The position numbers and the translations under genes were made by a program. Below are positions 1-64,000 of a DNA stretch of 64,000 bases, piece after piece; within the stretch, counting starts at the first letter, position 1; the number at the start of each line of letters is the position of its first letter. The stretch is taken from NCBI RefSeq assembly GCF_003692615.1, contig NZ_CP023540.1, forward strand, positions 1,054,001-1,118,000. The letters run 5' to 3'. This DNA is from Chryseobacterium sp. 6424 (lineage in GTDB: Bacteria > Bacteroidota > Bacteroidia > Flavobacteriales > Weeksellaceae). Under the pieces are notes generated by a model, which was given only the letters and a program-made list of their open reading frames with translations, made no database searches and was not told the DNA's origin.

Positions 1-762
1 TTTTGCAAAACGATTCCACGGGCAAACATCCTGGCAGATATCACAACCGAACATCCAGTCCTCCATTTTATTTTTAAAATGTTCGGGTAATTCATTTTTA
101 AGTTCGATGGTGGCATAGGAAATACATTTGCTGCCGTCCACAATCCTCTCGGCTACTATTGCTTGGGTAGGGCAGGCTTCAATACATCTTCTGCACGATC
201 CACAATGGTCGGTGGTCGCATGGTCTGTAGCCAAGTCCAGATCGCAGATGATTTCCGCCAGAAAATAAAACGAGCCATGCTGCTTGGTAAGTAAATTAGC
301 ATTTTTACCTACCCAGCCGATGCCACTTTTTCGCGCCCAACTTCTTTCAAGGATCGGTGCCGAATCGGTAAAGACCCGACAGTCAAAATCGCCGATCTCC
401 ACTTTTAGGGCAGCCACCAAATCGCGCAGAAGTTCCTTTATCACCTCATGATAATCTTCACCGTAGGCGTATTTGGATATTTTCAGGTCGCTAAAAGGGG
501 TAAGATCCTGTTCCGGATAGTAATTATATGACAAAGAAATCACTGTACGCGCACCATCCACCAGCTTTCGGGGATCAAGGCGCTTGTCGAAATGGTTTTC
601 CATATAAGACATCTCGCCATGTCGGGCGTTTTTCAGCCATGCTTCCAGAGCAGGCGCGTCTTCTTCCAGAAATCCTGCGCGTGAAATTCCACAGCTTTGG
701 AAGCCAAATTCCTTCGCTTTGGCTTTTATAAGTGCAGCATATTTTTCTGTATTCCCTTTCAT
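1..762 (-). CDS. queG: Epoxyqueuosine reductase QueG, C-terminus cut by window edge
   Basis: The reading frame is open from an ATG at 762 to the window edge (254 codons), so the last part is missing. QueG is a cobalamin- and iron-sulfur-dependent enzyme that reduces epoxyqueuosine to queuosine in the wobble base of certain tRNAs, in the cytoplasm. Two ferredoxin-like cysteine clusters are visible: [13 protein letters not shown] (coded near 150-205) and [11 protein letters not shown] (coded near 10-50). This is the arrangement of the C-terminal 4Fe-4S domain of the family. The N-terminal part carries the cobalamin-domain stretch ending in [10 protein letters not shown]. It is divergent from the rhodanese gene. 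The family assignment is firm; only the 3' end is unseen. Confidence 0.93.
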
Positions 763-791
763 AATAATGCTGCAAAACTAACATTATTTCT

Positions 792-800
792 TAACTTTGT
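792..800 (+). promoter_or_regulatory. Bacteroidota -7 promoter element upstream of the rhodanese gene
   Basis: TAACTTTGT matches the Bacteroidota primary-sigma -7 consensus TAnnTTTG and lies 65 nt before the ATG at 866. No convincing -33 TTTG was found at the usual spacing. Confidence 0.5.
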
Positions 801-865
801 TATAGGCTTTTAAAGGACTTTACAGCCTTTTTTATCTTAAAATTAAACACTTAAAAATATCAGTT

Positions 866-1156
866 ATGTCATTAGTAGAAGTATTGCAATTGGGGGATTA
901 TCATTTAATCGATGTTCGTGAAGCCATGGAACTGGAGATGGATGGGCACCTGGAGGAAGCACAAAATATTCCCTTGGGCGAATTAGAGGAAAGAAAGCAG
1001 GAGATCATTAACCTTAGCGGTACCAAAATTTTCTTTTGCCGCAGTGGCAACCGCAGTGGTAAGGCTGTAGATTATTTCAAGGAACAAGGCATGACCGATG
1101 TGTATAATGGTGGTGGCTATGCCGAAATGAAAGAGCTATTAGATAGTATAAAATAA
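866..1156 (+). CDS. Single-domain rhodanese-like protein
   Basis: A 96-residue cytoplasmic protein made of one rhodanese domain. The catalytic loop is visible as CRSGNRSG, with the persulfide-carrying cysteine at about residue 58, and the family's early motif LIDVRE is at residues 14-19. Such proteins move sulfane sulfur as a cysteine persulfide; the acceptor here cannot be told from sequence. There is no signal peptide. The gene stands alone, with its own -7 element and a hairpin terminator after the stop. Family certain, physiological role unknown. Confidence 0.9.
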   Translation: MSLVEVLQLGDYHLIDVREAMELEMDGHLEEAQNIPLGELEERKQEIINLSGTKIFFCRSGNRSGKAVDYFKEQGMTDVYNGGGYAEMKELLDSIK

Positions 1157-1173
1157 CAGAATTGAAAATTTGT

Positions 1174-1196
1174 CCGGCCTGGTGCCGGTTTTTTTT
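1174..1196 (+). terminator. Rho-independent terminator after the rhodanese gene
   Basis: Stem CCGGC/GCCGG with a 5-nt loop is followed by a run of eight T. Confidence 0.8.
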
Positions 1197-1371
1197 GGTT
1201 TTTGCCAAAAAGACAGCCACAAAAATGTAAATGATTGTTTAATTTTTGTTCAAATATAATAAGTTGATTATCAATACTATACAATATATTTAATGTGCGA
1301 CACATGGTATCTGTACTTTTTTTGGCACGATTTTGACAAGTAACTTTTCGTAAAATTTAAAATTTAAAGTT

Positions 1372-1935
1372 ATGAAATCAATGAAGAAAACAATCCTCGC
1401 TTTAGGATTAATGACAGCAGGTTTAGTAAGTGCACAAAGCGCAGATATGAGAAATATGCTGAAAGTTGGGGTAAATGGTGGTGTTGCGGTTCCTGCTGAG
1501 AATGCAGGTGGTAATATCGGGGTAGATGTAGCTTATCAGAATCTGGTGACGCCAGGCTTCGGTTTAGGTATCGCCACCGGTTACAGCCACTTTTTCGGTA
1601 GAGAAAATGGTGCGATTGATAACAATGATTTTGGTGTAGTACCGGTAGCAGCGCTTATCCGTGTATATCCTAAGCAAACCGGCTTCTATCTTGGGACCGA
1701 CTTAGGTTACGGTTTCATCGTAGGTGATGATCAGGTAGCATCAAACAGTACAGTAGCAAGACCTGATGGTGGTTTCTACATCAAACCTGAAATCGGTTAC
1801 CACAACCGCGACTGGAATTTCTCTCTTCAGTATCAGAAAACCTTTACTGGCAGCAAAGGCGAGATTGGTGACCAAGACTACAATGCCGGCGCACTGGGTG
1901 TAGGTATTGGGTACAACATCCCTTTAGGTAAATAA
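1372..1935 (+). CDS. Outer-membrane beta-barrel protein, secreted, function unknown
   Basis: A 187-residue protein with a clear signal peptide (MKKTILALGLMTAGLVSAQ) and a mature part of alternating Gly/aromatic strands. It ends in a barrel-like closing strand (GIGYNIPLGK). This is the look of the small OmpW/OprF-like eight-stranded barrels common in Flavobacteriia. Two nearby ATG codons (1372 and 1381) are possible starts; the second begins exactly at the signal peptide MKK. It is a single gene, followed by a strong terminator. No ligand or role can be named from sequence. Confidence 0.82.
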   Translation: MKSMKKTILALGLMTAGLVSAQSADMRNMLKVGVNGGVAVPAENAGGNIGVDVAYQNLVTPGFGLGIATGYSHFFGRENGAIDNNDFGVVPVAALIRVYPKQTGFYLGTDLGYGFIVGDDQVASNSTVARPDGGFYIKPEIGYHNRDWNFSLQYQKTFTGSKGEIGDQDYNAGALGVGIGYNIPLGK

Positions 1936-1956
1936 TACAGCAATGTATATGGTAAG

Positions 1957-1993
1957 CCTTCTTAAAATCATTTAAGAAGGTTTTTATTTTTTT
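1957..1993 (+). terminator. Strong rho-independent terminator after the barrel gene
   Basis: A perfect 10-bp stem CCTTCTTAAA/TTTAAGAAGG with a 4-nt loop is followed by a T-rich tail. Confidence 0.88.
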
Positions 1994-2027
1994 GTCCGAC
2001 AGATTTATAAACAATTATTATCTTTGG
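1991..2027 (+). promoter_or_regulatory. Promoter of the glucokinase gene
   Basis: TATCTTTGG at 2019-2027 matches TAnnTTTG. A TTTG at 1991-1994 could be the -33 element, although the 24-nt spacer is at the long end. Confidence 0.55.
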
Positions 2028-2044
2028 TTTCATAACATTATAAA

Positions 2045-3094
2045 ATGAACACGAACAATAAATTTATGCTTTACCTGCCCGCTATCTCAGCGGAAAGCAA
2101 CAACAATATTTCGATAATTTCGGCCGACGTCCGAAAAGATGCGACCTATTTTGCTCATTATATCACCCGAGATAAAAGGTTGGTGCCACAGATCGAAAAA
2201 ACATATGCCACGGTTGAATATGCTTCTTTCATAGACATTGCGCAGAAATTTATAACAGAATTTCAACTCAACCATGCCTCAAAATTTGTTGTGGCTGTGC
2301 CCGGACCCGTGATTTCTGGAAAAAGTGAGCCGTTGCGCTTGCCTTGGAAACTTGATGCTGAAGAAATAAAACAACAGACAGGCATCTCTCAGGTATATTT
2401 GATCAATGACCTTGAAGCTTCTGCTTATGGCTTAGGGAATGATGACGAAAAATGCTTCCAGACCATACACCACTCTGAAAATGTAGTCCCAGGGAACATT
2501 GCGGTATTGGCGCCCGGTGCTGGTTTAGGAGAAGCAGGTTTGTACTGGGATGGCAAATTCATGCGTCCGTTCGCGACGGAAGGCGGTCACAGCGAATTTT
2601 CGCCACGTACCAATGATGAGGTAGAGTTTTACCAATTTTTGCAGAAAATCTACGGAATTGTCACTTGGGAATCGGTGCTTTCTACCGAAGGTTTGTTTAA
2701 TATTTACCGTTACGTGCGCGATGTGAAACAGCAGCAACAGCCAGAATGGCTAACCCGCGAGATTGAAAATAACAACTTTACCGATGCCATCATCAAAGGC
2801 GCACTCGAAAGCCGCGACCGTATCTGTAATGTGACCATTGATACTTTCATGCTTTTTCTGGCACGCGAAGCGAACAATTTGGTATTGAAACTAAAAGCGA
2901 CCGGCGGATTATATCTCAGCGGAGAAATCCCGGTGATGTTACAGAAATATCTGAATAAGGATGACTTCTATAAAAACTTCATCGTAAGCGATAAAATGGA
3001 ATCGCTGCTGCGCGACATCCCAATTTATCTGGTGAGGGATACCAAAACCATCATTCAGGGAGCGGCATTGTACGCGGCGTTTTCCGGTGAATAA
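2045..3094 (+). CDS. glk: Glucokinase-family protein with altered N-terminal phosphate-binding motif
   Basis: A 349-residue protein of the bacterial Glk family (COG0837 type), expected to phosphorylate glucose with ATP in the cytoplasm. Visible family signatures are AVPGPVISG, the catalytic-base region LINDLEASAYGL (Asp near residue 121), the second phosphate loop APGAGLGEAGL and the sugar-site TEGGHSEFSPR. Where the family has the phosphate-1 motif D(V/I)GGTxxR, this protein reads ADVRKDATYF (about residues 27-36), so both glycines and the threonine are out of place. Neither of the other two frames restores the motif, so this is not a simple frameshift. It may be a lineage variant, an enzyme with altered ATP binding, or a regulatory pseudokinase. 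It is a single gene with its own promoter and terminator. Confidence 0.82.
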   Translation: MNTNNKFMLYLPAISAESNNNISIISADVRKDATYFAHYITRDKRLVPQIEKTYATVEYASFIDIAQKFITEFQLNHASKFVVAVPGPVISGKSEPLRLPWKLDAEEIKQQTGISQVYLINDLEASAYGLGNDDEKCFQTIHHSENVVPGNIAVLAPGAGLGEAGLYWDGKFMRPFATEGGHSEFSPRTNDEVEFYQFLQKIYGIVTWESVLSTEGLFNIYRYVRDVKQQQQPEWLTREIENNNFTDAIIKGALESRDRICNVTIDTFMLFLAREANNLVLKLKATGGLYLSGEIPVMLQKYLNKDDFYKNFIVSDKMESLLRDIPIYLVRDTKTIIQGAALYAAFSGE

Positions 3095-3102
3095 AAATTA
3101 CG

Positions 3103-3128
3103 ACTTCGGCCCAGCCGAAGTTTTTTTT
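3103..3128 (+). terminator. Rho-independent terminator after glk
   Basis: Stem ACTTCGGC/GCCGAAGT with a CCA loop is followed by eight T. Confidence 0.88.
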
Positions 3129-3180
3129 GCGTTTGTAGTACCATTTTTAGGCGTTTTTAGGTATTATTGAAGCAAAACTT

Positions 3181-3189
3181 TATTTTTGG
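3181..3189 (+). promoter_or_regulatory. -7 promoter element of the YceI gene
   Basis: TATTTTTGG matches TAnnTTTG, 22 nt before the ATG at 3212. Confidence 0.5.
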
Positions 3190-3211
3190 CACTTCATTTT
3201 AAATAATATAT

Positions 3212-3778
3212 ATGAAAAAGTTACTGTTGATGGCCGTTTTAACGGGCGGATTAGCATTTGGACAAAGTAAAAAAGTAGTGGCTTCAGATGTACACTGGTG
3301 GGGTTACAAAATCGCGAAATCCGCTGCATCCTCACACGATGGCACTGTAAATGTAAAATCCGGAAACATCATCATGAAGGGCAATCAGGTGGCTGGGGGA
3401 ACTTTCGTGCTGGATATGACGAGCATTAACGCGACTGATTTAACGGGCGAATCCCAGACTAAACTGAATAATCACCTTAAAAACGGAGATTTCTTTGAAG
3501 TAGATAAATTTCCCACAGCGGCTTATACCATTGCTTCGGTAAGGAAAAACAACCATAAAGTTTATAACTATATCATCCACGGGGACCTCACGGTGAAGGG
3601 TAAGACACATCCTGTTTCATTTCCTGCCAAAATTTCATACAGCAAGGGCGTGGTAAGCATCGTTTCGGATAAATTTGCCTTCGATCGACAGAAATTTGAT
3701 GTGGCTTACAAAGCCGCGATGAAGGATGTTTTGGTGAAAGATGAGGTGGATATGCTTGTAAAAGTTACCGCCAAATAG
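3212..3778 (+). CDS. YceI-family periplasmic lipid-binding-like protein
   Basis: A 188-residue protein with an N-terminal signal peptide (MKKLLLMAVLTGGLAFGQ) followed by one YceI domain. Family features seen are the opening strand VHWWGYKIAKSAASSHDGTV, the LNNHLKNGDFFEVDKFPTA segment and the GDLTVKGKTHPVSFP strand. YceI proteins form a lipocalin-like extended barrel that binds polyisoprenoid or other amphiphilic ligands in the periplasm. The ligand here is unknown. It is monocistronic, with its own promoter and terminator. Family confident. Confidence 0.92.
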   Translation: MKKLLLMAVLTGGLAFGQSKKVVASDVHWWGYKIAKSAASSHDGTVNVKSGNIIMKGNQVAGGTFVLDMTSINATDLTGESQTKLNNHLKNGDFFEVDKFPTAAYTIASVRKNNHKVYNYIIHGDLTVKGKTHPVSFPAKISYSKGVVSIVSDKFAFDRQKFDVAYKAAMKDVLVKDEVDMLVKVTAK

Positions 3779-3800
3779 TAAAAATATCTTCAAAAGTTCA

Positions 3801-3826
3801 GGGCAGTTCTTACTGCTCTTTTTTAT
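3801..3826 (+). terminator. Rho-independent terminator after the YceI gene
   Basis: A short GCAGT/ACTGC stem with a TCTT loop, bordered by G-T/C pairs, is followed by a T tract. The -7 element of the next gene overlaps the tail. Confidence 0.7.
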
Positions 3827-3832
3827 TTTTGT
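3824..3832 (+). promoter_or_regulatory. -7 promoter element of the alpha/beta hydrolase gene
   Basis: TATTTTTGT matches TAnnTTTG and lies 12 nt before the ATG at 3845, overlapping the preceding terminator tail. Confidence 0.45.
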
Positions 3833-3844
3833 ATAAAGTTTTAT

Positions 3845-4504
3845 ATGATTTCTGAAAAAATGAAGTTGTACGTCATCAGTGGGCTTGGTGCTGATTTCAA
3901 AGTACTGTCAAAACTCACGTTCCCTGAAAACCTTGAAGTGGTTTTTCTCGACTGGCTCATCCCTATACGTAACGAAAGTTTTACGGGCTATGTCACAAGA
4001 ATGTCCGACAGAATTGATGAGACAAAGCCATTTTGCCTGCTCGGATATTCATTTGGCGGCATCATGGTACAGGAAATTGATAAGATAAAACCCGCGGAAA
4101 AAGTGGTTATCCTTGGCAGCATAAAATCTGACCGAGAAAAATCACGCTTTATTAAAATGGGGGAAGTCACCCATATTCCTAAATATCTGCCGGAAAACAT
4201 TTTCACCACGAAGTCGGCCTTGGCTTACGCTTTTGTGAGAAAGTTTTTTGATCCTAAAAATCCTAAATTGATGGAATATTTTACCGTTCGCGATCCCTAT
4301 TACCTGAAATGGTGCATTGAGAAAATCAGCAACTGGAAGTCCGAGGAAAACCCAAAGGTGATACAGGTTTTGGCAGACCGTGATATTGTTTTCCCTATTA
4401 AATATTCAAAACCGGATTATGTGATACAGAACGCGACACATCTTTTCCCTGCCACTAAACCCAGGGAAGTTTCAGAGATTCTAAAAGAGATTTTCGGTTC
4501 CTAA
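3845..4504 (+). CDS. Small alpha/beta-fold hydrolase
   Basis: A 219-residue cytoplasmic protein with a complete alpha/beta-hydrolase triad. The nucleophile elbow is GYSFGG (Ser near residue 69), the acid is probably Asp in LADRDIVFP, and the base is His in NATHLFP near the C-terminus. No lid domain is obvious, so it is a minimal member of the fold. The substrate cannot be predicted. An alternative start at the second Met (3860, MKLYVISG) would begin right at the first strand. Its stop abuts the stop of the convergent ABC1 gene with no gap. Confidence 0.82.
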   Translation: MISEKMKLYVISGLGADFKVLSKLTFPENLEVVFLDWLIPIRNESFTGYVTRMSDRIDETKPFCLLGYSFGGIMVQEIDKIKPAEKVVILGSIKSDREKSRFIKMGEVTHIPKYLPENIFTTKSALAYAFVRKFFDPKNPKLMEYFTVRDPYYLKWCIEKISNWKSEENPKVIQVLADRDIVFPIKYSKPDYVIQNATHLFPATKPREVSEILKEIFGS

Positions 4505-5215
4505 CTATCGGTGTTTTTTAAGATTCTCATCACCGAACAGCATTTTCATCACCAACCATACGCCGAAAACTGCCGCAGCACAGAAAAATATCATGGCTAA
4601 TCCTGGATAGCCAAGCACCATGAAAGTGGTTGGTACTTTCATCAGAAGTGCAGCCCCGATAATCAAAGCCGCAATTATCAACCCAATGGAGATTCGGTTG
4701 GCGACTTTTTGAAAGCCGTCCGTCAGGCGCTTTTCATCGATCGCATCAATTTTAATCTCAAATTCATTGTTCGCAAGTCTTTCCGTAATGGTGTTGAGGC
4801 GTTCGGGCAGTTTTTCAGCAAGTTTTTTAGCTTCAATTAACTGCGCGAAAAACTGATCTGGCTTCAGGTCCTCAATCATTTTCTTTTGCATCAGTTTTTC
4901 GAGATTTGTTTCTATGGCTTCCTGCAAATCGTAATCGGGTGCCAGCACCGCGACAATCTGGTCCATATTCATCAGTATTTTCCCGAAGATATTCAGTTCT
5001 ACCGAAAGGCGGATGCCGTTTTCAGCCGCAATCCTGTTCATCTGAATCAGCATGCGGCCAGTCTGCATATTTTCTGCGTTCTTGTTCTGGGATTCCTGTA
5101 CCAGCCGGTTTATTTCCTTCTGGAAAGTCTGCACATCAGCTTCTTTATCATAGTTGCTGATGTGCAGCAAAGCATTGGCGGTATCGTTGCCATTATATTT
5201 GCTGATGGCAATCAT
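4505..5215 (-). CDS. C-terminal part of a frameshifted ABC1/UbiB-family kinase
   Basis: This 236-residue frame is the displaced 3' half of the gene at 5221-6240. It has no kinase motifs of its own. It begins in the C-lobe helices and ends with two hydrophobic helices that anchor UbiB-type proteins in the membrane (about residues 175-222). In the +1 frame immediately upstream, the DNA codes RDQLLKLM leading straight into this ATG, which is the expected continuation of an ABC1 protein. If the frameshift is real the fragment is unlikely to be made as a functional protein; if it is a sequencing error, the two parts are one gene of about 560-580 codons. Confidence 0.75.
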   Translation of the reverse strand: MIAISKYNGNDTANALLHISNYDKEADVQTFQKEINRLVQESQNKNAENMQTGRMLIQMNRIAAENGIRLSVELNIFGKILMNMDQIVAVLAPDYDLQEAIETNLEKLMQKKMIEDLKPDQFFAQLIEAKKLAEKLPERLNTITERLANNEFEIKIDAIDEKRLTDGFQKVANRISIGLIIAALIIGAALLMKVPTTFMVLGYPGLAMIFFCAAAVFGVWLVMKMLFGDENLKKHR

Positions 5216-5220
5216 CAGTT

Positions 5221-6240
5221 TTAATAGTTGATCCCGAAGTTCGGGCCGAACTTAGCCACCATCCCAAGATCCATCAAAGCGATTTTGTGATCTTTCGTAA
5301 GGTGTACATTCCCGGGATGTGGATCTGCGTGCGCGAAACCATCGATGATGATTTGTTTCATGTATGCCGCGACCAACTCGTCAACAAGCGCGTTATAATT
5401 ATGCTCTGTTCGTGAAAGCGGGGTGACGGCGGTTATTTTTCTGCCCTCCACAAAATCCATTGTCAAAATCTTTGAAGTAGAATATCCTGCCACAGGCTGT
5501 GGTACAAATATTTTTCTGTAATTGGTTAGATTTTGGCCAAGTGTCTGCAGGTTTTCTGCCTCTTTTACATAATCAAGTTCATTCAGTAGGATGAATCTTA
5601 GCTCCTCTAGTACCTGATCTGCTGCGTATTTCTTTGCTGTTTTGTTGTTTTTAACAGCAAAATCGGTAATTTCCTTTAAAGTATCAAGGTCTTCAAGGAA
5701 TTTTTTTCTGATGCCTGGTCGCTGTACTTTTACCGCAACTTGCCTGCCTGAGCGTAATACGGCACGGTGTACCTGCCCAATGGACGCACTTGCCAACGGT
5801 TGTACATCAAAGGATTGAAACGCCTTTGACATTCTCTGGCCTGTTTCTTCTTCAACAATTTTTTCCACCTCAGCGTAGGGGATTTCCTCTACGTCATCCT
5901 GTAATCTTTCCAGAGCTTTCATGTATGATTCGGGCATCAGATCTGGGCGGGTGGATAATAATTGCCCCAATTTCACATAGGTTGGCCCCATTTTTTTCAG
6001 GTCTTCCGCAAGTTCTTCAGGGTTGTCGTAGGTATGGTGTTCTGGCGCATTGTCATCTTTGGTTTCATTAAATGCGTTTTCGGCAGCTGACCGAAAGATA
6101 TCGCTGTTCCAGTATTTATAAATGAAAGATATAAATTTTGAATAATTACTTAATTTTTCAGGAATTGTCGCCATAAAGGTTTTTTTTGCTAGTTCCCTTA
6201 CAAAAAGCGTGCATTCCTTAATAGGGTTGGCAGCGTACAT
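5221..6240 (-). CDS. N-terminal catalytic part of a frameshifted ABC1/UbiB-family kinase
   Basis: A 339-codon frame of the atypical ABC1 (AarF/UbiB) kinase family, linked to isoprenoid-quinone synthesis or lipid homeostasis at the membrane. Visible motifs are the family's KxGQ segment (GPTYVKLGQLLSTRP), the Ala-type nucleotide loop ASIGQVHRA, the VAVKVQRPG lysine, and the catalytic stretch HADPHPGN followed by MDLG in place of DFG. The frame then runs FGPNFGINY and stops. One extra C near 5235 would restore the normal continuation into the downstream frame. The start is uncertain: MATIPEKL at 6174 is an alternative to 6240. It is divergent from sdaA, which starts 39 nt away. Confidence 0.8.
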   Translation of the reverse strand: MYAANPIKECTLFVRELAKKTFMATIPEKLSNYSKFISFIYKYWNSDIFRSAAENAFNETKDDNAPEHHTYDNPEELAEDLKKMGPTYVKLGQLLSTRPDLMPESYMKALERLQDDVEEIPYAEVEKIVEEETGQRMSKAFQSFDVQPLASASIGQVHRAVLRSGRQVAVKVQRPGIRKKFLEDLDTLKEITDFAVKNNKTAKKYAADQVLEELRFILLNELDYVKEAENLQTLGQNLTNYRKIFVPQPVAGYSTSKILTMDFVEGRKITAVTPLSRTEHNYNALVDELVAAYMKQIIIDGFAHADPHPGNVHLTKDHKIALMDLGMVAKFGPNFGINY

Positions 6241-6249
6241 TTATTTGGT

Positions 6250-6258
6250 TAAATTTGT
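6250..6258 (+). promoter_or_regulatory. -7 promoter element of sdaA
   Basis: TAAATTTGT matches TAnnTTTG, 21 nt before the sdaA ATG. Confidence 0.5.
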
Positions 6259-6279
6259 AATGATTAAAGAATATGAAAA

Positions 6280-7698
6280 ATGCAGTCAATCAGTGTATTT
6301 GAAATTATAAAAGTAGGCATTGGCCCCTCCAGTTCACATACCATGGGACCATGGAATGCCGCGGAAAGTTTTCTAAATAAAATCCGGAAAGAGCATCGGC
6401 TGCAAGACGTGAAGGAAATTTTCCTGGAGTTTTTCGGCTCATTAGCTAAAACCGGCATCGGGCACGGAACCGATATTGCAGGTATGCTTGGGCTTTCAGG
6501 CGAAAATTTTAAGACCATCGATACCACTAAGATTGATGAGAAAGTGGCTCATATAAAATCAACAGGTTTACTGAATCTGGGCGGTGAGACTACAGTACCG
6601 TTTATCTATGGACACCATTTGATACTCAATAAACAAAAAACACTCGAGTTTCACCCGAACGGTATGATTTTCCGAGCCGTTTTTGAGGATGGGACTGAAT
6701 TGATGCAGGACTATTACTCAATAGGTGGTGGGTTTATTGCGACACAGAACGAAAATTCCTACGAAAAGCATTGCGTGCGGACACTTTACCCCTGTCATCA
6801 TGGTGCTGATGTACTTCGGAATACCGAAAAACTAGGGCTCAGTAGAATCTCGGATCTTATTTTCCTTAATGAAGAATCGTGGCGCAGCCGAGAAGAAACC
6901 GAGAAAGAAGCACTTTATATCTGGCAGCAGATTAAGGAATGTATATACAAAGGCGTCAACAAAGAAGGCGTACTGCCGGGTGGGCTTAATGTCACGCGGC
7001 GTGCAGCAGGTCTTAACCGAAAATTGCTCGGTGAAAAAGTATATCGCAATATGGATGAATGGTTCCGGTTGGTTGTAGAAACTGAAGAATCTTTTGTGAA
7101 CATCAATAAATGGGTGTCTTGTTTTGCCTTAGCAGTAAATGAAGAAAATGCAAGTTTCGGGAGAATCATCACGGCTCCAACAAACGGAGCGAGTGGGGTG
7201 ATACCGGCGGTGCTGATGTACGCGCAGGCTTTTACCTCTTTTACTAAAGAAGACGACATCGTTCGCTTTTTGTTGGTTGCAGGCGAAATAGGAACTTTGT
7301 TCAAAAAAAACGCGACCATCTCAGCCGCAATGGGCGGTTGCCAAGCAGAAGTAGGTGTATCATCGGCCATGGCCGCGGCCGGCCTTACTGAAATAATGGG
7401 CGGCACACCGGGTCAGGTACTCATGGCTGCTGAAATTGCGATGGAACATCATTTGGGTATGACGTGCGATCCGATTGCCGGTTTGGTACAGATCCCATGT
7501 ATCGAAAGAAACTCAATGGGTGCCATTAAAGCCATCACCGCTGCAAACATCGCTATTGAATCAGATCCTGCCAAAGCCCGTGTTTCGTTAGATCAGGTAA
7601 TACAGTCGATGTGGGATACCGCACAAAGCATGAGCGATCGGTTTAAGGAAACTTCAGAAGGCGGTCTGGCAATTGCGGTAAATGTCGCGGAGTGTTAG
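6280..7698 (+). CDS. sdaA: L-serine ammonia-lyase (L-serine dehydratase)
   Basis: A 472-residue cytoplasmic enzyme that converts L-serine to pyruvate and ammonia using a 4Fe-4S cluster. It is the single-chain form, with fused beta and alpha domains. The N-terminus shows the family's GPSSSHTMGPW motif. The C-terminal half carries TAPTNGASGVIPAVL, the cysteine region MGGCQAEVGVSSAMAAAG and CDPIAGLVQIPCIERN, supplying the cluster cysteines. Length and motif order fit the full-length enzyme. It is convergent with tyrA (3 nt between stops). With alanine dehydrogenase nearby, it fits amino-acid catabolism to pyruvate. Confidence 0.95.
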   Translation: MQSISVFEIIKVGIGPSSSHTMGPWNAAESFLNKIRKEHRLQDVKEIFLEFFGSLAKTGIGHGTDIAGMLGLSGENFKTIDTTKIDEKVAHIKSTGLLNLGGETTVPFIYGHHLILNKQKTLEFHPNGMIFRAVFEDGTELMQDYYSIGGGFIATQNENSYEKHCVRTLYPCHHGADVLRNTEKLGLSRISDLIFLNEESWRSREETEKEALYIWQQIKECIYKGVNKEGVLPGGLNVTRRAAGLNRKLLGEKVYRNMDEWFRLVVETEESFVNINKWVSCFALAVNEENASFGRIITAPTNGASGVIPAVLMYAQAFTSFTKEDDIVRFLLVAGEIGTLFKKNATISAAMGGCQAEVGVSSAMAAAGLTEIMGGTPGQVLMAAEIAMEHHLGMTCDPIAGLVQIPCIERNSMGAIKAITAANIAIESDPAKARVSLDQVIQSMWDTAQSMSDRFKETSEGGLAIAVNVAEC

Positions 7699-7701
7699 AA
7701 G

Positions 7702-8547
7702 TTATTTCGAGAGAATACCACGGATTTTGTTTGCATTTTTAATCAACTTTTCAAGGGAAGATTCATCGGCATTTTCGAGCGCATCCTTAAAGTGATTAAG
7801 TTGAAGTATGTGCTCTTTAAGAACATCCAGCACATTTTCCCGGTTATGCATAAAGATAGGCAGCCACATTTCAGGATGCGATTTTGCCAAACGCACCGTA
7901 CTCGAAAAGCCAGAACTTGCCAACTGGAAAATGGTTTCTTCCTCACGTTCCTTTGCCAGTACGGTATTGGCCAGCGCGTAAGAGGTAATGTGTGAAATAT
8001 GCGAGATGTACGCCGTATGCAGGTCGTGATCTTTGGCACTCATACGGATCAGGTGTAAGCCTAATGTTTCCGCTATATTATGTACGGTAAACACAGCGTC
8101 TTCCGCGGATTGCTCGGCGTCACAGATTACCGCGGCACGTCCGGTAAAACTTTCTGCCAGCGCGGCTTCCGGTCCGGCATTTTCAGTACCCCACATCGGG
8201 TGAAACGCTACATAACGGTGTCTGTTCGGGTGGTTTTTTACGGCTTCTATAATGCTGTATTTAGTGGAACCTACATCCAAGACTGTCTGTTTCGGGTTTA
8301 TAAGACGGAGGATTTCTGGCAGAACCTTTATCGTGGCGTCAACCGGAATGGAGATAATTACAACATCACATTTTGAAATCGCTTCATCAATGTTCAGTCC
8401 TTCATCAATGATGCCTAAATCAATGGCTTTTGTTACGTGGTCGCTGTTAGTATCTACGCCGTACACATACGAGACAAGTCCTTTTTCCTTTAATTTAAGC
8501 GCTATTGATCCGCCAATGAGGCCAACGCCAACCACCGCGATTTTCAT
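7702..8547 (-). CDS. tyrA: Prephenate dehydrogenase
   Basis: A 281-residue cytoplasmic NAD(P)-dependent enzyme of tyrosine synthesis that oxidatively decarboxylates prephenate to 4-hydroxyphenylpyruvate. The start chosen (ATG at 8547) puts the Rossmann dinucleotide motif VGVGLIGGS at residues 5-13, as in the family. Further signatures are DVGSTKYSI, FHPMWGTENAGPEAA and the catalytic His region HISHITSYALAN. No fused chorismate mutase or ACT domain is seen. It lies 17 nt downstream of the DUF4258-type gene and is probably the last gene of the tsaE-ald run. Alternative upstream starts would add a non-conserved leader. Confidence 0.92.
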   Translation of the reverse strand: MKIAVVGVGLIGGSIALKLKEKGLVSYVYGVDTNSDHVTKAIDLGIIDEGLNIDEAISKCDVVIISIPVDATIKVLPEILRLINPKQTVLDVGSTKYSIIEAVKNHPNRHRYVAFHPMWGTENAGPEAALAESFTGRAAVICDAEQSAEDAVFTVHNIAETLGLHLIRMSAKDHDLHTAYISHISHITSYALANTVLAKEREEETIFQLASSGFSSTVRLAKSHPEMWLPIFMHNRENVLDVLKEHILQLNHFKDALENADESSLEKLIKNANKIRGILSK

Positions 8548-8564
8548 GGTCTTATTATAAGCAT

Positions 8565-8933
8565 CTACAGTTTTTGAAGCGTGATAAAAGTCGTGGTTTC
8601 TGCACATTTCTCGAAGGAAATCTCATAGCGAGGCTTTTTTTTCGGATAGTGTAACACATAGGCCGGGCATGGTTTTTTCTGTGCCTGGCTTTTACTGAAA
8701 TCTACCTCGCCTTTGGTCATGATACTGTCCCGTAGAAAACGCTCATCAATGCTCAGCGCTTTCATTTCGGCAGCGAATTCAGGCTGATAGACCATTTCTT
8801 TTGAAAGAGATTCGGCTATTACCCGGGAGTTTGGCAAATAACCGCTGCAACTTGCGCCTTTTTTGTTCAGAATAAAGAATACAAGCAACAAGCCTGGAAT
8901 TAGGCCAAGCATAAAGAATTTTAGTTTCCTCAT
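8565..8933 (-). CDS. Small membrane-anchored protein, possibly DUF4258-type
   Basis: A 122-residue protein with one N-terminal hydrophobic helix (about residues 6-22) and a short soluble domain that probably faces the periplasm. It has three spaced cysteines (GASCSG, KPCPAY, EKCAET). I recall a DUF4258-like flavobacterial family with this N-terminus in this gene neighbourhood, but cannot confirm it here. The ATG directly abuts the stop codon of alanine dehydrogenase, so co-translation is likely. Function unknown. Confidence 0.7.
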   Translation of the reverse strand: MRKLKFFMLGLIPGLLLVFFILNKKGASCSGYLPNSRVIAESLSKEMVYQPEFAAEMKALSIDERFLRDSIMTKGEVDFSKSQAQKKPCPAYVLHYPKKKPRYEISFEKCAETTTFITLQKL

Positions 8934-10127
8934 TTAAAAGATCAATAGGTTGATATCGTGGTAGTTCAGGTCGAAACGGTCACAAATCATTTTGTTGGTG
9001 TGCCGGCCTTTGTACATGTACAGTGATTGTTTCATCTCATTTTTGCGAACGAGCATATTTTCGAAACCGCCTTCTTCATCATAATTCAAAAGATAACTGA
9101 GGAAGAAATTAGACACCGCTTTGGTAGTGGTTCTCGGCATTTTAGATGTGAGATTCGGTAAACCACAATGGATGACACCGTGTTTGATGATGTAAGGATT
9201 TTCCATATCCGTAAGTTCGGATGTTTCGATGACTTTACCATTGTCGATGGTAACATCAATGATGACACTGCCTTTTTTCATATTCACCACCATTTCTTCG
9301 GTAACAATCGGGGAAAGACTGAGTTTTGAGAGCGCGCCTATCACTACATCGGCTCTCTTAAGGCTTTTGCCCAATTCTTTTGGATCAATGATGGAAGTTG
9401 GTACGCGCCCATCCACCATCATGTGAAGCCGGCGCAGTTTGCTGAGGGAGTTATCGAACACTTTTACACTTGCGCCTAAACCTAATGCCGCTTTGGTAGC
9501 AAATTCACCAACAATTCCTGCCCCCAGGATGACTACTTCAGTCGGTCGCACTCCGGTAATGCCACCCAGCATCAATCCGTTTGAAAGTGCAAGCAGCTCC
9601 GCCGCATAAAGCACAGAGATATTACCCGCAATCTCGCCGATGAGGCGTACCAGCGAAAGCTGTTTATATTCATCCACGATAAACTCGAATGCGATGGCAT
9701 TAACCTTTTTTTCGCCCAGTTTTTTGAAGTATTCTTTATCGCGAAGGTTGATCTGTAGGGCAGAAATAAGGTATGAGCATGGTTTCAGGAAATCAATTTC
9801 ATCAGCAGTCGGCGGATTGATTTTTAGGACCAGGTCCTGGCTGAAGGCCTCGCGCGGGTCCTGCGTCATCTTTGCGCCGGCTTCTGCATATTGCAGGTCG
9901 GTAAAGAAAGAGCCGGTTCCGGCCCCGCTTTCTACAATGATCTCGTGGCCCTGTTGTACCAGCACCTGTACAGCGTCGGGCGTCAGGCAGGTTCTTCGTT
10001 CGTTCAGGCAGGTTTCTTTCGGTACGCCGATACTGAACTGTTTCCCTTTTTTAATCACTTCCAGTTTTTCTTCCTTCGGCATCAGTTCTTGCTCGGAGAA
10101 AGGCGTGAAAACGTGTGTACTACTCAT
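8934..10127 (-). CDS. ald: Alanine dehydrogenase
   Basis: A 397-residue cytoplasmic NAD-dependent enzyme of the alanine dehydrogenase/PNT family, interconverting alanine and pyruvate plus ammonia. Visible features are the N-terminal GVPKETCLNERRTCLTP motif, the substrate-binding ESGAGTGSFFTD, the Rossmann signature VVILGAGIVGEFA (about residues 198-210) and the late conserved DVTIDNGKVIETSE and NLTSKMPRTTT. A tail of about 25 residues beyond the core (YKGRHTNKMICDRFDL) is typical of Bacteroidota versions. It is followed without a gap by the DUF4258-type gene. Confidence 0.93.
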   Translation of the reverse strand: MSSTHVFTPFSEQELMPKEEKLEVIKKGKQFSIGVPKETCLNERRTCLTPDAVQVLVQQGHEIIVESGAGTGSFFTDLQYAEAGAKMTQDPREAFSQDLVLKINPPTADEIDFLKPCSYLISALQINLRDKEYFKKLGEKKVNAIAFEFIVDEYKQLSLVRLIGEIAGNISVLYAAELLALSNGLMLGGITGVRPTEVVILGAGIVGEFATKAALGLGASVKVFDNSLSKLRRLHMMVDGRVPTSIIDPKELGKSLKRADVVIGALSKLSLSPIVTEEMVVNMKKGSVIIDVTIDNGKVIETSELTDMENPYIIKHGVIHCGLPNLTSKMPRTTTKAVSNFFLSYLLNYDEEGGFENMLVRKNEMKQSLYMYKGRHTNKMICDRFDLNYHDINLLIF

Positions 10128-10187
10128 TACATTAATAGATAAATGAAGTCACAAAGATACAAGGATTTCAGAACTATTACCTATTAT

Positions 10188-10595
10188 TTAGCTGAAACAG
10201 ATTTTGCGGCCTTCAGGGGTGGTTTCGATGCGCATTTCGTGGTAAGGCTGCCCCGCGAGTTCTTCTTCGTACACCTCTGGCCACTCGATGATGCAAAGGT
10301 AGGCACGATCCAGGTATTCATCCATCCCGATGTCATATACCTCACCAATGTTTTTTATCCGGTAAAGATCGAAGTGGAAGATGTCTCCTTTTGGTGTATG
10401 ATATTCATTTACAATGGCATATGTGGGGGAAGAGACTTCATCGTTGCTGCCAAGTGCCTTCAGAAGATATTTACTGAACGTAGTTTTGCCCGCGCCCAGG
10501 TTTCCTTTTAAAAGCAGGATGTTATGCTTAAGTTCCGGTAAAATTTCTTGCACAACCTGTTCCCAGTCTTCTATTTTATTGAGTTTAAATTCCAT
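10188..10595 (-). CDS. tsaE: tRNA threonylcarbamoyladenosine biosynthesis ATPase TsaE
   Basis: A 135-residue cytoplasmic P-loop ATPase that works with TsaB and TsaD to make the t6A modification on ANN-decoding tRNAs. The Walker A motif KGNLGAGKTTFSKYLL is at about residues 30-45. Further family motifs are VSSPTYAIVNEY, FHFDLYRI and IIEWPEVYEEEL. The length is normal. It lies 60 nt upstream of ald on the same strand and is divergent from dnaG. Identification is certain. Confidence 0.95.
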   Translation of the reverse strand: MEFKLNKIEDWEQVVQEILPELKHNILLLKGNLGAGKTTFSKYLLKALGSNDEVSSPTYAIVNEYHTPKGDIFHFDLYRIKNIGEVYDIGMDEYLDRAYLCIIEWPEVYEEELAGQPYHEMRIETTPEGRKICFS

Positions 10596-10699
10596 TGTAA
10601 CTGTTTAATGATTGCAAAATTACTTTATTTTAAAATTTTCCGTCTTGTTTGATGTTATAATTGGGGAATCCCAGGCAGCTTTTTTTGTATTTTTACCGC

Positions 10700-12622
10700 A
10701 TGATTTCTAAAGCGACCATTGATAAGATATTTTCTACCATACGTGTAGAAGAGATTATCGGCGAATATGTACAGTTGAAAAGGGCGGGCTCTAACCTGAA
10801 GGGGCTGAGCCCTTTTCATGAAGAGAAAAGCCCGAGTTTCATCGTGTCGCCCAGCAAACAGATTTGGAAGGATTTTTCCAGCGGAAAAGGTGGTACAGCC
10901 ATTTCCTTCCTCATGGAAATCGAAGGCTTCACCTATCCCGAAGCCCTGCGGCATGCAGCGAAAAAATACGGTATAGAAATAGAAGAGGACCGCCGCGAGA
11001 TCTCAGAAGCCGAAAAACAGTCACAAACCGAAAAAGAACTGCTGTATAAAATTCATGAAGTAGCCAACCAGTTCTTTCAAGACCAAATTCAGACAGAAGA
11101 AGGACGGAATGTGGGCTATGCCTACTTCAGGGAGCGCGAACTGCGCGCTGACATCATCGAAAAATTTCAGTTAGGATACGCCCCCGAACAGAAGGATGCT
11201 TTTACGCAGTACGCACTGGAAAAAGGCTATACCAAAGACCTTCTGGAAAAAGCAGGTCTGGCCATCTTCCCGGAGAACAGCCCGAATGGGGTAGATCGTT
11301 TTCGTGACCGGGTGATCTTCCCCATCCACAGTTTTTCTGGGCGCGTGCTTGGTTTCGGTGGCAGGATATTAAAAAACAATATAAAAACTGCCAAATACCT
11401 CAACTCCCCCGAAACAGAAATCTACCACAAATCTAATGTGCTGTATGGCCTTAATCATAGCAAACAGGCCATTTCGAGGCATAACCTGTGTTTGTTGGTA
11501 GAAGGTTATATGGATGTCATTGCCTTACACCAGGCGGGTATTGAGAATGTAGTGAGCAGCTCCGGCACGGCACTTACGGTAGAGCAGATTAAACTGATCA
11601 AAAGACTTACTGAAAACGTAACCATCCTTTTCGATGGCGATTCTGCAGGTATCAAAGCCAGTTTCCGCAGTATTGATATGCTGCTTTCCGAAGGGATGAA
11701 CATCCGTGTTTTGCTGTTTCCGGATGGTGACGACCCCGATTCTTTTTCAAGAAAGCATCCGCAGGAAAAGGTAGAGCGCTTCATCCGCGAAGCAGCCACG
11801 GATTTCATTGATTTCAAAGCAGAAATCCTGCTGAAAGAAGCGGCAGGCGATCCCATCAAAAAAGCGGAAGCCATCCGCGACATTATAAAATCGGTTGGTT
11901 TTGTGCAAAACGCGCTAAAACAGGAAGTGTATGTGAAAGAAGTAGCGGGGAAATTCGCGCTTTCGGAGCAGTCGCTTTTCAATGAGCTTCACCTTCAACA
12001 ACAACTCCAAAAACAGCATACCACGCCGGCTCCCAAGCCCTCAACTTCACCCGTGAAGCTGGTAAAGGTGGATGAACAACCTACGGAAAGTATCAGTCCG
12101 CTTTATGTACTTGAAGAAAAACTGGTGGAACTGATGCTGAAATATGGCGACCGACTTGTGGAGCGTACAGATGATGACCAACAAAGCTATCAGATCAGTG
12201 TTATTGAAGAAATCATCGGGCATCTGGAAGAAGATGAATGCGAAATACAGTCACCGCTGAACGAGAAAATTATTGCAGAGATAAAAGACGGGATCCGCTC
12301 GAATCAACTTCGGTCAGGCAAGTTCTTCCTGAGTTTAATGGATGAGGAAATTTCGGGCAGAATTGCCACGGCTTTGGTAGAGCCTTATGAAAACAGCGAC
12401 TGGAGTAAGCACCAGATTTTTTTCAGTAAAGAGGAAGATTTGGTACCCAAGATTGTAAGCGATGTCATATACCGTCATAAACGGGAGTATATCGTAAAAC
12501 TTATTCATGACCTGAAGCATTCACTCAGTAATGATGATGACAGCGAGGAAGTCTATAAAAAAATCATCACACTGAATCAACTCCGGAAAACACTGGATGA
12601 AAAACTCTTCCGTATTTTATGA
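10700..12622 (+). CDS. dnaG: DNA primase DnaG with cysteine-free zinc-finger region
   Basis: A 640-residue primase that makes RNA primers for Okazaki fragments. The start at 10700 (MISKATIDKIF) was chosen because it aligns with the usual N-terminus; an upstream ATG would add 13 odd residues. The TOPRIM core is seen in LLVEGYMDVIAL and ILFDGDSAGIKAS, and the primase core in LGFGGRIL. In the N-terminal CHC2 zinc domain, the three cysteine ligands are replaced: SPFH instead of CPFH (Ser37), and KDFSSGKGG instead of a CFGCG stretch (Asp58, Ser61). Only His40 remains. I recall this state from other flavobacterial primases, so it is probably a lineage trait. A helicase-binding region follows. It is upstream of clpP. 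Confidence 0.95.
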   Translation: MISKATIDKIFSTIRVEEIIGEYVQLKRAGSNLKGLSPFHEEKSPSFIVSPSKQIWKDFSSGKGGTAISFLMEIEGFTYPEALRHAAKKYGIEIEEDRREISEAEKQSQTEKELLYKIHEVANQFFQDQIQTEEGRNVGYAYFRERELRADIIEKFQLGYAPEQKDAFTQYALEKGYTKDLLEKAGLAIFPENSPNGVDRFRDRVIFPIHSFSGRVLGFGGRILKNNIKTAKYLNSPETEIYHKSNVLYGLNHSKQAISRHNLCLLVEGYMDVIALHQAGIENVVSSSGTALTVEQIKLIKRLTENVTILFDGDSAGIKASFRSIDMLLSEGMNIRVLLFPDGDDPDSFSRKHPQEKVERFIREAATDFIDFKAEILLKEAAGDPIKKAEAIRDIIKSVGFVQNALKQEVYVKEVAGKFALSEQSLFNELHLQQQLQKQHTTPAPKPSTSPVKLVKVDEQPTESISPLYVLEEKLVELMLKYGDRLVERTDDDQQSYQISVIEEIIGHLEEDECEIQSPLNEKIIAEIKDGIRSNQLRSGKFFLSLMDEEISGRIATALVEPYENSDWSKHQIFFSKEEDLVPKIVSDVIYRHKREYIVKLIHDLKHSLSNDDDSEEVYKKIITLNQLRKTLDEKLFRIL

Positions 12623-12692
12623 CACTTTGGCGGAAAATACAGTATGGAATATTGTTTGCCTAACAGGGATATCAACTGATAAATACATTATA

Positions 12693-13376
12693 ATGGACAT
12701 AAAAAAAGATTTCAGGGATTTCTCTGTAAAACATTTAGGTAACAGCGGTCTTGCCACAGATCAATATATGGGGATGTTTGGGCCTACTAACCTTACCCCT
12801 TACATCATGGAAGAACGCCGTATGAACGTTGCACAGATGGACGTTTTCTCGCGTCTGATGATGGACCGTATTATCTTTCTTGGGACCGGGATTGATGATC
12901 AGGTAGCCAATATCGTCACTGCACAGCTGCTTTTCCTTGAAAGTTCGGATGCGTCAAAAGATATCCAGATTTACATTAATTCGCCAGGTGGCAGCGTCTA
13001 TGCCGGGCTCGGAATTTATGACACGATGCAAATCATCAAACCTGATGTATCCACCATCTGTACCGGTATGGCAGCTTCTATGGGAGCGGTGCTTCTTGTT
13101 GCAGGTGAAAAAGGAAAACGTTCCGCGCTTAAACACTCTAGGGTGATGATTCATCAGCCTTCTGGTGGTGCACAGGGCGTAGCTTCTGATATGGAGATCA
13201 ACCTGCGCGAGATGCTTAAACTAAAGAAAGAACTCTACGATATCATTTCTGAACATTCGGGGCAAACCTACGATTGGGTAGAAAAAGCCTCAGACCGCGA
13301 TTATTGGATGACATCCTCTGAAGCGAAAGATTTCGGTATGGTGGATGAGGTGCTCGAAAGAAAACCTGCACAATAG
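12693..13376 (+). CDS. clpP: ATP-dependent Clp protease proteolytic subunit
   Basis: A 227-residue serine protease that forms the tetradecameric core of the ClpXP/ClpAP protease in the cytoplasm. The triad regions are plain: nucleophile Ser in GMAASMGAVLL, His in HSRVMIHQPSGG, and the Asp-bearing SDRDYWMTSSEAKDFGMVDE. The start at 12693 (MDIKKDFRDF) was preferred; a longer frame reaching into dnaG would add an unlikely 32-residue leader. It sits 70 nt after dnaG and ends at a bidirectional terminator. Confidence 0.96.
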   Translation: MDIKKDFRDFSVKHLGNSGLATDQYMGMFGPTNLTPYIMEERRMNVAQMDVFSRLMMDRIIFLGTGIDDQVANIVTAQLLFLESSDASKDIQIYINSPGGSVYAGLGIYDTMQIIKPDVSTICTGMAASMGAVLLVAGEKGKRSALKHSRVMIHQPSGGAQGVASDMEINLREMLKLKKELYDIISEHSGQTYDWVEKASDRDYWMTSSEAKDFGMVDEVLERKPAQ

Positions 13377-13398
13377 AATAGTACATTTCGTAAAAAAA

Positions 13399-13425
13399 GG
13401 CTGTCTCATTTCTGGGACAGCCTTA
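13399..13425. terminator. Bidirectional terminator between clpP and tpiA
   Basis: Stem GGCTGTC/GACAGCC has an A run on its left and a T-rich right side, so it can serve both convergent genes. Confidence 0.8.
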
Positions 13426-13444
13426 TTATTTGGATTAATGAGTT

Positions 13445-14206
13445 TTATGCATTGAAACCTTCAATGATTTTTGAAAAATCATCAATCTTCAAGGCAGCGC
13501 CACCAATCAGGCCGCCGTCAATATCAGGCTGCGAGAAGATTTCTTTAGCGTTATCGGGCTTTACAGAGCCACCATAAAGGATAGAGACCTCATCAGCCAC
13601 CTCTTGGCCGTATTTAGCGGCAATCAATTGGCGGATATGTGCATGAATTTCCTGCGCCTGCTGCGGACTTGCCGTTTCACCGGTACCGATGGCCCAAACA
13701 GGTTCATAGGCGATCACTACTTTTTTGATCTCATCAGCCGAAAGCGTGAAAAGTGCCGTTTCTGTCTGGTTTTTTACCACTTCTAGGTGTTGGCCAGATT
13801 TTCGTTGCTCCAGTGTTTCGCCGTTACAGTAGATAGGTGTAAGGCCTTTGTCTAAAGCCAGTTTCACTTTTTTGTTACAGTGCGAATCGGTTTCGCCATG
13901 ATATTGTCGACGCTCGGAGTGTCCGATGATCGCGCCAGTAACATCAATAGACTCCAGCATATCCGCAGAGATTTCGCCGGTGTAAGCGCCACCTTCGAAT
14001 TCGCTCATATCCTGTGCGAAAATCCCGATTTCATCGTTTTCATAAAGGTCTTTCGCCATCATCAGGTAAAGCGCGGGTGGTGCGATCCAGATTTCGCAGT
14101 TGGTGTCGTTATTTTTTTTGTACTGCAGTAGCTGAAACATCAATTGTTGGGCTTCAATGACGTTTTTGTTCATCTTCCAGTTTCCTGCAACGATCTTTTT
14201 TCTCAT
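13445..14206 (-). CDS. tpiA: Triosephosphate isomerase
   Basis: A 253-residue cytoplasmic glycolytic enzyme. Diagnostic motifs are GNWKMNKN (catalytic Lys near residue 11), IIGHSERR (catalytic His), the catalytic Glu region IAYEPVWAIGTG with the flexible loop, and the phosphate-binding ILYGGSVKPDN and DGGLIGGAAL. Length is normal for the family. It is the last gene of a four-gene minus-strand run (DUF1599, DoxX-like, TerB-like, tpiA) with 13 nt to the gene upstream. Confidence 0.97.
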   Translation of the reverse strand: MRKKIVAGNWKMNKNVIEAQQLMFQLLQYKKNNDTNCEIWIAPPALYLMMAKDLYENDEIGIFAQDMSEFEGGAYTGEISADMLESIDVTGAIIGHSERRQYHGETDSHCNKKVKLALDKGLTPIYCNGETLEQRKSGQHLEVVKNQTETALFTLSADEIKKVVIAYEPVWAIGTGETASPQQAQEIHAHIRQLIAAKYGQEVADEVSILYGGSVKPDNAKEIFSQPDIDGGLIGGAALKIDDFSKIIEGFNA

Positions 14207-14219
14207 GACGGAAGTTTTT

Positions 14220-14570
14220 TTAGTTCAGTTTCCAGATATTTTTTAACAAAGTATAATACTCGTGTTCAGTATCATCTACAGTTTCATCTGCTTTTATGAG
14301 CGATTTGGCAAACTCGATGAAAGATTTTCTTTCATCCTCGGTAGAATCATCTAAAAAACAGTTGGCATGGAACTCAAAATGTGATTTCCAGTCTTTAGGG
14401 TGTAAAGTGGCGATAATATCAAGTTCATTATCAAGATCAATGTTGAACGGGAACTCTTCGGCAAGGAACTGCTGAAATTTAATACCTTCCTCAGCAGAAA
14501 ACTCGCCGTCAACGGAAGAAAGGATCATAAGTAAGTGATAGCCTGCAATTGATTTATTCGATTTTTGCAT
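14220..14570 (-). CDS. TerB-like small acidic protein
   Basis: A 116-residue soluble, acidic, helical protein. It has two repeated acidic turns typical of the TerB (tellurite-resistance/metal-binding) fold: SSVDGEFSAEEGIKF near the start and KADETVDDTEHEYYTLL near the end. No catalytic motif is seen. It is sandwiched between the DoxX-like gene and tpiA, an arrangement I associate with this lineage. Function unknown; the fold assignment is an inference from pattern. Confidence 0.65.
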   Translation of the reverse strand: MQKSNKSIAGYHLLMILSSVDGEFSAEEGIKFQQFLAEEFPFNIDLDNELDIIATLHPKDWKSHFEFHANCFLDDSTEDERKSFIEFAKSLIKADETVDDTEHEYYTLLKNIWKLN

Positions 14571-14602
14571 TTTTTTAATGAATTATTTGTAATTAAGTTA
14601 TT

Positions 14603-15688
14603 TCATTTATTTATATAATCTTTGGCGGACATTTTATCGGTTACGATACCGTTTTTAATCACCAATACAAAAGGGTTGCTTCTTGCGATGGTTTTGATTG
14701 CGGTGGCATCCATCAGCGCATTCGGGATGGTTTTGAAAGTATCGGGAGCGGTAGAAATCCCCACCAGATAAGCATTTTTAGATGCCAGCACTTTCTTTTC
14801 AGCCATTGCAATTACGGTACCATCCGCTTTCTTGGGGGCATAAGAAAAAATAAGGACCGCATGGGGAGCCTGTAGGATTTTTTGTGTAAGATCTTGCCCA
14901 TCAATGGTTTCTGGTTTGAATTTCGTGATTTCTGATGTGTAGCCTTCTTTCACCATTTTAGAGGTGGTTTTACTTTCTTCGATTGTCCAAGGTGTGCCGT
15001 TTTGCCAGTATTTTTTATCTGCCACGTATTCGTCTTGGTTAACTTCTACCATGGCGCCGGTTTGTTTATTTACGAGTGAATAAAAGGTTTTGTATTCCGA
15101 TGGGTTTTTTTTGGTTTTTGCAATCTCTGCGTTTAAGTCGGTCCCGATTTTATAATCGCGGAAATCTATCAAAGGTTCATGCGAAATCCCATAAACAATG
15201 ATGAATCCCATAGTCGCTGTTAAAATTGCAAGTGCTGTATACTCCCAGTTTTTCTTAGGCTGCAAACGGCTGAAATGTTTTTTACACACGAACCATAAGA
15301 TGAGCAGCGCGCCCAAAAGTGCTATATCTTTAAAAAAGCTTTGCCAAGGTGTAAATTTAATTGCGTCGCCAAAGCATCCACAATCTGTCACTTTATTAAA
15401 ATAGGCGGAATAAAACGTGAGGAATGCAAAAAATACACACAACGCGATGAGGGAGATTAATGTAAACTTCAGCCTGATCTTCAGCAGCAGCATAAAGCCT
15501 AAAAGTAACTCGAGCACCACCACGATGATCGCGATTGGCAAAGCAAAACGCTCAAAATAAGGCATATTGAAGACATCCGGTGAAAAATATTCTTCAAGCT
15601 TAAAGGAGAAACCTACCACATCCACGGCTTTTACAAAACCCGATGCGATGAATATAAGTGCGGTAATAATGCGGAGAATCTGTATCAT
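14603..15688 (-). CDS. DoxX/MauE-type membrane protein (BT_3928 family)
   Basis: A 361-residue inner-membrane protein. The first ~170 residues hold about four to five transmembrane helices of the DoxX/MauE type, including the cysteine pair DCGCFGDAIKFTPWQSFFKD typical of MauE-like proteins that pair with disulfide chemistry. The remaining ~190 residues form a soluble domain that looks thioredoxin-like in pattern (VLIFSYAPKK near residue 275 and NPFVLVIKNGIV near the end) but lacks a CxxC. The family is called BT_3928 in Bacteroidota; its biochemical role is not established. It lies 9 nt downstream of the DUF1599 gene. Confidence 0.8.
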   Translation of the reverse strand: MIQILRIITALIFIASGFVKAVDVVGFSFKLEEYFSPDVFNMPYFERFALPIAIIVVVLELLLGFMLLLKIRLKFTLISLIALCVFFAFLTFYSAYFNKVTDCGCFGDAIKFTPWQSFFKDIALLGALLILWFVCKKHFSRLQPKKNWEYTALAILTATMGFIIVYGISHEPLIDFRDYKIGTDLNAEIAKTKKNPSEYKTFYSLVNKQTGAMVEVNQDEYVADKKYWQNGTPWTIEESKTTSKMVKEGYTSEITKFKPETIDGQDLTQKILQAPHAVLIFSYAPKKADGTVIAMAEKKVLASKNAYLVGISTAPDTFKTIPNALMDATAIKTIARSNPFVLVIKNGIVTDKMSAKDYINK

Positions 15689-15697
15689 ACGCTTCTT

Positions 15698-16264
15698 TTA
15701 AACAAGTTTCCCGAGATTTTCAGTACCACATTCCTGAAGTTTTATAAGACAGAACACGGCATAGTTCAGCATATCAAAATAATTGGCATCAATTCCTTCA
15801 GAGACCAATGTTTCGCCGGCATTGTCTTCTATCTGCTTTGTTCTTAGCACTTTCTGGAAAATAAGATCGGTGATGGAAGTGATTCGCATTTCGCGCCAGG
15901 CTTCACCGTAATCATGGTTCTTCCTCATCATCAGTTCTTTTGCTTCAGCGGTGAAATGGTCATAAAGGGCTAACATTTCATCACGGTCCTGCTGTAGGTC
16001 ATCAGCGCAGCCTTTATGGAGCTGTATCAGGCCAATGATGGCATAATTCACGATGGCGATGAAATTCTCCTGTTCCGATTCACCCACTTTTGAGAGACCA
16101 GTTGTCTGAAAATTCCGCAGGCTTTTTACCTTTATATATATCTGATCTGTTAATGACGGAGTCCTGAGTACACGGAAGGAAGGTCCATAATCGGTAAGTT
16201 TCTTCCGGAAGAGGTCGCGGCACAAGGCCATCACCTCATCAAACTGTTGCGCTGTTTTCTGCAT
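15698..16264 (-). CDS. DUF1599 domain protein
   Basis: A 188-residue cytoplasmic protein with the internal duplication characteristic of DUF1599: the segment KLTDYGPSFRVLRTPSLTDQIY near residues 24-45 is echoed by KNHDYGEAWREMRITSITDLIF near 115-140, each followed by similar helices. The duplicated charged motifs resemble all-alpha NTP pyrophosphatase-like folds, but this is inference. The ATG at 16264 was chosen; a TTG further upstream is less likely. It is first in the run leading to tpiA and divergent from folP. Confidence 0.85.
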   Translation of the reverse strand: MQKTAQQFDEVMALCRDLFRKKLTDYGPSFRVLRTPSLTDQIYIKVKSLRNFQTTGLSKVGESEQENFIAIVNYAIIGLIQLHKGCADDLQQDRDEMLALYDHFTAEAKELMMRKNHDYGEAWREMRITSITDLIFQKVLRTKQIEDNAGETLVSEGIDANYFDMLNYAVFCLIKLQECGTENLGKLV

Positions 16265-16342
16265 AAGTATCAAATCTCATCAAAGATAAGCATTTTAGCC
16301 TTTCTTAAAAGTGCGGGCGCGCATGAATTCGGTTTGTTTATC

Positions 16343-16351
16343 TAAATTTGC
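16343..16351 (+). promoter_or_regulatory. -7 promoter element of folP
   Basis: TAAATTTGC matches TAnnTTTG and ends 4 nt before the ATG at 16356. This argues against the upstream GTG/ATG starts and suggests a very short or absent 5' leader. Confidence 0.5.
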
Positions 16352-16355
16352 AGCT

Positions 16356-17210
16356 ATGAATGCCTCATTTCACTTGCCTGTTTCGGCTGGCTTTTCCATG
16401 AATTGCCACGGGAAACTTTTTGATTTATCTGAACCTAAAGTCATGGGTATCCTGAATCTTACGCCAGATTCTTTTTCTGATGGCGGTAGGTTCATGAATG
16501 TTAAAGACGCCTTGCAACACGCAGAAAGAATGATCGAAGAGGGCGCCGACATCATTGACATCGGTGCACAATCCACACGGCCGGGCGCCAAAAAACTTTC
16601 TGCCGCGGATGAAATTGAACGTCTAGGGAATATCATCGCCGAAATCAAGGCCCATTTTCCGCAGGTGCTGGTTTCGCTGGATACTTTTTATGCGGACGTG
16701 GTGAAGCTTGGTTTCGATCAGGGCTTAGATCTTATCAATGATATTTCCGGTGGAATGTTTGATGATAAAATGATTGAAACCGCCGCAGAAACACGCCTCC
16801 CGTATATTTTGATGCATGTGAATCCTACATATCAAACCATGCATGTTGCAGATATTGATGCTGATATTATACTTACTATTAACCAGTATTTTTCCGAAAA
16901 AGTACAGCAGTTGAGAGCAGCCGGCGTGAAAGACATTATCCTTGATCCGGGTTTTGGTTTTGGTAAAACGGTACAGCAGCAATTTCAGATGACAGAGGAA
17001 CTCGGTTTTATTGGGTTTGGTGCGTTACCGATGCTCGTGGGTATTTCGCGCAAATCTTTCATTTACAAATCAATGGGTAAATCTCCACTGGAAATCAGTA
17101 AAGAAACCCAGGCACTTCACATGAAAATGTTGTTACAAAACGCAAAAATACTGCGCGTACACGATGTGGCTGAAACCAGGCAAACGATTAGCCGTTTTCT
17201 GAAAAACTAA
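16356..17210 (+). CDS. folP: Dihydropteroate synthase
   Basis: A 284-residue cytoplasmic TIM-barrel enzyme of folate synthesis, joining p-aminobenzoate to the pterin diphosphate; it is the sulfonamide target. Signature motifs are MGILNLTPDSFSDGG (loop 1), DIGAQSTRPGA (loop 2), LINDISGG, LDPGFGFGKT and VGISRKSFI. The start at 16356 is favoured because a good -7 element ends just upstream; MNCHGKLF at 16398 is another possibility. The stop overlaps the convergent 78-residue gene by 4 nt. Confidence 0.93.
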   Translation: MNASFHLPVSAGFSMNCHGKLFDLSEPKVMGILNLTPDSFSDGGRFMNVKDALQHAERMIEEGADIIDIGAQSTRPGAKKLSAADEIERLGNIIAEIKAHFPQVLVSLDTFYADVVKLGFDQGLDLINDISGGMFDDKMIETAAETRLPYILMHVNPTYQTMHVADIDADIILTINQYFSEKVQQLRAAGVKDIILDPGFGFGKTVQQQFQMTEELGFIGFGALPMLVGISRKSFIYKSMGKSPLEISKETQALHMKMLLQNAKILRVHDVAETRQTISRFLKN

Positions 17211-17443
17211 TTCAGTTGCGAGAGTTTATCGGCGTATTCCTTAGCGAACTGCTGGCGGTCCTCATTTAATCTTTCAATCGTAGAGGGCAAGATATAGTTG
17301 AACAACAGTTTTTCATCGTCATCCAAAAAGATGATTTCCTTTTCTTCACCATCAATCATCTGCGCGAAGACTTCCCACATAGAAGTGTCTTTCATTTTCA
17401 ATAAATTGAAGAACTGCGAAGCTTTAATCTGAATATTTTTCAT
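17207..17443 (-). CDS. Small protein of unknown function
   Basis: A 78-residue, acidic, predicted soluble and mostly helical protein with no signal peptide. No known domain is recognised. Its ATG overlaps the stop of the DUF5686 gene as TAATG (17441-17445), so it is very likely translationally coupled to it. The 3' end overlaps the folP stop region by 4 nt. The tight coupling supports it as a real gene rather than a chance frame. Confidence 0.7.
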   Translation of the reverse strand: MKNIQIKASQFFNLLKMKDTSMWEVFAQMIDGEEKEIIFLDDDEKLLFNYILPSTIERLNEDRQQFAKEYADKLSQLN

Positions 17444-19869
17444 TAGAATCCTAAGATGTTTAACTTTAACTGGATGGCGAAGTTTTCTTTAAAGACAGGC
17501 GTGGCATAATAACCCACACGATAGAAGAAGCCCAGATTGAAGGGCGTGCCAAGAAAATGATTGGTCTCTAAACCAACTTCCTGATACAGACGGTCGAGTT
17601 TTTCAAATGTAAAACAATGTGTTTCAGGTTCGTTCATGTTCCCGATGATGCCGCGATATACGACATCAAAACTTGAAACACTTTTGCCGAACGTACGGAA
17701 ATAAAGAGGCAAGCGGTGGGTGAGGTAATAACCTGCAAAACGGTCGTTATAGTATTTACCACTTTCCATGGTGGCAAACCCGAGGAAAGAAGTGAGGTTC
17801 AGATTAAGTTTTGTGTTGCCGCTGCCGTGGCCATTCATCGCAAAATGATGCCAGATTGGCGCCTCACCAGAAAGTAATCCGCCATATACCCTAAGTCCTG
17901 TTACACCTGCTTTGGTAGTGAAGACATGCTGTGCGAGCGCATCAAAACGGCTGTAGTTCAGCTCGCCGCCAAGGGTCTGCAAGCCTTGTTCATAATTGAG
18001 GTAAAATTCAGGATAATTCTGTTCGTAAGTAAATTTTCCTGAAGGCGTCATGATGTTTTTTGACTTTGGCGAGTATTTCAACGTGGCTCTTACCGCGAAA
18101 TTATCAAATTCACCGCTCTGTCCCTGATAGTTATAATCGAAAAGTGCTTCTTCGGTGTCTTTCTTGGCAGAGATTCTTAAGGTCAGCGCATTTGTGAGGT
18201 CATTTTCATAAGACAGTTTGAAGCCTTTATAGGCATAAAACCGGTCGTTGTTAATATCAATCCCCGAGTTCATATATTTCATTCTGAAAGTCCAGAGATC
18301 TTCATTAAAGCGGCCCGCAGCGATTACATCGTTATAATATTCGGCCCTGAAAACCGAGTTTTTCTCGAGTGTGGTCCTAAGGTCAATACCTGCTCCATAC
18401 TTCCAGCCACGGTCTTTAAAGCCATAAGCGATATAGGCATCTGGTGAGAAATAAGGATTGAAACGTTCGTTCAGCTTTGCGCCGACTCCAATTCTGGCGC
18501 CTTCGTAAAGATTGTATCTAAAGAGTTGTGCGATGTCGAAATCTACAATTCCGACTCTGAATTTGCCTCTTAGCAACCCGGTAAATCCGTTTATTCTTTG
18601 GTCTAGCTTGTATTTTTTTCCTACACTGTCGATTTTTTGATAGGTGAGTTGTTCTCTTGCCGTAAGAGCATCGGTGCGGAAAAGTTCGAGAGATTTGCCA
18701 TCGCTGTTTTTAACCGACATCGTATAACCGCTGAATTCTTTCTTATCTTCAGCGATCGGGGTTTTGAAGTCGAAATAATCGGCGGTCATAAACACGTAGT
18801 TCCCGAATTTTCGATTGGTGGCCAAAGAGTCTTTTTTCTTATTGGAAGTACCGAAGTTGGTGCTGCCCATTTTAATTTTCAGGTTTTCTTTGTTCAGGAA
18901 CCATTTGTTATTTACAGGAACCCAAATGCTGGTAATGCTGCCCTCACTCTTTTTATGACTGTTACTTTCTATTTTTTTAAGTGCGTAGGATTCAGCGTCT
19001 ACATACAGATATCCGTTGTATTTACGCCGGTTTACAGCTTGTTTATTACCTACTTGCCGAAAACGGATGACATAGTTTTTACGGCCTTCAATAGCTATAC
19101 TGTCTGTCAGGAAAAAACGATACAGCGGACGGTTTTCTTTGCGGATTTCCCTTGGGATACGGTTTCGGTTGCTGCGTAACGTCATCATCTCATATAACGG
19201 TTGCTGTAGGCCGGCCACACGGTTATCGAGGATGTTTATTTTTTCACCATATTTTTTAGAATAAAGAAATTCTGAGGCGCGTTCCCATAAAAATAATTTA
19301 CTTTCGGCCATCAGTTTCATTATATTCTCGCTTTCGACGGAGTCTTTTTTCTTTGAAGCTGTTTGTGCGGCAGCGGGTAACTGGCGCAACGAGTCTAATC
19401 TCTTTTCTAGGAAAACGTTATAGGCTCTAATACTGTCTTCATCAATATCGAGCGATATTTTCTCGTATGATTTAAAGGAATACGAATCGAGGCTTTGCGG
19501 GGCATTTTCCTCGAAACGGTCATTTACTTTCTGTAGGATCTCCAGTGCCCGCGGATCGCTTTCATCGTTGATAACCACGCCCTGTATCGACTGTATTTTG
19601 GGGTCTGTTTTGGTAAGCACTACTTCCATCACCTGATCTACCACCGCTTCATCATCATAGAAGCCGGAGGCTTTTACTTCCACTTTCTTACATTTTGTCC
19701 GGAAGTTCAGGATGCCCTGCGCGTTGGTTTTCCCCAGTTGTTTACTGCTACACCAAACACTGGCACCTTCGATGGGCTTTGCATCACCGGCTTGTATGAC
19801 CTTCAGGCGCGATTGGGCCGGAAGCGAAATAGAAATGGCAGAAACCAGCAGAAATAAAAGTTTATTCAT
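17443..19869 (-). CDS. DUF5686 outer-membrane protein with carboxypeptidase-regulatory-like domain
   Basis: An 808-residue protein. The chosen start (19869) gives a clean signal peptide (MNKLLFLLVSAISISLPAQS). Then follows a CarboxypepD_reg-like beta-sandwich (about residues 22-100, IEGASVWCSSKQLGKTNAQG), a mid region and a C-terminal beta-barrel of repeated aromatic strands ending in F (QLKLNILGF). This is the layout of DUF5686 proteins of Bacteroidota, which are outer-membrane proteins of unsettled function. Longer frames upstream lack sense. A -7 element ends 3 nt before the ATG, implying a leaderless or near-leaderless mRNA. It is coupled to the small gene downstream. Confidence 0.85.
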   Translation of the reverse strand: MNKLLFLLVSAISISLPAQSRLKVIQAGDAKPIEGASVWCSSKQLGKTNAQGILNFRTKCKKVEVKASGFYDDEAVVDQVMEVVLTKTDPKIQSIQGVVINDESDPRALEILQKVNDRFEENAPQSLDSYSFKSYEKISLDIDEDSIRAYNVFLEKRLDSLRQLPAAAQTASKKKDSVESENIMKLMAESKLFLWERASEFLYSKKYGEKINILDNRVAGLQQPLYEMMTLRSNRNRIPREIRKENRPLYRFFLTDSIAIEGRKNYVIRFRQVGNKQAVNRRKYNGYLYVDAESYALKKIESNSHKKSEGSITSIWVPVNNKWFLNKENLKIKMGSTNFGTSNKKKDSLATNRKFGNYVFMTADYFDFKTPIAEDKKEFSGYTMSVKNSDGKSLELFRTDALTAREQLTYQKIDSVGKKYKLDQRINGFTGLLRGKFRVGIVDFDIAQLFRYNLYEGARIGVGAKLNERFNPYFSPDAYIAYGFKDRGWKYGAGIDLRTTLEKNSVFRAEYYNDVIAAGRFNEDLWTFRMKYMNSGIDINNDRFYAYKGFKLSYENDLTNALTLRISAKKDTEEALFDYNYQGQSGEFDNFAVRATLKYSPKSKNIMTPSGKFTYEQNYPEFYLNYEQGLQTLGGELNYSRFDALAQHVFTTKAGVTGLRVYGGLLSGEAPIWHHFAMNGHGSGNTKLNLNLTSFLGFATMESGKYYNDRFAGYYLTHRLPLYFRTFGKSVSSFDVVYRGIIGNMNEPETHCFTFEKLDRLYQEVGLETNHFLGTPFNLGFFYRVGYYATPVFKENFAIQLKLNILGF

Positions 19870-20119
19870 GGGACAAAAATATTTAAAATTATAAGAAAAG
19901 TGCTGCGATGCCATCGTTTTCCTCAAATGATATACACTGTGCAAAGCATCATTACAAAATACGTTGAAGACAGTTGACAGAAACTGAAACTTCGTTAACG
20001 AAAGTAATGCCAAAGTCTTTGTAAACTTTGTCGTTAACTATTGATAAAAGGGTTTGACAGGACAGTAATTGTAGGCGAATGACTTAAAATATATTTGAAA
20101 GCAAAAATTAATCATAAAA
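19870..20119. other. Intergenic stretch with TTCGTTAACGAA palindrome, recG to DUF5686
   Basis: No gene is seen in these 250 nt. They hold a perfect 12-nt palindrome TTCGTTAACGAA (19991-20002) and a second TCGTTAAC (20031-20038) upstream of the DUF5686 promoter, which could be an operator. Confidence 0.4.
19873..19881 (-). promoter_or_regulatory. -7 promoter element of the DUF5686 gene
   Basis: On the minus strand TATTTTTGT matches TAnnTTTG and ends just before the ATG, so the transcript would start at or next to the start codon. Confidence 0.45.
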
Positions 20120-22264
20120 TCATGAGATACGCGCCCATTTGTTTTTGCCTTTATAGAACTGAACATAATACTTCCTAAGACCTGCATTTTCCGGTTGCTG
20201 AAGGTGAGGATCTCTTGCCAACAGCTCATCTACGGCCAGTTTCGATACTTTTATCACTTTACCGTCTGCTACCAGATCCAGTTTTTTGAAGTCGATTACG
20301 CCGCTCTGCTGCGTCCCGAGGATATCTCCGGGCCCACGCAGTTGCATGTCCACCTCAGATATTTTAAAGCCGTCGTTGGTTTGTACCATGGTTTTAATAC
20401 GGGTACGGCTTTCTGAACTCAGTTTATCCGAGGTCATTAAGATACAATAGCTTTGTTCCGCACCGCGGCCTACCCGCCCACGCAGTTGGTGGAGTTGTGA
20501 AAGGCCAAATCTTTCAGCGCTCTCAATAATCATTACAGAAGCGTTCGGTACGTTCACCCCAACCTCAATCACTGTAGTAGCCACCATGATTTCTGCTTTA
20601 CCAGAAGCAAAATACTGCATGGCGGCATCTTTTTCTGCGGGTTTCATGCGCCCGTGCAACATGGTCACATTTTTACCTTCAAAAAAATCGCTGATGTGAC
20701 CGAAGTTTTCCATTAAATTTTTATAATCCAAAGTTTCGGACTCTTCAATTAACGGATAGACGAAATAGACCTGCCTGCCTTTTTCAATTTCTTCCTTTGC
20801 AAACCTAAAGACCGATAAACGGTCCTTTTCCCGGCGATGGGCGGTGATGATCGGTTTTCGGCCTACCGGCATTTCATCAATCACCGACACCTCCAGGTCG
20901 CTGTAAAAGCTCATAGCTAACGTGCGGGGGATTGGTGTGGCGGTCATAACCAGGATATGGGGTGGTATTTTATTTTTGGCCCATAGTTTTGCGCGCTGCG
21001 CTACGCCAAAACGGTGTTGCTCATCAATGACTGCCAGGCCTAATTTACGAAACTGCACTACATTTTCGAGCACCGCATGGGTGCCCACTAGCATATGAAG
21101 TTCGCCTGATAAAAGTTCTTCATGAATGATTTTTCGGTCTGATGCTTTCGTAGAGCCAGTAAGCAGCTTTACATTTACACCGGTACCCGCTACCAGTTCC
21201 TGTACCGAATTATAATGCTGCTGCGCAAGAATTTCGGTAGGTGCCATCATACAGCTTTGGTAACCGTTATCCATAGCGATCAGCATCGTGAGCAGCGCGA
21301 CCATGGTCTTACCAGAACCTACATCGCCCTGTAGCAGTCTGTTCATCTGTACCGGTTTTTTCATATCGGTACGGATTTCCTTTAACACGCGTTTTTGTGC
21401 GTTCGTAAGATCAAAAGGCAGGATATCATTGTAGAAATGCTTAAAATTTTCGCCAATGATGGGGAATGGGTTTCCCGGGACCGACGTTTTTTGGTGTTGT
21501 TTTTTAAGTCCGTACCCTAACTGAAAAAAAAATGCTTCTTCAAATTTCAGGCGTCGGTTAGCGTGTTCGGCGTGCTGCACATCTGCAGGGAAGTGGATGT
21601 GATAATATGCTTGCAAACGGCCGATGAGCTTTAGTTTCTTAAGTAACGTAGCCGGCAGGTTCTCGTCGATTATTGCAGGTAAACTGCGCAGGATTTCAGC
21701 GATGACAGATTGAAATAACTTATTGGTTATGCCTCTTTTGGCCAATTTTTCACTACCAGGGTAGATGGGCAACAGGGAGCCAGATATGGCTTTTTTTTCA
21801 TCGGTTTCTATCTCAGGATGTGCCATGGAGAAAGAGCCATTGAAGAGATTGGCTTTTCCGAAGATAAAGATCTCGCGGTTGAGCGGAATTTGTTCTTTCA
21901 TCCACTTTGAATAACGAAACCAAACAAGCTCCATACTGCCGGATTGGTCGCGGAACTTGGCGGTCAAACGTTTCTGTGCGTTACCGTATGCGATTTCCTG
22001 CAGTTCGGTGACTTTTCCTTTCAGTTGGATTTCGTTTTCAGGCTCTGCCGTGAGGTCTTTAATGGCGTAAACTTTACTTTTATCAATATACCGCAGCGGG
22101 TAGAAGGTGAGTAAATCTTCCACCGTAGAAATTCCCAGTACATTGCGGATGAGCTTGGCCCGCTCAGGACCAATTCCTTTTATGTATTCGATGGAAGTTT
22201 CTACTGTCAATTTTTTTAGATAAAGAATATCTGCGAATTTCGGTAAAATAAAAACGACTTCCAA
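20120..22264 (-). CDS. recG: ATP-dependent DNA helicase RecG
   Basis: A 714-residue superfamily-2 helicase that remodels stalled forks and branched DNA. It shows an N-terminal wedge/OB domain (GIGPERAKLIRN; YPLRYIDKS), the Walker A motif LQGDVGSGKTMVAL (about residues 315-328), the family's DEQHRFGVAQR box (DEQH instead of DEAH), MTATPIPRTLA, and the C-terminal motifs LHGRMKPAEKD, VATTVIEVGVNVPNA and LSQLHQLRGRVGRG. The true start may be the TTG at 22210 (LTVETSIEYIKG), which better matches the family N-terminus; the ATG at 22264 adds 18 residues. It precedes the DUF5686 gene on the same strand by about 250 nt. Confidence 0.95.
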   Translation of the reverse strand: MEVVFILPKFADILYLKKLTVETSIEYIKGIGPERAKLIRNVLGISTVEDLLTFYPLRYIDKSKVYAIKDLTAEPENEIQLKGKVTELQEIAYGNAQKRLTAKFRDQSGSMELVWFRYSKWMKEQIPLNREIFIFGKANLFNGSFSMAHPEIETDEKKAISGSLLPIYPGSEKLAKRGITNKLFQSVIAEILRSLPAIIDENLPATLLKKLKLIGRLQAYYHIHFPADVQHAEHANRRLKFEEAFFFQLGYGLKKQHQKTSVPGNPFPIIGENFKHFYNDILPFDLTNAQKRVLKEIRTDMKKPVQMNRLLQGDVGSGKTMVALLTMLIAMDNGYQSCMMAPTEILAQQHYNSVQELVAGTGVNVKLLTGSTKASDRKIIHEELLSGELHMLVGTHAVLENVVQFRKLGLAVIDEQHRFGVAQRAKLWAKNKIPPHILVMTATPIPRTLAMSFYSDLEVSVIDEMPVGRKPIITAHRREKDRLSVFRFAKEEIEKGRQVYFVYPLIEESETLDYKNLMENFGHISDFFEGKNVTMLHGRMKPAEKDAAMQYFASGKAEIMVATTVIEVGVNVPNASVMIIESAERFGLSQLHQLRGRVGRGAEQSYCILMTSDKLSSESRTRIKTMVQTNDGFKISEVDMQLRGPGDILGTQQSGVIDFKKLDLVADGKVIKVSKLAVDELLARDPHLQQPENAGLRKYYVQFYKGKNKWARIS

Positions 22265-22295
22265 AATTTGTCGGGAGCCGTTTTTTATGCCTTAA

Positions 22296-22829
22296 TCAGT
22301 CTTTGATACTTGATTTGAATTTCCGCTGGTAATTTTCCCACTGCTCGCGGGTGGTAATTTTCCTGTACTGATCCTGTGCGATGAAGGGTATGTAAGGCTC
22401 GAGTTCTTTGGCGGTAAGTGCACCCTGAAGTATTGTTATGGGCATGGTTTGTTCATCTAGAAATACGATGGTAGGTACGGCGTTTACGTTCATGAATTTG
22501 GTGAATTCGTGCATAGGATTTCTGAGTTTGCCGTTTATGTGTGCAGGATTGGAAAATGTGCGTCCGAAAAGCGTAAAACTGTCTTTACCTTCTGCATTGA
22601 ATTTTACTGGGTAATAATATTCATTCAGATATTGGCTGATCACCGGATGATTATAGGTGTTTTTCTCCATTATTTTGCATGGGCCACACCAGTCAGCATA
22701 AAAATCGATTAGGATTTTTTTAGGATTTTTCTCCTGGGCAGTTATAGCTTCCTGTAGTGTCATCCATTTCACTTGGGCACTGGCAGAAATAAATAATAAG
22801 AGTATGAATAAAGAGACTGTTTTTTTCAT
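22296..22829 (-). CDS. Secreted thioredoxin-fold protein
   Basis: A 177-residue protein with a signal peptide (MKKTVSLFILLLFISASAQ) and a thioredoxin domain with the redox centre DFYADWCGPCKIM at about residues 42-54. The cis-proline loop follows in AVPTIVFLD. It probably acts as a periplasmic thiol-disulfide reductase; the CGPC centre is typical of reductants. It lies 31 nt upstream of recG on the same strand, so they may be co-transcribed. A client cannot be named. Confidence 0.88.
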   Translation of the reverse strand: MKKTVSLFILLLFISASAQVKWMTLQEAITAQEKNPKKILIDFYADWCGPCKIMEKNTYNHPVISQYLNEYYYPVKFNAEGKDSFTLFGRTFSNPAHINGKLRNPMHEFTKFMNVNAVPTIVFLDEQTMPITILQGALTAKELEPYIPFIAQDQYRKITTREQWENYQRKFKSSIKD

Positions 22830-22866
22830 TAGTAGTTGGATGTCAATAATATCAACAGGTTAAAGA

Positions 22867-24378
22867 TCAGCGCACTTCCTGCATAAGTTTTTTAACCATA
22901 GGGGAGATTAAGATTAAAATAACTCCCGCGACTACGGCATATAAACCAAGTTGTTTATAACCTTCGGTGTACGCTAACAAAGCATCCATATTTGAAGAGC
23001 CACTTTTGGCAGTTGCCATATTCGCCCCAATGATGCCTGCCACATACTGCCCATATGCAGAAGCCAAGAACCACATCCCCATCATCATTCCTTGCAGTTT
23101 TTCGGTAGAAAGTTTCGTCATGATGGACAGACCGATCGGGGAAAGGCAAAGCTCACCAAACGTGATGACCAATAAGGCGATCGTGAATATATTTAATGAC
23201 GTCACACCCTGCAAATCGGCAAAGAACCGCGTGGCGAAAAGCACATAATAACCTAATCCAAGGAAAATAAAGCCAAGTCCGAACTTGATCAGCGTGTTAG
23301 GTTCCAGTTTTCTTTTACTAAGCCAAATCCATAATAAACCGACAAGTGGAGCCAGGAAGATGATGAAAAATGCGCCGCCAGAGTTGTTCACGCCATTTGG
23401 ATCAAGGCCCAGAAGATCTTTATTGAGGTTATTTGCGGCAAATATGCTTAATGAACCACCCGACTGTTCATAAATTCCCCAGAAAAGGATAGAGAATATG
23501 ATGAATACAAGTGCTGCCCAAAGTTTGTTTCTTTCAGAAGAATTTACTTTCGACATTTCGTAGAAAAGATAAATTAAAGTCAAAGGTCCGACAGTCCACA
23601 TGAAATAATCGGTGTATTGCGGTACCGAGACCATTTGCATAATCATAGGGATGAACAGTAAAGAAAGTACATAAACACTCATCACTTTCCATTTTTCCAT
23701 CGGCACGATGGTGCCATTTGGCAAAACTTTTTGGGGCATCAGACCAATCGGGCCGAGACTTCGCTGTGTAAATATAAAATTGATGAGGCTGATTACCATT
23801 ACGATAGCCGCAAGGCCAAAAGCTACGTTCCATCTTTTATCTTCAGGTATCAGTTGAGAAAGCATTTCCCCTTTACCGATGGCGATACAGATATAACCAC
23901 CAAGCAGCGCCCCAAGATTGATGCCCGCGTAAAACAGTGAAAAACCCGCATCACGGCGAGAATCGTCTCCACGGTAAAGTTTACCGACCATTGTGGAAAT
24001 GTTTGGTTTAAAGAAACCGGTACCAACTACTGTAAAAGAAATTCCCAGGAAAAAGAAATCATGCGGATTCATGGCCAGGATCAAACTTCCTGCAATCATT
24101 AGCAAACCGCCCCAAAAGAGTGATTTCCGGAAACCAAGGATTTTATCAGCGAAAAGTCCGCCCACAAAGGTAAAAGCATACACGAAAGCCTGTGTGGCGC
24201 CATATTGCAAATTGGCTTTTTCGTCATCGAATCTCAATTCAGAAATCATAAAGAATACCAGCATCCCGCGCATTCCGTAGAAGCAGAATCGTTCCCACAT
24301 TTCGGAAAAGAATAGTGACCAGATCTGTTTGGGATATTTTCCTTTAAAGTTCTGAATTTGTTCGAGCGTGAAATCCAT
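22867..24378 (-). CDS. POT-family proton-coupled peptide transporter 1
   Basis: A 503-residue inner-membrane protein with about 12-14 transmembrane helices of the proton-dependent oligopeptide transporter (POT/PTR2) family. The proton-coupling ExxER motif is seen as SEMWERFCFYGMR (about residues 25-37). The family signature near TM5 is FYAGINLGALLGGY, preceded by GTGFFKPNISTMVGKLY. It should import di- or tripeptides with protons. It is the first of three tandem paralogues, separated from the next by its own terminator, so it probably has its own promoter (TATTTTCGT at 24394-24402 is a near match). Confidence 0.93.
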   Translation of the reverse strand: MDFTLEQIQNFKGKYPKQIWSLFFSEMWERFCFYGMRGMLVFFMISELRFDDEKANLQYGATQAFVYAFTFVGGLFADKILGFRKSLFWGGLLMIAGSLILAMNPHDFFFLGISFTVVGTGFFKPNISTMVGKLYRGDDSRRDAGFSLFYAGINLGALLGGYICIAIGKGEMLSQLIPEDKRWNVAFGLAAIVMVISLINFIFTQRSLGPIGLMPQKVLPNGTIVPMEKWKVMSVYVLSLLFIPMIMQMVSVPQYTDYFMWTVGPLTLIYLFYEMSKVNSSERNKLWAALVFIIFSILFWGIYEQSGGSLSIFAANNLNKDLLGLDPNGVNNSGGAFFIIFLAPLVGLLWIWLSKRKLEPNTLIKFGLGFIFLGLGYYVLFATRFFADLQGVTSLNIFTIALLVITFGELCLSPIGLSIMTKLSTEKLQGMMMGMWFLASAYGQYVAGIIGANMATAKSGSSNMDALLAYTEGYKQLGLYAVVAGVILILISPMVKKLMQEVR

Positions 24379-24401
24379 TGATTGAAATTTTTAACGAAAA
24401 T

Positions 24402-24431
24402 AGAAAAAACCACCGGATATTCGGTGGTTTT
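24402..24431 (-). terminator. Terminator after POT transporter 2
   Basis: Stem AACCACCG/CGGTGGTT is followed, in minus-strand direction, by a T run. It separates transporter 2 from transporter 1. Confidence 0.8.
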
Positions 24432-24456
24432 AAAGTTTTAAAAGTTATTTGATGGC

Positions 24457-25962
24457 TTAATTAACGCCATGCATCTTCTTCTCTAACCAGCGGCTCATCA
24501 CGAAAAGAATTACTGCCGCAGCACCGCACATCACGATGAATACGAGGAAGAAATCGAACAGGTTAGCGATTTCAAAACCTAGGAAACTGGTAGTAGCAGC
24601 GGCCTGTCCCGCTTCTCCGCTTCCGGGGATCAGCGCAGAAAGCGTACCGGCAAACTTATTCGCAGCGGCATTGGCAAGGAACCAGGTCCCCATCAGCAAT
24701 GATGAGAAACGTAGCGGCGAAAGTTTAGAAACCATGGAAAGTCCTATCGGTGAAAGACAAAGTTCCCCCATGGTGTGGATGACATACAGGGCAATCAGCC
24801 AGAACATGGATACTTTATCCATCATTCCCAGTCCGTAAACTGCAATCGCAATCACTACATATCCTAATGAAACTAAAGCAAGACCAAGCGCCATTTTCTT
24901 TGGTGAAGAAGGCTCTAACCCGCGGTTTCCTAATTTTAACCAAAGTGAGGAGAAGAGTGGTGCCAATAAGATGATTGCCAGTGGATTAACAGATTGGAAG
25001 TAACTTGCAGGCATTTCCCACCCGAACAGATTTCTGTCGGTTTGTCTGTCTGCGAAGATGGTAAGGGAAGCCCCAGCCTGCTCGAACGCGCCCCAGAAAA
25101 AGATGACGAAGAATGCAAGGATGAAGATCACCATAATTCTGTCGCGCTCTTCTTTTGTTAAAGATTTATCCGTCAGTACAATTAGTGGCATCACGACCAT
25201 GGCACCATAGATAAGGTACCCGATGATATCAAGATCACTTTGGAACATGGTCTTGAAATTCATGAAGAAGAAGATCAAACCAATCGCGCCAACGACCATC
25301 CCGAATTGTGCAATCCCAAATTTAGCTGTAGGCATCCCTACCGGCTTGCTGTCTGCATCCACCAAGAGTTTGTTTTTTTGTACGATAAAGGTCACTAATC
25401 CGACCAGCATACCAATTCCGGCGGCTAAGAAACCCCATTTGAAATCTACTTTTTCAGCTAATGTTCCGCAGATGAGCGGCGCAAAGAAAGCCCCAAGATT
25501 AATCCCCATGTAGAATATCGTAAAGGCCGAGTCTACACGGCGGTCGCCCTGTGGGTATAATTGGCCTACCATTGTAGAAATATTCGGTTTAAAGAACCCG
25601 TTACCGATGATAAGCATGGTAAGCCCGATCCACATCAGCGTAATGGCCGAAGCTCCGGTGGTAGACGCACTGAAAAACATAATGAACTGCCCCAACGCCA
25701 TTAAGATCCCACCAATTTCAATACTTCTGCGGTTACCTAGAAAACGGTCGGACAGGTAACCACCCAGTAAAGGGGTAAGATAAACAAGACCGGTATAACT
25801 TCCGTAAATCTGCGAGGCTTCGGCATCGCCCATCAAAAGCATTTTTGTCATGTAAAGCACGAAGATCGCTCGCATACCGTAGTAGGAAAAACGCTCCCAC
25901 ATTTCGGTCATAAACAAAAGATAGAGTCCTTTCGGGTGCCCTTTTTGCACTGCTGTGTCCAT
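24457..25962 (-). CDS. POT-family proton-coupled peptide transporter 2
   Basis: A 501-residue paralogue of its neighbours. The ExxER motif is TEMWERFSYYGMR at about residues 17-29. Further POT signatures are NGFFKPNISTMVGQLYPQGD and the TM5 motif FYMGINLGAFFAPLI. Around 12-14 membrane helices are apparent. It lies between two terminators and has a -7 element (25994-26002), so it is probably transcribed alone. Substrate range (di- versus tripeptides) cannot be read from sequence. Confidence 0.93.
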   Translation of the reverse strand: MDTAVQKGHPKGLYLLFMTEMWERFSYYGMRAIFVLYMTKMLLMGDAEASQIYGSYTGLVYLTPLLGGYLSDRFLGNRRSIEIGGILMALGQFIMFFSASTTGASAITLMWIGLTMLIIGNGFFKPNISTMVGQLYPQGDRRVDSAFTIFYMGINLGAFFAPLICGTLAEKVDFKWGFLAAGIGMLVGLVTFIVQKNKLLVDADSKPVGMPTAKFGIAQFGMVVGAIGLIFFFMNFKTMFQSDLDIIGYLIYGAMVVMPLIVLTDKSLTKEERDRIMVIFILAFFVIFFWGAFEQAGASLTIFADRQTDRNLFGWEMPASYFQSVNPLAIILLAPLFSSLWLKLGNRGLEPSSPKKMALGLALVSLGYVVIAIAVYGLGMMDKVSMFWLIALYVIHTMGELCLSPIGLSMVSKLSPLRFSSLLMGTWFLANAAANKFAGTLSALIPGSGEAGQAAATTSFLGFEIANLFDFFLVFIVMCGAAAVILFVMSRWLEKKMHGVN

Positions 25963-25993
25963 AATATTTTCTGTTGTTAATAATTGTTAAGAG

Positions 25994-26002
25994 ACAAATA
26001 TA
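25994..26002 (-). promoter_or_regulatory. -7 promoter element of POT transporter 2
   Basis: On the minus strand TATATTTGT matches TAnnTTTG, 31 nt before the ATG at 25962. Confidence 0.5.
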
Positions 26003-26044
26003 GTTTTTTTTCCTTTTGGTGGCTGAAAATTTATATTTTTAAAA

Positions 26045-26072
26045 CAAAAGTGCCGGTAATACCGGCACTTTA
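26045..26072 (-). terminator. Terminator after POT transporter 3
   Basis: A perfect stem AGTGCCGG/CCGGCACT with a 5-nt loop is followed by T-rich sequence in minus-strand direction. Confidence 0.85.
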
Positions 26073-26088
26073 TCAATTTCAAAGGCAT

Positions 26089-27753
26089 TTAGTTCACCCC
26101 TTTTTCTTTCATGATTTTATTTAATCTTTTAAGAATGGAAAGACCGAGAAGTGTAGCCAATAACAACAACCCGAAATTCACGATGAAGAAATTGGCTTTG
26201 TTTTCGTAATCATACCAGAAACTGGCCAATACGCCCGAAAGTTTGTTGCCAATCGAGGTTGAGAGGAAGAATCCGCCCATCATCAGCGCTGTAATCCTCG
26301 GTGGTGAAAGCTTTGACACTAATGAAAGTCCCATCGGTGAAAGACAAAGCTCCCCAATCGTAATCACGCCATAGGCAGCTACCAACCACAGTGCTGATAC
26401 TTTGACGGCTCCGTTGTCGCCTGCGTACACGGCACCTACCATCACAATGCACGAAAGGGCAGAGATAAACAAGCCAAGTACGATTTTGCTAGGTGTGGTA
26501 GGTTCTTTACCAATGCGGCGCAGGTACATGAAGAAGCCCACTACCACCGGCGTCAATACGATTACCCAAAAAGGATTCACAGACTGGAAGAGTTCGGTAT
26601 TATAGAGAAAGACTTTTCCTTCGGGGTTCTTCTCCATTTCAGCTTTATGTTCCGGCAGGTCATTTCGGAAATAGATGTCTTTGCCCTGTTCCTTTACCGG
26701 TGCGCCTGCTTCATCCTTCTGTGCCTGATACTGATTATCGTACACATTTACCTCTCGGGTGGTGTAGTCTTTTGTTTCTACTAGATAAATGGCTTCCAGA
26801 GGCTTTTCTAAAGCAGCCGGTACACTACGGTCGGTGTAATAATTAGCCCAACGGGTTAAGGCCGTCCCGTTTTGCTTGAATACAGCCCAGAACATCAAAC
26901 TTACCGCAAAGATGGCCAACAATGCGCCGATAGGACGCTTGTCTTCGGAATTGGCTTTTACATAAAGCATCACGTAGAAATATACTACCGGTAAACATGC
27001 GAAAATGAACGCATCGGTAGAATCGCTGCCGAAGATATTACCCGGGATCACCCAACCGATAATACCCGCTATAATCGCAGGTAAAAATACCTTGACAAGT
27101 ACATCTGAGATCTTGGTATCGCCTTCCTGTGAAGGTTTTATAACGTTGGCTTTCAAGATATGTTTTCTACCAAGAGAGAAGATCAGCAAGCCTAGGAACA
27201 TCCCGACACCCGCGGTGATAAATGCCTCGCCCCAGCCAAATTTATTACGCATAAACGCGGCAATGATATTACAAACAAAAGCACCGATATTAATACCCAT
27301 ATAAAAGATATTATAACCAGCATCTTTATTGGCACGGTAAGGCTCTTCTTCGTACAAGTTACCCAAAAGTGTAGAAATGCTTGGCTTAAAGAATCCGTTT
27401 CCTAAGATAATAAGCCCCATAGAGGCGTAGAACATTGGGATATCAGAGAACACCCCAAGGCCAATGTACCCCAGGCCCATAAGAGCGCCACCGATATAGA
27501 TGGCCTTCATATAACCTAGAACCCGGTCTGCAAGGAAGCCGCCGAGAAAAGGTGTGAGGTAAGTAAGTGCGATGAATGTCCCGAAAATATCATCGGCATT
27601 TTTATCATTGAATGCCAGTCCGCCCGTTTCTTTCGGGTCGATCATGTAAAGAACAAAAATTCCGAGGATGAGGTAATAGCCAAAACGCTCCCACATTTCC
27701 GTGAAAAACAGATAGGGTAAGCCTTTTGGATGCTTGCTTTTGCTTGTCGCCAT
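26089..27753 (-). CDS. POT-family peptide transporter 3, with enlarged central loop
   Basis: A 554-residue POT/PTR2 member with the ExxER motif in TEMWERFGYYLIL (about residues 18-30) and the TM5 signature FYMGINIGAFVCNII. Unlike the two other copies it lacks the GMR after ExxER. It also has about 60 extra polar residues between central helices (about 305-390, rich in Glu/Lys/Asp), probably a periplasmic loop. It starts 20 nt after the DPP-IV stop and is very likely co-transcribed with it, linking dipeptide release to uptake. Confidence 0.93.
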   Translation of the reverse strand: MATSKSKHPKGLPYLFFTEMWERFGYYLILGIFVLYMIDPKETGGLAFNDKNADDIFGTFIALTYLTPFLGGFLADRVLGYMKAIYIGGALMGLGYIGLGVFSDIPMFYASMGLIILGNGFFKPSISTLLGNLYEEEPYRANKDAGYNIFYMGINIGAFVCNIIAAFMRNKFGWGEAFITAGVGMFLGLLIFSLGRKHILKANVIKPSQEGDTKISDVLVKVFLPAIIAGIIGWVIPGNIFGSDSTDAFIFACLPVVYFYVMLYVKANSEDKRPIGALLAIFAVSLMFWAVFKQNGTALTRWANYYTDRSVPAALEKPLEAIYLVETKDYTTREVNVYDNQYQAQKDEAGAPVKEQGKDIYFRNDLPEHKAEMEKNPEGKVFLYNTELFQSVNPFWVIVLTPVVVGFFMYLRRIGKEPTTPSKIVLGLFISALSCIVMVGAVYAGDNGAVKVSALWLVAAYGVITIGELCLSPMGLSLVSKLSPPRITALMMGGFFLSTSIGNKLSGVLASFWYDYENKANFFIVNFGLLLLATLLGLSILKRLNKIMKEKGVN

Positions 27754-27773
27754 TTTTTATTTTTAAAGTTATA

Positions 27774-29900
27774 TTATAGGTTTTCGAGTAAAAATTCGGT
27801 CATTTTCTGGTAAAGTTGCGGACGGGTTTGGCCACCATAGATACCGTGGTTTTTGTCCGGATACGCCATGAATTCGAACTGTTTTTTCTGCTGAACCAAC
27901 GCTTCAGCAAACTCCATTGAGTTCTGGAAATGCACGTTGTCATCTGCAGTGCCATGGATCAGCAGGAATTTGCCTTTCAATAAATTAGCATATTCGGTAG
28001 GTGAGTTTTCATCATAACCTTTAGGGTTTTCCTGTGGGGTTCTCAGGAATCTTTCGGTGTACACCGTATCATAGTACCTCCAGTTAGTCACCGGTGCTAC
28101 GGCAATACCTGTTTTGAAGACATCAGCACCTTTTGTCAGCGCCAAACTCGCCATGTAACCACCGAAACTCCAGCCGAAAATACCGATTCGGGACTTGTCA
28201 ATATAGCTTTGGTTTCCGAACCATTTGGCTGCCGCGATCTGATCCTCGATTTCATATTTACCGAGATTCATGTAGGTGGATTTCTTAAATTTAGTTCCTT
28301 TATAGCCGGTTCCGCGTCCATCTACGCAAGCCACAATATATCCCTGCTGTACTAAATGATTGAACCATAATGCGTTGCCCGAATCCCACGAATTGGATAC
28401 GCTTTGTGAGCCCGGCCCAGAATATTGGAACATAAACAAAGGATATTTTTTATTAGGGTCGAAATCTTTAGGCTTCATCACCCAAGCGTTCATTTGGTCG
28501 CCCACTTCATTCGGGATGGTGAAATATTCCTTGGCTACCCAGTTATCTGCCTGAAGTTTTGCCAACATTTCGTTATTGTTCTGTAATTCTTTTACGGTTT
28601 TGCCATTGCCATCTTTCAGGATATACGTGTGCGGACGGTTGGCGGTAGAAGAAGTTTCGATGAAATAATTAAAATTTCCACTGAAATTAGCATTGTTATT
28701 CCCTTCTGCATTAGAAAGCAGGGTAGATTTTCCGGTGCTGATGTTAATCTTGGAAACTACTTTGTTGATGCTGCCTTTTTCGGTGGTTTGCACGTACACT
28801 TCCTTTGTTTTCGGGTTATAGCCGTAATAATTGGTGACTTCCCAGTTGCCTTTGGTGATTTGCTTTTTCAGCTTTCCGTTCTCATCATATAAATAAAGGT
28901 GTCTGTTCCCATCACGTTCAGAGCCCCAGATGAATGAATTATCATCTAAAAATTCTAGGGTAACATTATCAGTATCAACCCATTTTTCATCAGTTTCCGT
29001 GAAGAGTTTTCTGATGTTGCCTGTCTTGGTATTTACTTTCAGTATGTCTGAAGCATTTTGTGTTCTATCAGAAGTGATTAAAATGATTTCATCTGCTTTG
29101 GCCGTTTTATAGACATTCGGGATGTAATAATTCTTAAAGCCCGAAAGGTTAAGCGCTATGGTTTTGCCAGAATCCAAACGGAAAAGCTGCGCGGATACGA
29201 CTGAGTTTTTTTCGCCGGCTTTCGGATATTTGAAACGCATCTCCGAAGGATAGAGCTTTTTGCCGTAAATAGGTATTAAAACCTCCGGAACGTCGGTTTC
29301 ATCAGACTTTACAAAGACAATAGCATCAGAGTTTTTAGTCCATTCATATAAACGTGCGTGCCCGAATTCTTCCTCATACACCCAATCGGCCAAGCCATTC
29401 AGGATGTGGTTTTTCTTACCATCAATCGTTATCTGAACGATTTTTCCGGTATCGATATCCTGATAATAGAGGTTATTGTCGGCCACGAAGGCTACTTTGG
29501 TACCGTCTGGTGAAAAAGTAGGTTCTTGCACGAATCTACCTTCGTTCAGGTTGACCGTTTTACCGGTTTTAAGGTCTTTTACCTCATATTTACCAAAAAA
29601 AGAATGTCTGTAAACAGGTTCACTTTCCTTCAGCAACAAGATTTTTGATTCATCATCATTAAACAGGTAAGATTCATACCTTCCATCTACGATGTTTCCC
29701 TCTTTTTGCGAAGTTTTGTAAGAATATTTCGCGATTCCGCCCGGTTCGATCACGGCATAATTCAGTCCGTTCTTAAGGGAGGCGATTCCGCTGATTCCTT
29801 TACCGCGATAGTATCCGGAATATATTTTGTCGAGGGTGATTTCCTGAGCAAAAGCCGCTACAGAAGCCATTACCGAGATGGTTAAAAAGATTTTTTTCAT
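27774..29900 (-). CDS. Dipeptidyl-peptidase IV-type S9 serine peptidase, secreted
   Basis: A 708-residue protein with a signal peptide (MKKIFLTISVMASVAAFAQE; start chosen at 29900). An N-terminal beta-propeller (about residues 45-450) is followed by an S9 alpha/beta-hydrolase domain. The nucleophile motif is GWSFGGYMAS, Asp lies in GTADDNVH and His in PDKNHGIYGG, completing the triad. The propeller carries the DWVYEEEF stretch typical of DPP-IV, holding the double Glu that binds the peptide N-terminus. The enzyme releases dipeptides, preferably after proline or alanine, in the periplasm. It is followed by POT transporter 3 at 20 nt. Confidence 0.93.
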   Translation of the reverse strand: MKKIFLTISVMASVAAFAQEITLDKIYSGYYRGKGISGIASLKNGLNYAVIEPGGIAKYSYKTSQKEGNIVDGRYESYLFNDDESKILLLKESEPVYRHSFFGKYEVKDLKTGKTVNLNEGRFVQEPTFSPDGTKVAFVADNNLYYQDIDTGKIVQITIDGKKNHILNGLADWVYEEEFGHARLYEWTKNSDAIVFVKSDETDVPEVLIPIYGKKLYPSEMRFKYPKAGEKNSVVSAQLFRLDSGKTIALNLSGFKNYYIPNVYKTAKADEIILITSDRTQNASDILKVNTKTGNIRKLFTETDEKWVDTDNVTLEFLDDNSFIWGSERDGNRHLYLYDENGKLKKQITKGNWEVTNYYGYNPKTKEVYVQTTEKGSINKVVSKINISTGKSTLLSNAEGNNNANFSGNFNYFIETSSTANRPHTYILKDGNGKTVKELQNNNEMLAKLQADNWVAKEYFTIPNEVGDQMNAWVMKPKDFDPNKKYPLFMFQYSGPGSQSVSNSWDSGNALWFNHLVQQGYIVACVDGRGTGYKGTKFKKSTYMNLGKYEIEDQIAAAKWFGNQSYIDKSRIGIFGWSFGGYMASLALTKGADVFKTGIAVAPVTNWRYYDTVYTERFLRTPQENPKGYDENSPTEYANLLKGKFLLIHGTADDNVHFQNSMEFAEALVQQKKQFEFMAYPDKNHGIYGGQTRPQLYQKMTEFLLENL

Positions 29901-29919
29901 GGATAAAATTTGATAAAGA

Positions 29920-29928
29920 CCAAAGATA
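29920..29928 (-). promoter_or_regulatory. -7 promoter element of the DPP-IV/POT operon
   Basis: On the minus strand TATCTTTGG matches TAnnTTTG, 19 nt before the ATG at 29900. Confidence 0.55.
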
Positions 29929-30046
29929 ATAATTTTATTAAAACGGCGGCAGAAAGTGATGTAAAGCATCATGCTTTGGCCATAAAATTGATGATTCCTT
30001 CAGTGTTTAAAACCCATTTCTATAAAAAACCGAAAATTGTTAAAAT

Positions 30047-30226
30047 ATGGCAGCCAAGAAATATTCCGACAAAGCCTCCGAAAAAATCGGAGAAGTGATG
30101 CACGAGTTCAAAGAAGGTAAATTAAAGACTTCTGCAGGAAAAAAAGTTACTGATCGAAAACAGGCAGTAGCGATTGGGATTTCAGAAGCCCAACAGGAGG
30201 GACTTAAAACTCCCCGAAAGAAATAA
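30047..30226 (+). CDS. Short basic DUF6496-type protein (59 aa)
   Basis: A 59-residue, strongly basic protein starting MAAKKYSDKASEKIGEVMHE and ending KTPRKK. It contains the KLKTSAGKKVTDRKQAVAIG segment that I recognise from small DUF6496 proteins, found in many bacteria next to no fixed partner. The motif resembles the end of plasmid or histone-like small proteins; the function is unknown. The frame is complete with an ATG, and a clear terminator follows 8 nt after the stop. It is the only plus-strand gene between 17.2 and 32.4 kb. Confidence 0.8.
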   Translation: MAAKKYSDKASEKIGEVMHEFKEGKLKTSAGKKVTDRKQAVAIGISEAQQEGLKTPRKK

Positions 30227-30234
30227 GATTGTAG

Positions 30235-30261
30235 CCGTTGGTATTGACCAGCGGTTTTTTT
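30235..30261 (+). terminator. Terminator after the DUF6496 gene
   Basis: An 8-bp stem CCGTTGGT/ACCAGCGG (one G-T pair) is followed by seven T. Confidence 0.8.
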
Positions 30262-30350
30262 ATTAAGTACGTGCCTAAATAAGGCTCTATAAAATTTAGT
30301 ATGAATATTTATAAATAGAAAGAAACAGTTTTTTTGTGAGAAGCAAAATT

Positions 30351-30860
30351 TTATGGTTCAAAACTTTCAAATTTACCATTATCATAAAACCAAACGATTT
30401 TCTTAATGATAGGTAATTGATTTTCAGTTGTTTGTGTAACTGGTTTTAATTCCTGATTTCCTAATCGCTGAGAATCGCTTAAAATTTCTTTAACTGAACG
30501 CTGTGCAGGAATATCGGATTCTCGAGGGCTTACAGTTTCGCTTAATTGTTCATCTGATGTCTTACCGAAATTTTCGTCAGTGATGATTGAAAATAAATCG
30601 GGGACAGGAACGGATTGTGTTTTTGCCGGAATTTTTTCCTCTGGCTTCTGTAGCATTTCGCCTTCACCAGTAATTACCCAGTCCCAAGTAAGTTCTGGAA
30701 ATCTGTTCTTAATCTTGATAAGAAAGTCTAGGGAAGGTTTATTTCTTCCGGAAGTGATATGTGAGATGTTAGATCGCTGTACTTCTATTTCATCAGCAAA
30801 TTCTGAGGGTGTAAGTTTAGAGTAAGCGATGATTTCGGCAATTCGTTCATTCAAATTCAT
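30351..30860 (-). CDS. XRE-family helix-turn-helix transcriptional regulator
   Basis: A 169-residue DNA-binding protein. The N-terminal ~70 residues form an XRE/Cro-cI helix-turn-helix (SEFADEIEVQRSNISHITSG, residues about 19-38). After it comes the DWVITGEGEM motif that ends this domain in many Bacteroidota regulators. The rest is a polar, probably flexible linker and a short C-terminal segment (IIKKIVWFYDNGKFESFEP). No peptidase or ligand domain is seen. Its -7 element lies inside a TTACAnnTGTAA palindrome and two more such sites lie upstream, which strongly suggests negative autoregulation. Similar sites occur before terC and the M14 gene. Confidence 0.88.
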   Translation of the reverse strand: MNLNERIAEIIAYSKLTPSEFADEIEVQRSNISHITSGRNKPSLDFLIKIKNRFPELTWDWVITGEGEMLQKPEEKIPAKTQSVPVPDLFSIITDENFGKTSDEQLSETVSPRESDIPAQRSVKEILSDSQRLGNQELKPVTQTTENQLPIIKKIVWFYDNGKFESFEP

Positions 30861-30862
30861 AA

Positions 30863-30931
30863 TTACAAATGTAAAAAATAAATTTAAACTTGTAAATACA
30901 AATGTAAACCAAATGTTTTTACAAAAGTAAA
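30863..30931. promoter_or_regulatory. Three operator-like palindromes plus -7 element upstream of the XRE gene
   Basis: TTACAAATGTAA at 30863-30874 has perfect TTACA/TGTAA arms. ATACAAATGTAA at 30896-30907 has one mismatch, and TTTACAAAAGTAAA at 30918-30931 has TTTAC/GTAAA arms. The first contains, on the minus strand, TACATTTGT (30865-30873), a -7 element of the XRE gene. Confidence 0.6.
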
Positions 30932-30953
30932 CCAGCGTTGTAGACGCTGGTTT
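30929..30953 (-). terminator. Terminator after the TerC gene
   Basis: A 9-bp stem AAACCAGCG/CGCTGGTTT with a 7-nt loop lies downstream of the TerC stop. It overlaps the third operator-like site by 3 nt. Confidence 0.7.
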
Positions 30954-30977
30954 ATAATAAGTTACCGTAGTTTATTG

Positions 30978-32072
30978 TTATGAACGGTGTGCGTGCTCGT
31001 CTTTCTCAGGATCGAATTTCAGCTTACGTTCTTTCTTCTTTGCAGGAAATAATAGTGACAGCAAGATGCTGGCGCCAAGGATCCCGACGATTACAATCAA
31101 AGAGTGGCTGGTGGTAAAACCCCATACTTGGAGGTAAGAATGTAATAACATCTTGAGTCCGATAAAGGTGAGCAATACAGCCAAACCAATCTTTAGGAAA
31201 CGGAATTTATCAATAATACCCGCCAGCAGGAAGAACATCGAACGCAAACCGATAATCGCAAAGATATTTGAGAAGAATACAATATAAGGGTCCTTGGTAA
31301 CCGAGAATATCGCTGGGATGCTATCTACGGCGAAAATAAGATCGGTAGCTTCAATGATCAAAAGTACGAGGAATAGGGGAGTGATCTTCTTTACACCATC
31401 TATGGTAACAAAGAATTTATTACCTACGAAATGATCGTGTACCTTAAAAAACCGTTTTGCGAACTTTACTACAGGGTGATTCTGAGGGTCGATTTTCTCA
31501 TCATCTTGCTTATCAAAGAACATTTTTATCCCGGTAAATACCAGAAACGCCCCGAACACATACATGATCCAACTGAATTTTTCTATCAGTGCGGCACCTA
31601 CAAATATAAAGATGAAACGCATGACGATCGCACCTAAAATTCCCCAGAACAGGACGCGGTGATAATTTCGTGGCGCGACACCAAAGGCGGTAAATACCAA
31701 AACCATGACGAAGATGTTGTCAACCGACAAGGCATATTCTACAACGTATCCGGTAAGATACTCAAGGCCCAGATTTTGATTATACAGTTGTATGCTAAGT
31801 TCCAGATCGTTAGGGATTACTTTCACCGGATGATGATGCGAGGTGATCACGCTCTGGAGTTTTTCCATACTGTCAATGCCGTGGAGTAGGTGACCGTATG
31901 TAAGGAGTACAAAATAGAAGCACATGGAGAGTGCGACTACGAAAAAACTCATAAGTCCGGCTTGTTTCATAGAAACGGTATCGGATTTCTTCTTAAGCAG
32001 ACCTAAGTCCAGGGCAAGGATGAAGGCAATAAATATCAAGAAGCCTCCCATAAAGATTGTTTCGTTGTTCAT
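30978..32072 (-). CDS. TerC/Alx-family membrane protein
   Basis: A 364-residue inner-membrane protein with about nine hydrophobic helices. The TerC core motifs are visible: EYALSVDNIFVMVLVF (about residues 108-123) and EATDLIFAVDSIPAIFSVTKDPYIVF, with paired acidic residues inside helices. Family members are implicated in metal (manganese) homeostasis and in exported metalloprotein loading; the cargo here is not shown. The ATG at 32072 was chosen because a -7 element (32090-32098) overlaps the longer alternative start. It is upstream of the XRE gene, with an operator-like site 50-65 nt upstream. Confidence 0.9.
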   Translation of the reverse strand: MNNETIFMGGFLIFIAFILALDLGLLKKKSDTVSMKQAGLMSFFVVALSMCFYFVLLTYGHLLHGIDSMEKLQSVITSHHHPVKVIPNDLELSIQLYNQNLGLEYLTGYVVEYALSVDNIFVMVLVFTAFGVAPRNYHRVLFWGILGAIVMRFIFIFVGAALIEKFSWIMYVFGAFLVFTGIKMFFDKQDDEKIDPQNHPVVKFAKRFFKVHDHFVGNKFFVTIDGVKKITPLFLVLLIIEATDLIFAVDSIPAIFSVTKDPYIVFFSNIFAIIGLRSMFFLLAGIIDKFRFLKIGLAVLLTFIGLKMLLHSYLQVWGFTTSHSLIVIVGILGASILLSLLFPAKKKERKLKFDPEKDEHAHRS

Positions 32073-32089
32073 ATAAAAATTAAATAACG

Positions 32090-32098
32090 ACAAATATA
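32090..32098 (-). promoter_or_regulatory. -7 promoter element of the TerC gene
   Basis: On the minus strand TATATTTGT matches TAnnTTTG, 17 nt before the ATG at 32072. Confidence 0.5.
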
Positions 32099-32122
32099 AA
32101 CTTTTTAAAGTTTTTTACGCTT

Positions 32123-32137
32123 GTTTACATCTGTAAC
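32123..32137. promoter_or_regulatory. Operator-like palindrome upstream of terC
   Basis: GTTTACATCTGTAAC has perfect TTACA/TGTAA arms, the same arms and spacing as the best site upstream of the XRE gene. Confidence 0.5.
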
Positions 32138-32357
32138 GCCAAACAATCATCAAATAATATTGCAATCCTTGCAGGTTTAACCAAACTTTCAATATTTCAG
32201 GTTTTCCACAACATTTAATACTTAAAGTCTATCTTAAGTAAAATATTATATGAAAATTATAAAATACTCAAATTCAATAATTTATAAAATTGAATTACGA
32301 ATAATGCAATCCACATTTTTATCCACAGACAAGATGACATATTGTCTTGTTTAATAA

Positions 32358-32383
32358 GTTTACAAAAGTAAACAAGTGTAAAC
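32358..32383. promoter_or_regulatory. Operator-like palindrome plus half-site upstream of the M14 gene
   Basis: GTTTACAAAAGTAAAC at 32358-32373 has 6-bp perfect arms and is followed by a half-site TGTAAAC (32377-32383), just upstream of the M14 -7 element. Confidence 0.5.
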
Positions 32384-32397
32384 TGCTCTCATTTTTA

Positions 32398-32405
32398 TAT
32401 ATTTG
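32398..32405 (+). promoter_or_regulatory. -7 promoter element of the M14 peptidase gene
   Basis: TATATTTG matches TAnnTTTG, 20 nt before the ATG at 32426. Confidence 0.5.
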
Positions 32406-32425
32406 AAATCTGTAAATTATCATCT

Positions 32426-33532
32426 ATGCCATCAATTTTGCCTTATTCGAAAAACCCAACGTTCGCTACACGCTATATTCGTCCCGAAAAATTATTTTTA
32501 TTCTTAGAAGAGAATTACAGCGATCAGATTACCGTTATTGGTCATTCAGTTTTGGGACAACCTATTTACAGGATGAGGTTAGGCAATGGTAAATTGAAAG
32601 TATTGGCCTGGTCGCAAATGCACGGTAATGAATCTACCGGAACATTGGCCATGCTAGATCTGTTACATTCATTGAAGGAAAATCCTGGATTGCAGAATGA
32701 ATTGTTTAAAACGCTTACACTTGATTTCATCTGGATGTTGAATCCGGACGGATCCGCAAAATGGACGCGCAGAAACGCGCTGGATATTGATATGAACAGG
32801 GATTTTTTGAAAGTCTCAAGTAAAGAATTTGCGATCCTGAAGGAAACAGCGACTTCGGGATCTTATGATTATGCCTTAAATCTCCACGATCAGCGTACGA
32901 TTTTCACCACCGATGGGGAGTATCCGGCAACGCTGTCCTTTTTGGCGCCAAGTGTGAATGTGGAGCGCGAGATCACAGAAGTTCGGAAGAAATGCATGGC
33001 CGTAATCTCAAGGATTTACAAATCGTTGCAGGATGACCTTCCGAAACAGGTTGCCAGGTATTCTGATGAATTTTATCCCACCTCTACCGGCGACAATTTC
33101 AGTAAAATGGGTTTGCCTACTATCCTTTTTGAAGGTGGGTATTATCAGGAGGATTATTATCGAGTACATACCCGAAAATATTTTACCCAAGCCCTATTCG
33201 AAGCGCTAAAAGCCATTTCAGAACTTAAAGGTAGTACAGATGGTTGGGAAGCCTACCTGGAGATACCATTAAATAAAGAAACCCATTACGACCTTATTTA
33301 CCGTAATGTAAAATTGAGTCTGGAATATGAGTGTATCTTGGATATTGCGGTACAATACCGTGAAATGATACAGGAAAATGAAGACGAAATATCTTTTGTA
33401 CCTGTTGTGATGGAAGTAGGCGATGTAGGTAACAAAAAAGGTTGGAAAGAAATCGACTGTACCGGAAAGAAATTTATTTCCGCAAGAAAATTCCCGAAAC
33501 TCGACGAACCGGTTGACTTTAGGATAGAATAA
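32426..33532 (+). CDS. M14-family zinc carboxypeptidase-like protein, cytoplasmic
   Basis: A 368-residue protein with the M14 metallopeptidase core. The zinc-binding HxxE appears as QMHGNESTGT (about residues 71-80), then WMLNPDGSAKWTRRNALDIDMNRDF (substrate Asn-Arg region), the third zinc ligand in LNLHDQRT and a late catalytic Glu candidate in ILFEGGYYQEDYYR. There is no signal peptide, so it may act on cytoplasmic peptides or peptidoglycan fragments; the substrate is unknown. A C-terminal domain of about 100 residues follows. It is the first plus-strand gene after the strand switch and may be controlled by the XRE operator-like site upstream. Confidence 0.87.
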   Translation: MPSILPYSKNPTFATRYIRPEKLFLFLEENYSDQITVIGHSVLGQPIYRMRLGNGKLKVLAWSQMHGNESTGTLAMLDLLHSLKENPGLQNELFKTLTLDFIWMLNPDGSAKWTRRNALDIDMNRDFLKVSSKEFAILKETATSGSYDYALNLHDQRTIFTTDGEYPATLSFLAPSVNVEREITEVRKKCMAVISRIYKSLQDDLPKQVARYSDEFYPTSTGDNFSKMGLPTILFEGGYYQEDYYRVHTRKYFTQALFEALKAISELKGSTDGWEAYLEIPLNKETHYDLIYRNVKLSLEYECILDIAVQYREMIQENEDEISFVPVVMEVGDVGNKKGWKEIDCTGKKFISARKFPKLDEPVDFRIE

Positions 33533-33557
33533 AAAAAAGCTACGCTTCTGCGTAGCT
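33530..33557 (-). terminator. Terminator after the DUF4920 gene
   Basis: A perfect 8-bp stem AGCTACGC/GCGTAGCT with a 4-nt loop is followed by eight T in minus-strand direction. It abuts the stop of the convergent M14 gene. Confidence 0.85.
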
Positions 33558-33576
33558 CTGTATCTGGTATAGGTAT

Positions 33577-34077
33577 TTATTTTACGATCTTAATCCCATT
33601 AGCCACAAAACGGATTTCTTCCTTTGGGCTGGTGATCGCATCAATTTCTACCTGGGTTTTCTTGGCATCTTCAGCATAATGTTTCTGTTCATCTACAGAG
33701 ATGACTTTGGTTTCTGCGCTACCTTCAAGGATGACATTTTTACCCTTCAGCGCTGTAGGAACGAAAAAGGCGTAATCCTTCATCTTTACGAAGAATTTTT
33801 CGTCGTTTTCAGTTTCGATGGTGAGCCAACATCCTTTTTTATCGCAAACATCAGTTACTTTTCCCTTTACAGCCACATTTTCTGTTTTTTTGGTTTTTTG
33901 TAACAATTTTCCAAGGCGTTTTGGCGTTACCGCGGTTTTGTCCGCATGAGGTGATAGGATATTTCCGTAGGTATCGCCGATGGCAGCATTTCCTTCTGGT
34001 GGTCCGACTTTTTTGGTTTCCTGCCCGAAAGCAACTAAAGAAAACATTAGTGAAAAAACAAAGAGTGCCTTTTTCAT
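33577..34077 (-). CDS. DUF4920 periplasmic protein
   Basis: A 166-residue protein with a signal peptide (MKKALFVFSLMFSLVAFGQ) and a small beta-rich domain. The hallmark is VTDVCDKKGCWLTIETEN (cysteines about 6 residues apart, near positions 80-86), typical of DUF4920 and possibly a metal or disulfide site. Such proteins are common in Flavobacteriia, with no known function. It is monocistronic, with its own -7 element (34092-34100) and terminator. Confidence 0.85.
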   Translation of the reverse strand: MKKALFVFSLMFSLVAFGQETKKVGPPEGNAAIGDTYGNILSPHADKTAVTPKRLGKLLQKTKKTENVAVKGKVTDVCDKKGCWLTIETENDEKFFVKMKDYAFFVPTALKGKNVILEGSAETKVISVDEQKHYAEDAKKTQVEIDAITSPKEEIRFVANGIKIVK

Positions 34078-34091
34078 AAAAATTAATTTTC

Positions 34092-34100
34092 ACAAAAATA
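34092..34100 (-). promoter_or_regulatory. -7 promoter element of the DUF4920 gene
   Basis: On the minus strand TATTTTTGT matches TAnnTTTG, 14 nt before the ATG. Confidence 0.5.
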
Positions 34101-34195
34101 TAAAATTATCATACATAGTTCATAAAAGTAATACATATTTTCTGTTCTATATGCAGAAAATTGAATTGAAAATGTTATTCATTGTATAAAAATAA

Positions 34196-34204
34196 TATAT
34201 TTGA
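34196..34204 (+). promoter_or_regulatory. -7 promoter element of the amino-acid permease gene
   Basis: TATATTTGA matches TAnnTTTG, 35 nt before the ATG at 34240. Confidence 0.5.
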
Positions 34205-34239
34205 TTCCTAAAAAATTACAGTGACAGTAAAAATAATTT

Positions 34240-35655
34240 ATGCAGAAAAAACTCAAACTGTGGGATGCCACAATGCTGGTGATGGGATCTATGATTGGTA
34301 GTGGCATCTTTATCGTAAGCTCCGATATGATGCGGAACTTAGGCTCTGGCTATTGGTTAATTGCGGTTTGGGTAATTACAGCGGTGATGACAGTGGCTGC
34401 TGCAATTTCTTATGGTGAATTGTCTGCCATGTTCCCGAAAGCTGGCGGACAATACACTTACCTGACAGAAATTTTTGGCAAGATGACAGGTTTCCTTTAT
34501 GGTTGGGGCCTGTTCACCGTTATACAAACCGGTACAATTGCGGCGGTGGCGATGGCATTCGGGAAGTTTACCGCTTATCTGATCCCTGCTCTTAACGATT
34601 CGGCACCCATATTCCAAAGTGGTAGTTTCCGCATTACGTGGGTACAGATTCTGGCGATTGTCATCATTCTGCTGCTTACTTATATCAATACCAAAGGCGT
34701 AAAGAACGGAAAACTGCTGCAGAATATATTCACCGCTTCTAAGGTATTGGCATTGTTGGGCATTATCGCGTTTGGTTTTTTACTGGTGAAAGAATCGTAT
34801 TGGGTAGGTAATATGGGTTTCGGCTGGGATGCTTTTCAGGATTTTGGCCGAGAGGTAGGTAACGATTTGCTGCCCACAGGTTGGTCACCTATCAGCGGTA
34901 TCACGCTGCTGGGTGGCATTGCGGCAGCTATGGTAGGCGCTGTTTTCAGTTCTGTAGCTTGGGAGAATGTGACGTTTGTGTCGGGAGAGGTTGAGGATCC
35001 AAAGAAGAACATCGTGCGTGCTATGGTGCTGGGTACTTCCGTAGTGATGATCCTTTATCTATTGGTGAATTTGGTTTACTTAAACACGCTGGGGCGTGAT
35101 GCTATCGCATTTGCAGACAAAAACCGCCCTGCAGTCGCCGTCTCAGAGGTTATCTTAGGTAACGTGGGAACCGTCGTGATGGCAGTTTTAGTCATGGTCT
35201 CTACGTTTGGCTGTATCAATGGTTTGGTATTAGCTGGCGCGCGTGTTTTTCAAACGATGGCAAAAGACGGACTTTTCTTTAAAGCTGCCATACAGAATAA
35301 CCGCCACGATGTGCCTGAAAAATCATTATGGATGCAGGGTTTGTGGGCATGTGCGCTTGCATTGAGTGGCCAGTACGGCGACCTGCTTGATATGATTTCG
35401 TTCGTCATCGTACTTTTCTATATGATTACTGTCTTCGGGGTGATCTATCTTAGGGTCAAGAAACCTGCCATAGAGCGTCCTTACCGTGCCTGGCTTTATC
35501 CGCTAACGCCACTGGTATATCTTTTCATCGGGACAGCCTTCTGTGTACTGCTCATTTGGTTTAAACCTCAATATACATGGCCCGGATTCCTACTTATTTT
35601 GTTGGGTTTGCCCGTATATTGGTTTATCAACAAAAATAAAACGGATACGCAATAA
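34240..35655 (+). CDS. APC-superfamily amino-acid permease
   Basis: A 471-residue inner-membrane protein with about 12 transmembrane helices. The first helix carries the APC substrate-backbone motif MVMGSMIGSGIFIVSS (about residues 13-28). Further family stretches are LSAMFPKAGGQYTYL in TM2-3 and AWENVTFVSGEVEDPKKNI in the TM6 region. It resembles the LAT/AdiC-like branch. The substrate cannot be assigned; both uptake and exchange are possible. It stands alone behind its own -7 element, with the DUF2007-type gene 72 nt downstream. Confidence 0.9.
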   Translation: MQKKLKLWDATMLVMGSMIGSGIFIVSSDMMRNLGSGYWLIAVWVITAVMTVAAAISYGELSAMFPKAGGQYTYLTEIFGKMTGFLYGWGLFTVIQTGTIAAVAMAFGKFTAYLIPALNDSAPIFQSGSFRITWVQILAIVIILLLTYINTKGVKNGKLLQNIFTASKVLALLGIIAFGFLLVKESYWVGNMGFGWDAFQDFGREVGNDLLPTGWSPISGITLLGGIAAAMVGAVFSSVAWENVTFVSGEVEDPKKNIVRAMVLGTSVVMILYLLVNLVYLNTLGRDAIAFADKNRPAVAVSEVILGNVGTVVMAVLVMVSTFGCINGLVLAGARVFQTMAKDGLFFKAAIQNNRHDVPEKSLWMQGLWACALALSGQYGDLLDMISFVIVLFYMITVFGVIYLRVKKPAIERPYRAWLYPLTPLVYLFIGTAFCVLLIWFKPQYTWPGFLLILLGLPVYWFINKNKTDTQ

Positions 35656-35727
35656 ATTCAATATTAAACAGAACATCTTTATCAATTTACGGCACGGCCT
35701 TAGCTTCATTGCCAGAAATAATCAACA

Positions 35728-35958
35728 ATGTCTGAACTCGTCCCCATCCTGCAATCCGTGTATCTGTATGAAATAGAACTCGCAAAGTCGAAATTGGCTT
35801 CCCGCGAGATCCCCAGCTATATCAGGAATGAATATGTAAACCAGGTCGCCGTATTCCCCGTATCGCAGCATTATATTCTTGTCGTTAATGCGAATGATGT
35901 TTTTGCCGCACAAACGGTTTTAGAAGAAACATTCGAACAGGAAGACGATGGCATCTAA
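35728..35958 (+). CDS. Small DUF2007-type protein
   Basis: A 76-residue acidic protein resembling DUF2007: one short alpha-beta unit with LVPILQSVYLYEIELAKSKLASREIP at the start and a closing VVNANDVFAAQTVLEETFEQ helix. It is probably a ferredoxin-like half-domain used for binding or signalling. The role is unknown. It lacks an obvious terminator and may be read from the permease promoter. Confidence 0.65.
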   Translation: MSELVPILQSVYLYEIELAKSKLASREIPSYIRNEYVNQVAVFPVSQHYILVVNANDVFAAQTVLEETFEQEDDGI

Positions 35959-36148
35959 TCGAATTGATGTTATTTAACTCATCATGCTGCACTGTAATTT
36001 CCGTGAAGTAATGTACAGTTGTGTTATCATCCTTTATTAATAAAATCAGCCTGGCTTCAAACTGGAAAATGCATTTTGTGTAGATTCTATTCCTCAAAAA
36101 ACTAAAAAAAGCCCGCCTTTTTCCTTTTGTCTCCCCTCATAAAATCCC
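35959..36148. other. Intergenic stretch between the DUF2007-type gene and menB
   Basis: No convincing gene is seen. A minus-strand frame here overlaps the DUF2007-type gene and looks like chance. The right end holds the menB promoter. Confidence 0.4.
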
Positions 36149-36157
36149 TATCTTTGG
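36125..36157 (+). promoter_or_regulatory. Full -33/-7 promoter of menB
   Basis: TTTTG at 36125-36129, a 19-nt spacer and TATCTTTGG at 36149-36157 give the best match in the window to the Bacteroidota primary-sigma promoter. Confidence 0.7.
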
Positions 36158-36174
36158 TCAAAATTTTTTAAGCT

Positions 36175-37011
36175 ATGACCGAGTGGAAAACTGTAAAAGA
36201 ATACCAAGATATTACTTATAAAAAATGTGGTGCTGTGGCACGTATCGCTTTCAACCGCCCCGAAGTGCGCAACGCATTCCGGCCGAAGACAACCTCTGAA
36301 CTTTATGATGCCTTTTATCACGTATCCGAAGATCCATCGGTAGGCGTAGTACTCCTTACAGGTGAGGGCCCGAGTCCGAAAGATGGCGGCCATGCCTTCT
36401 GCAGCGGTGGCGATCAAAAGGCACGTGGCGAACAAGGCTATGTGGGCGAAGATGGCAGACACCGTTTGAACATCCTGGAAGTTCAGCGGCTGATCCGTTT
36501 TATGCCGAAAGTGGTCATCGCGGTTGTAAATGGCTGGGCTGTAGGCGGGGGACACTCCTTACACGTGGTCTGTGACCTTACCTTGGCGAGCGAAGAACAT
36601 GCTATCTTTAAACAAACCGATGCCGATGTCACCAGTTTCGATGGTGGGTACGGTTCTGCTTATTTGGCAAAGATGGTCGGACAGAAAAAAGCGCGCGAGA
36701 TATTCTTTTTAGGCCGAAATTACTCCGCGAAGGAAGCTGCGGATATGGGCATGGTGAACGCTGTAATCCCACATGCCGAGCTTGAAGATACCGCATACGA
36801 ATGGGCGCAGGAAATCTTAGCGAAATCCCCGATGTCTATCCGAATGCTGAAATTCGCCATGAACCTCACCGATGACGGTATGGTAGGGCAGCAGGTATTC
36901 GCGGGCGAAGCGACACGACTGGCGTACATGACCGATGAAGCCAAAGAAGGCCGAAACGCCTTCCTGGAGAAACGGAAGCCAAACTTTGGGGACAACAAAT
37001 GGATTTCTTAG
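36175..37011 (+). CDS. menB: 1,4-dihydroxy-2-naphthoyl-CoA synthase
   Basis: A 278-residue crotonase-fold enzyme of menaquinone synthesis that closes the second ring of o-succinylbenzoyl-CoA. Diagnostic features are AFCSGGDQKARG (oxyanion-hole Gly), VNGWAVGGGHSLHVVCDLTLA, and the MenB-specific DADVTSFDGGYGSAYLA segment with its catalytic Asp. The C-terminal FLEKRKPNF is also usual. It heads a likely menB-menA-UPF0173 run and has a strong promoter. Confident. Confidence 0.95.
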   Translation: MTEWKTVKEYQDITYKKCGAVARIAFNRPEVRNAFRPKTTSELYDAFYHVSEDPSVGVVLLTGEGPSPKDGGHAFCSGGDQKARGEQGYVGEDGRHRLNILEVQRLIRFMPKVVIAVVNGWAVGGGHSLHVVCDLTLASEEHAIFKQTDADVTSFDGGYGSAYLAKMVGQKKAREIFFLGRNYSAKEAADMGMVNAVIPHAELEDTAYEWAQEILAKSPMSIRMLKFAMNLTDDGMVGQQVFAGEATRLAYMTDEAKEGRNAFLEKRKPNFGDNKWIS

Positions 37012-37027
37012 AAATCGCACTATTATA

Positions 37028-37073
37028 TGAAGTACGATGTATCAACTATAAAATACTAAGTACAAAGTACATT
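37028..37073 (+). repeat. Imperfect AAGTAC-type direct repeat in the menB-menA gap
   Basis: AAGTACGATGTA near the start and AAGTACAAAGTAC near the end form a degenerate AAGTAC-containing direct repeat. No function is apparent. Confidence 0.4.
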
Positions 37074-37084
37074 TTACAAAAACA

Positions 37085-38014
37085 ATGACAGATTGGATTA
37101 AAGCCGCACGCTTGCGCACATTACCGCTTTCCATCAGTGGGATTATCATGGGTTCGTTTATCGCAAGATGGAGAATCATGCAGGATGGCGGCAGTTGGGA
37201 CTGGCGAATCTTTGCGTTGGCACTGCTTGTAACGTTACTGTATCAGGTGTTGTCTAATTTTGCGAATGATTACGGTGATGGAATTAAAGGTACCGACAAA
37301 CTCAGGATAAATGAGGCAGAACAGCGTGCGGTAGCTTCAGGCAAAATTACAGCAAAGCAAATGCGAAATGCCATGGTTTTGTTTGCACTTCTGTCGTTAA
37401 TAGCTACGGTAACCTTATTATATCTCGCCTTTTTCAAGGAAGGCCTGATGCAGGAGTTTTACATTTTTGTGGGGCTTGGCATTGCCTGTATTTTGGCGGC
37501 AATCGGTTATACGGTTGGTAAAAAGCCATACGGATATATGGGCTTGGGCGATATTTTCGTCTTTGCATTTTTTGGCCTGGTTTCGGTGTGCGGAAGCTAT
37601 TTTCTGTTCACCAAAACATTTCATTGGGATATGCTTCTGCCAGCCACAGCCATTGGTATGATGAGTGCGGCAGTGCTGAATCTCAACAACATGCGCGATA
37701 TTGAAAGTGATGCGCTTAGTGGGAAGAAAACACTCGCGTTGCGGATGGGTTTCCGTTACGCAATGGTGTACGAAATCGTTTTGCTACAGCTTCCGCTGAT
37801 CCTGATGCTTGTTTTCATGATGATGAATGGCCTGCACGAACAGGGTAACTACTATGCCTTTATTTTCTTCATCCTTGTTTTTCCCATGACTGCGCTCAGA
37901 AGAAAGATCATGACAACCCGCGAGCCTCGTGAGCTGGATCCGTATCTAAAACAGGTTGGGATCTTCACATTGGTGATGAGTTTGCTGGTAGCGTTCGGAC
38001 TTAATTATTTTTAA
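37085..38014 (+). CDS. menA: 1,4-dihydroxy-2-naphthoate polyprenyltransferase
   Basis: A 309-residue UbiA-superfamily membrane enzyme that attaches the polyprenyl tail to DHNA in menaquinone synthesis. Eight to nine hydrophobic helices are seen. The two Asp-rich motifs that bind Mg-diphosphate are NFANDYGDGIKGTD (about residues 58-71) and NNMRDIESDALSGK. The N-terminal ARLRTLPLSISGI is also typical of MenA. It follows menB by 73 nt, and the next gene starts 13 nt later. Confidence 0.94.
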   Translation: MTDWIKAARLRTLPLSISGIIMGSFIARWRIMQDGGSWDWRIFALALLVTLLYQVLSNFANDYGDGIKGTDKLRINEAEQRAVASGKITAKQMRNAMVLFALLSLIATVTLLYLAFFKEGLMQEFYIFVGLGIACILAAIGYTVGKKPYGYMGLGDIFVFAFFGLVSVCGSYFLFTKTFHWDMLLPATAIGMMSAAVLNLNNMRDIESDALSGKKTLALRMGFRYAMVYEIVLLQLPLILMLVFMMMNGLHEQGNYYAFIFFILVFPMTALRRKIMTTREPRELDPYLKQVGIFTLVMSLLVAFGLNYF

Positions 38015-38027
38015 AAAAACATCAAAA

Positions 38028-38708
38028 ATGAAAATACAATATCTTGGGCAGAACTGCTTTCTGCTTACCTACAAGGGTAAAAACATCCTTACTGACCCAT
38101 TCTACTACCATGGCAAAGCCGAATCTGGCTTTGATATACTTGCGCAACAGATTGATTATGTTTTGATTACCCACGCGCACGGGGATCACACAGCGGATGT
38201 TGCGGATGTGCTGCAGCATTATCCGGAAGCACAACTTATTGGTCAGCCAGAAATCTGTGGATATTTCGGTCACCCGCATGCGGTTGATCTAAATATAGGC
38301 GGTTCCACCAAAATAGAGGACCTTGAAATTTCGATGGTCTCTGCCAGTCATACCAGTTCGTTCCCCGACGGAACTTATGGCGGTGAACCCAGTGGTTATA
38401 TGTTCAGTTTCCCTGAGAAAAACATCTATTTTGCAGGTGATACAGGCGTAATGGCAGATATGGCCATATTTCCACAACTTTATGGCGCGATAGACTTGGC
38501 TATTCTTCCCGTAGGTGGTCATTACACGATGTGCGCTAAAAATGCAAGTTTCGCGGCGTCTGAATTACTGAAAACAAATAAAGTGATTGGCTGCCATTTC
38601 GATACCTTCGCACCGATTGAGATTAACCATGAAACTGCAAAAAAGCATTTTGAAGAAAAAGGAGTGGAGTTGATATTACCTAAGTTGGGAGAAACCTTTA
38701 AATTTTAG
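38028..38708 (+). CDS. Metallo-beta-lactamase-fold hydrolase, UPF0173 type
   Basis: A 226-residue cytoplasmic protein with the metallo-beta-lactamase fold. The HxHxDH motif appears as THAHGDHT (about residues 46-53). Later metal ligands are the Asp in YFAGDTGV and the His in IGCHFDTF. The N-terminal KIQYLGQNCFLLTYKGKNILTDPF matches the UPF0173 metal-dependent hydrolases. The substrate is unknown; its place after menA may be incidental. Spacing of 13 nt suggests co-transcription with menB-menA. Confidence 0.88.
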   Translation: MKIQYLGQNCFLLTYKGKNILTDPFYYHGKAESGFDILAQQIDYVLITHAHGDHTADVADVLQHYPEAQLIGQPEICGYFGHPHAVDLNIGGSTKIEDLEISMVSASHTSSFPDGTYGGEPSGYMFSFPEKNIYFAGDTGVMADMAIFPQLYGAIDLAILPVGGHYTMCAKNASFAASELLKTNKVIGCHFDTFAPIEINHETAKKHFEEKGVELILPKLGETFKF

Positions 38709-38712
38709 GCAT

Positions 38713-38813
38713 AAAAAAATGGCAAGCGATCTACATCACACCGCTACAACCGTTTACCTTTGCTGCGTTCCCACCCTGGAGGATTCACAGGAGCTGGTTG
38801 TGTAGGACTTGCC
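38713..38813 (-). ncRNA. ffs: Signal recognition particle RNA (small bacterial type)
   Basis: On the minus strand, the ends pair as GGCAAG/CTTGCC (38813-38808 with 38726-38721). The conserved tip is GTGGGAACGCAGCAAAGG, holding the GGAA tetraloop, its short closing stem and the AGCA symmetric loop that binds Ffh. A T run (38719-38713) follows the 3' end as a terminator. A -7 element TATCTTTGC lies directly upstream. The length of about 93 nt fits the small eubacterial SRP RNA that guides Ffh to membrane-protein nascent chains. The 5' end is estimated. Confidence 0.85.
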
Positions 38814-38816
38814 GGT

Positions 38817-38825
38817 GCAAAGATA
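38817..38825 (-). promoter_or_regulatory. -7 promoter element of the SRP RNA
   Basis: On the minus strand TATCTTTGC matches TAnnTTTG and ends 4 nt before the inferred RNA 5' end. Confidence 0.6.
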
Positions 38826-38887
38826 GGGCTTTAAATTAAATTTCAAAATTTACAAATAAAAAAAATATAGTTATTAAAATATTTAGC

Positions 38888-39466
38888 ATGGTAAAAAGTG
38901 TATATGGTGTTGGTTTTCTGCTGTTTGTAGCCACGATGGTAATTTTCTTTGCCATGTATTTTTTCGGGATGAATACCGAATATTTCAACAATTCTTTGCT
39001 TATCAATGCATTTTTATTGCCTGCGGTGTATTTGGCAGGGGCGTATTATTCGGTGCATATAGAAAAGAAAAAAGGCTTTCCCATGGGTTTTCGCGAGGTG
39101 TTCGGGCGGGCATTCAAACCGATGTTTTTCGGTGGGCTGCTTTCGGTGCTCGCGATGTTTTTATTTCTGAATTTTGCAGATCCTGCCGCTAAGGATTTAC
39201 TTAATTATCAATACATTGAAAGACAGAAGACCGAGCTTAACAAGGAATATGTAAAAGCCAAAACCGGCCTTGCGGATAAAGAGGCACAGGCTGAGCTGGA
39301 GCGTAAATATCAGGAAAGGCTGCAAAGTTTTTCCCCGGAAATGATCAAAGGGAAAGATATGTTTACCCTCCGCCAGTTTTTCTATTACTTTGCCGCGATT
39401 TTGGTTTTCTATGTGATCCTCTCGGTGTTTTTTGGCAGTTTTTTCCGTAATAAACCTACTGTATAA
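38888..39466 (+). CDS. DUF4199 membrane protein
   Basis: A 192-residue inner-membrane protein with four hydrophobic helices (about residues 6-28, 37-55, 78-98, 167-187). A charged, probably coiled-coil segment rich in Lys/Glu lies between helices three and four (IERQKTELNKEYVKAKTG). This layout fits DUF4199, a Bacteroidota family of unknown function. The glycosyltransferase gene follows after 30 nt, so the two are probably co-transcribed, a pairing common in flavobacteria. Confidence 0.82.
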   Translation: MVKSVYGVGFLLFVATMVIFFAMYFFGMNTEYFNNSLLINAFLLPAVYLAGAYYSVHIEKKKGFPMGFREVFGRAFKPMFFGGLLSVLAMFLFLNFADPAAKDLLNYQYIERQKTELNKEYVKAKTGLADKEAQAELERKYQERLQSFSPEMIKGKDMFTLRQFFYYFAAILVFYVILSVFFGSFFRNKPTV

Positions 39467-39496
39467 CTCATTAACTAATATAATTTTAAAATATTC

Positions 39497-40447
39497 ATGA
39501 ATTTATCGATCATCATACCGCTGCTTAATGAAGAAGATTCGCTGGAGGAATTGTTTTCCAGGATAGATCAGGTGTGCCGTTTTGCCAACCTCAGCTATGA
39601 AGTTTGGTTCGTAGATGACGGCAGTATAGATCTTTCCTGGAGCATCATCGAAAACCTGAAAGTGCAGCATCCGCAGATTCATGGCATCAAATTCTCGCGT
39701 AATTACGGCAAATCGCAGGCTTTACATGCCGCTTTCGAGCGTGCGCAGGGCGAAGTCATCATCACTATGGACGCGGATTTGCAAGATTTTCCTGAGGAAA
39801 TTCCTGAACTTTATAAAATGGTAAAAGAGGAGGATTACGACATCGTGTCTGGCTGGAAGAAAAAACGTTTCGATAACGTGATGACTAAAAATTTGCCATC
39901 CAAGCTCTTCAATGCCGCTGCGCGTAAGGTCTCCGGCGTATATCTGCACGACTTTAACTGTGGGCTGAAGGCGTATAAAAAGCAAGTCGTAAAATCTATT
40001 GATGTTTACGGCGATATGCACCGTTATATCCCGGTCCTTGCTGCCAATGCAGGTTTCAGGAAGATTACCGAGAAAGAGGTGCAGCATCAGGCAAGGCCTT
40101 ATGGAACGTCAAAATTTGGGACCGAAAGATTCGTGCGCGGCTTCCTTGATCTCATTACACTTTGGTTTGTGAGCCGTTTCGGTGGCCGGCCGATGCATTT
40201 TTTCGGTGCTGTGGGGACGTTGATGTTCATCATAGGGTTTCTGTCGGCATTTTGGTTAGGACTTTCAAAACTGATAGATGTTTCCCGTGGTATCTATGGT
40301 CATCTGCTCACCAATAATGCCTGGTTTTTTATTGCTTTAACGATGATGATCCTCGGAACATTGCTCTTTATTGCCGGCTTTTTAGGAGAAATGATTATCC
40401 GCAGTAACCGTACCCACAAAAATTATAATATTGAAGAAGTGATTTAG
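39497..40447 (+). CDS. GT2 polyprenyl-phosphate glycosyltransferase-like protein
   Basis: A 316-residue membrane-anchored glycosyltransferase family 2 protein. The GT-A domain shows FVDDGSIDLSW (about residues 38-48) and the DxD-type metal site TMDADLQDFPEEIPEL. Two C-terminal hydrophobic helices (about residues 235-258 and 272-298) resemble GtrB/DpmS-like enzymes that transfer sugar from nucleotide sugar to undecaprenyl phosphate. The exact sugar is unknown. It overlaps or abuts the next gene (TAG then TGATG). Confidence 0.88.
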   Translation: MNLSIIIPLLNEEDSLEELFSRIDQVCRFANLSYEVWFVDDGSIDLSWSIIENLKVQHPQIHGIKFSRNYGKSQALHAAFERAQGEVIITMDADLQDFPEEIPELYKMVKEEDYDIVSGWKKKRFDNVMTKNLPSKLFNAAARKVSGVYLHDFNCGLKAYKKQVVKSIDVYGDMHRYIPVLAANAGFRKITEKEVQHQARPYGTSKFGTERFVRGFLDLITLWFVSRFGGRPMHFFGAVGTLMFIIGFLSAFWLGLSKLIDVSRGIYGHLLTNNAWFFIALTMMILGTLLFIAGFLGEMIIRSNRTHKNYNIEEVI

Positions 40448-40449
40448 TG

Positions 40450-41151
40450 ATGAAGCAGCTGTTATCTGTGTTATTGGCATGTACACTCCTGGCATGTGGT
40501 AAAATGAAACCCGAAGGCGAAATTGAAAGTAAAGACTTCCGTGTGGAAGATTTTGTCAATTTGGATCTGAAAGGGAAGTTCCGGCTTTTTTATGTGAAAA
40601 GCGACAGTAGCTTTGTGAATGTAGAAACGTACCCGAACATCCTCAATAATTTGAATATCAATGTAAAAGATCAGACGTTAAGCATCGCGGAGCGGCGTGA
40701 GACTCGCGGAACTGATTTTTATAACGTTACCGTGTATTCTAAATATGATCTTCAGCAGGTTTCTGTAGCAGACTCCGTAGAAATTAATATTTCAAGTGAA
40801 ATAAATACCGATAATTTTCGGCTGAATTTAAAAAATAACAGTAAATTTATTGGGTCGGTTAAGTCGCGCCGCGCGGAAGTGGATATGAGTGATAAAAGCC
40901 TCGCGAATTTCTTGGGCAGCACTGAAAATGCAGTACTGAAAATAGCAGATTCAGCCAGCCTTCTTTCACCTTATTGGTTGCTCGGCAATTTGACCATCGA
41001 CTCAAAAAACGGTAATTACGCAGAAGTTAACGTAAGAGATTCATTGAAAGGAACCGTTAAGAACACCGCTAAGATGATTTATTACAACGATCCGATACGT
41101 GCCTTCAAAATCGACCCAACCGCGCAGGTACAGCACAGAAAATTACAGTGA
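40450..41151 (+). CDS. GIN-domain (DUF2807-type) lipoprotein
   Basis: A 233-residue protein with a lipoprotein signal peptide ending in the lipobox LLAC (about residues 14-17). A repeated beta-strand body follows, matching the head-GIN/DUF2807 beta-helix pattern (DFVNLDLKGKFRLFYVK near the start, then repeated short strands). It is probably an outer- or inner-membrane-anchored surface or periplasmic protein of unknown role. The ATG at 40450 is 2 nt after the glycosyltransferase stop; a GTG overlapping that stop is an alternative start. Confidence 0.82.
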   Translation: MKQLLSVLLACTLLACGKMKPEGEIESKDFRVEDFVNLDLKGKFRLFYVKSDSSFVNVETYPNILNNLNINVKDQTLSIAERRETRGTDFYNVTVYSKYDLQQVSVADSVEINISSEINTDNFRLNLKNNSKFIGSVKSRRAEVDMSDKSLANFLGSTENAVLKIADSASLLSPYWLLGNLTIDSKNGNYAEVNVRDSLKGTVKNTAKMIYYNDPIRAFKIDPTAQVQHRKLQ

Positions 41152-41185
41152 CAGCAACTCATTAAAGTTATTAAACATTACAGAT

Positions 41186-42904
41186 ATGACAACCTTAGAA
41201 AAAGCACAGCTTTGGCTTAGCGAAACCTTCGATCAGGACACCAGAACGACCATTGAACATTGGATTAAAACCAACTCTGAAGATCTGGAAGATTCCTTTT
41301 ACCGCGAACTGGAGTTCGGTACCGGCGGTATGCGCGGCATTATGGGCGTGGGCACCAACCGTCTTAACAAATATACCCTTGGCCAGGCCACACAAGGTCT
41401 TGCGAACTATCTACATACCCAGTTCCCCGGCGAGGAAATAAAAGTGGCAATCGCTTATGACGTCCGCAACAACTCAAAAGAATTCGGTAAAATGTGTGCC
41501 GATGTGCTTACGGCCAATGGCATCAAAGTTTTGCTTTTCAAGGAACACCGCCCGACACCCGAATTATCGTTTACCGTTCGCGATAAAAAATGTAACGCTG
41601 GGATCGTACTCACAGCTTCCCACAACCCACCGGAGTATAACGGCTATAAAGTATATTGGAATGACGGGGCGCAGATTGTACCCCCACATGATGATGCCAT
41701 TATACGCGAGGTATATTCTGTAAAGTTTGAAGACATTAAATTTGAAGGGAATGATAATTTAATTGAATGGATTGGCGAAGAACAGGATGCGGTGTACATT
41801 GATGCTTGTATGGAAAATTCGCTGTATCAGAAGGATAAGATAGGTTATAATAATTTGAATATCGTATTCACCTCTATTCACGGCACTACCTATAAAACCA
41901 TTCCGCAGGCATTGAAAAAGGCAGGTTTTACGAAAGTTGATTTTGTAACCGAGCAAATGATCCCAAGCGGTAATTTCCCGACCGTCGCTTCCCCGAATCC
42001 GGAAGAACCTGCAGCACTTGAAATGGCGCTTGACCTGGCCAGGATTACCAACGGCGACATCGTCATCGGTACCGATCCCGATGGTGACCGATTAGGTATT
42101 GCGGTAAGAAACCTACAGGGCGAAATGCAGTTGCTGAACGGTAACCAAACCAACACCATTTTAACATATTACATCCTCGACCAGTGGCAAAAAGCCGGTA
42201 AAATTACAGGTAAAGAGTTCATTGGCTCTACCATCGTAACATCAGATATTTTCTTTGATATTGCTAAAAAATTCGGTGTTGACTGTAAAGTTGGGCTCAC
42301 CGGCTTCAAATGGATCGGAAAAATGATCCGCGAGCACGAGGGCACTGAAAAATTCGTGTGTGGAGGCGAAGAAAGTTTCGGCTTTATGACCGGGGATTTC
42401 GTGCGAGATAAGGATTCTTGCGGCTCTATTCTTCTGGCATGTGAAATTGCCGCCTGGTGTAAAGCCAACGGTAAGACGATGTACCAATATATGATTGAGA
42501 TCTACAAAGACCTCGGCATGTATTATGAAGGCCTCATCAATGTAGTGAAGAAGGGCAGAAGCGGCGCAGAGGAAATTCAGCAGATGATGAAGAACTTCCG
42601 CGAGAATCCACCGGCGGTCATCGCAGGCTCCAAAATCGCTGAAGTGAAAGACTTCCTAGAGCAGACTTCCCTGCATCTACCCGAAAACCGAAAGTCTGTG
42701 ATGGATGAGATCCCGAAATCCAACGTTTTGATCTATTACACCGAAGATGGCACCAAAGTTTGCGTACGGCCATCTGGTACAGAGCCGAAGATAAAATTCT
42801 ACGTTTCGGTAAAAGATAATATTACCTCGGAACAGGAGTTCAGTGAGAAACTCTTGATACTTGAAGAAAAAATCAGTCAGGTAAAGGCCGACCTAAAACT
42901 TTAA
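41186..42904 (+). CDS. Phosphohexomutase (phosphoglucomutase/phosphomannomutase family)
   Basis: A 572-residue cytoplasmic alpha-D-phosphohexomutase. Visible features are the phosphoserine loop TASHNPPEYNGYKVYW (about residues 138-153), the metal loop GTDPDGDRLG, the sugar loop CGGEESFGFM and the C-terminal phosphate-binding RPSGTEPKIKFYV. It interconverts hexose 1- and 6-phosphates, probably glucose. The start at 41186 was chosen; upstream frames overlap the GIN gene. A hairpin follows the stop. Confidence 0.92.
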   Translation: MTTLEKAQLWLSETFDQDTRTTIEHWIKTNSEDLEDSFYRELEFGTGGMRGIMGVGTNRLNKYTLGQATQGLANYLHTQFPGEEIKVAIAYDVRNNSKEFGKMCADVLTANGIKVLLFKEHRPTPELSFTVRDKKCNAGIVLTASHNPPEYNGYKVYWNDGAQIVPPHDDAIIREVYSVKFEDIKFEGNDNLIEWIGEEQDAVYIDACMENSLYQKDKIGYNNLNIVFTSIHGTTYKTIPQALKKAGFTKVDFVTEQMIPSGNFPTVASPNPEEPAALEMALDLARITNGDIVIGTDPDGDRLGIAVRNLQGEMQLLNGNQTNTILTYYILDQWQKAGKITGKEFIGSTIVTSDIFFDIAKKFGVDCKVGLTGFKWIGKMIREHEGTEKFVCGGEESFGFMTGDFVRDKDSCGSILLACEIAAWCKANGKTMYQYMIEIYKDLGMYYEGLINVVKKGRSGAEEIQQMMKNFRENPPAVIAGSKIAEVKDFLEQTSLHLPENRKSVMDEIPKSNVLIYYTEDGTKVCVRPSGTEPKIKFYVSVKDNITSEQEFSEKLLILEEKISQVKADLKL

Positions 42905-42910
42905 CCTAAA

Positions 42911-42946
42911 AACCTTCGGAGTCCGCTCCGGAGGTTTAAATATTTT
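42911..42946 (+). terminator. Hairpin after the phosphohexomutase gene
   Basis: An 11-bp stem AACCTTCGGAG/CTCCGGAGGTT (one G-T pair) with a 4-nt loop is followed by an AT-rich tail with only short T runs, so its terminating strength is uncertain. Confidence 0.6.
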
Positions 42947-42949
42947 AGT

Positions 42950-44203
42950 ATGAAAGCATCAAAATTAGCCCAGCACCTTATCGGTTCCGAAATTATTAAA
43001 ATTGGCAACCAGGTCAACGACATGAAAGCCCAGGGCGCGGAAATCGCGAACCTTACGATTGGTGATTTAGACGCTGATATCTATCCCATCCCGAAGATTT
43101 TAAAAGAAGAGATACAGAAAGCGTACGATAACAATCTTACGAACTATCCCCCGGCTAACGGGTTGAAGCCGCTTCGTGAAGCAGTTTCGGCTGATCTTCA
43201 GCAGCGGTATGGTCTTACTTATTCATCCGAGGAGATTTTGGTAGCCGGTGGCTCGCGACCTTTGATCTATGCTACTTTCAAAACTATTGTTGACGCAGGC
43301 GACAAGGTGATATACCCAGTCCCATCGTGGAATAACAATCACTACACCTACTTAACCGACGCGGTGAAAATAGAAGTAGAGACCAGCCAGGCCAATAATT
43401 TTCTGCCTACTGCTGAAGAACTGAAACCACATCTGCCAGATGCTGTATTGCTGGCGCTCTGCTCACCATTGAATCCTACAGGGACCATGTTTTCTAAGGA
43501 ACAGCTAAGTGAAATCTGCGAACTCGTGCTCGAAGAGAATAGCCGCCGTACCGAAGGTCAAAAACCGCTTTACTTGATGTATGACCAAATTTATGCGATG
43601 CTAACGTTTGGGGAAGAACATTACAATCCGGTGTCGCTGTTTCAGGAGATGAAGAAATATACCATCTTTATTGACGGAACTTCCAAATGCTTCGCCGCCA
43701 CAGGAATCCGCGTGGGATGGAGTTTCGGTCCGAAAGAAATCATGGATCATATGAAGTCATTGTTAGGGCACATCGGTGCCTGGGCGCCAAAACCGGAACA
43801 GTCTGCCGTAGCAAAGTTCCTTAATGATCCAAGACAGGTAGATGCTTTTGTAGAGGACTATAAAAACAAAATCGCAGCCAGCCTGCAAGTACTGCACACT
43901 GGTATTCAGGATATGAGCTCCCGCGGAATGACTGTCAACAGCATCAAACCGATGGGTGCGCTGTACCTCACCATCGAACTGGACTATTTAGGTAAAATAA
44001 AACCAAACGGTGAGGTAATCGCGGATTCATCCGATTTGGTCTTCTACCTCATTGAAGAGGCAGGGGTTGCATTGGTACCGTTTTCCGCCTTTGGTAATTC
44101 GCGTAACATGCCTTGGTTCCGGGCTTCGGTGGGCGGTCTGTCTGCGGAAGCGATTACTGAAATGTTACCACGCCTTGAAAAGTCACTTTTAAACCTCAAA
44201 TAA
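42950..44203 (+). CDS. PLP-dependent class I/II aminotransferase
   Basis: A 417-residue fold-type-I aminotransferase. The PLP lysine is in DGTSKCFAATGIRVGWSFGP (about residues 242-261). Other conserved stretches are NYPPANGLKPLREAV near the N-terminus, the CSPLNPTGTMFS loop and the DQIYAMLTF segment with the cofactor Asp. The C-terminal Arg that binds the substrate carboxylate fits WFRASVG. Substrate is probably aspartate or another amino acid, which cannot be resolved here. It lies 6 nt before kdsB and is probably co-transcribed. Confidence 0.9.
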   Translation: MKASKLAQHLIGSEIIKIGNQVNDMKAQGAEIANLTIGDLDADIYPIPKILKEEIQKAYDNNLTNYPPANGLKPLREAVSADLQQRYGLTYSSEEILVAGGSRPLIYATFKTIVDAGDKVIYPVPSWNNNHYTYLTDAVKIEVETSQANNFLPTAEELKPHLPDAVLLALCSPLNPTGTMFSKEQLSEICELVLEENSRRTEGQKPLYLMYDQIYAMLTFGEEHYNPVSLFQEMKKYTIFIDGTSKCFAATGIRVGWSFGPKEIMDHMKSLLGHIGAWAPKPEQSAVAKFLNDPRQVDAFVEDYKNKIAASLQVLHTGIQDMSSRGMTVNSIKPMGALYLTIELDYLGKIKPNGEVIADSSDLVFYLIEEAGVALVPFSAFGNSRNMPWFRASVGGLSAEAITEMLPRLEKSLLNLK

Positions 44204-44209
44204 TTTTTA

Positions 44210-44950
44210 ATGAAGATTATTGCTGTTATTCCGGCACGTTACGAGGCCAGCAGATTCCCGGGCAAACTCATGCAGATGCTTGGTGATTGTACCGTTATCG
44301 CCACTACTTATGATAATGTGGTACAAACCCGCCTGTTTGATGAAGTCTTTGTGGCCACGGATTCAGATATCATTTTTGAAGAAATTACCAAGACGGGCGG
44401 CAAAGCCGTGAAAACCGGTCCACATGAAACCGGCAGCGATCGCATCGCTGAGGCTGTACAGCACATTGATTGTGATATTGTGGTGAATGTACAGGGGGAT
44501 GAACCTTTTCTGAAAACAGAGCCACTGCGTCAATTGATCTCAGTCTTTCAGGATGATGAGTCGGGAAGGATTTCGTTGGCTTCCCTTAAAATTAAAATTC
44601 AGGAAGAAGAAGAGGTATTAAACCCAAATGTGGTAAAAGTAATCACCGATCATGAAGGTTTTGCGCTTTATTTCAGTCGTTCTGCAATACCGTATCCGCG
44701 TGAAATTGGGGTCGCAACTACTTATTTCCGCCATATTGGCGTATATGCGTTTCGGAAGAATGCGTTGCTTGATTTTGCGAAATTGCCTATGCGGCCGCTG
44801 GAAATATCAGAAAAGATTGAATGTCTGCGCTATCTGGAGTATGGCATGAAGATCCGCATGATAGAAACAGATTTTGTAGGTGTAGGCATTGATGTGCCCG
44901 CGGATCTCGAGAAAGCCCGCGAACTTTTGGATCGCACTGCGCAATCTTAA
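44210..44950 (+). CDS. kdsB: 3-deoxy-manno-octulosonate cytidylyltransferase
   Basis: A 246-residue cytoplasmic enzyme that activates Kdo as CMP-Kdo for lipopolysaccharide inner-core synthesis. Signature motifs are [16 protein letters not shown] (about residues 5-20, nucleotide binding), [17 protein letters not shown] and the later [12 protein letters not shown]. Length is normal. It is the second gene of the aminotransferase pair. Its presence confirms a Gram-negative LPS-bearing cell. Confidence 0.95.
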
Positions 44951-44993
44951 GTTCAAAAAAATATATATTTGAAAAATTAATAGAAAGATTTTA

Positions 44994-45656
44994 ATGAAAA
45001 AGCTGTTCTTAGTATTTGTCCTCTTCGTCAGCGGACTGGCTGCCGCCCAAACTGCAAAGGAAATCATCAGTCAGAACATCGAACGCTCCGGCGGATTAAC
45101 CAACTGGAAGTTACTAAACTCTACCATTCTGCAAGGCAAACTTACCTTAGGAATCAAAGATGAATATCCGATCAAGATCTATCAGCAAAGGCCCAATCTT
45201 ACCAAAACCACCATCGTCATCAATAAGAAAAAAACCGCAATTGAAGGGTTTGATGGTAAAAAAGGCTACGCGATGAATTATGCGGCCAATAAACTCCAGG
45301 AATATCCTAATTATACGCCCGAAAGTTTCGATACAGATTTTATAGACTGGGAAGCCAAAGGTTTTGAGGCAAAATATCTGGGCAAAGAAAAAATCGGCAA
45401 TACCTACACACATAAGGTAGAACTTACAAAAAACGTGAACAAAACACTTTATTACTTCGATACAAAAACCTACATGCTGATAAAAGAAATAAAGAATGAT
45501 GAAACGTTGCAGTACAGCGATTACCGCAATGTTGGCGCGCTGATGATGCCCTTCCGTATAGAGGCTTCTTCGGCAAAGAAAGACAGCGATTATGTGATTA
45601 CGCTTTATAAAATCGAGACCAATAAAGTTCTTCCACCCAATACATTCAAGTTTTAA
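44994..45656 (+). CDS. LolA-like periplasmic protein
   Basis: A 220-residue protein with a signal peptide (MKKLFLVFVLFVSGLAAAQ) and an incomplete beta-barrel of LolA/LolB-like pattern: an initial helix (AKEIISQNIERSGG) followed by short antiparallel strands, and the LYYFDTKTYMLIKEI segment typical of this superfamily. Unlike the gene at 47784 it is not in the ftsK block. It may bind a lipid or lipoprotein; the ligand is unknown. It lies 17 nt before the glutathione peroxidase gene. Confidence 0.7.
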   Translation: MKKLFLVFVLFVSGLAAAQTAKEIISQNIERSGGLTNWKLLNSTILQGKLTLGIKDEYPIKIYQQRPNLTKTTIVINKKKTAIEGFDGKKGYAMNYAANKLQEYPNYTPESFDTDFIDWEAKGFEAKYLGKEKIGNTYTHKVELTKNVNKTLYYFDTKTYMLIKEIKNDETLQYSDYRNVGALMMPFRIEASSAKKDSDYVITLYKIETNKVLPPNTFKF

Positions 45657-45673
45657 GAAAAACACCTTTACCG

Positions 45674-46243
45674 ATGAAAAAGATATTCATATTCCTGCTG
45701 GCCGCCGCGGCTTTCGTACAAAACTGTACCAATCACAAACAGGAGATCTCACAGGATAAAAATACAGCCATGAAAAGCATCCACGATTTTAAAGTAGGAA
45801 GTCTGGACGGTAATGAAATTGATTTTGCAGACTTCAAAGGGAAAAAAATACTGATTGTAAACACAGCATCAGCGTGTGGATTCACGCCACAGTACGCCGA
45901 TCTCGAAGAAATTTCAAAGAAATACAGCGATAAAGTAGCCGTTGTAGGTTTTCCGGCGAACAATTTCGGCAATCAGGAGTCGGGTACCAATGAGGAAATT
46001 GGTGCTTTCTGCCAAAAAAATTATGGTGTCACCTTTCCGATGGCCGCCAAGGTATCGGTGAAAGGCGATGACATAGCGCCTGTCTTTAAATATCTGACGG
46101 ATAAAGACCTCAATGGCGTAAAGAACACGACTATTTTGTGGAACTTCACCAAATTTTTGCTTGATGAAAACGGGCGGCTTATCGATACGTTTGTAAGTAC
46201 CACTAAACCCACCGATGAAGCGATTGTGAAATATTTCCGCTAA
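45674..46243 (+). CDS. Glutathione peroxidase-family thiol peroxidase, exported
   Basis: A 189-residue protein with an N-terminal hydrophobic signal and possible lipobox (FVQNC, Cys near residue 18). A GPx domain follows, with the peroxidatic cysteine in VNTASACGFTPQYADLE, the GFPANNFGNQE motif holding the catalytic Gln, and the late WNFTKFLLD Trp/Asn region. The active residue is cysteine, not selenocysteine. It probably reduces hydroperoxides in the envelope using thioredoxin-like partners. It is convergent with the LptF/G gene. Confidence 0.9.
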   Translation: MKKIFIFLLAAAAFVQNCTNHKQEISQDKNTAMKSIHDFKVGSLDGNEIDFADFKGKKILIVNTASACGFTPQYADLEEISKKYSDKVAVVGFPANNFGNQESGTNEEIGAFCQKNYGVTFPMAAKVSVKGDDIAPVFKYLTDKDLNGVKNTTILWNFTKFLLDENGRLIDTFVSTTKPTDEAIVKYFR

Positions 46244-46250
46244 AGGGTTT

Positions 46251-47705
46251 TCAACGGTAACGCTGGTGCTCTTTATTCTTTGTGAATAACTTCGTTACAG
46301 GCTTTAAAAAGTTTTTATATTTCTCAATATCAAACAGTTGCGAATCTGTCAGCGCTTTGTAGGTCAGCCACACACCGAACGGGAACAGTACCATATTTGG
46401 CAGCCATGAGGCAAGATAAGGATCTATTTCGCCCGCCCAAGCCATGTTCTCTACGGAGAGATTCAGCACGTAGAAAATAATGAAGATGATGATCGCGATC
46501 ACTACCGGCAATCCCAAACCACCCTTCCGGATGATGGAGCCAAGACTGGCGCCTATGAGGAAGAATATCAGGCACGTTACTGAATACGCGAAGATCCGCT
46601 GTTGGTACATTACCACACGCGAAAAATAAGAGTGCAAATCTTTTACCTGTGATTTTTTACCCGCATTCAGTTGCTTTATCCCTTCAATTTTACTGTAAGC
46701 GCTGTACAGCAGTTCTTGTTTCTGTTCTTTTTTCAGTGAAGTGATGGCGGGCGGCGCCTTTGGTGGTACAGGCGATTTCACTCTGTCGATATAGCCTACA
46801 TAGCCGTTTGTATGATTGATGACTTCATTGCTGAGGTTGCTGAGGATATTGTGGTTTTCCTTTTTTGTTTTATCAATGGTAGAATTCAACTGTAAAAAGT
46901 GCTGAAACGAGTAATCATCGGTAATCTGTTCCGCTTCCAGGGCTTTGTTGATGATATCAGAAATATTAAAATGCGACACCAGCGTATCAAATTTTATGGC
47001 CTGGTCGGGTTGTTTCAACCGCTGGTTGTAATCTACATTACCGATATTATCTTCATAAATATGTCCGTTGAATAGAACAAGTTTAAGGTAATTTCTGTTT
47101 TCAGCAGGCACGAATTTCCCTTTTTCAGCAACAATCGATTGTTGGTTCTCGTAGGAATTGGCCATTTTGTGGATGAAGACACCATCCAGGTTTTCACCGC
47201 TTTCGCCACTTATTTTATCGAATTTTACACTGTATCCGGGGATTTGCTGAATAAACTGTCCAGGCGCGAAATTCAGTGCAGGTTTGGTGGCAGCAATATT
47301 GTAAAGCATGTTTTTGGCTTTCCGCTGAAAATCTGGAATAACGTTGTTAGAAAACAGAAAGAGAAAGAAGGAAAACAAAAAACACACCGCGAATAATGGT
47401 GTCATTATTCGGGTGAGCGAGATACCGGCAGCCTTCATCGCCGCAAGCTCATATCGTTCACCAAAATCACCGAAAGTCATGATAGAAGAAAGCAGGATGG
47501 TAAGCGGCAGCACGAGCTGCACCACTTTAACCGAAAGATAGGCGAGGAGCTTCAGGATTTCCCAGTAGCTTAATCCCTTGCCGGTGAACTGTGCCAACTG
47601 TATCCAAATGATGTTCACCACAAAAATGAAGAACAGCACACTGAAGATGAATATAAAGGGGCCGAAAAATGTTTTGATGACGTAGCCGTCAAGCTTTTTT
47701 ATCAT
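46251..47705 (-). CDS. LptF/LptG-family LPS export permease
   Basis: A 484-residue YjgP/YjgQ-type inner-membrane permease of the LptBFG lipopolysaccharide exporter. It has three N-terminal helices (residues about 11-110), a periplasmic beta-jellyroll domain (about 125-340) and three C-terminal helices. The N-terminal LDGYVIKTFFGPFIF and LPLTILLSSIMTFGDFGERYELAAMKAAGIS are family hallmarks. It is downstream of lolA, in a block of ftsK, lolA and lptF/G. Whether it is the LptF or the LptG subunit cannot be settled here. Confidence 0.92.
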   Translation of the reverse strand: MIKKLDGYVIKTFFGPFIFIFSVLFFIFVVNIIWIQLAQFTGKGLSYWEILKLLAYLSVKVVQLVLPLTILLSSIMTFGDFGERYELAAMKAAGISLTRIMTPLFAVCFLFSFFLFLFSNNVIPDFQRKAKNMLYNIAATKPALNFAPGQFIQQIPGYSVKFDKISGESGENLDGVFIHKMANSYENQQSIVAEKGKFVPAENRNYLKLVLFNGHIYEDNIGNVDYNQRLKQPDQAIKFDTLVSHFNISDIINKALEAEQITDDYSFQHFLQLNSTIDKTKKENHNILSNLSNEVINHTNGYVGYIDRVKSPVPPKAPPAITSLKKEQKQELLYSAYSKIEGIKQLNAGKKSQVKDLHSYFSRVVMYQQRIFAYSVTCLIFFLIGASLGSIIRKGGLGLPVVIAIIIFIIFYVLNLSVENMAWAGEIDPYLASWLPNMVLFPFGVWLTYKALTDSQLFDIEKYKNFLKPVTKLFTKNKEHQRYR

Positions 47706-47753
47706 GCGCCAAATTTACCAAAAAAGCATAGATTTTTACTTTAAAAACAATTA

Positions 47754-47774
47754 AAACCCTTTCTTTTGAAAGGG
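47754..47774 (-). terminator. Terminator after lolA
   Basis: Stem CCCTTTC/GAAAGGG with a TTTT loop is followed by T-rich sequence in minus-strand direction. It lies between lolA and the LptF/G gene, which therefore probably has its own promoter or relies on read-through. Confidence 0.7.
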
Positions 47775-47783
47775 CTTTGCAAT

Positions 47784-48431
47784 TTAAAGTTCTGTAATCA
47801 GATAGTTTTTATAAAGATTTCTGTCAAAGGAAAACATCGAATTACTGAGTTTTTGATTTTCCTGATAGTTGCTGATGGCAATCACCGATACCGAATTATC
47901 GTTACCGAACTGCTCCAGCTTCACCAATTGTTTCCTTGCACCGTTGATAAAGATGTTTACTTCTTTAATACCGTTATTTTTAGTCGGTGTTAGTTTAATA
48001 TGATCTGCGTTCACACCGTTTACATTTAATTTGCCTACGTATTTCACATTGTAGCCTTTTTTATATTCCTCAATATAACTTAACGGAGAAAACATCTGCC
48101 CGCTGCCGTTTGGTCTTGCGATGGTGACTTCCTGGTCTTCGGCAGAAATATTATAGACTTTATTCCCGTCAAAAATCTGCTCAGTTCCCATGATTTTCAA
48201 TTTATATTTGTCTTTGGCTGAGTAAAAAATGCCGGGCTCTGTTTTGGTTACGGTACGTCCGTTGCCGGTTCCGTACACAAACTTGAAGTAAACATTGTTT
48301 TTCGACTTATAATTATTGGCTACCGCGTCTAGTAAATTTTTAGCTTTCGCATCAATTTTTTGGGCCGATAAAGTAAGGGAAGCACCTAAAATAAATATTC
48401 CGAGGGTAAATTTTTTCAATATGTTTTTCAT
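47784..48431 (-). CDS. lolA: Outer-membrane lipoprotein carrier protein LolA
   Basis: A 215-residue periplasmic chaperone that ferries lipoproteins released by LolCDE to the outer membrane. It has a signal peptide (MKNILKKFTLGIFILGASLT) and the LolA half-barrel pattern, with YKSKNNVYFKFVY, PGIFYSAKDKYKLKIM, IFDGNKVYNISAEDQEVTI and the later strand VNGVNADHIKLTP. It directly follows ftsK on the same strand. Confidence 0.88.
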   Translation of the reverse strand: MKNILKKFTLGIFILGASLTLSAQKIDAKAKNLLDAVANNYKSKNNVYFKFVYGTGNGRTVTKTEPGIFYSAKDKYKLKIMGTEQIFDGNKVYNISAEDQEVTIARPNGSGQMFSPLSYIEEYKKGYNVKYVGKLNVNGVNADHIKLTPTKNNGIKEVNIFINGARKQLVKLEQFGNDNSVSVIAISNYQENQKLSNSMFSFDRNLYKNYLITEL

Positions 48432-48492
48432 TCTTTTTATTTTTTTGATGAAGTTTTTAAGATAAAGTTAAACTCTTGTTTAAAGTTCAAAA

Positions 48493-50979
48493 TTATTTGC
48501 GCATTTCTTCCAAAAACTGTTCCAATGAATGAAGGTCGCCAATCATCACTTCTCGTGCTTTTGCCCCATTGAAGCTGCCTACGATGCCACAAGCCTCCAG
48601 CTGGTCTATGATGCGGCCGGCACGGTTGTACCCAAGTTTCAGTTGACGCTGAAGCATTGAGGTGGAGCCTTGCTGGGTAGATACAATGATTCTGGCCGCT
48701 TCTTCGAAGAGAGCGTCTTTTTCATTAGGATCGAAGGCCGCCGTGCTGCTGGTATTATCGTCACCTGAGTATTCTGGCAGCATAAATGCCGACGCATAAC
48801 CTTTTTGGGCTCCTATGAATTCCGCAATTTTCTCCACTTCCGGTGTGTCCACGAATGCGCATTGAAGGCGCAGAATCTCGTTTCCATTAAAATAAAGCAT
48901 GTCGCCTTTACCAATCAGTTGGTCTGCCCCGGGAGAATCAAGGATCGTACGTGAATCTACGCTCGAAATCACACGGAACGCCGCTCTGGCTGGGAAGTTG
49001 GCTTTAATCATACCAGTAATTACGTTCACCGAAGGGCGCTGTGTGGCTACAATTAAGTGAATTCCGACAGCTCTCGCAAGTTGCGCAAGTCTGGCGATTG
49101 GCAATTCGACTTCTTTACCCGCGGTCATAATCAAATCCGCAAATTCATCCACAACCAAAACAATATAAGGCAGGTAGCGGTGGCCGTTTTCAGGATTCAG
49201 TTTTCTTTCACTGAATTTTTTATTGTATTCCTTTAAGTTTTTGCAGAAGGCATTTTTAAGCAAATCATACCGCTGATCCATTTCTACACAAAGTGAATTC
49301 AAGGTGTTGATTACTTTATGCGTGTCGGTGATGATTGCGTCATCGCCATCCGGCAGTTTAGCCAGATAATGTCTTTCGATTTTTGAATACAGTGAAAGTT
49401 CCACTTTCTTCGGATCTACCATCACGAATTTCAGTTCGCTCGGATGTTTCTTGTAGAGTAGGGAAGTCAGGATTGCGTTGATACCGACAGATTTTCCCTG
49501 TCCGGTAGCCCCGGCCATCAGCAAATGCGGCATTTTGGCGAGGTCGGCCATGAAGATTTCATTAGAAATCGTTTTTCCGAAAACCACCGGCAGATCCATG
49601 TCCGTATTCTGGAATTTCTGCGAGGCGATAACACTCCGCATAGAAACCATCGAAGGATTTTTCCGCGGGACTTCAATACCGATGGTGCCTTTTCCGGGCA
49701 TCGGCGCGATAATTCTAATGCCTAAAGCCGAAAGGTTCAGCGCAATGTCATCCTGAAGTTTTTTAATGGATGCCACGCGGATTCCGGCTTCGGGAACAAT
49801 TTCATAAAGAGTAACCGTAGGACCCACGGTCGCTTTGATTTCAGCGATACCTACATTAAAGTTTTTAAGTAAGCCAACGATTTTGTTCTTATTTTCCTCG
49901 AGTTCATCACGGTTGATGGCGATTTCGGTGTTACCATAATCTTTCAGCAATTCAACAGGCGGCATCTGGAAGGTCGCCAGGTCTAGTTTGTGATCGTACA
50001 GGCCGTGTTTTTGTACCAGTTGTTGCGACTTATCATCGCTGTCATCGTAATCATCCGCAGTTTGGGCGACTTCTACCTTAAAATCAAATTCATCCTGTGT
50101 ATTGGGTAAAACAGGTTCAGGTTTTAGGTTCAGAGTGATGCCGGCATCTTCGGTAACTGTAATCTTAGACGGATTGTCCTCAAAAGAAGTTTCATTTGGC
50201 GTTTTTATCGGCTCGATTTCCGTAGATATTTCCACTGGCGGAAATCCTTTTACCGCAACTTCGGTGGGTGGTATTATTTTAGGCTCGGGCATCGCCTCCG
50301 GATTTTCATGTCGTGCTTCTTCTACGATAGCTTCCAGTTCTTCATCTGCCTCGAAGTTTTCGGCAGATTTGGGCATCAAAGATTTTACGCGACCGATGGT
50401 ATTGTCATTCAGGTCACTTAGTTTGTTTTTTACGTTATTAGGATTCAGATTAAATTCTAATATGAAATACAGCGCAATACTTACGAAAAGTACCAACCAC
50501 AGACCGGCCGTGCCAATTACCGCATTAAGGAAATCCATAATCTGGAAGCCGTAAACACCACTCAGTACGCCTTGTCCTTGGGTGATTGCGCCCATAAAAA
50601 TCGGCAGCCAACAAATAAAAAACAAAGAATGGCCAATGGTCTTCCATGGTTTGAAGTAGTTTTTCTTCATGATGATCATGGCACACACGAAAAACAGGAA
50701 TGCCACTACAAAACCTGCCACCCCTATACTTTCGAAAATAAACATATTACCCAGCCAGTCGCCCACCTTACCAAAAATATTCGAGGATTGTACCGACTTA
50801 TCGAGCATGGTACCGGCCTGGCTTTGATCTGCCTGCCAGTTCATGAGGTACGAAATAAATGAAAAGGTGAGCACCACCGAAACCACCAAGAAGAGTATCC
50901 CAAAAAATATCCGTGGTTTAGATAGGGTTTTGCTTTGCGCAAGTGCTTTTACAGAAGCGTTTTTTGTGTTTTTTTCCAT
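48493..50979 (-). CDS. ftsK: DNA translocase FtsK
   Basis: An 828-residue septal motor that pumps chromosome ends and activates XerCD at dif. Four N-terminal transmembrane helices (about residues 25-200) are followed by a polar linker rich in acidic residues. The C-terminal motor has the Walker A motif GATGQGKSVGINAILTS, the Walker B motif VLVVDEFADLIM and LARAVGIHLIVATQRPS. The final winged-helix gamma domain ends RAGRIIDQLEACGIVG. Length is typical of the family. It is first in the ftsK-lolA block. Confidence 0.96.
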   Translation of the reverse strand: MEKNTKNASVKALAQSKTLSKPRIFFGILFLVVSVVLTFSFISYLMNWQADQSQAGTMLDKSVQSSNIFGKVGDWLGNMFIFESIGVAGFVVAFLFFVCAMIIMKKNYFKPWKTIGHSLFFICWLPIFMGAITQGQGVLSGVYGFQIMDFLNAVIGTAGLWLVLFVSIALYFILEFNLNPNNVKNKLSDLNDNTIGRVKSLMPKSAENFEADEELEAIVEEARHENPEAMPEPKIIPPTEVAVKGFPPVEISTEIEPIKTPNETSFEDNPSKITVTEDAGITLNLKPEPVLPNTQDEFDFKVEVAQTADDYDDSDDKSQQLVQKHGLYDHKLDLATFQMPPVELLKDYGNTEIAINRDELEENKNKIVGLLKNFNVGIAEIKATVGPTVTLYEIVPEAGIRVASIKKLQDDIALNLSALGIRIIAPMPGKGTIGIEVPRKNPSMVSMRSVIASQKFQNTDMDLPVVFGKTISNEIFMADLAKMPHLLMAGATGQGKSVGINAILTSLLYKKHPSELKFVMVDPKKVELSLYSKIERHYLAKLPDGDDAIITDTHKVINTLNSLCVEMDQRYDLLKNAFCKNLKEYNKKFSERKLNPENGHRYLPYIVLVVDEFADLIMTAGKEVELPIARLAQLARAVGIHLIVATQRPSVNVITGMIKANFPARAAFRVISSVDSRTILDSPGADQLIGKGDMLYFNGNEILRLQCAFVDTPEVEKIAEFIGAQKGYASAFMLPEYSGDDNTSSTAAFDPNEKDALFEEAARIIVSTQQGSTSMLQRQLKLGYNRAGRIIDQLEACGIVGSFNGAKAREVMIGDLHSLEQFLEEMRK

Positions 50980-51183
50980 AAAATGAATGTGGGCAAATTT
51001 AAAAATAAAATTTAAGAATTTTTCTGCAATGGCATTTGAAATATTAACTTGTTTTTGCTAAATGCCACTGTTTTTTAAAACTTAATGGAAGGTGGCATCT
51101 ATTAAAAATAACAGAAGTTTTCAATTTAAAATCTCCTTCGGAATGCTATTTGAATTTCATTAAAAATCACAAAATACCATACT

Positions 51184-51450
51184 ATGGATAACAACAATTT
51201 CAAGAAATCCCAGGACTTCAATAACCCCGAACGTAATCTAGACAACAATCCCGATTACAACGAAGAGAACAACGCCACTGAAAATCCCCAGGCACGTATC
51301 AAGGATGATAGAAACCCAGAAATCACCCAAGAGAATTTTGTAAAAGATGCCGAGAATGCCATACCTCCACGCGCATGGGAAGACCAGCAGAAAGCCTACA
51401 ACGATGCCTGGGAGAACAATAAAAACCAGCAACTGGGCGAGGAAATGTAA
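51184..51450 (+). CDS. Asn-rich polar small protein of unknown function
   Basis: An 88-residue protein of low complexity, rich in Asn, Asp, Glu and Gln (DNNNFKKSQDFNNPERNLDN near the start) and almost without hydrophobic residues, so probably disordered. No domain is recognised. It lies 26 nt before the second acidic gene, with which it probably forms a pair. The ATG gives a well-formed complete frame. Confidence 0.7.
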   Translation: MDNNNFKKSQDFNNPERNLDNNPDYNEENNATENPQARIKDDRNPEITQENFVKDAENAIPPRAWEDQQKAYNDAWENNKNQQLGEEM

Positions 51451-51476
51451 AATTTAAACCTTAATAAAATAAAGAT

Positions 51477-51776
51477 ATGGCACCCGAAAATAACAGAAGC
51501 GAACAGGACCAGAGGCTACGCGACATGGATTACAGCCCTGAAAACGACATTTTCAACCAGGAAGAACACGTACCGATCGACGGTGATGGCAATCCGATTT
51601 TAGACGAAACCCCACCGGTGACCGACGTTGGCGATATTTTGGATGTTCCTTTGCCCGAGGATGAAGAGGGTGTGGTGATGGATGGCGTAGGACCGGAAGA
51701 TGAGGAAAACGATTTCTACAGTCTGAGCGACAATGCAGACGACCATGAATCGGACAATGATGATATCCTTGGATAA
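51477..51776 (+). CDS. Highly acidic small protein of unknown function
   Basis: A 99-residue, very acidic protein (long Asp/Glu stretches such as DVPLPEDEEGVVMDGVGPEDEE) with no signal peptide or known domain, probably intrinsically disordered. The gene ends at a strong terminator. Its close pairing with the Asn-rich gene upstream suggests a shared role, possibly in stress response or as acidic chaperone-like proteins; that is a guess. Confidence 0.7.
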   Translation: MAPENNRSEQDQRLRDMDYSPENDIFNQEEHVPIDGDGNPILDETPPVTDVGDILDVPLPEDEEGVVMDGVGPEDEENDFYSLSDNADDHESDNDDILG

Positions 51777-51797
51777 ATTTAAGACCAAAAATACCTT

Positions 51798-51820
51798 CCC
51801 GCCTTGCGCGGGATTTTTTT
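51798..51820 (+). terminator. Terminator after the acidic small-protein pair
   Basis: Stem CCCGC/GCGGG with a 5-nt loop is followed by A and seven T. Confidence 0.8.
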
Positions 51821-51825
51821 ATGCT

Positions 51826-51834
51826 TATTTTTGA
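51826..51834 (+). promoter_or_regulatory. -7 promoter element of hutU
   Basis: TATTTTTGA matches TAnnTTTG, 28 nt before the ATG at 51863. Confidence 0.5.
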
Positions 51835-51862
51835 AGCTAGACAGATAAGCTTAAAGTAAAAA

Positions 51863-53854
51863 ATGCATATGACCTTTCAGGATCAAATCAGACAGGGGAT
51901 TCCCGCCGAACTTCCTCAGCCAAAGCCTTACGATACATCCATTAATCACGCGCCGAAACGCAAAGAAATTCTGACCGACGAAGAGAAAAAACTCGCGCTG
52001 AAAAATGCTTTACGTTATTTCGAACCGAAATTCCATGCAGAATTATTGCCGGAATTCAGGGAAGAACTGGAAAAATATGGCAGGATTTATATGTACCGTT
52101 TCCGTCCGGATTACGAGATGAAAGCGAGAGACATTGCAGAGTATCCCGGAAAATCTGAACAGGCCAAAGCCATCATGCTGATGATTCAGAACAACCTGGA
52201 TTATGCCGTAGCACAACATCCACACGAACTGATCACGTATGGTGGAAACGGAGCCGTGTTCTCGAACTGGGCGCAATATCTTCTGACGATGAAGTATCTG
52301 TCTGAAATGACGGATGAACAGACCTTAACCATGTATTCCGGGCATCCGATGGGGTTGTTCCCCTCGCATAAAGACGCCCCGAGAGTCGTGGTGACGAACG
52401 GCATGATGATCCCGAATTATTCCAAACCCGACGACTGGGAAAAATTTAACGCGTTGGGTGTGACACAGTACGGACAGATGACCGCCGGAAGCTATATGTA
52501 CATCGGTCCGCAGGGAATTGTACACGGGACAACGATTACGGTTCTGAATGCTTTCAGAAAAATCAATAAAGAACCCAAAGGCGGGTTGTTTGTAACTTCA
52601 GGTTTGGGCGGAATGTCTGGAGCTCAGCCAAAAGCTGGAAATATCGCAGGTTGCGTTACCGTCATTGCAGAAGTGAATCCGAAGATTACAAAAATTCGTC
52701 ACGATCAAAATTGGGTCAACGAAATCCATGAAGATCTGGATGAACTGGTTGCAAGAGTGCGAAAAGCGCAGGAAAATAAAGAAGCGGTTTCGCTGGCTTA
52801 CCTCGGAAATGTGGTGAACGTCTGGGAGAAATTTGATGAAGAAAATTTAAGGATCGATATTGGTTCAGACCAGACTTCGCTTCACAATCCGTGGGCGGGC
52901 GGTTATTATCCGGTTGATGTGACCTTTGAAGAATCCAATGCGATGATGGCAGAAAACCCTGAATTATTCAAAGGAAAAGTTCAGGAAACCTTGCGAAGAC
53001 ACGCTTCAGCCATCAACAGACACACCGCGAAAGGAACCTACTTTTTCGATTACGGGAATGCTTTTTTGCTGGAAGCATCAAGAGCCGGAGCTGATGTCAT
53101 GGCAGCAAAACCGACTTTGGGGAGAGAGTTCAGATATCCTTCCTACGTGCAGGATATTATGGGACCGATGTGTTTTGATTATGGTTTCGGGCCGTTCCGT
53201 TGGGTCTGCACGAGCGGAAAACCTGAAGATTTAAAGAAAACAGACGAAATTGCCTGCCGGGTTTTGGAGGAAATTATTAAAAATTCTCCCGAGGAAATTC
53301 AGCAGCAGATGAAAGATAATATCACATGGATCAAAGGCGCTCAGGATAACAATCTGGTCGTGGGTTCGCAGGCGAGGATTCTATATGCCGATGCGGAAGG
53401 AAGAATGAAAATCGCCGAAGCCTTCAATAAAGCGATTGCCAGCGGAGAGATCGGCGCGGTGGTTTTGGGCAGAGACCATCACGATGTTTCGGGGACGGAT
53501 TCGCCGTACAGAGAGACTTCCAACATATATGACGGGTCGAGATTTACGGCAGATATGGCGATTCACAACGTAATCGGCGACAGTTTCCGTGGGGCGACCT
53601 GGGTGAGTATTCACAACGGTGGTGGCGTTGGCTGGGGCGAAGTCATCAACGGTGGTTTCGGGATGTTGCTCGATGGAAGCGCCGATGCCGACAGAAAATT
53701 AAAATCAATGCTGTTCTGGGACGTGAACAACGGCATTTCCCGTCGAAGCTGGGCAAGGAATGAGGGCGCCGTTTTCGCCATCAAGAGAGCCATGGAAGCC
53801 GAACCGAATCTGAAAGTGACGCTGCCGAATTTTGTGGATGAGAGTCTTTTTTAA
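51863..53854 (+). CDS. hutU: Urocanate hydratase
   Basis: A 663-residue cytoplasmic NAD-dependent enzyme that converts urocanate to imidazolonepropionate in histidine degradation. Visible family motifs are MYSGHPMGLFPSH, TNGMMIPNYS, GQMTAGSYMYIGPQGIVHGT, the glycine-rich GLGGMSGAQPKA, and the late FDYGFGPFRWVCTSG with the catalytic Cys region. It is longer than the usual ~560-residue enzyme, as is common in Bacteroidota. ATG 51869 is a close alternative start. No other hut gene is nearby. Arginine codons lean to AGA, unlike some neighbours, which may hint at a different history. Confidence 0.94.
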   Translation: MHMTFQDQIRQGIPAELPQPKPYDTSINHAPKRKEILTDEEKKLALKNALRYFEPKFHAELLPEFREELEKYGRIYMYRFRPDYEMKARDIAEYPGKSEQAKAIMLMIQNNLDYAVAQHPHELITYGGNGAVFSNWAQYLLTMKYLSEMTDEQTLTMYSGHPMGLFPSHKDAPRVVVTNGMMIPNYSKPDDWEKFNALGVTQYGQMTAGSYMYIGPQGIVHGTTITVLNAFRKINKEPKGGLFVTSGLGGMSGAQPKAGNIAGCVTVIAEVNPKITKIRHDQNWVNEIHEDLDELVARVRKAQENKEAVSLAYLGNVVNVWEKFDEENLRIDIGSDQTSLHNPWAGGYYPVDVTFEESNAMMAENPELFKGKVQETLRRHASAINRHTAKGTYFFDYGNAFLLEASRAGADVMAAKPTLGREFRYPSYVQDIMGPMCFDYGFGPFRWVCTSGKPEDLKKTDEIACRVLEEIIKNSPEEIQQQMKDNITWIKGAQDNNLVVGSQARILYADAEGRMKIAEAFNKAIASGEIGAVVLGRDHHDVSGTDSPYRETSNIYDGSRFTADMAIHNVIGDSFRGATWVSIHNGGGVGWGEVINGGFGMLLDGSADADRKLKSMLFWDVNNGISRRSWARNEGAVFAIKRAMEAEPNLKVTLPNFVDESLF

Positions 53855-53888
53855 TTTGAAAATGAGTTAATTTGAAAATTGGAATATC

Positions 53889-53945
53889 GGAATTCCCCTC
53901 CGGTGGAGGGGTGGCAAAAAATCTTTGATTTTTTGACGGGGTGGT
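53889..53945 (+). repeat. Left 57-nt inverted repeat of the DUF559 unit
   Basis: It contains two hairpins: CCCCTCC/GGAGGGG (loop GGT) and CAAAAAATC/GATTTTTTG (loop TTT), and ends GACGGGGTGGT. It begins 3 nt beyond the nuclease stop codon. It pairs with the right copy at 50 of 57 positions when that copy is reversed. Confidence 0.85.
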
Positions 53946-53948
53946 TTA

Positions 53949-54374
53949 CTAAGGCGCACTGTAATTCGCAATGATAAAGTCCTCCAGATCTTTCATCGCA
54001 ACCGCTAAGTTTTGCTTTACATCCCAGTCGGTGATGCGGAAAACCTTTAGACCCAGTTTTTCCATAAAAGCTGTCCGTACAGCGTCATATTCCTGCTTTG
54101 TACCGTGACTAAAACCATCGATCTCAACTACCAGTCCTAAGGTTTTTACATAAAAATCAACGATATAATTACCGATGATACGCTGCCTGTCAAAATCGAT
54201 ACGATGAAAATTGTGGTTTCGCACTTGTTGCCAGAATAATACCTCAGATAAGATTCCTGCCTTTCTTTTTTTCTTTGTTAATGGTACCAGAAGGGGATTA
54301 TAAGGAAGGTTTTCCACGAAGTTCCGATAAATGATGACGCCATTGATGTGAGTGAGTATTCGTTTTTCAGGCAT
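53949..54374 (-). CDS. DUF559 PD-(D/E)XK-type endonuclease
   Basis: A 141-residue protein with a DUF559 domain related to very-short-patch-repair endonucleases. The core is seen in NYIVDFYVKTLGLVVEIDGFSH (about residues 68-89), whose Asp and Glu are the expected catalytic acids, though the usual Lys/Gln after Glu is replaced by Asp in EID. DRQRIIG precedes it and a DWDVKQNLAVAM C-terminal segment follows. The gene fills almost the whole space between two 57-nt inverted repeats, the left one starting 3 nt after its stop. This suggests nuclease and repeats belong together. DNA target and role unknown. Confidence 0.85.
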   Translation of the reverse strand: MPEKRILTHINGVIIYRNFVENLPYNPLLVPLTKKKRKAGILSEVLFWQQVRNHNFHRIDFDRQRIIGNYIVDFYVKTLGLVVEIDGFSHGTKQEYDAVRTAFMEKLGLKVFRITDWDVKQNLAVAMKDLEDFIIANYSAP

Positions 54375-54415
54375 GCCAATTTTTAAATAAAATTAAGTTT
54401 TTTTCGAATGCAGGA

Positions 54416-54472
54416 ACCACCCCGTCAAAAATTCTCCGAATTTTCGCCACCCCTCCAGCGGAGGGGAATTCC
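54416..54472 (-). repeat. Right 57-nt inverted repeat of the DUF559 unit
   Basis: Read on the minus strand it matches the left copy. Its hairpins are CCCCTCC/GGAGGGG (loop GCT) and CGAAAATTC/GAATTTTTG (loop GGA). Substitutions relative to the left copy lie in loops or preserve pairing. Confidence 0.85.
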
Positions 54473-54561
54473 CTGGGTTCTAAAGAGAAAGTCTGGATTC
54501 AAAGGTTATTTCGCTTAAAAGTTTACAGCAAATTCCCTCAAAATATTCTCACCACATTCTC

Positions 54562-54570
54562 TATATTTGA
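54562..54570 (+). promoter_or_regulatory. -7 promoter element of the M23 peptidase gene
   Basis: TATATTTGA matches TAnnTTTG, 14 nt before the ATG at 54585. Confidence 0.5.
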
Positions 54571-54584
54571 ATTTTAGAATAAAG

Positions 54585-55265
54585 ATGAACACCTTAAAAG
54601 ATATTCTCCTAAAACAAACTGGTGTAAAAGTCATCGACGCATCCATCGATTACAAAGATTACGTTGCGTTCGACCTTTCGGCACAACACACCGATGAACT
54701 AGATTTAGACCTTACTGATGCTGAAAAATTTGAGGATTTTGTGGAAGAGTATCTTTCAAAAAATCAGGCGAAAGTGGCGTACGGCGGTTATCTCGAAAAG
54801 CGCAACCTATATAAAAGGAGTACGAACTTCAACGATGATAATTTAGAAGAACGGAACATCCACATCGGCTTGGATCTGTGGATCAAAGCCGGAACTTCTG
54901 TCTTGAGCGCGCTGGACGGAAAAATCCACAGTTTCCAGAACAACACTTTTCTCGGTGATTATGGCCCGACGATCATTTTGGAACACGAAATTGAAGGTTT
55001 TACTTTTTACACACTGTACGGACATTTAAGCCTGGAAAGTCTTACAGGAAAAAGGGAAGGGCAACCCGTAAAAAAGGGCGAGAAGATCGCCGAACTCGGT
55101 AAACCGCCGGTGAACGGTGATTATGCGCCACATCTGCATTTTCAGATTATTAAAGATATCGAAAGCAAGAAAGGCGATTATCCCGGCGTGTGCAGTTTCA
55201 GCGAAGTGGATTTTTACCGCGATAACTGTCCGGACCCGAATTTACTGCTGAAAATTAAGGAGTAA
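54585..55265 (+). CDS. M23-family zinc metallopeptidase, no signal peptide
   Basis: A 226-residue protein with an M23 (LytM/lysostaphin-type) domain, usually cleaving peptidoglycan cross-bridges. The HxxxD zinc motif is in NIHIGLDLWIKAG and the HxH motif in APHLHFQII, with a YTLYGHLSLESL strand between. An N-terminal ~90-residue part of unknown fold precedes it. It lacks a signal peptide, so it may be cytoplasmic, released by lysis, or act on something else. The ATG at 54585 was chosen because a -7 element overlaps the longer alternative start. A bidirectional terminator follows. Confidence 0.85.
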   Translation: MNTLKDILLKQTGVKVIDASIDYKDYVAFDLSAQHTDELDLDLTDAEKFEDFVEEYLSKNQAKVAYGGYLEKRNLYKRSTNFNDDNLEERNIHIGLDLWIKAGTSVLSALDGKIHSFQNNTFLGDYGPTIILEHEIEGFTFYTLYGHLSLESLTGKREGQPVKKGEKIAELGKPPVNGDYAPHLHFQIIKDIESKKGDYPGVCSFSEVDFYRDNCPDPNLLLKIKE

Positions 55266-55330
55266 AACTTACTTTGCGCAATTTCTCTTAAACTGTAGAA
55301 GATTTATAAGCAAACATTTCAAATATCACC

Positions 55331-55357
55331 AAAACTCCCCAAACCGGGAGTTTTATT
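55331..55357. terminator. Bidirectional terminator after the M23 gene
   Basis: A perfect 9-bp stem AAAACTCCC/GGGAGTTTT with a 6-nt loop is followed by T-rich sequence, with an A run on the left. Confidence 0.8.
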
Positions 55358-55570
55358 TATTTCATTTAAACACTTTGTGACTCTTATTTCTGCACGAGTA
55401 ATTTCAGGTCATCAAATTTTTTGAATTTCTTAACTATTTCACACAATCTCAGTATTTTATCCTTTTTCGATAAAGTCTCATCAATCATATCAATAGTAAA
55501 ATTCAATACTAAAAATTAACATTTAGTACAATAGTTGTCTTGTTGGTTTCAAATTAAAAATATCTACATT

Positions 55571-56134
55571 ATGAAAAATCTTTTGAAACTGTTTGCCGTA
55601 GCGTTAATGTTCGGCTTTGTGATGATTTCCTGTGAAGAATCTCGGGATGAAATGCCGAGTTCCGGCAGTATTTATGAACTTGCTTCCCGGGATACGGACC
55701 TGTCGAATTTAAAAGCGGCTATAGATAAAGCGGGTTTGGCTACTACACTACAAAGCAGTGGTACTTTTACTGTTTTCGCGCCTTCTAATGCGGCTTTTGC
55801 TACCTTCTTGAAAGATAACGGATTCGCCAATCTTGAGGCTGTACCGGTAGCAACACTCAGAGAAATTCTGCTAAATCATGTACCGTCTTTCAAAGTGATA
55901 GCGGCAGATGTAACGACTGGATATGTTTCTATGCTTGCCAAAGGTTCGGCTTCGTCTTCCAGAAATATCAGCATGTACATCAATACCTCTTCCGGAGTGA
56001 GAATTAACGGTGTTTCTACTGTAACGGCTACCAACATTAGTGCTGACAATGGGGTAATACACAAAGTTGATAAAGTGATTGGTTTGCCGACTGTTGTTAC
56101 CCAAAAATGTAACGCAGAATGCCATAAACTTTGA
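55571..56134 (+). CDS. Fasciclin (FAS1) domain lipoprotein, probably truncated at its C-terminus
   Basis: A frame with a lipoprotein signal (MKNLLKLFAVALMFGFVMISC; ATG at 55571) and one FAS1 domain (about residues 35-170: FTVFAPSNAAF, LREILLNHV, NGVIHKVDKVIG). After IGLPTVVT the frame runs QKCNAECHKL and stops, which is not FAS1-like. Bacteroidota homologues often carry a second FAS1 domain, which is absent. The DNA right after this point, in another frame, codes for the C-terminal part of a TonB-dependent receptor, so the end is probably a deletion junction. It should be anchored in the outer membrane, with an adhesive or binding role by family. Confidence 0.75.
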   Translation: MKNLLKLFAVALMFGFVMISCEESRDEMPSSGSIYELASRDTDLSNLKAAIDKAGLATTLQSSGTFTVFAPSNAAFATFLKDNGFANLEAVPVATLREILLNHVPSFKVIAADVTTGYVSMLAKGSASSSRNISMYINTSSGVRINGVSTVTATNISADNGVIHKVDKVIGLPTVVTQKCNAECHKL

Positions 56135-57202
56135 TGATTTTACTTCGGATCTGGATTTGATTCAGTATGGTCTTTACCTTCAGTCTGCGCGTAAGTTTGC
56201 GAACGACCGTTTGCAGGTTTCAGCCGGTTTGCGTTTAGATGCCAGCAATTATTCCGATAATACAGAAAATCCGCTGGAGCAGTTTTCGCCTCGTCTTTCA
56301 CTGAGCTATAGATTTACCGATCGGTTCGCGTTTAATTTCAACACCGGTATTTATTATCAACTGCCCACTTACACTGCTTTAGGTTTTATTGAAAATGATC
56401 TCCTGATCAATAAAAACACACTGAAATACATCAGAAATACCCATATCGTTGGTGGATTTGAATATAACGGTGAAAATAACCTGCGTTTGACCGTTGAAGG
56501 ATACTACAAGAAATATAAGAACTACCCGTTTTCTCTCAGAAATCAAATTTCACTTGCTAACGTTGGTGGCGATTTTGGCGTAGTGGGCAGCGAACCTTTG
56601 GATTCACGTGGTTTTGGCGAAACCTATGGCGTAGAGTTGCTTGCCCAGAAGCGTACGGTAAACAATCTGTACGGTATCATAGCTTATACTTTCGGTTATT
56701 CTAAATTTTCTGAATCGAATGGAAATCTTCTGCCATCAAGCTGGGATTCGCGACATATCCTTACTTTAACCGGCGGTAAATATTTCAACAGAAACTGGAA
56801 TATCGGGGCACGCTTCCGTTTGCAGTCTGGTCTGCCCGAAACGCCGTATGACTTGCAACGCAGCGCTTTGGTAAACATCTGGAACATAGCCAATGGGCCG
56901 GTGTCAGATTTTAGCAGGCTCAACAGCGCCCGGGGGAATGTAGCGCACCAATTGGATTTGCGAGCTGAAAAAAATGGGTGTTCAGCAAATGGCAGCTTAC
57001 CGCGTATGTGGATGTGGTGAACGTGTATGGTTCTGCAAGTCCCAGCGCGTTGCCGGTAGTGAACCTTCAGCGCGATGCCCAGGATAATGGGGTTATTGCC
57101 AATCCCACAGCGCCATTGGCAGAACAATATTATCTGCTTGAAACCGGCGAGCAAGACCGTGCGACCACCTTGCCTTACTTCGGGCTTATTTTTGAGTTTT
57201 AG
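56091..57202 (+). pseudogene. TonB-dependent receptor remnant (C-terminal part, frameshifted)
   Basis: Reading VTQNAINFDDFTSDLDLIQYGLYL onward gives barrel strands of a TonB-dependent receptor (SAGLRLDASNYS, LSYRFTDRFAFNFNTG, GYYKKYKNYPF), and the end is the usual aromatic closing strand LPYFGLIFEF. The signal peptide, plug and N-terminal barrel are missing. Near 56968-56974, a run of seven A breaks the frame (stop at 57018-57020); eight A would join it to KWVFSKWQLTAYVDVVNVYG and the end at 57202. The 5' boundary, joined to the fasciclin gene, looks like a deletion junction. It is a pseudogene unless both the frameshift and the junction are assembly errors. Confidence 0.78.
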
Positions 57203-57256
57203 AATTTAAAACATCTCCCACTGAAGCACAGTTCTGATAGAGCTGTGTTTTTTATT

Positions 57257-58792
57257 TCATTGATGTTTGATGTGGTTTAAAACCCATTCTAATTGTATAT
57301 CTTTTTTCCGAAGGACATCTTCGGAAGATGGCAGAATCTCGTGATGAGGTACAACGCCTTTTTTGGTATGTGAAAACTCGATATTAGGCTGTATCAGCAT
57401 CAAGCCGATAGGTAACGGAAGTTTAGAGGAAGGCAGTTTTTTAATGGCATAACGGCCTGCCACTGTGCCGTCATTGGCACCGCCGGTTTCTTCGCCTACC
57501 AGCAAAGCCTTTTTCTCATATTTCAGTTTTGAGGGCAGGATGGAAGCTGCGGAGAAACTCCCACCATTGATTAATACATAAATCTTACCGCTGAAATGTT
57601 CGTCTTTTGGATTTTTAAGCGCGAAGAAACCGTTGTTTCTGAGATAAAAGCGGTCATCTTCTTTCTTAACAGACAATGCAGTGCCCACCAGATAAAAGGG
57701 ATAGCCCACAATCGCCAAAGGTTTCAATACCAATGGGAATTCTGACAGATAGCGTGCCTCAAACATGGAGGTGCGGGAGGTTACTTCGATATCTTTGATA
57801 AACTCAAAACGGTCTGACACTAGATAAGAATACAGATTATTGATTTCGGCCAGCGAACCACCGAAATTTTCGCGGATATCGAGAATCAGGTATTTGGCCC
57901 CGCGTTTCTTTATTTCTGAAAAACTTTCCTTGTAGAACTTCATGGAATGCCTTCCTGAAAAAGTCTTTATTCTCATGTAAGCGATGCTGCTGTCGGCTGA
58001 TAAAAAACGCAGTTCGCGGTTATAGCTTTTGGTAGTAGGGTTGTAATCCTTGGTTTTTCCTTTTTCGGTGTTTAGGATCTTTCGCTCGGCGGCCTCTTCT
58101 TTCTTTCTTGTTTTGGTGGTTATGGCTTCACGTTTCAGATAGAAGTGATGCAGGGTGTCGCAATATTTGGTCACTAGTTTTACGCTGTCGGAAATACCAT
58201 ATTCAGTAGTGAAATAGGTAGGCCAGCGGCGGGCAAGTATATATTTCTGAAAGGTGGTGTTTTCGCCGTCACTGTTGGTGAGTTGGCGGTATTTCTGTAA
58301 CATTTCGGTTACAGGCAAGTCGTTTATCTTCAAAATTTCAGTCCCGGTGTTCATGTTTGCAACACGCTCTGGGTTGTCTGTAACGATGAGTCGCGACCCA
58401 TCTACCAGATAACTGAAACGGCTGAACAGCCCGCGTTGGTTTTTTAACCTCCGGATTTCCTTTTGTGTAAGCCTTTTCTGAAGTGGCACCAGCCGCAGAT
58501 GCGCTTCCTTTATTTCGGCAATTACCGGTGCCAGTTTCCAGAAAAAGTCATTGGGTTTCAAAGGTTGGTTGATGGTAGATTTCAGGCTGTCGAACTTGTG
58601 ATCGAGTTCCGGGCGGTCAATATACCAAAACAGTTGCGGATGTAGCCGTTGTAGGTTTTTGTACGCGAAATCTACATCGTCTTTTAGTTGTTCGGCAGCA
58701 ACAGGAGTTTCAATTTTTTCATTGTATCTTTTTACAGAAACACACGATGTGATGATGAATATAGGGAGAACGACAAGTAAATATTTTTTCAA
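57257..58792 (-). CDS. S41-family (C-terminal-processing type) lipoprotein peptidase
   Basis: A protein of 512 residues if it starts at the TTG at 58792. That start gives a lipoprotein signal (KKYLLVVLPIFIITSC) and avoids the terminator of the pncA gene, which overlaps the longer ATG option at 58852. The C-terminal S41 domain shows LINGGSFSAAS with the nucleophile Ser, VGEETGGANDG, and the catalytic-Lys region. The N-terminal ~230 residues are a binding region without a clear PDZ. It is probably anchored in the envelope and processes exported proteins; the substrate is unknown. Confidence 0.85.
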   Translation of the reverse strand: MKKYLLVVLPIFIITSCVSVKRYNEKIETPVAAEQLKDDVDFAYKNLQRLHPQLFWYIDRPELDHKFDSLKSTINQPLKPNDFFWKLAPVIAEIKEAHLRLVPLQKRLTQKEIRRLKNQRGLFSRFSYLVDGSRLIVTDNPERVANMNTGTEILKINDLPVTEMLQKYRQLTNSDGENTTFQKYILARRWPTYFTTEYGISDSVKLVTKYCDTLHHFYLKREAITTKTRKKEEAAERKILNTEKGKTKDYNPTTKSYNRELRFLSADSSIAYMRIKTFSGRHSMKFYKESFSEIKKRGAKYLILDIRENFGGSLAEINNLYSYLVSDRFEFIKDIEVTSRTSMFEARYLSEFPLVLKPLAIVGYPFYLVGTALSVKKEDDRFYLRNNGFFALKNPKDEHFSGKIYVLINGGSFSAASILPSKLKYEKKALLVGEETGGANDGTVAGRYAIKKLPSSKLPLPIGLMLIQPNIEFSHTKKGVVPHHEILPSSEDVLRKKDIQLEWVLNHIKHQ

Positions 58793-58838
58793 AATCCGGA
58801 ATTTTTCTAAAAATATAAAAAATAACGTTTCTACATAA

Positions 58839-58866
58839 AAAAACACCGCCAAAAAGCAGTGTTTTG
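58839..58866 (-). terminator. Terminator after pncA
   Basis: Stem AAAACAC/GTGTTTT with an extended GC/GC core and one C-A mismatch is followed by T-rich sequence in minus-strand direction. Confidence 0.55.
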
Positions 58867-58884
58867 TAATATTTGACTTGAAAA

Positions 58885-59490
58885 TTATCCGAGTACGGTA
58901 ACCGAATTCTCAAGCATTTGATAGATAGCGTCGCGTCCGTTTTCTGGTTTTACATTTACCGCACGGGTACCGTTGAAATGCAGGCAGGTAATGTAACCAA
59001 GTTGGGCAGCGTCCAGACAGGTGAATTTCACACAATAATCAAGTGCGAGGCCTACAATTTCCAGCAACTGTATATCATGGTATTTCAAGAAATCATCAAG
59101 GCCAGTTTTTACAAAATGGTTGTTATCCTGAAAACCGCTGTAGCTGTCGACTTCGCTATTTTTACCCTTCTGTATGATGTGGGTTACTTTCTCGCGGTTC
59201 AGGTCTTTATGAAACGCTGCTCCGAAAGTTCCCTGTACACAATGGTCGGGCCACATAAACTGTGGTACGCCGTTCAAGTTGATGGTTTCGCCAACTTTTT
59301 TCCCGTTGTTTGACGCGAAGCTTTTATGGTCAGCAGGATGCCAGTCTTGGGTAAGGACAATTTGGTCGTAATGGTTTTCTTCCATCAATCCGTTGATATA
59401 AGGAATGATTTCCTGTGCTCCGGGCACCGCCAACGCGCCACCTTCACAAAAATCGTTCTGTACGTCGACAATAATTAGGGCTTTTTTCAT
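58885..59490 (-). CDS. pncA: Nicotinamidase
   Basis: A 201-residue cytoplasmic enzyme of NAD salvage that hydrolyses nicotinamide to nicotinate. Family motifs are IIVDVQNDFCEGGALAVPGA (catalytic Asp near residue 8), the metal-binding TQDWHPADHKSF and the catalytic-Cys region GLALDYCVKFTCLDA. The ATG at 59490 was chosen; the longer frame has no family match. A palindrome TTGTAAATTTACAA (59550-59563) lies 60-75 nt upstream, in the gap to the divergent YfiT gene. Confidence 0.95.
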   Translation of the reverse strand: MKKALIIVDVQNDFCEGGALAVPGAQEIIPYINGLMEENHYDQIVLTQDWHPADHKSFASNNGKKVGETINLNGVPQFMWPDHCVQGTFGAAFHKDLNREKVTHIIQKGKNSEVDSYSGFQDNNHFVKTGLDDFLKYHDIQLLEIVGLALDYCVKFTCLDAAQLGYITCLHFNGTRAVNVKPENGRDAIYQMLENSVTVLG

Positions 59491-59549
59491 GTATGTATGA
59501 GGGTTTTTAATTTTACTGCTGCCAGCTTTCAGCAGCTTTGGTATTGATA

Positions 59550-59563
59550 TTGTAAATTTACAA
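59550..59563. promoter_or_regulatory. Perfect 14-nt palindrome between pncA and the YfiT operon
   Basis: TTGTAAATTTACAA is its own reverse complement and lies in the divergent gap, so it could control either or both units. Confidence 0.4.
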
Positions 59564-59631
59564 AAACCATAACGCAAAATTACAGCCAAGCATTGTAATG
59601 CGCCAAATAGTCAATCACCAAAAACTAATAT

Positions 59632-60171
59632 ATGAATCTCGCCGAGGATAAAAAGTATCCGATTGGGCAATTTGTTCAGCCCGAAAACATCAATGATACG
59701 GAACTTGATCTATACATACAGACTTTGAAATATTTCCCATCAAGGCTAAAAGCACTGGTGGTAAACTGGACAGATGAACATTTGGATACGCAATACCGTG
59801 AATGCGGCTGGACGGTGCGGCAACTCATTAGTCATCTTGCCGACAGTCACATGCAAAGTTTCATCGCATTTAAACAGGCTTTAACCGAGGAAAACCCAAC
59901 CATATCCCCATTTGATGAACACAAATGTGCCGAATTGCAGGACAGTAGGAATGAGCCAGTCAAAGCACCTTTAATGATATTAGAGGGTGTACACTGTCGG
60001 TGGGTTCACCTTCTTAAAACCATGACGAATAAAGACTTCGATCGTACTTATTATCACGCTCGCCGTAAGGAGACGTGCACATTGCGGAATGATACCGTAT
60101 ATTATTCCTGGCACTGCGACCATCACTTTGCACACCTTGAAAAACTGAAGAAAGAAAAGAATTGGGCGTGA
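59632..60171 (+). CDS. YfiT/BstA-type bacillithiol S-transferase-like protein (DinB fold)
   Basis: A 179-residue DinB-fold protein of the YfiT/BstA family, whose members transfer bacillithiol to electrophiles. Metal-binding His candidates are in ISHLADSHMQSF (about residues 65-76) and WHCDHHFAHLEKL (about 162-174), as in the four-helix metal site of the family. It is first in an operon with overlapping genes leading to YtxJ and a Crp/Fnr regulator. This context supports a thiol role. Bacillithiol has been reported in Bacteroidota. Confidence 0.85.
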   Translation: MNLAEDKKYPIGQFVQPENINDTELDLYIQTLKYFPSRLKALVVNWTDEHLDTQYRECGWTVRQLISHLADSHMQSFIAFKQALTEENPTISPFDEHKCAELQDSRNEPVKAPLMILEGVHCRWVHLLKTMTNKDFDRTYYHARRKETCTLRNDTVYYSWHCDHHFAHLEKLKKEKNWA

Positions 60172-60626
60172 GAAGATCTCTTGAACGGCCAGCTGATTTG
60201 GCAGAAATTATACAGCGTATTTACCAACTCACCGAACATTCATCAAAACGGTGGGGCCGCATGTCTTGTGCACAGATGATGGTACACTGTAAAAGAATCT
60301 TAGAAGTCGGTACAGGCAAAACAGTTTTGCCGGAAACGCCCGCCATCATCAGGGTTTTGGGGATCTGTGCTAAAAAGGAAATACTGTTTTTCAACAACGG
60401 TATCCCACGCAATATGCCAACGTATGGCGTGGTAAAATTAAAAGAAAGTTGTAATTTTGAAGAATCCAGGGCAGACTTACTGATCGCGCTGGAGGAATTT
60501 GTAAAAGCCCTGAAACGAGACGAACTAATCCCAAAACATGCACTTTTTGGCGAAATGTCGAAGCAGCACTGGGGGTTTTTACAGTACAAACATCTAAATC
60601 ATCATTTAAAACAATTTGGCGTATGA
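60168..60626 (+). CDS. DUF1569-type DinB-like protein
   Basis: A 152-residue protein with a DinB-like four-helix pattern assigned to DUF1569. His residues likely to bind metal are in MMVHCKRILEVG (about residues 38-49) and at the C-terminal helix (LFGEMSKQHWGFLQYKHLNHH). The start is probably the GTG at 60168, which overlaps the YfiT stop (GTGA); a TTG at 60162 is the other option. It ends in ATGA, overlapping the YtxJ start. Two DinB-like proteins in tandem hint at related substrates. Function unknown. Confidence 0.75.
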   Translation: MRRSLERPADLAEIIQRIYQLTEHSSKRWGRMSCAQMMVHCKRILEVGTGKTVLPETPAIIRVLGICAKKEILFFNNGIPRNMPTYGVVKLKESCNFEESRADLLIALEEFVKALKRDELIPKHALFGEMSKQHWGFLQYKHLNHHLKQFGV

Positions 60627-61000
60627 GTTTTTTTAATAAAATATTCGGCAATTCTGACAGTACGGAATCAACAGTCCCTAGTTTCTGGAAATATATAGAG
60701 TCCGAGGCAGATCTGCAAAAAGCGGTAGAAGAATCCGCCAGTCAAAAAGTGGTAATTTTTAAACATTCCACCCGCTGTTTCATCAGCCAAACCGTCCTGA
60801 AGAATTTTGAAAAAGAAGTGGAGCAATCTGATAAAGAAGTGTCTTATTATTTCCTGGATTTGATTTCGTACCGTAATTTATCAAATAAAATCGCCGATGA
60901 CTTTAACGTGACTCACCAAAGTCCGCAGCTTATTGTTTTGGATAAAGGAAGGGCTGTAGCTGATGCCTCACACCAAAGCATATCCGTATCATTAATTTAA
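60623..61000 (+). CDS. ytxJ: Bacillithiol-system redox protein YtxJ
   Basis: A 125-residue thioredoxin-fold protein of the YtxJ (monothiol bacilliredoxin-like) family. The single active cysteine is in KHSTRCFISQTVLKNF (about residues 47-62; family motif is near TxCPIS, here TRCFIS). It has no signal peptide. The start ATGA overlaps the preceding gene's stop (60623-60626), so translation is coupled. In this operon it supports a bacillithiol redox role. Confidence 0.85.
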   Translation: MSFFNKIFGNSDSTESTVPSFWKYIESEADLQKAVEESASQKVVIFKHSTRCFISQTVLKNFEKEVEQSDKEVSYYFLDLISYRNLSNKIADDFNVTHQSPQLIVLDKGRAVADASHQSISVSLI

Positions 61001-61010
61001 CCGAAAAACT

Positions 61011-61601
61011 ATGCAGAATATTGAAAGCTACCTATCGGAAATTCTGGAACTGCCCCAGGAGGCGGTAAACCTTTGCAGTAGCCATTACCTACGGAAAATA
61101 GTAGCAAAAAATGAGTTTTTGCTGCGGGAAGGCGAGGTTTGCAAAGGTACTTATTTCGTAGAGAAAGGCTTGCTGCGTATGTATTCTATTGATAAAAACG
61201 GGAAAGAACACATCATTCAGTTTGCGCCCGAAAAATGGCTTATTTCTGACAGAAGTTCGCTGCACTTCAACGAAAAATCCCAATATTTTATCGAAGCGGT
61301 AGAAGACAGTGAAGTGCTGGAATTGCGGAACGATTTTTTTTCAAACATCAACGCGGCTTTTCCCAATACAATAGAAAATAACGATCTGCTGTTGCAAAAA
61401 CATATCCGCAGTCTGCAGAACCGGGTAAACTCTTTACTGGCAGATACCGCAGAAGAGCGTTATATGAGTTTCATTAAAATGTATCCTGACATCCTGCAAC
61501 GTGTGCCACAGTGGATGGTGGCTTCTTACCTTGGCATTACCCCCGAAAGTCTGAGCCGTGTACGAAAGGAACTGGCCAAGAAAAACTTTCAAACTTCATA
61601 A
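61011..61601 (+). CDS. Crp/Fnr-family transcriptional regulator
   Basis: A 196-residue regulator with an N-terminal cyclic-nucleotide-binding-like beta-roll (about residues 15-115, including LLREGEVCKGTYFVEKGLLRMY) and a C-terminal helix-turn-helix (about 155-190: VASYLGITPESLSRVRKELAK). The cNMP pocket residues are not clearly conserved, so it may sense something else or be ligand-free. It lies 10 nt after ytxJ and is probably the last gene of the operon. It could control the operon or another regulon. It ends at a bidirectional terminator. Confidence 0.9.
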   Translation: MQNIESYLSEILELPQEAVNLCSSHYLRKIVAKNEFLLREGEVCKGTYFVEKGLLRMYSIDKNGKEHIIQFAPEKWLISDRSSLHFNEKSQYFIEAVEDSEVLELRNDFFSNINAAFPNTIENNDLLLQKHIRSLQNRVNSLLADTAEERYMSFIKMYPDILQRVPQWMVASYLGITPESLSRVRKELAKKNFQTS

Positions 61602-61604
61602 ATT

Positions 61605-61638
61605 AAAAAAGGAATCTGTATAACAAATTCCTTTTTTT
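61605..61638. terminator. Bidirectional terminator between the Crp/Fnr gene and rpoD
   Basis: Stem AAAAAAGGAAT/ATTCCTTTTTT with a loop of about 11 nt is A-rich on the left and T-rich on the right. Confidence 0.75.
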
Positions 61639-61640
61639 GA

Positions 61641-62507
61641 TTATTTCCCTAAATAAGACTTCAAAATCTTACTTCTGGTATTATGCTTAAGCCTTTTGAT
61701 CGCTTTTTCCTTGATCTGGCGTACCCGTTCTCTGGTAAGGTCGAAGGTTTCACCAATTTCTTCCAAAGTCATAGGATGCTTCCCGTTCAGGCCGAAATAA
61801 AGACGAACCAGGTCAGCCTCACGCTGGGTAAGGGTTTGCAAGGCACGTTCAATTTCAATCTGAAGAGATTCCAGCATAAGGTCTTTATCCGGACTTGGTG
61901 ATTCACCGGAGCGTAAAACGTCATAAAGGTTAGAATCTTCACCTTCTACCAAAGGAGCATCCATTGATAGATGACGGCCAGAGTTTTTCATGGATTCCTT
62001 GATGTCATCCTCGCTCATATCCAACACTTCGGCCAGTTCTTCTGGGGATGGCGGACGTTCGTTTTCCTGCTCCAGATGCGCGTAAGCCTTGTTAATTTTA
62101 TTGATGGAGCCAATCTTGTTAAGCGGCAGCCTCACGATCCTCGATTGTTCTGCAAGTGCCTGTAGGATAGACTGGCGGATCCACCATACAGCGTAGGAAA
62201 TGAATTTAAAACCTCGGGTTTCGTCGTATCTCTTAGCGGCTTTCATTAATCCCAGGTTTCCTTCGTTAATCAGGTCGGGAAGGGAAAGCCCCTGGTTTTG
62301 GTATTGTTTACTCACCGACACTACGAAACGCAGGTTGGCTTTAATAAGTTTTTCAAGAGCAACGCGGTCACCGGCGCGTATTTTCTGTGCCAGTTCCACT
62401 TCTTCATCAGCGGTGATAAGATCTACTTTACCGATCTCCTGGAGGTATTTGTCCAGGGAAGCCGTTTCACGGTTGGTAACCTGCTTGGTAATTTTTAACT
62501 GTCTCAT
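61641..62507 (-). CDS. rpoD: RNA polymerase primary sigma factor RpoD
   Basis: A 288-residue sigma-70, of the short Bacteroidota type that lacks the long region 1.1. Region 1.2 ([18 protein letters not shown]), regions 2.1-2.4 ([54 protein letters not shown]) and region 4.2 ([26 protein letters not shown]) are all present. It recognises the TAnnTTTG -7 element found throughout this window. A small AGTCC/GGACT hairpin (62519-62535) lies just upstream of its start, in the untranslated leader. Confidence 0.96.
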
Positions 62508-62788
62508 GTATCAAATTAAGTCCTCTTTTTGGACTGCATTTTATTATACGATAAAACGTGATAAAAGGTTACAATATTTTAAATAAAACTTAATAAATTT
62601 TAAACAGTCATAAGAAAGCGAATCTGTGGTTCGTAAAAAAGGGAGTTAAATAGAAAGTTTTAAATATGCTATGTCACCTAATTATTATGTTTGATGAGGT
62701 ATTGAAGGATGTGCCAAGTTATCGCGCTGACGGTATTTTTATGAATAAATTATACTGAAGAAGCCTTAGCTTAAATGGTTTTGTAACC
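62508..62788. other. Intergenic region between rpoD and the aldo/keto reductase gene
   Basis: No convincing gene is seen in this AT-rich gap. It has an AGTCC/GGACT hairpin at 62519-62535, near the rpoD start. A possible 30-codon frame at 62666-62758 is too short and unsupported to call. Confidence 0.4.
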
Positions 62789-62797
62789 TACATTTGT
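62789..62797 (+). promoter_or_regulatory. -7 promoter element of the aldo/keto reductase gene
   Basis: TACATTTGT matches TAnnTTTG, 14 nt before the ATG at 62812. Confidence 0.5.
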
Positions 62798-62811
62798 AAT
62801 AAATTAAAATA

Positions 62812-63675
62812 ATGAAGGCATCACCCATTGTAATCGGTACCATGCGCTGGGGAATCTGGGGCGCTGGCCATTCCCAGAAACAGGTACAGCAACTGATTGA
62901 AACCGCGTTAACACACCAACTCACTACCTTCGATCATGCGGATATTTACGGCGATTACACCACCGAAAAACTCTTCGGTGAAGCTTTTTCGCAGATGGGT
63001 GTCGCAAGAGAAACCGTTCAGTTCATCAGCAAATGCGGCATCGAAATGCCATGCGGTAACAGAGATTATGAGGTAAAAGCATACAATTATTCACGCAGGC
63101 ATATCATCGCGTCAGTTGACCAAAGCCTTCGGAATCTGAAAACGGAATATCTTGATGTCTTGCTGCTGCACCGCCCGTCACCATTACTAAACCCACATGA
63201 AGTCGCCGAAACTTTTGAGATTTTGAGGCAACAGCAAAAAGTAAAACATTTCGGAGTCTCTAATTTTTCTGTAAGTCAGTTTAATATGCTGGATGCGTTT
63301 TTTCCGCTGATCACCAATCAGATAGAGGTGTCAGTAACCGAAACCAGCGCTTTCTACAACGGTACGCTCGATCAGTTGATGGAACGAGCTCTTAGGCCGA
63401 TGGCTTGGGGCGTACTTGGCAATTATTTTACACAAGAAACGCTACAGAACAAAAGGATAGCAGCCGTACTGCCGGCCTTATGTGATAAATATGAAGCAAA
63501 TGAAAACCAGTTACTGCTGGCCTTCCTGCTGCGGCATCCTTCGCGAATCCTTCCTGTAATCGGGACTTCACGCCATGATAAAATTGAAGAACTTGCGCAA
63601 AGTCTCTCACTAGAAATGGAGCATGAGGATTGGTTCAGATTGTTGCAGGCCTCCCGTGGATACGAGGTAGAGTAA
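62812..63675 (+). CDS. Aldo/keto reductase
   Basis: A 287-residue cytoplasmic NADPH-type oxidoreductase with the aldo/keto reductase barrel. Visible residues are FDHADIYGDYTTEKLFGEA (catalytic Asp/Tyr of the tetrad), the Lys in FISKCGI, LDVLLLHRPSPL (catalytic His) and the NADP-binding FGVSNFS and PVIGTSRHDKIEEL. It resembles the YdhF/general reductase branch. The substrate is unknown. It is monocistronic behind its own -7 element. Confidence 0.92.
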   Translation: MKASPIVIGTMRWGIWGAGHSQKQVQQLIETALTHQLTTFDHADIYGDYTTEKLFGEAFSQMGVARETVQFISKCGIEMPCGNRDYEVKAYNYSRRHIIASVDQSLRNLKTEYLDVLLLHRPSPLLNPHEVAETFEILRQQQKVKHFGVSNFSVSQFNMLDAFFPLITNQIEVSVTETSAFYNGTLDQLMERALRPMAWGVLGNYFTQETLQNKRIAAVLPALCDKYEANENQLLLAFLLRHPSRILPVIGTSRHDKIEELAQSLSLEMEHEDWFRLLQASRGYEVE

Positions 63676-63691
63676 GAAAAAGCTCAAAAAG

Positions 63692-63721
63692 TTGCTATAT
63701 TCAATTAATATCGTATCTTGC
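63692..63721 (+). promoter_or_regulatory. Candidate promoter of the RRM gene with a long 5' leader
   Basis: TTG at 63692-63694, a 19-nt spacer and TATCTTGC at 63714-63721 fit a degenerate -33/-7 promoter. The leader to the ATG at 63812 would be about 85 nt and includes a possible GTTGAA/TTCAAC hairpin. Confidence 0.4.
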
Positions 63722-63811
63722 ACCCGTTTTTATATCCGAATTCACTATGTTCATCATCGTTGAATTTCTTTTATAATTTCAACTATTATTAATTTTTAAT
63801 TTTTTTTTAAG

Positions 63812-64000
63812 ATGAACATTTTTGTTTCAAACATCAATTACGCAACAAGAGAAGAGTCTCTACAGGATTTATTTTCTGAGTACGGAGACGTTTCTTCCGC
63901 TAAAATCATCCTAGACCGTGAGACTGGTAGATCCAGAGGTTTCGGATTCGTAGAAATGAGTGACGAAGACGGTAAAAACGCTATTGAAGCGCTGAACGGT
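63812..64000 (+). CDS. RRM-domain RNA-binding protein, 3' end outside the window
   Basis: The visible 63 codons hold the first two-thirds of an RNA-recognition motif. RNP2 is IFVSNINY at the start and RNP1 is RSRGFGFVEM (about residues 41-50), the two aromatic RNA-contacting segments. In Bacteroidota such short single-RRM proteins are abundant RNA-binding proteins thought to act as post-transcriptional regulators or RNA chaperones. The long leader upstream fits a post-transcriptionally controlled gene. The C-terminus is cut by the window edge. Confidence 0.9.
   Translation, partial: MNIFVSNINYATREESLQDLFSEYGDVSSAKIILDRETGRSRGFGFVEMSDEDGKNAIEALNG

Follow-up and report, generated by a model that had tools for sequence, protein, structure and literature searches.

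The DUF559 unit and its surroundings

The window, the whole 64,000-nt stretch of the Chryseobacterium sp. 6424 genome that was analysed, contains a 584-bp unit in which a standalone open reading frame (ORF) for a DUF559 nuclease lies between hutU and a gene for an M23 peptidase and is enclosed by a pair of inverted repeats. The components of the unit and its two host neighbours, with the evidence for each in parentheses, are as follows.

51863..53854, + strand, host neighbour gene hutU, urocanate hydratase (three Urocanase domains)
53889..53946, + strand, left 58-nt repeat, read from outside inward (repeat comparison and fold)
53895..53911, + strand, left hairpin 1, CCCCTCC-GGT-GGAGGGG (fold)
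53915..53935, + strand, left hairpin 2, palindromic, with a sequence that varies among copies (fold and multi-copy pairing)
53938..53944, + strand, left third strand, GGGGTGG, mirroring the G-rich arm of left hairpin 1 in a triplex layout (sequence; family-wide test)
53949..54374, - strand, DUF559 (PF04480) nuclease gene, 141 aa (ORF list; Pfam DUF559, E 2e-23)
54415..54472, - strand, right 58-nt repeat, inverted (repeat comparison and fold)
54417..54423, - strand, right third strand GGGGTGG (sequence)
54426..54446, - strand, right hairpin 2 (fold and multi-copy pairing)
54450..54466, - strand, right hairpin 1 (fold)
54585..55265, + strand, host neighbour gene, M23 peptidase (ORF list, domain search)

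The initial annotation had described inverted repeats bracketing one nuclease gene, and this arrangement stands, although the repeats measure 58 nt and not 57 nt as given there; the left repeat does follow closely behind the stop codon, with 2 nt between the two. The repeats are identical at 51 of 58 positions (88% complementary), and their seven differences fall at the repeat positions named previously (15, 28, 33, 36, 37, 38 and 41). From the outer to the inner end, each repeat is built of GGAATT, CCCCTCC-loop-GGAGGGG, TGG, hairpin 2, AC, GGGGTGG and TT; the third block, GGGGTGG (53938-53944 and 54417-54423), had been overlooked. One more copy of the repeat is found in the same genome (G000:C1:352296-352350). 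Nothing in Rfam matched within 53500-54900. Elsewhere in the window (56079-57202), sequence that by eye resembles an outer-membrane receptor occupies two overlapping frames and is perhaps a broken gene.

The enzyme

The families matched by the window protein are DUF559 and restriction and homing types only, with no HUH Y1 transposase among them, and PADLOC likewise returned only weak restriction or homing matches. For the AlphaFold model of the protein (pLDDT 85.5), the top Foldseek matches in the PDB were 3hrl and the homing endonuclease I-Bth0305I (3r3p); the latter was matched with E 8e-4 and a TM-score of 0.75 by target, and with E 0.029 by sequence profile. Residues E44, D73 and E84 do not vary among 15 relatives, as would be expected of a PD-(D/E)XK site. 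A DUF559 gene is placed within the EDxHD homing family in a section of PMC9403480. In an excerpt of PMC12907096, the DUF559 protein VsrA of Caulobacter is presented as resembling Vsr enzymes and as connected with cytosine methylation and SOS, and recombination hotspots of Legionella include DUF559-plus-transposase segments according to a passage of PMC12308824.

Conserved fold and triplex layout of the repeats

The predicted fold of the repeat comprises 16 stem pairs, all of which are intact in both window copies if G-T pairs are allowed, as expected from the earlier proposal that the substitutions spare the structure. Seven random substitutions retain as many pairs in 1.5% of trials (n=200,000), so the two copies of the window are, by themselves, modest evidence; the stronger evidence for conservation of the fold is provided by other copies. 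Among 109 distinct inner segments of window-type elements, the pairing score is 0.79, as opposed to 0.54 for shuffled segments and 0.61 for chimeras made of halves of different segments (102 of the 109). Pairing of at least 0.85 is reached by 65 of the 109 segments and by none of the shuffled means. The palindrome of hairpin 2 is thus kept across these 109 segments while its sequence changes.

As in BoxC/PIT/TM elements, discussed below, the repeat has three blocks, the third of which mirrors the second: GGGGTGG is GGAGGGG reversed, with T replacing A, and could act as the third strand of a purine-type intrastrand triplex. This layout was followed through 554 G-rich hairpins near DUF559 (from 120 of 140 loci), each compared with the mirror strand within 60 nt. 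The match to the hairpin's own arm is 0.64, versus 0.33 after shuffling, 0.34 upstream and 0.49 when arms are swapped between loci; a third-strand match of at least 0.75 is seen for 48% of the hairpins and 8% upstream. At least one triplex-type element is present near 22/30, 60/80 and 29/30 DUF559 loci but at 0/49 control loci, the span searched being 800 nt around DUF559 and the whole locus, about 3-4 kb, in the controls. The elements in the triplex and hairpin 2 tests are related, and the p-values overstate. With this reservation, the earlier suggestion of selection on the fold is borne out by pairing across many copies.

Hairpin 2 is often common to the copies around one nuclease and different between nucleases, and several loci of the genus carry two hairpin 2 types on opposite strands. 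Similar nucleases have a similar hairpin 2 only where the proteins are more than 80% identical (nine pairs). A deep co-evolution of nuclease and hairpin 2 was considered and dropped, because over 29 loci the correlation is weak (Mantel r 0.14, p 0.03), and it disappears where identity is below 60%.

Repeats and nucleases in the genus

Among 60 genomes (own included), DUF559 was detected in 23 and repeat matches in 15 (E 0.001). All 16 window-type small DUF559 genes (L041-L052 and L057-L060, that of the window included) have a two-hairpin element in the locus of ~3.3 kb. The 14 remaining DUF559 loci of the genus lack the two-hairpin form, and nine of them carry other palindromic repeats, for example, CCCTCTCC-NNN-GGAGAGGG. 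By hand scoring, 13 of 37 genomes of the genus and family bear a window-type nuclease, those with the short-element type only being counted as without. On this count, copies of the exact head motif are present in 13/13 nuclease-bearing and 14/24 other genomes (Fisher p 0.007), and 44 of the 77 copies in the 13 bearers lie no more than 2 kb from the nuclease; the reversed motif, used as a control, has no match in any of the 60 genomes. The search of the genome and its relatives that the initial annotation had called for thus finds the repeats placed non-randomly relative to DUF559. At six loci (L045, L047 and L057-L060), one short element (TCCGAAGGA, or TCCGTAGGA in L045) is located upstream of DUF559 at a near-constant distance; by its look it is vertically kept, and perhaps it is regulatory.

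Breadth of the association

Repeats flank DUF559 genes well beyond the genus. In a comparison of 700 nt on each side with 30 dinucleotide shuffles, inverted or direct repeats surrounded DUF559 at 25/30 loci of the genus, 55/73 loci from named genomes (80 loci, of which seven were too short), 25/30 of the phylum and 24/30 of the Alphaproteobacteria, as against 1/30 control loci, which are LeuRS loci, three of them (L061, L079 and L084) with an insert of their own farther in the gene. A random placement of the repeats relative to DUF559, which would have contradicted the earlier reading, was therefore not obtained. Two places occur twice in these sets (L171/L172 are L044/L048, in G020 and G000), and L048/L172 is the window's own gene. 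The alphaproteobacterial loci were drawn from the class of a Reyranella genome, in which 51 of 142 genomes have DUF559, and were not picked by their repeats; the plain triplex form is seen among them (L283, L289), as is the two-hairpin form (L252, L272, L282, L293). At the level of sequence, the unit and its repeats can be regarded as established, and so can the association of these with DUF559.

No flanking repeats were detected at 5/30 genus, 18/73 named, 5/30 phylum and 6/30 alphaproteobacterial loci. Thirteen of the 18 failing named loci are embedded in genes, including all six in RecG and three of the four in RecB-like genes, and their edges, where displayed, resemble translated repeats by eye. 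The named loci are mostly from Bacteroidota, with others from Chloroflexi, Phycisphaeraceae, Alphaproteobacteria, one cyanobacterium and one Leptospiraceae record. Inspection by eye of 40 hand-chosen loci revealed palindromic flanks in examples from the first five of these groups and none in the Leptospiraceae record. At five loci (L171, L186, L190, L195 and L198), DUF559 lies between long direct repeats (local score about 200-570 within the 700-nt flanks), an arrangement that looks like the duplication of entire repeat clusters.

The hairpin with CCCCTCC or CCCTCTCC also co-occurs with the nuclease. Among 394 of the 395 phylum genomes (own genome left out), at least one copy is present in 107/163 genomes with DUF559 and 56/231 without (OR 6.0, p 2e-16, a value that overstates because the genomes are related), and at least ten copies in 30/163 and 3/231, respectively; in one family of 86 genomes, the motif is present in 5/8 genomes with DUF559 and 16/78 without. 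Three or more copies are carried by 21 of the 231 DUF559-negative genomes (maximum 32), which means that copies last or appear where no nuclease is detectable. Individual genomes stand out for their many copies, namely G332, with 149 copies of the CCCTCTCC hairpin, and G143 (32 copies) and G219 (19), neither of which has a DUF559 match.

Occupied and empty sites

Units are present and absent at the same sites, the comparison that had been proposed earlier. The junction of hutU and the M23 peptidase gene is free of the unit in all six relatives where it was found; it holds a fused palindrome in G010 and a degenerate one in G032. The fused palindrome was rejected as a general scar, being found in only 2 of 60 genomes (own included), of which one, G010, has it at the site orthologous to that of the window. 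Three relatives (L218, L220 and L221) have a different repeat-like sequence, GGGCAG...CCGCCCTCCGTTCCCGCTTTTTTG..., in this junction, upstream of the M23 peptidase gene. A DUF559 unit is likewise located at the 3' end of hutU in G387, which belongs to another genus, and there (L173) a 41-nt piece of the hutU 3' end is partly duplicated across the unit (1343-1383 and 2036-2077).

The second site is within the gene for LeuRS: in one loop, an in-frame DUF559 is present in 5 of 32 genes of the genus and missing from the other 27. Three of the inserts have TCCTCACCCCAACCCTCTCC-type ends and two have CCCCCTTT-type ends (one degenerate). Repeats are present on both sides of DUF559 in four of the five genes, and none was seen in the displayed loop of the 27 insert-free genes. 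The two insert types share 47-51% identity, whereas their hosts share 82-86%. The LeuRS tree has four changes of insert label (gains or losses), with G009 among insert-free relatives; one origin per insert type would be compatible with the group table of the tree, which omits insert-free rows. No target-site duplication was obvious by eye at the LeuRS sites of G009 and G026 or at the hutU site.

Across all loci, a stop-to-stop frame of more than 230 aa surrounds DUF559 at 46 of 140, which by itself is no proof of fusion. Of these large ORFs, 36 were scanned for host domains, with 26 over the curated cut-off, seven below it and three unnamed. The hosts over the cut-off are LeuRS (8), RecG (6), IleRS (3), UvrA, MetH and HsdR (2 each), and ValRS, PheT and HMG-CoA lyase (1 each); those below are RecB-like (4), PglX-like (2) and alpha-xylosidase-like (1). 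LeuRS is entered at two sites, near profile positions 237-239 and 476-483, and L133 holds two DUF559 stretches; the six RecG inserts share one site, as do the three IleRS inserts. An ancient insertion followed by descent could be an alternative explanation of such shared sites.

DUF559 and triplex motifs in Escherichia coli

BoxC/PIT/TM triplex motifs, as described in the main text of PMC4666352, number 23 in E. coli K-12 and occur in >260 bacterial genomes; they form inverted A/B pairs, and instability or higher variability is reported around TM sites in E. coli. Their describers found no mobility activity near the motifs, and the words nuclease, ycjD and Bacteroid are absent from that main text. 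The DUF559 gene of E. coli K-12 is ycjD (1351407-1351760), and TM_ECO no. 9 (1351239-1351204) is located between fabI and ycjD, 168 bp from the latter.

A 236-nt query over the spot of TM_ECO no. 9 is matched in 5349 of 5426 E. coli genomes, in a median of 14 places, and a query for the ycjD locus is covered to at least 80% at one place in 3330 of the 5426. As the former is widespread while many strains are without ycjD at the locus, the repeat outlives the gene. The ycjD locus was rejected as a clean empty site because the three non-carriers inspected (L244, L245 and L247) hold efflux genes there (TetR, RND or MFS parts, on the fabI or sapF side), which makes it a replacement. At the ycjD locus of E. 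coli K-12 (L201), 39 nt from the 3' end of ycjD have a duplicate (5321-5359 and 5427-5465, 90%) in the intergenic stretch next to TM_ECO no. 9.

Proposed mechanism and alternatives

The reading that we favour, and hold to be somewhat probable, is that the 584-bp stretch is a small mobile nuclease unit, an analogue of REP/RAYT systems, which probably moves by cutting and repair. Its DUF559 gene would lie between inverted repeats that, as single strands, can form a hairpin plus a mirrored third strand in a triplex layout, and the variable hairpin 2 of the window repeat would replace the second loop of the triplex. Related units with family-specific repeats would have entered intergenic sites and, in frame, the interiors of housekeeping genes, and solo repeats would be dispersed products or relics. 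The nuclease, presumably active and a relative of EDxHD/Vsr-type enzymes, may cut target DNA or the folded repeat, its likely substrate. Host recombination or repair might then copy the unit or the repeat, as in homing and REP/RAYT systems. On sequence grounds, movement of the unit or the repeats by the nuclease appears to be the best reading.

The most serious alternative is that a free-standing gene for a homing endonuclease settled next to repeats that act as hotspots of recombination, with the repeats spreading by other means and the units moving by homologous recombination between repeats. We regard it as unlikely. The same host sites are hit recurrently, as by inteins; arrays and long direct repeats surround some DUF559 genes; variability is higher around E. 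coli TM sites (PMC4666352, main text); and motif copies are present in DUF559-negative genomes, all of which it would explain. However, repeats border both sides of four of the five LeuRS inserts of the genus, with none seen in the 27 empty loops, and distinct DUF559 groups have distinct repeats.

It is less likely still that DUF559 is a Vsr-like repair or guard nuclease, with the folded repeats as its regulatory or substrate sites maintained by the host. The VsrA report from Caulobacter (PMC12907096, in excerpt) is consistent with such a role, as is the short element found upstream at near-constant distance at six loci of the genus, like a regulatory site, but in-frame inserts in unrelated housekeeping genes, patchy presence and group-specific repeats better fit a selfish element.

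Transcription terminators, or hairpins that stabilise the mRNA of the nuclease gene, are an improbable explanation of the repeats. Stable hairpins are indeed predicted at both ends of the gene, but some copies are far from it and others are inside host reading frames; moreover, the third strand mirrors the G-rich arm, and purine-motif triplexes reportedly do not form in RNA (PMC4666352, main text). Chance or an assembly artefact can practically be dismissed, since the same layout recurs in genomes of several phyla, although random substitution keeps the fold of the window pair at a frequency of 0.015.

Returning to the mobile nuclease unit, a wider proposal is plausible, if a little doubtful: DUF559 units may be a widespread, undescribed class of mobile elements whose nuclease recognises triplex or hairpin ends, inserts in frame in essential proteins and is the missing enzyme of the BoxC/PIT/TM repeats known since the 1990s. 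The repeats, linked to instability and present in E. coli K-12 and >260 genomes, would then have a named candidate enzyme, whose gene adjoins one K-12 copy. Should this hold, RAYT is one of two unrelated enzymes with which palindromic repeat systems arose, and the unusual DUF559-containing tRNA synthetases and helicases would be in-frame insertions of a mobile unit.

Comparison with known systems

REP/RAYT systems (REPtrons) and IS200/IS605 elements share with the unit a small enzyme gene set between palindromic repeats, further copies of which occur alone or as opposed pairs at other places, and the analogy of layout drawn in the initial annotation is confirmed by the flanking repeats and the dispersed solo copies. 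Unlike those systems, which use an HUH Y1 transposase, the window unit has a putative PD-(D/E)XK-type DUF559 enzyme, and the GTAG tag at the repeat end, a defining trait of REPs in a section of PMC3733652, is absent from the window sequence. The same paper describes CGTC-tagged REPs, which are said to lack a dedicated transposase. A link to these, suspected from the CCCCGTC edge that they have in common with the repeats studied here and from the missing transposase, was dropped because they consist of a single 8-9 bp stem with a CCA tail, whereas the window repeat has two hairpins.

The predicted fold of the protein and the recurrent insertion sites in conserved genes resemble those of EDxHD homing endonucleases (I-Bth0305I, 3r3p), but the window gene is outside any intron or intein, the unit has folded ends of its own, and the embedded DUF559 copies remain part of the host reading frame. 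With MITEs and Rickettsia palindromic elements, some of which are within genes, the unit shares the form of short inverted-repeat DNA and, as a MITE-type trait, terminal inverted repeats; it differs from them in carrying the nuclease gene itself, and no target duplication was seen by eye.

The closest likeness is to BoxC/PIT/TM repeats. Both have a C-rich strand, a loop, a G-rich strand, a second loop and a G/T-rich third strand; both are dispersed in intergenic copies, with two types in inverted pairs and a wide distribution, and near-TM sequences lie beside DUF559 at L283 and L289. The TM_ECO consensus, CCCTCNCCCN3-6GGGNGAGGGN3GGGNGAGGG, has a short second loop (PMC4666352, main text). The sequence at L283 nearly conforms to it; the window repeat (CCCCTCC/GGAGGGG) does not, its arms being shorter and its 26-nt middle containing a variable hairpin. 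A candidate enzyme is named here for the DUF559 repeats, whereas the main text of PMC4666352 ties none to TM. The earlier statement that no system of this form is described therefore has to be divided: the repeat itself has a partial precedent, since the plain form that it takes at other loci corresponds to BoxC/PIT/TM triplex repeats, whereas the open-access full texts searched, of which 15 name DUF559 or PF04480, included no paper that apparently links DUF559 with these repeats. Within the reach of these searches, the repeats belong to a class already described in part, and their connection with a nuclease and the insertions in frame are new.
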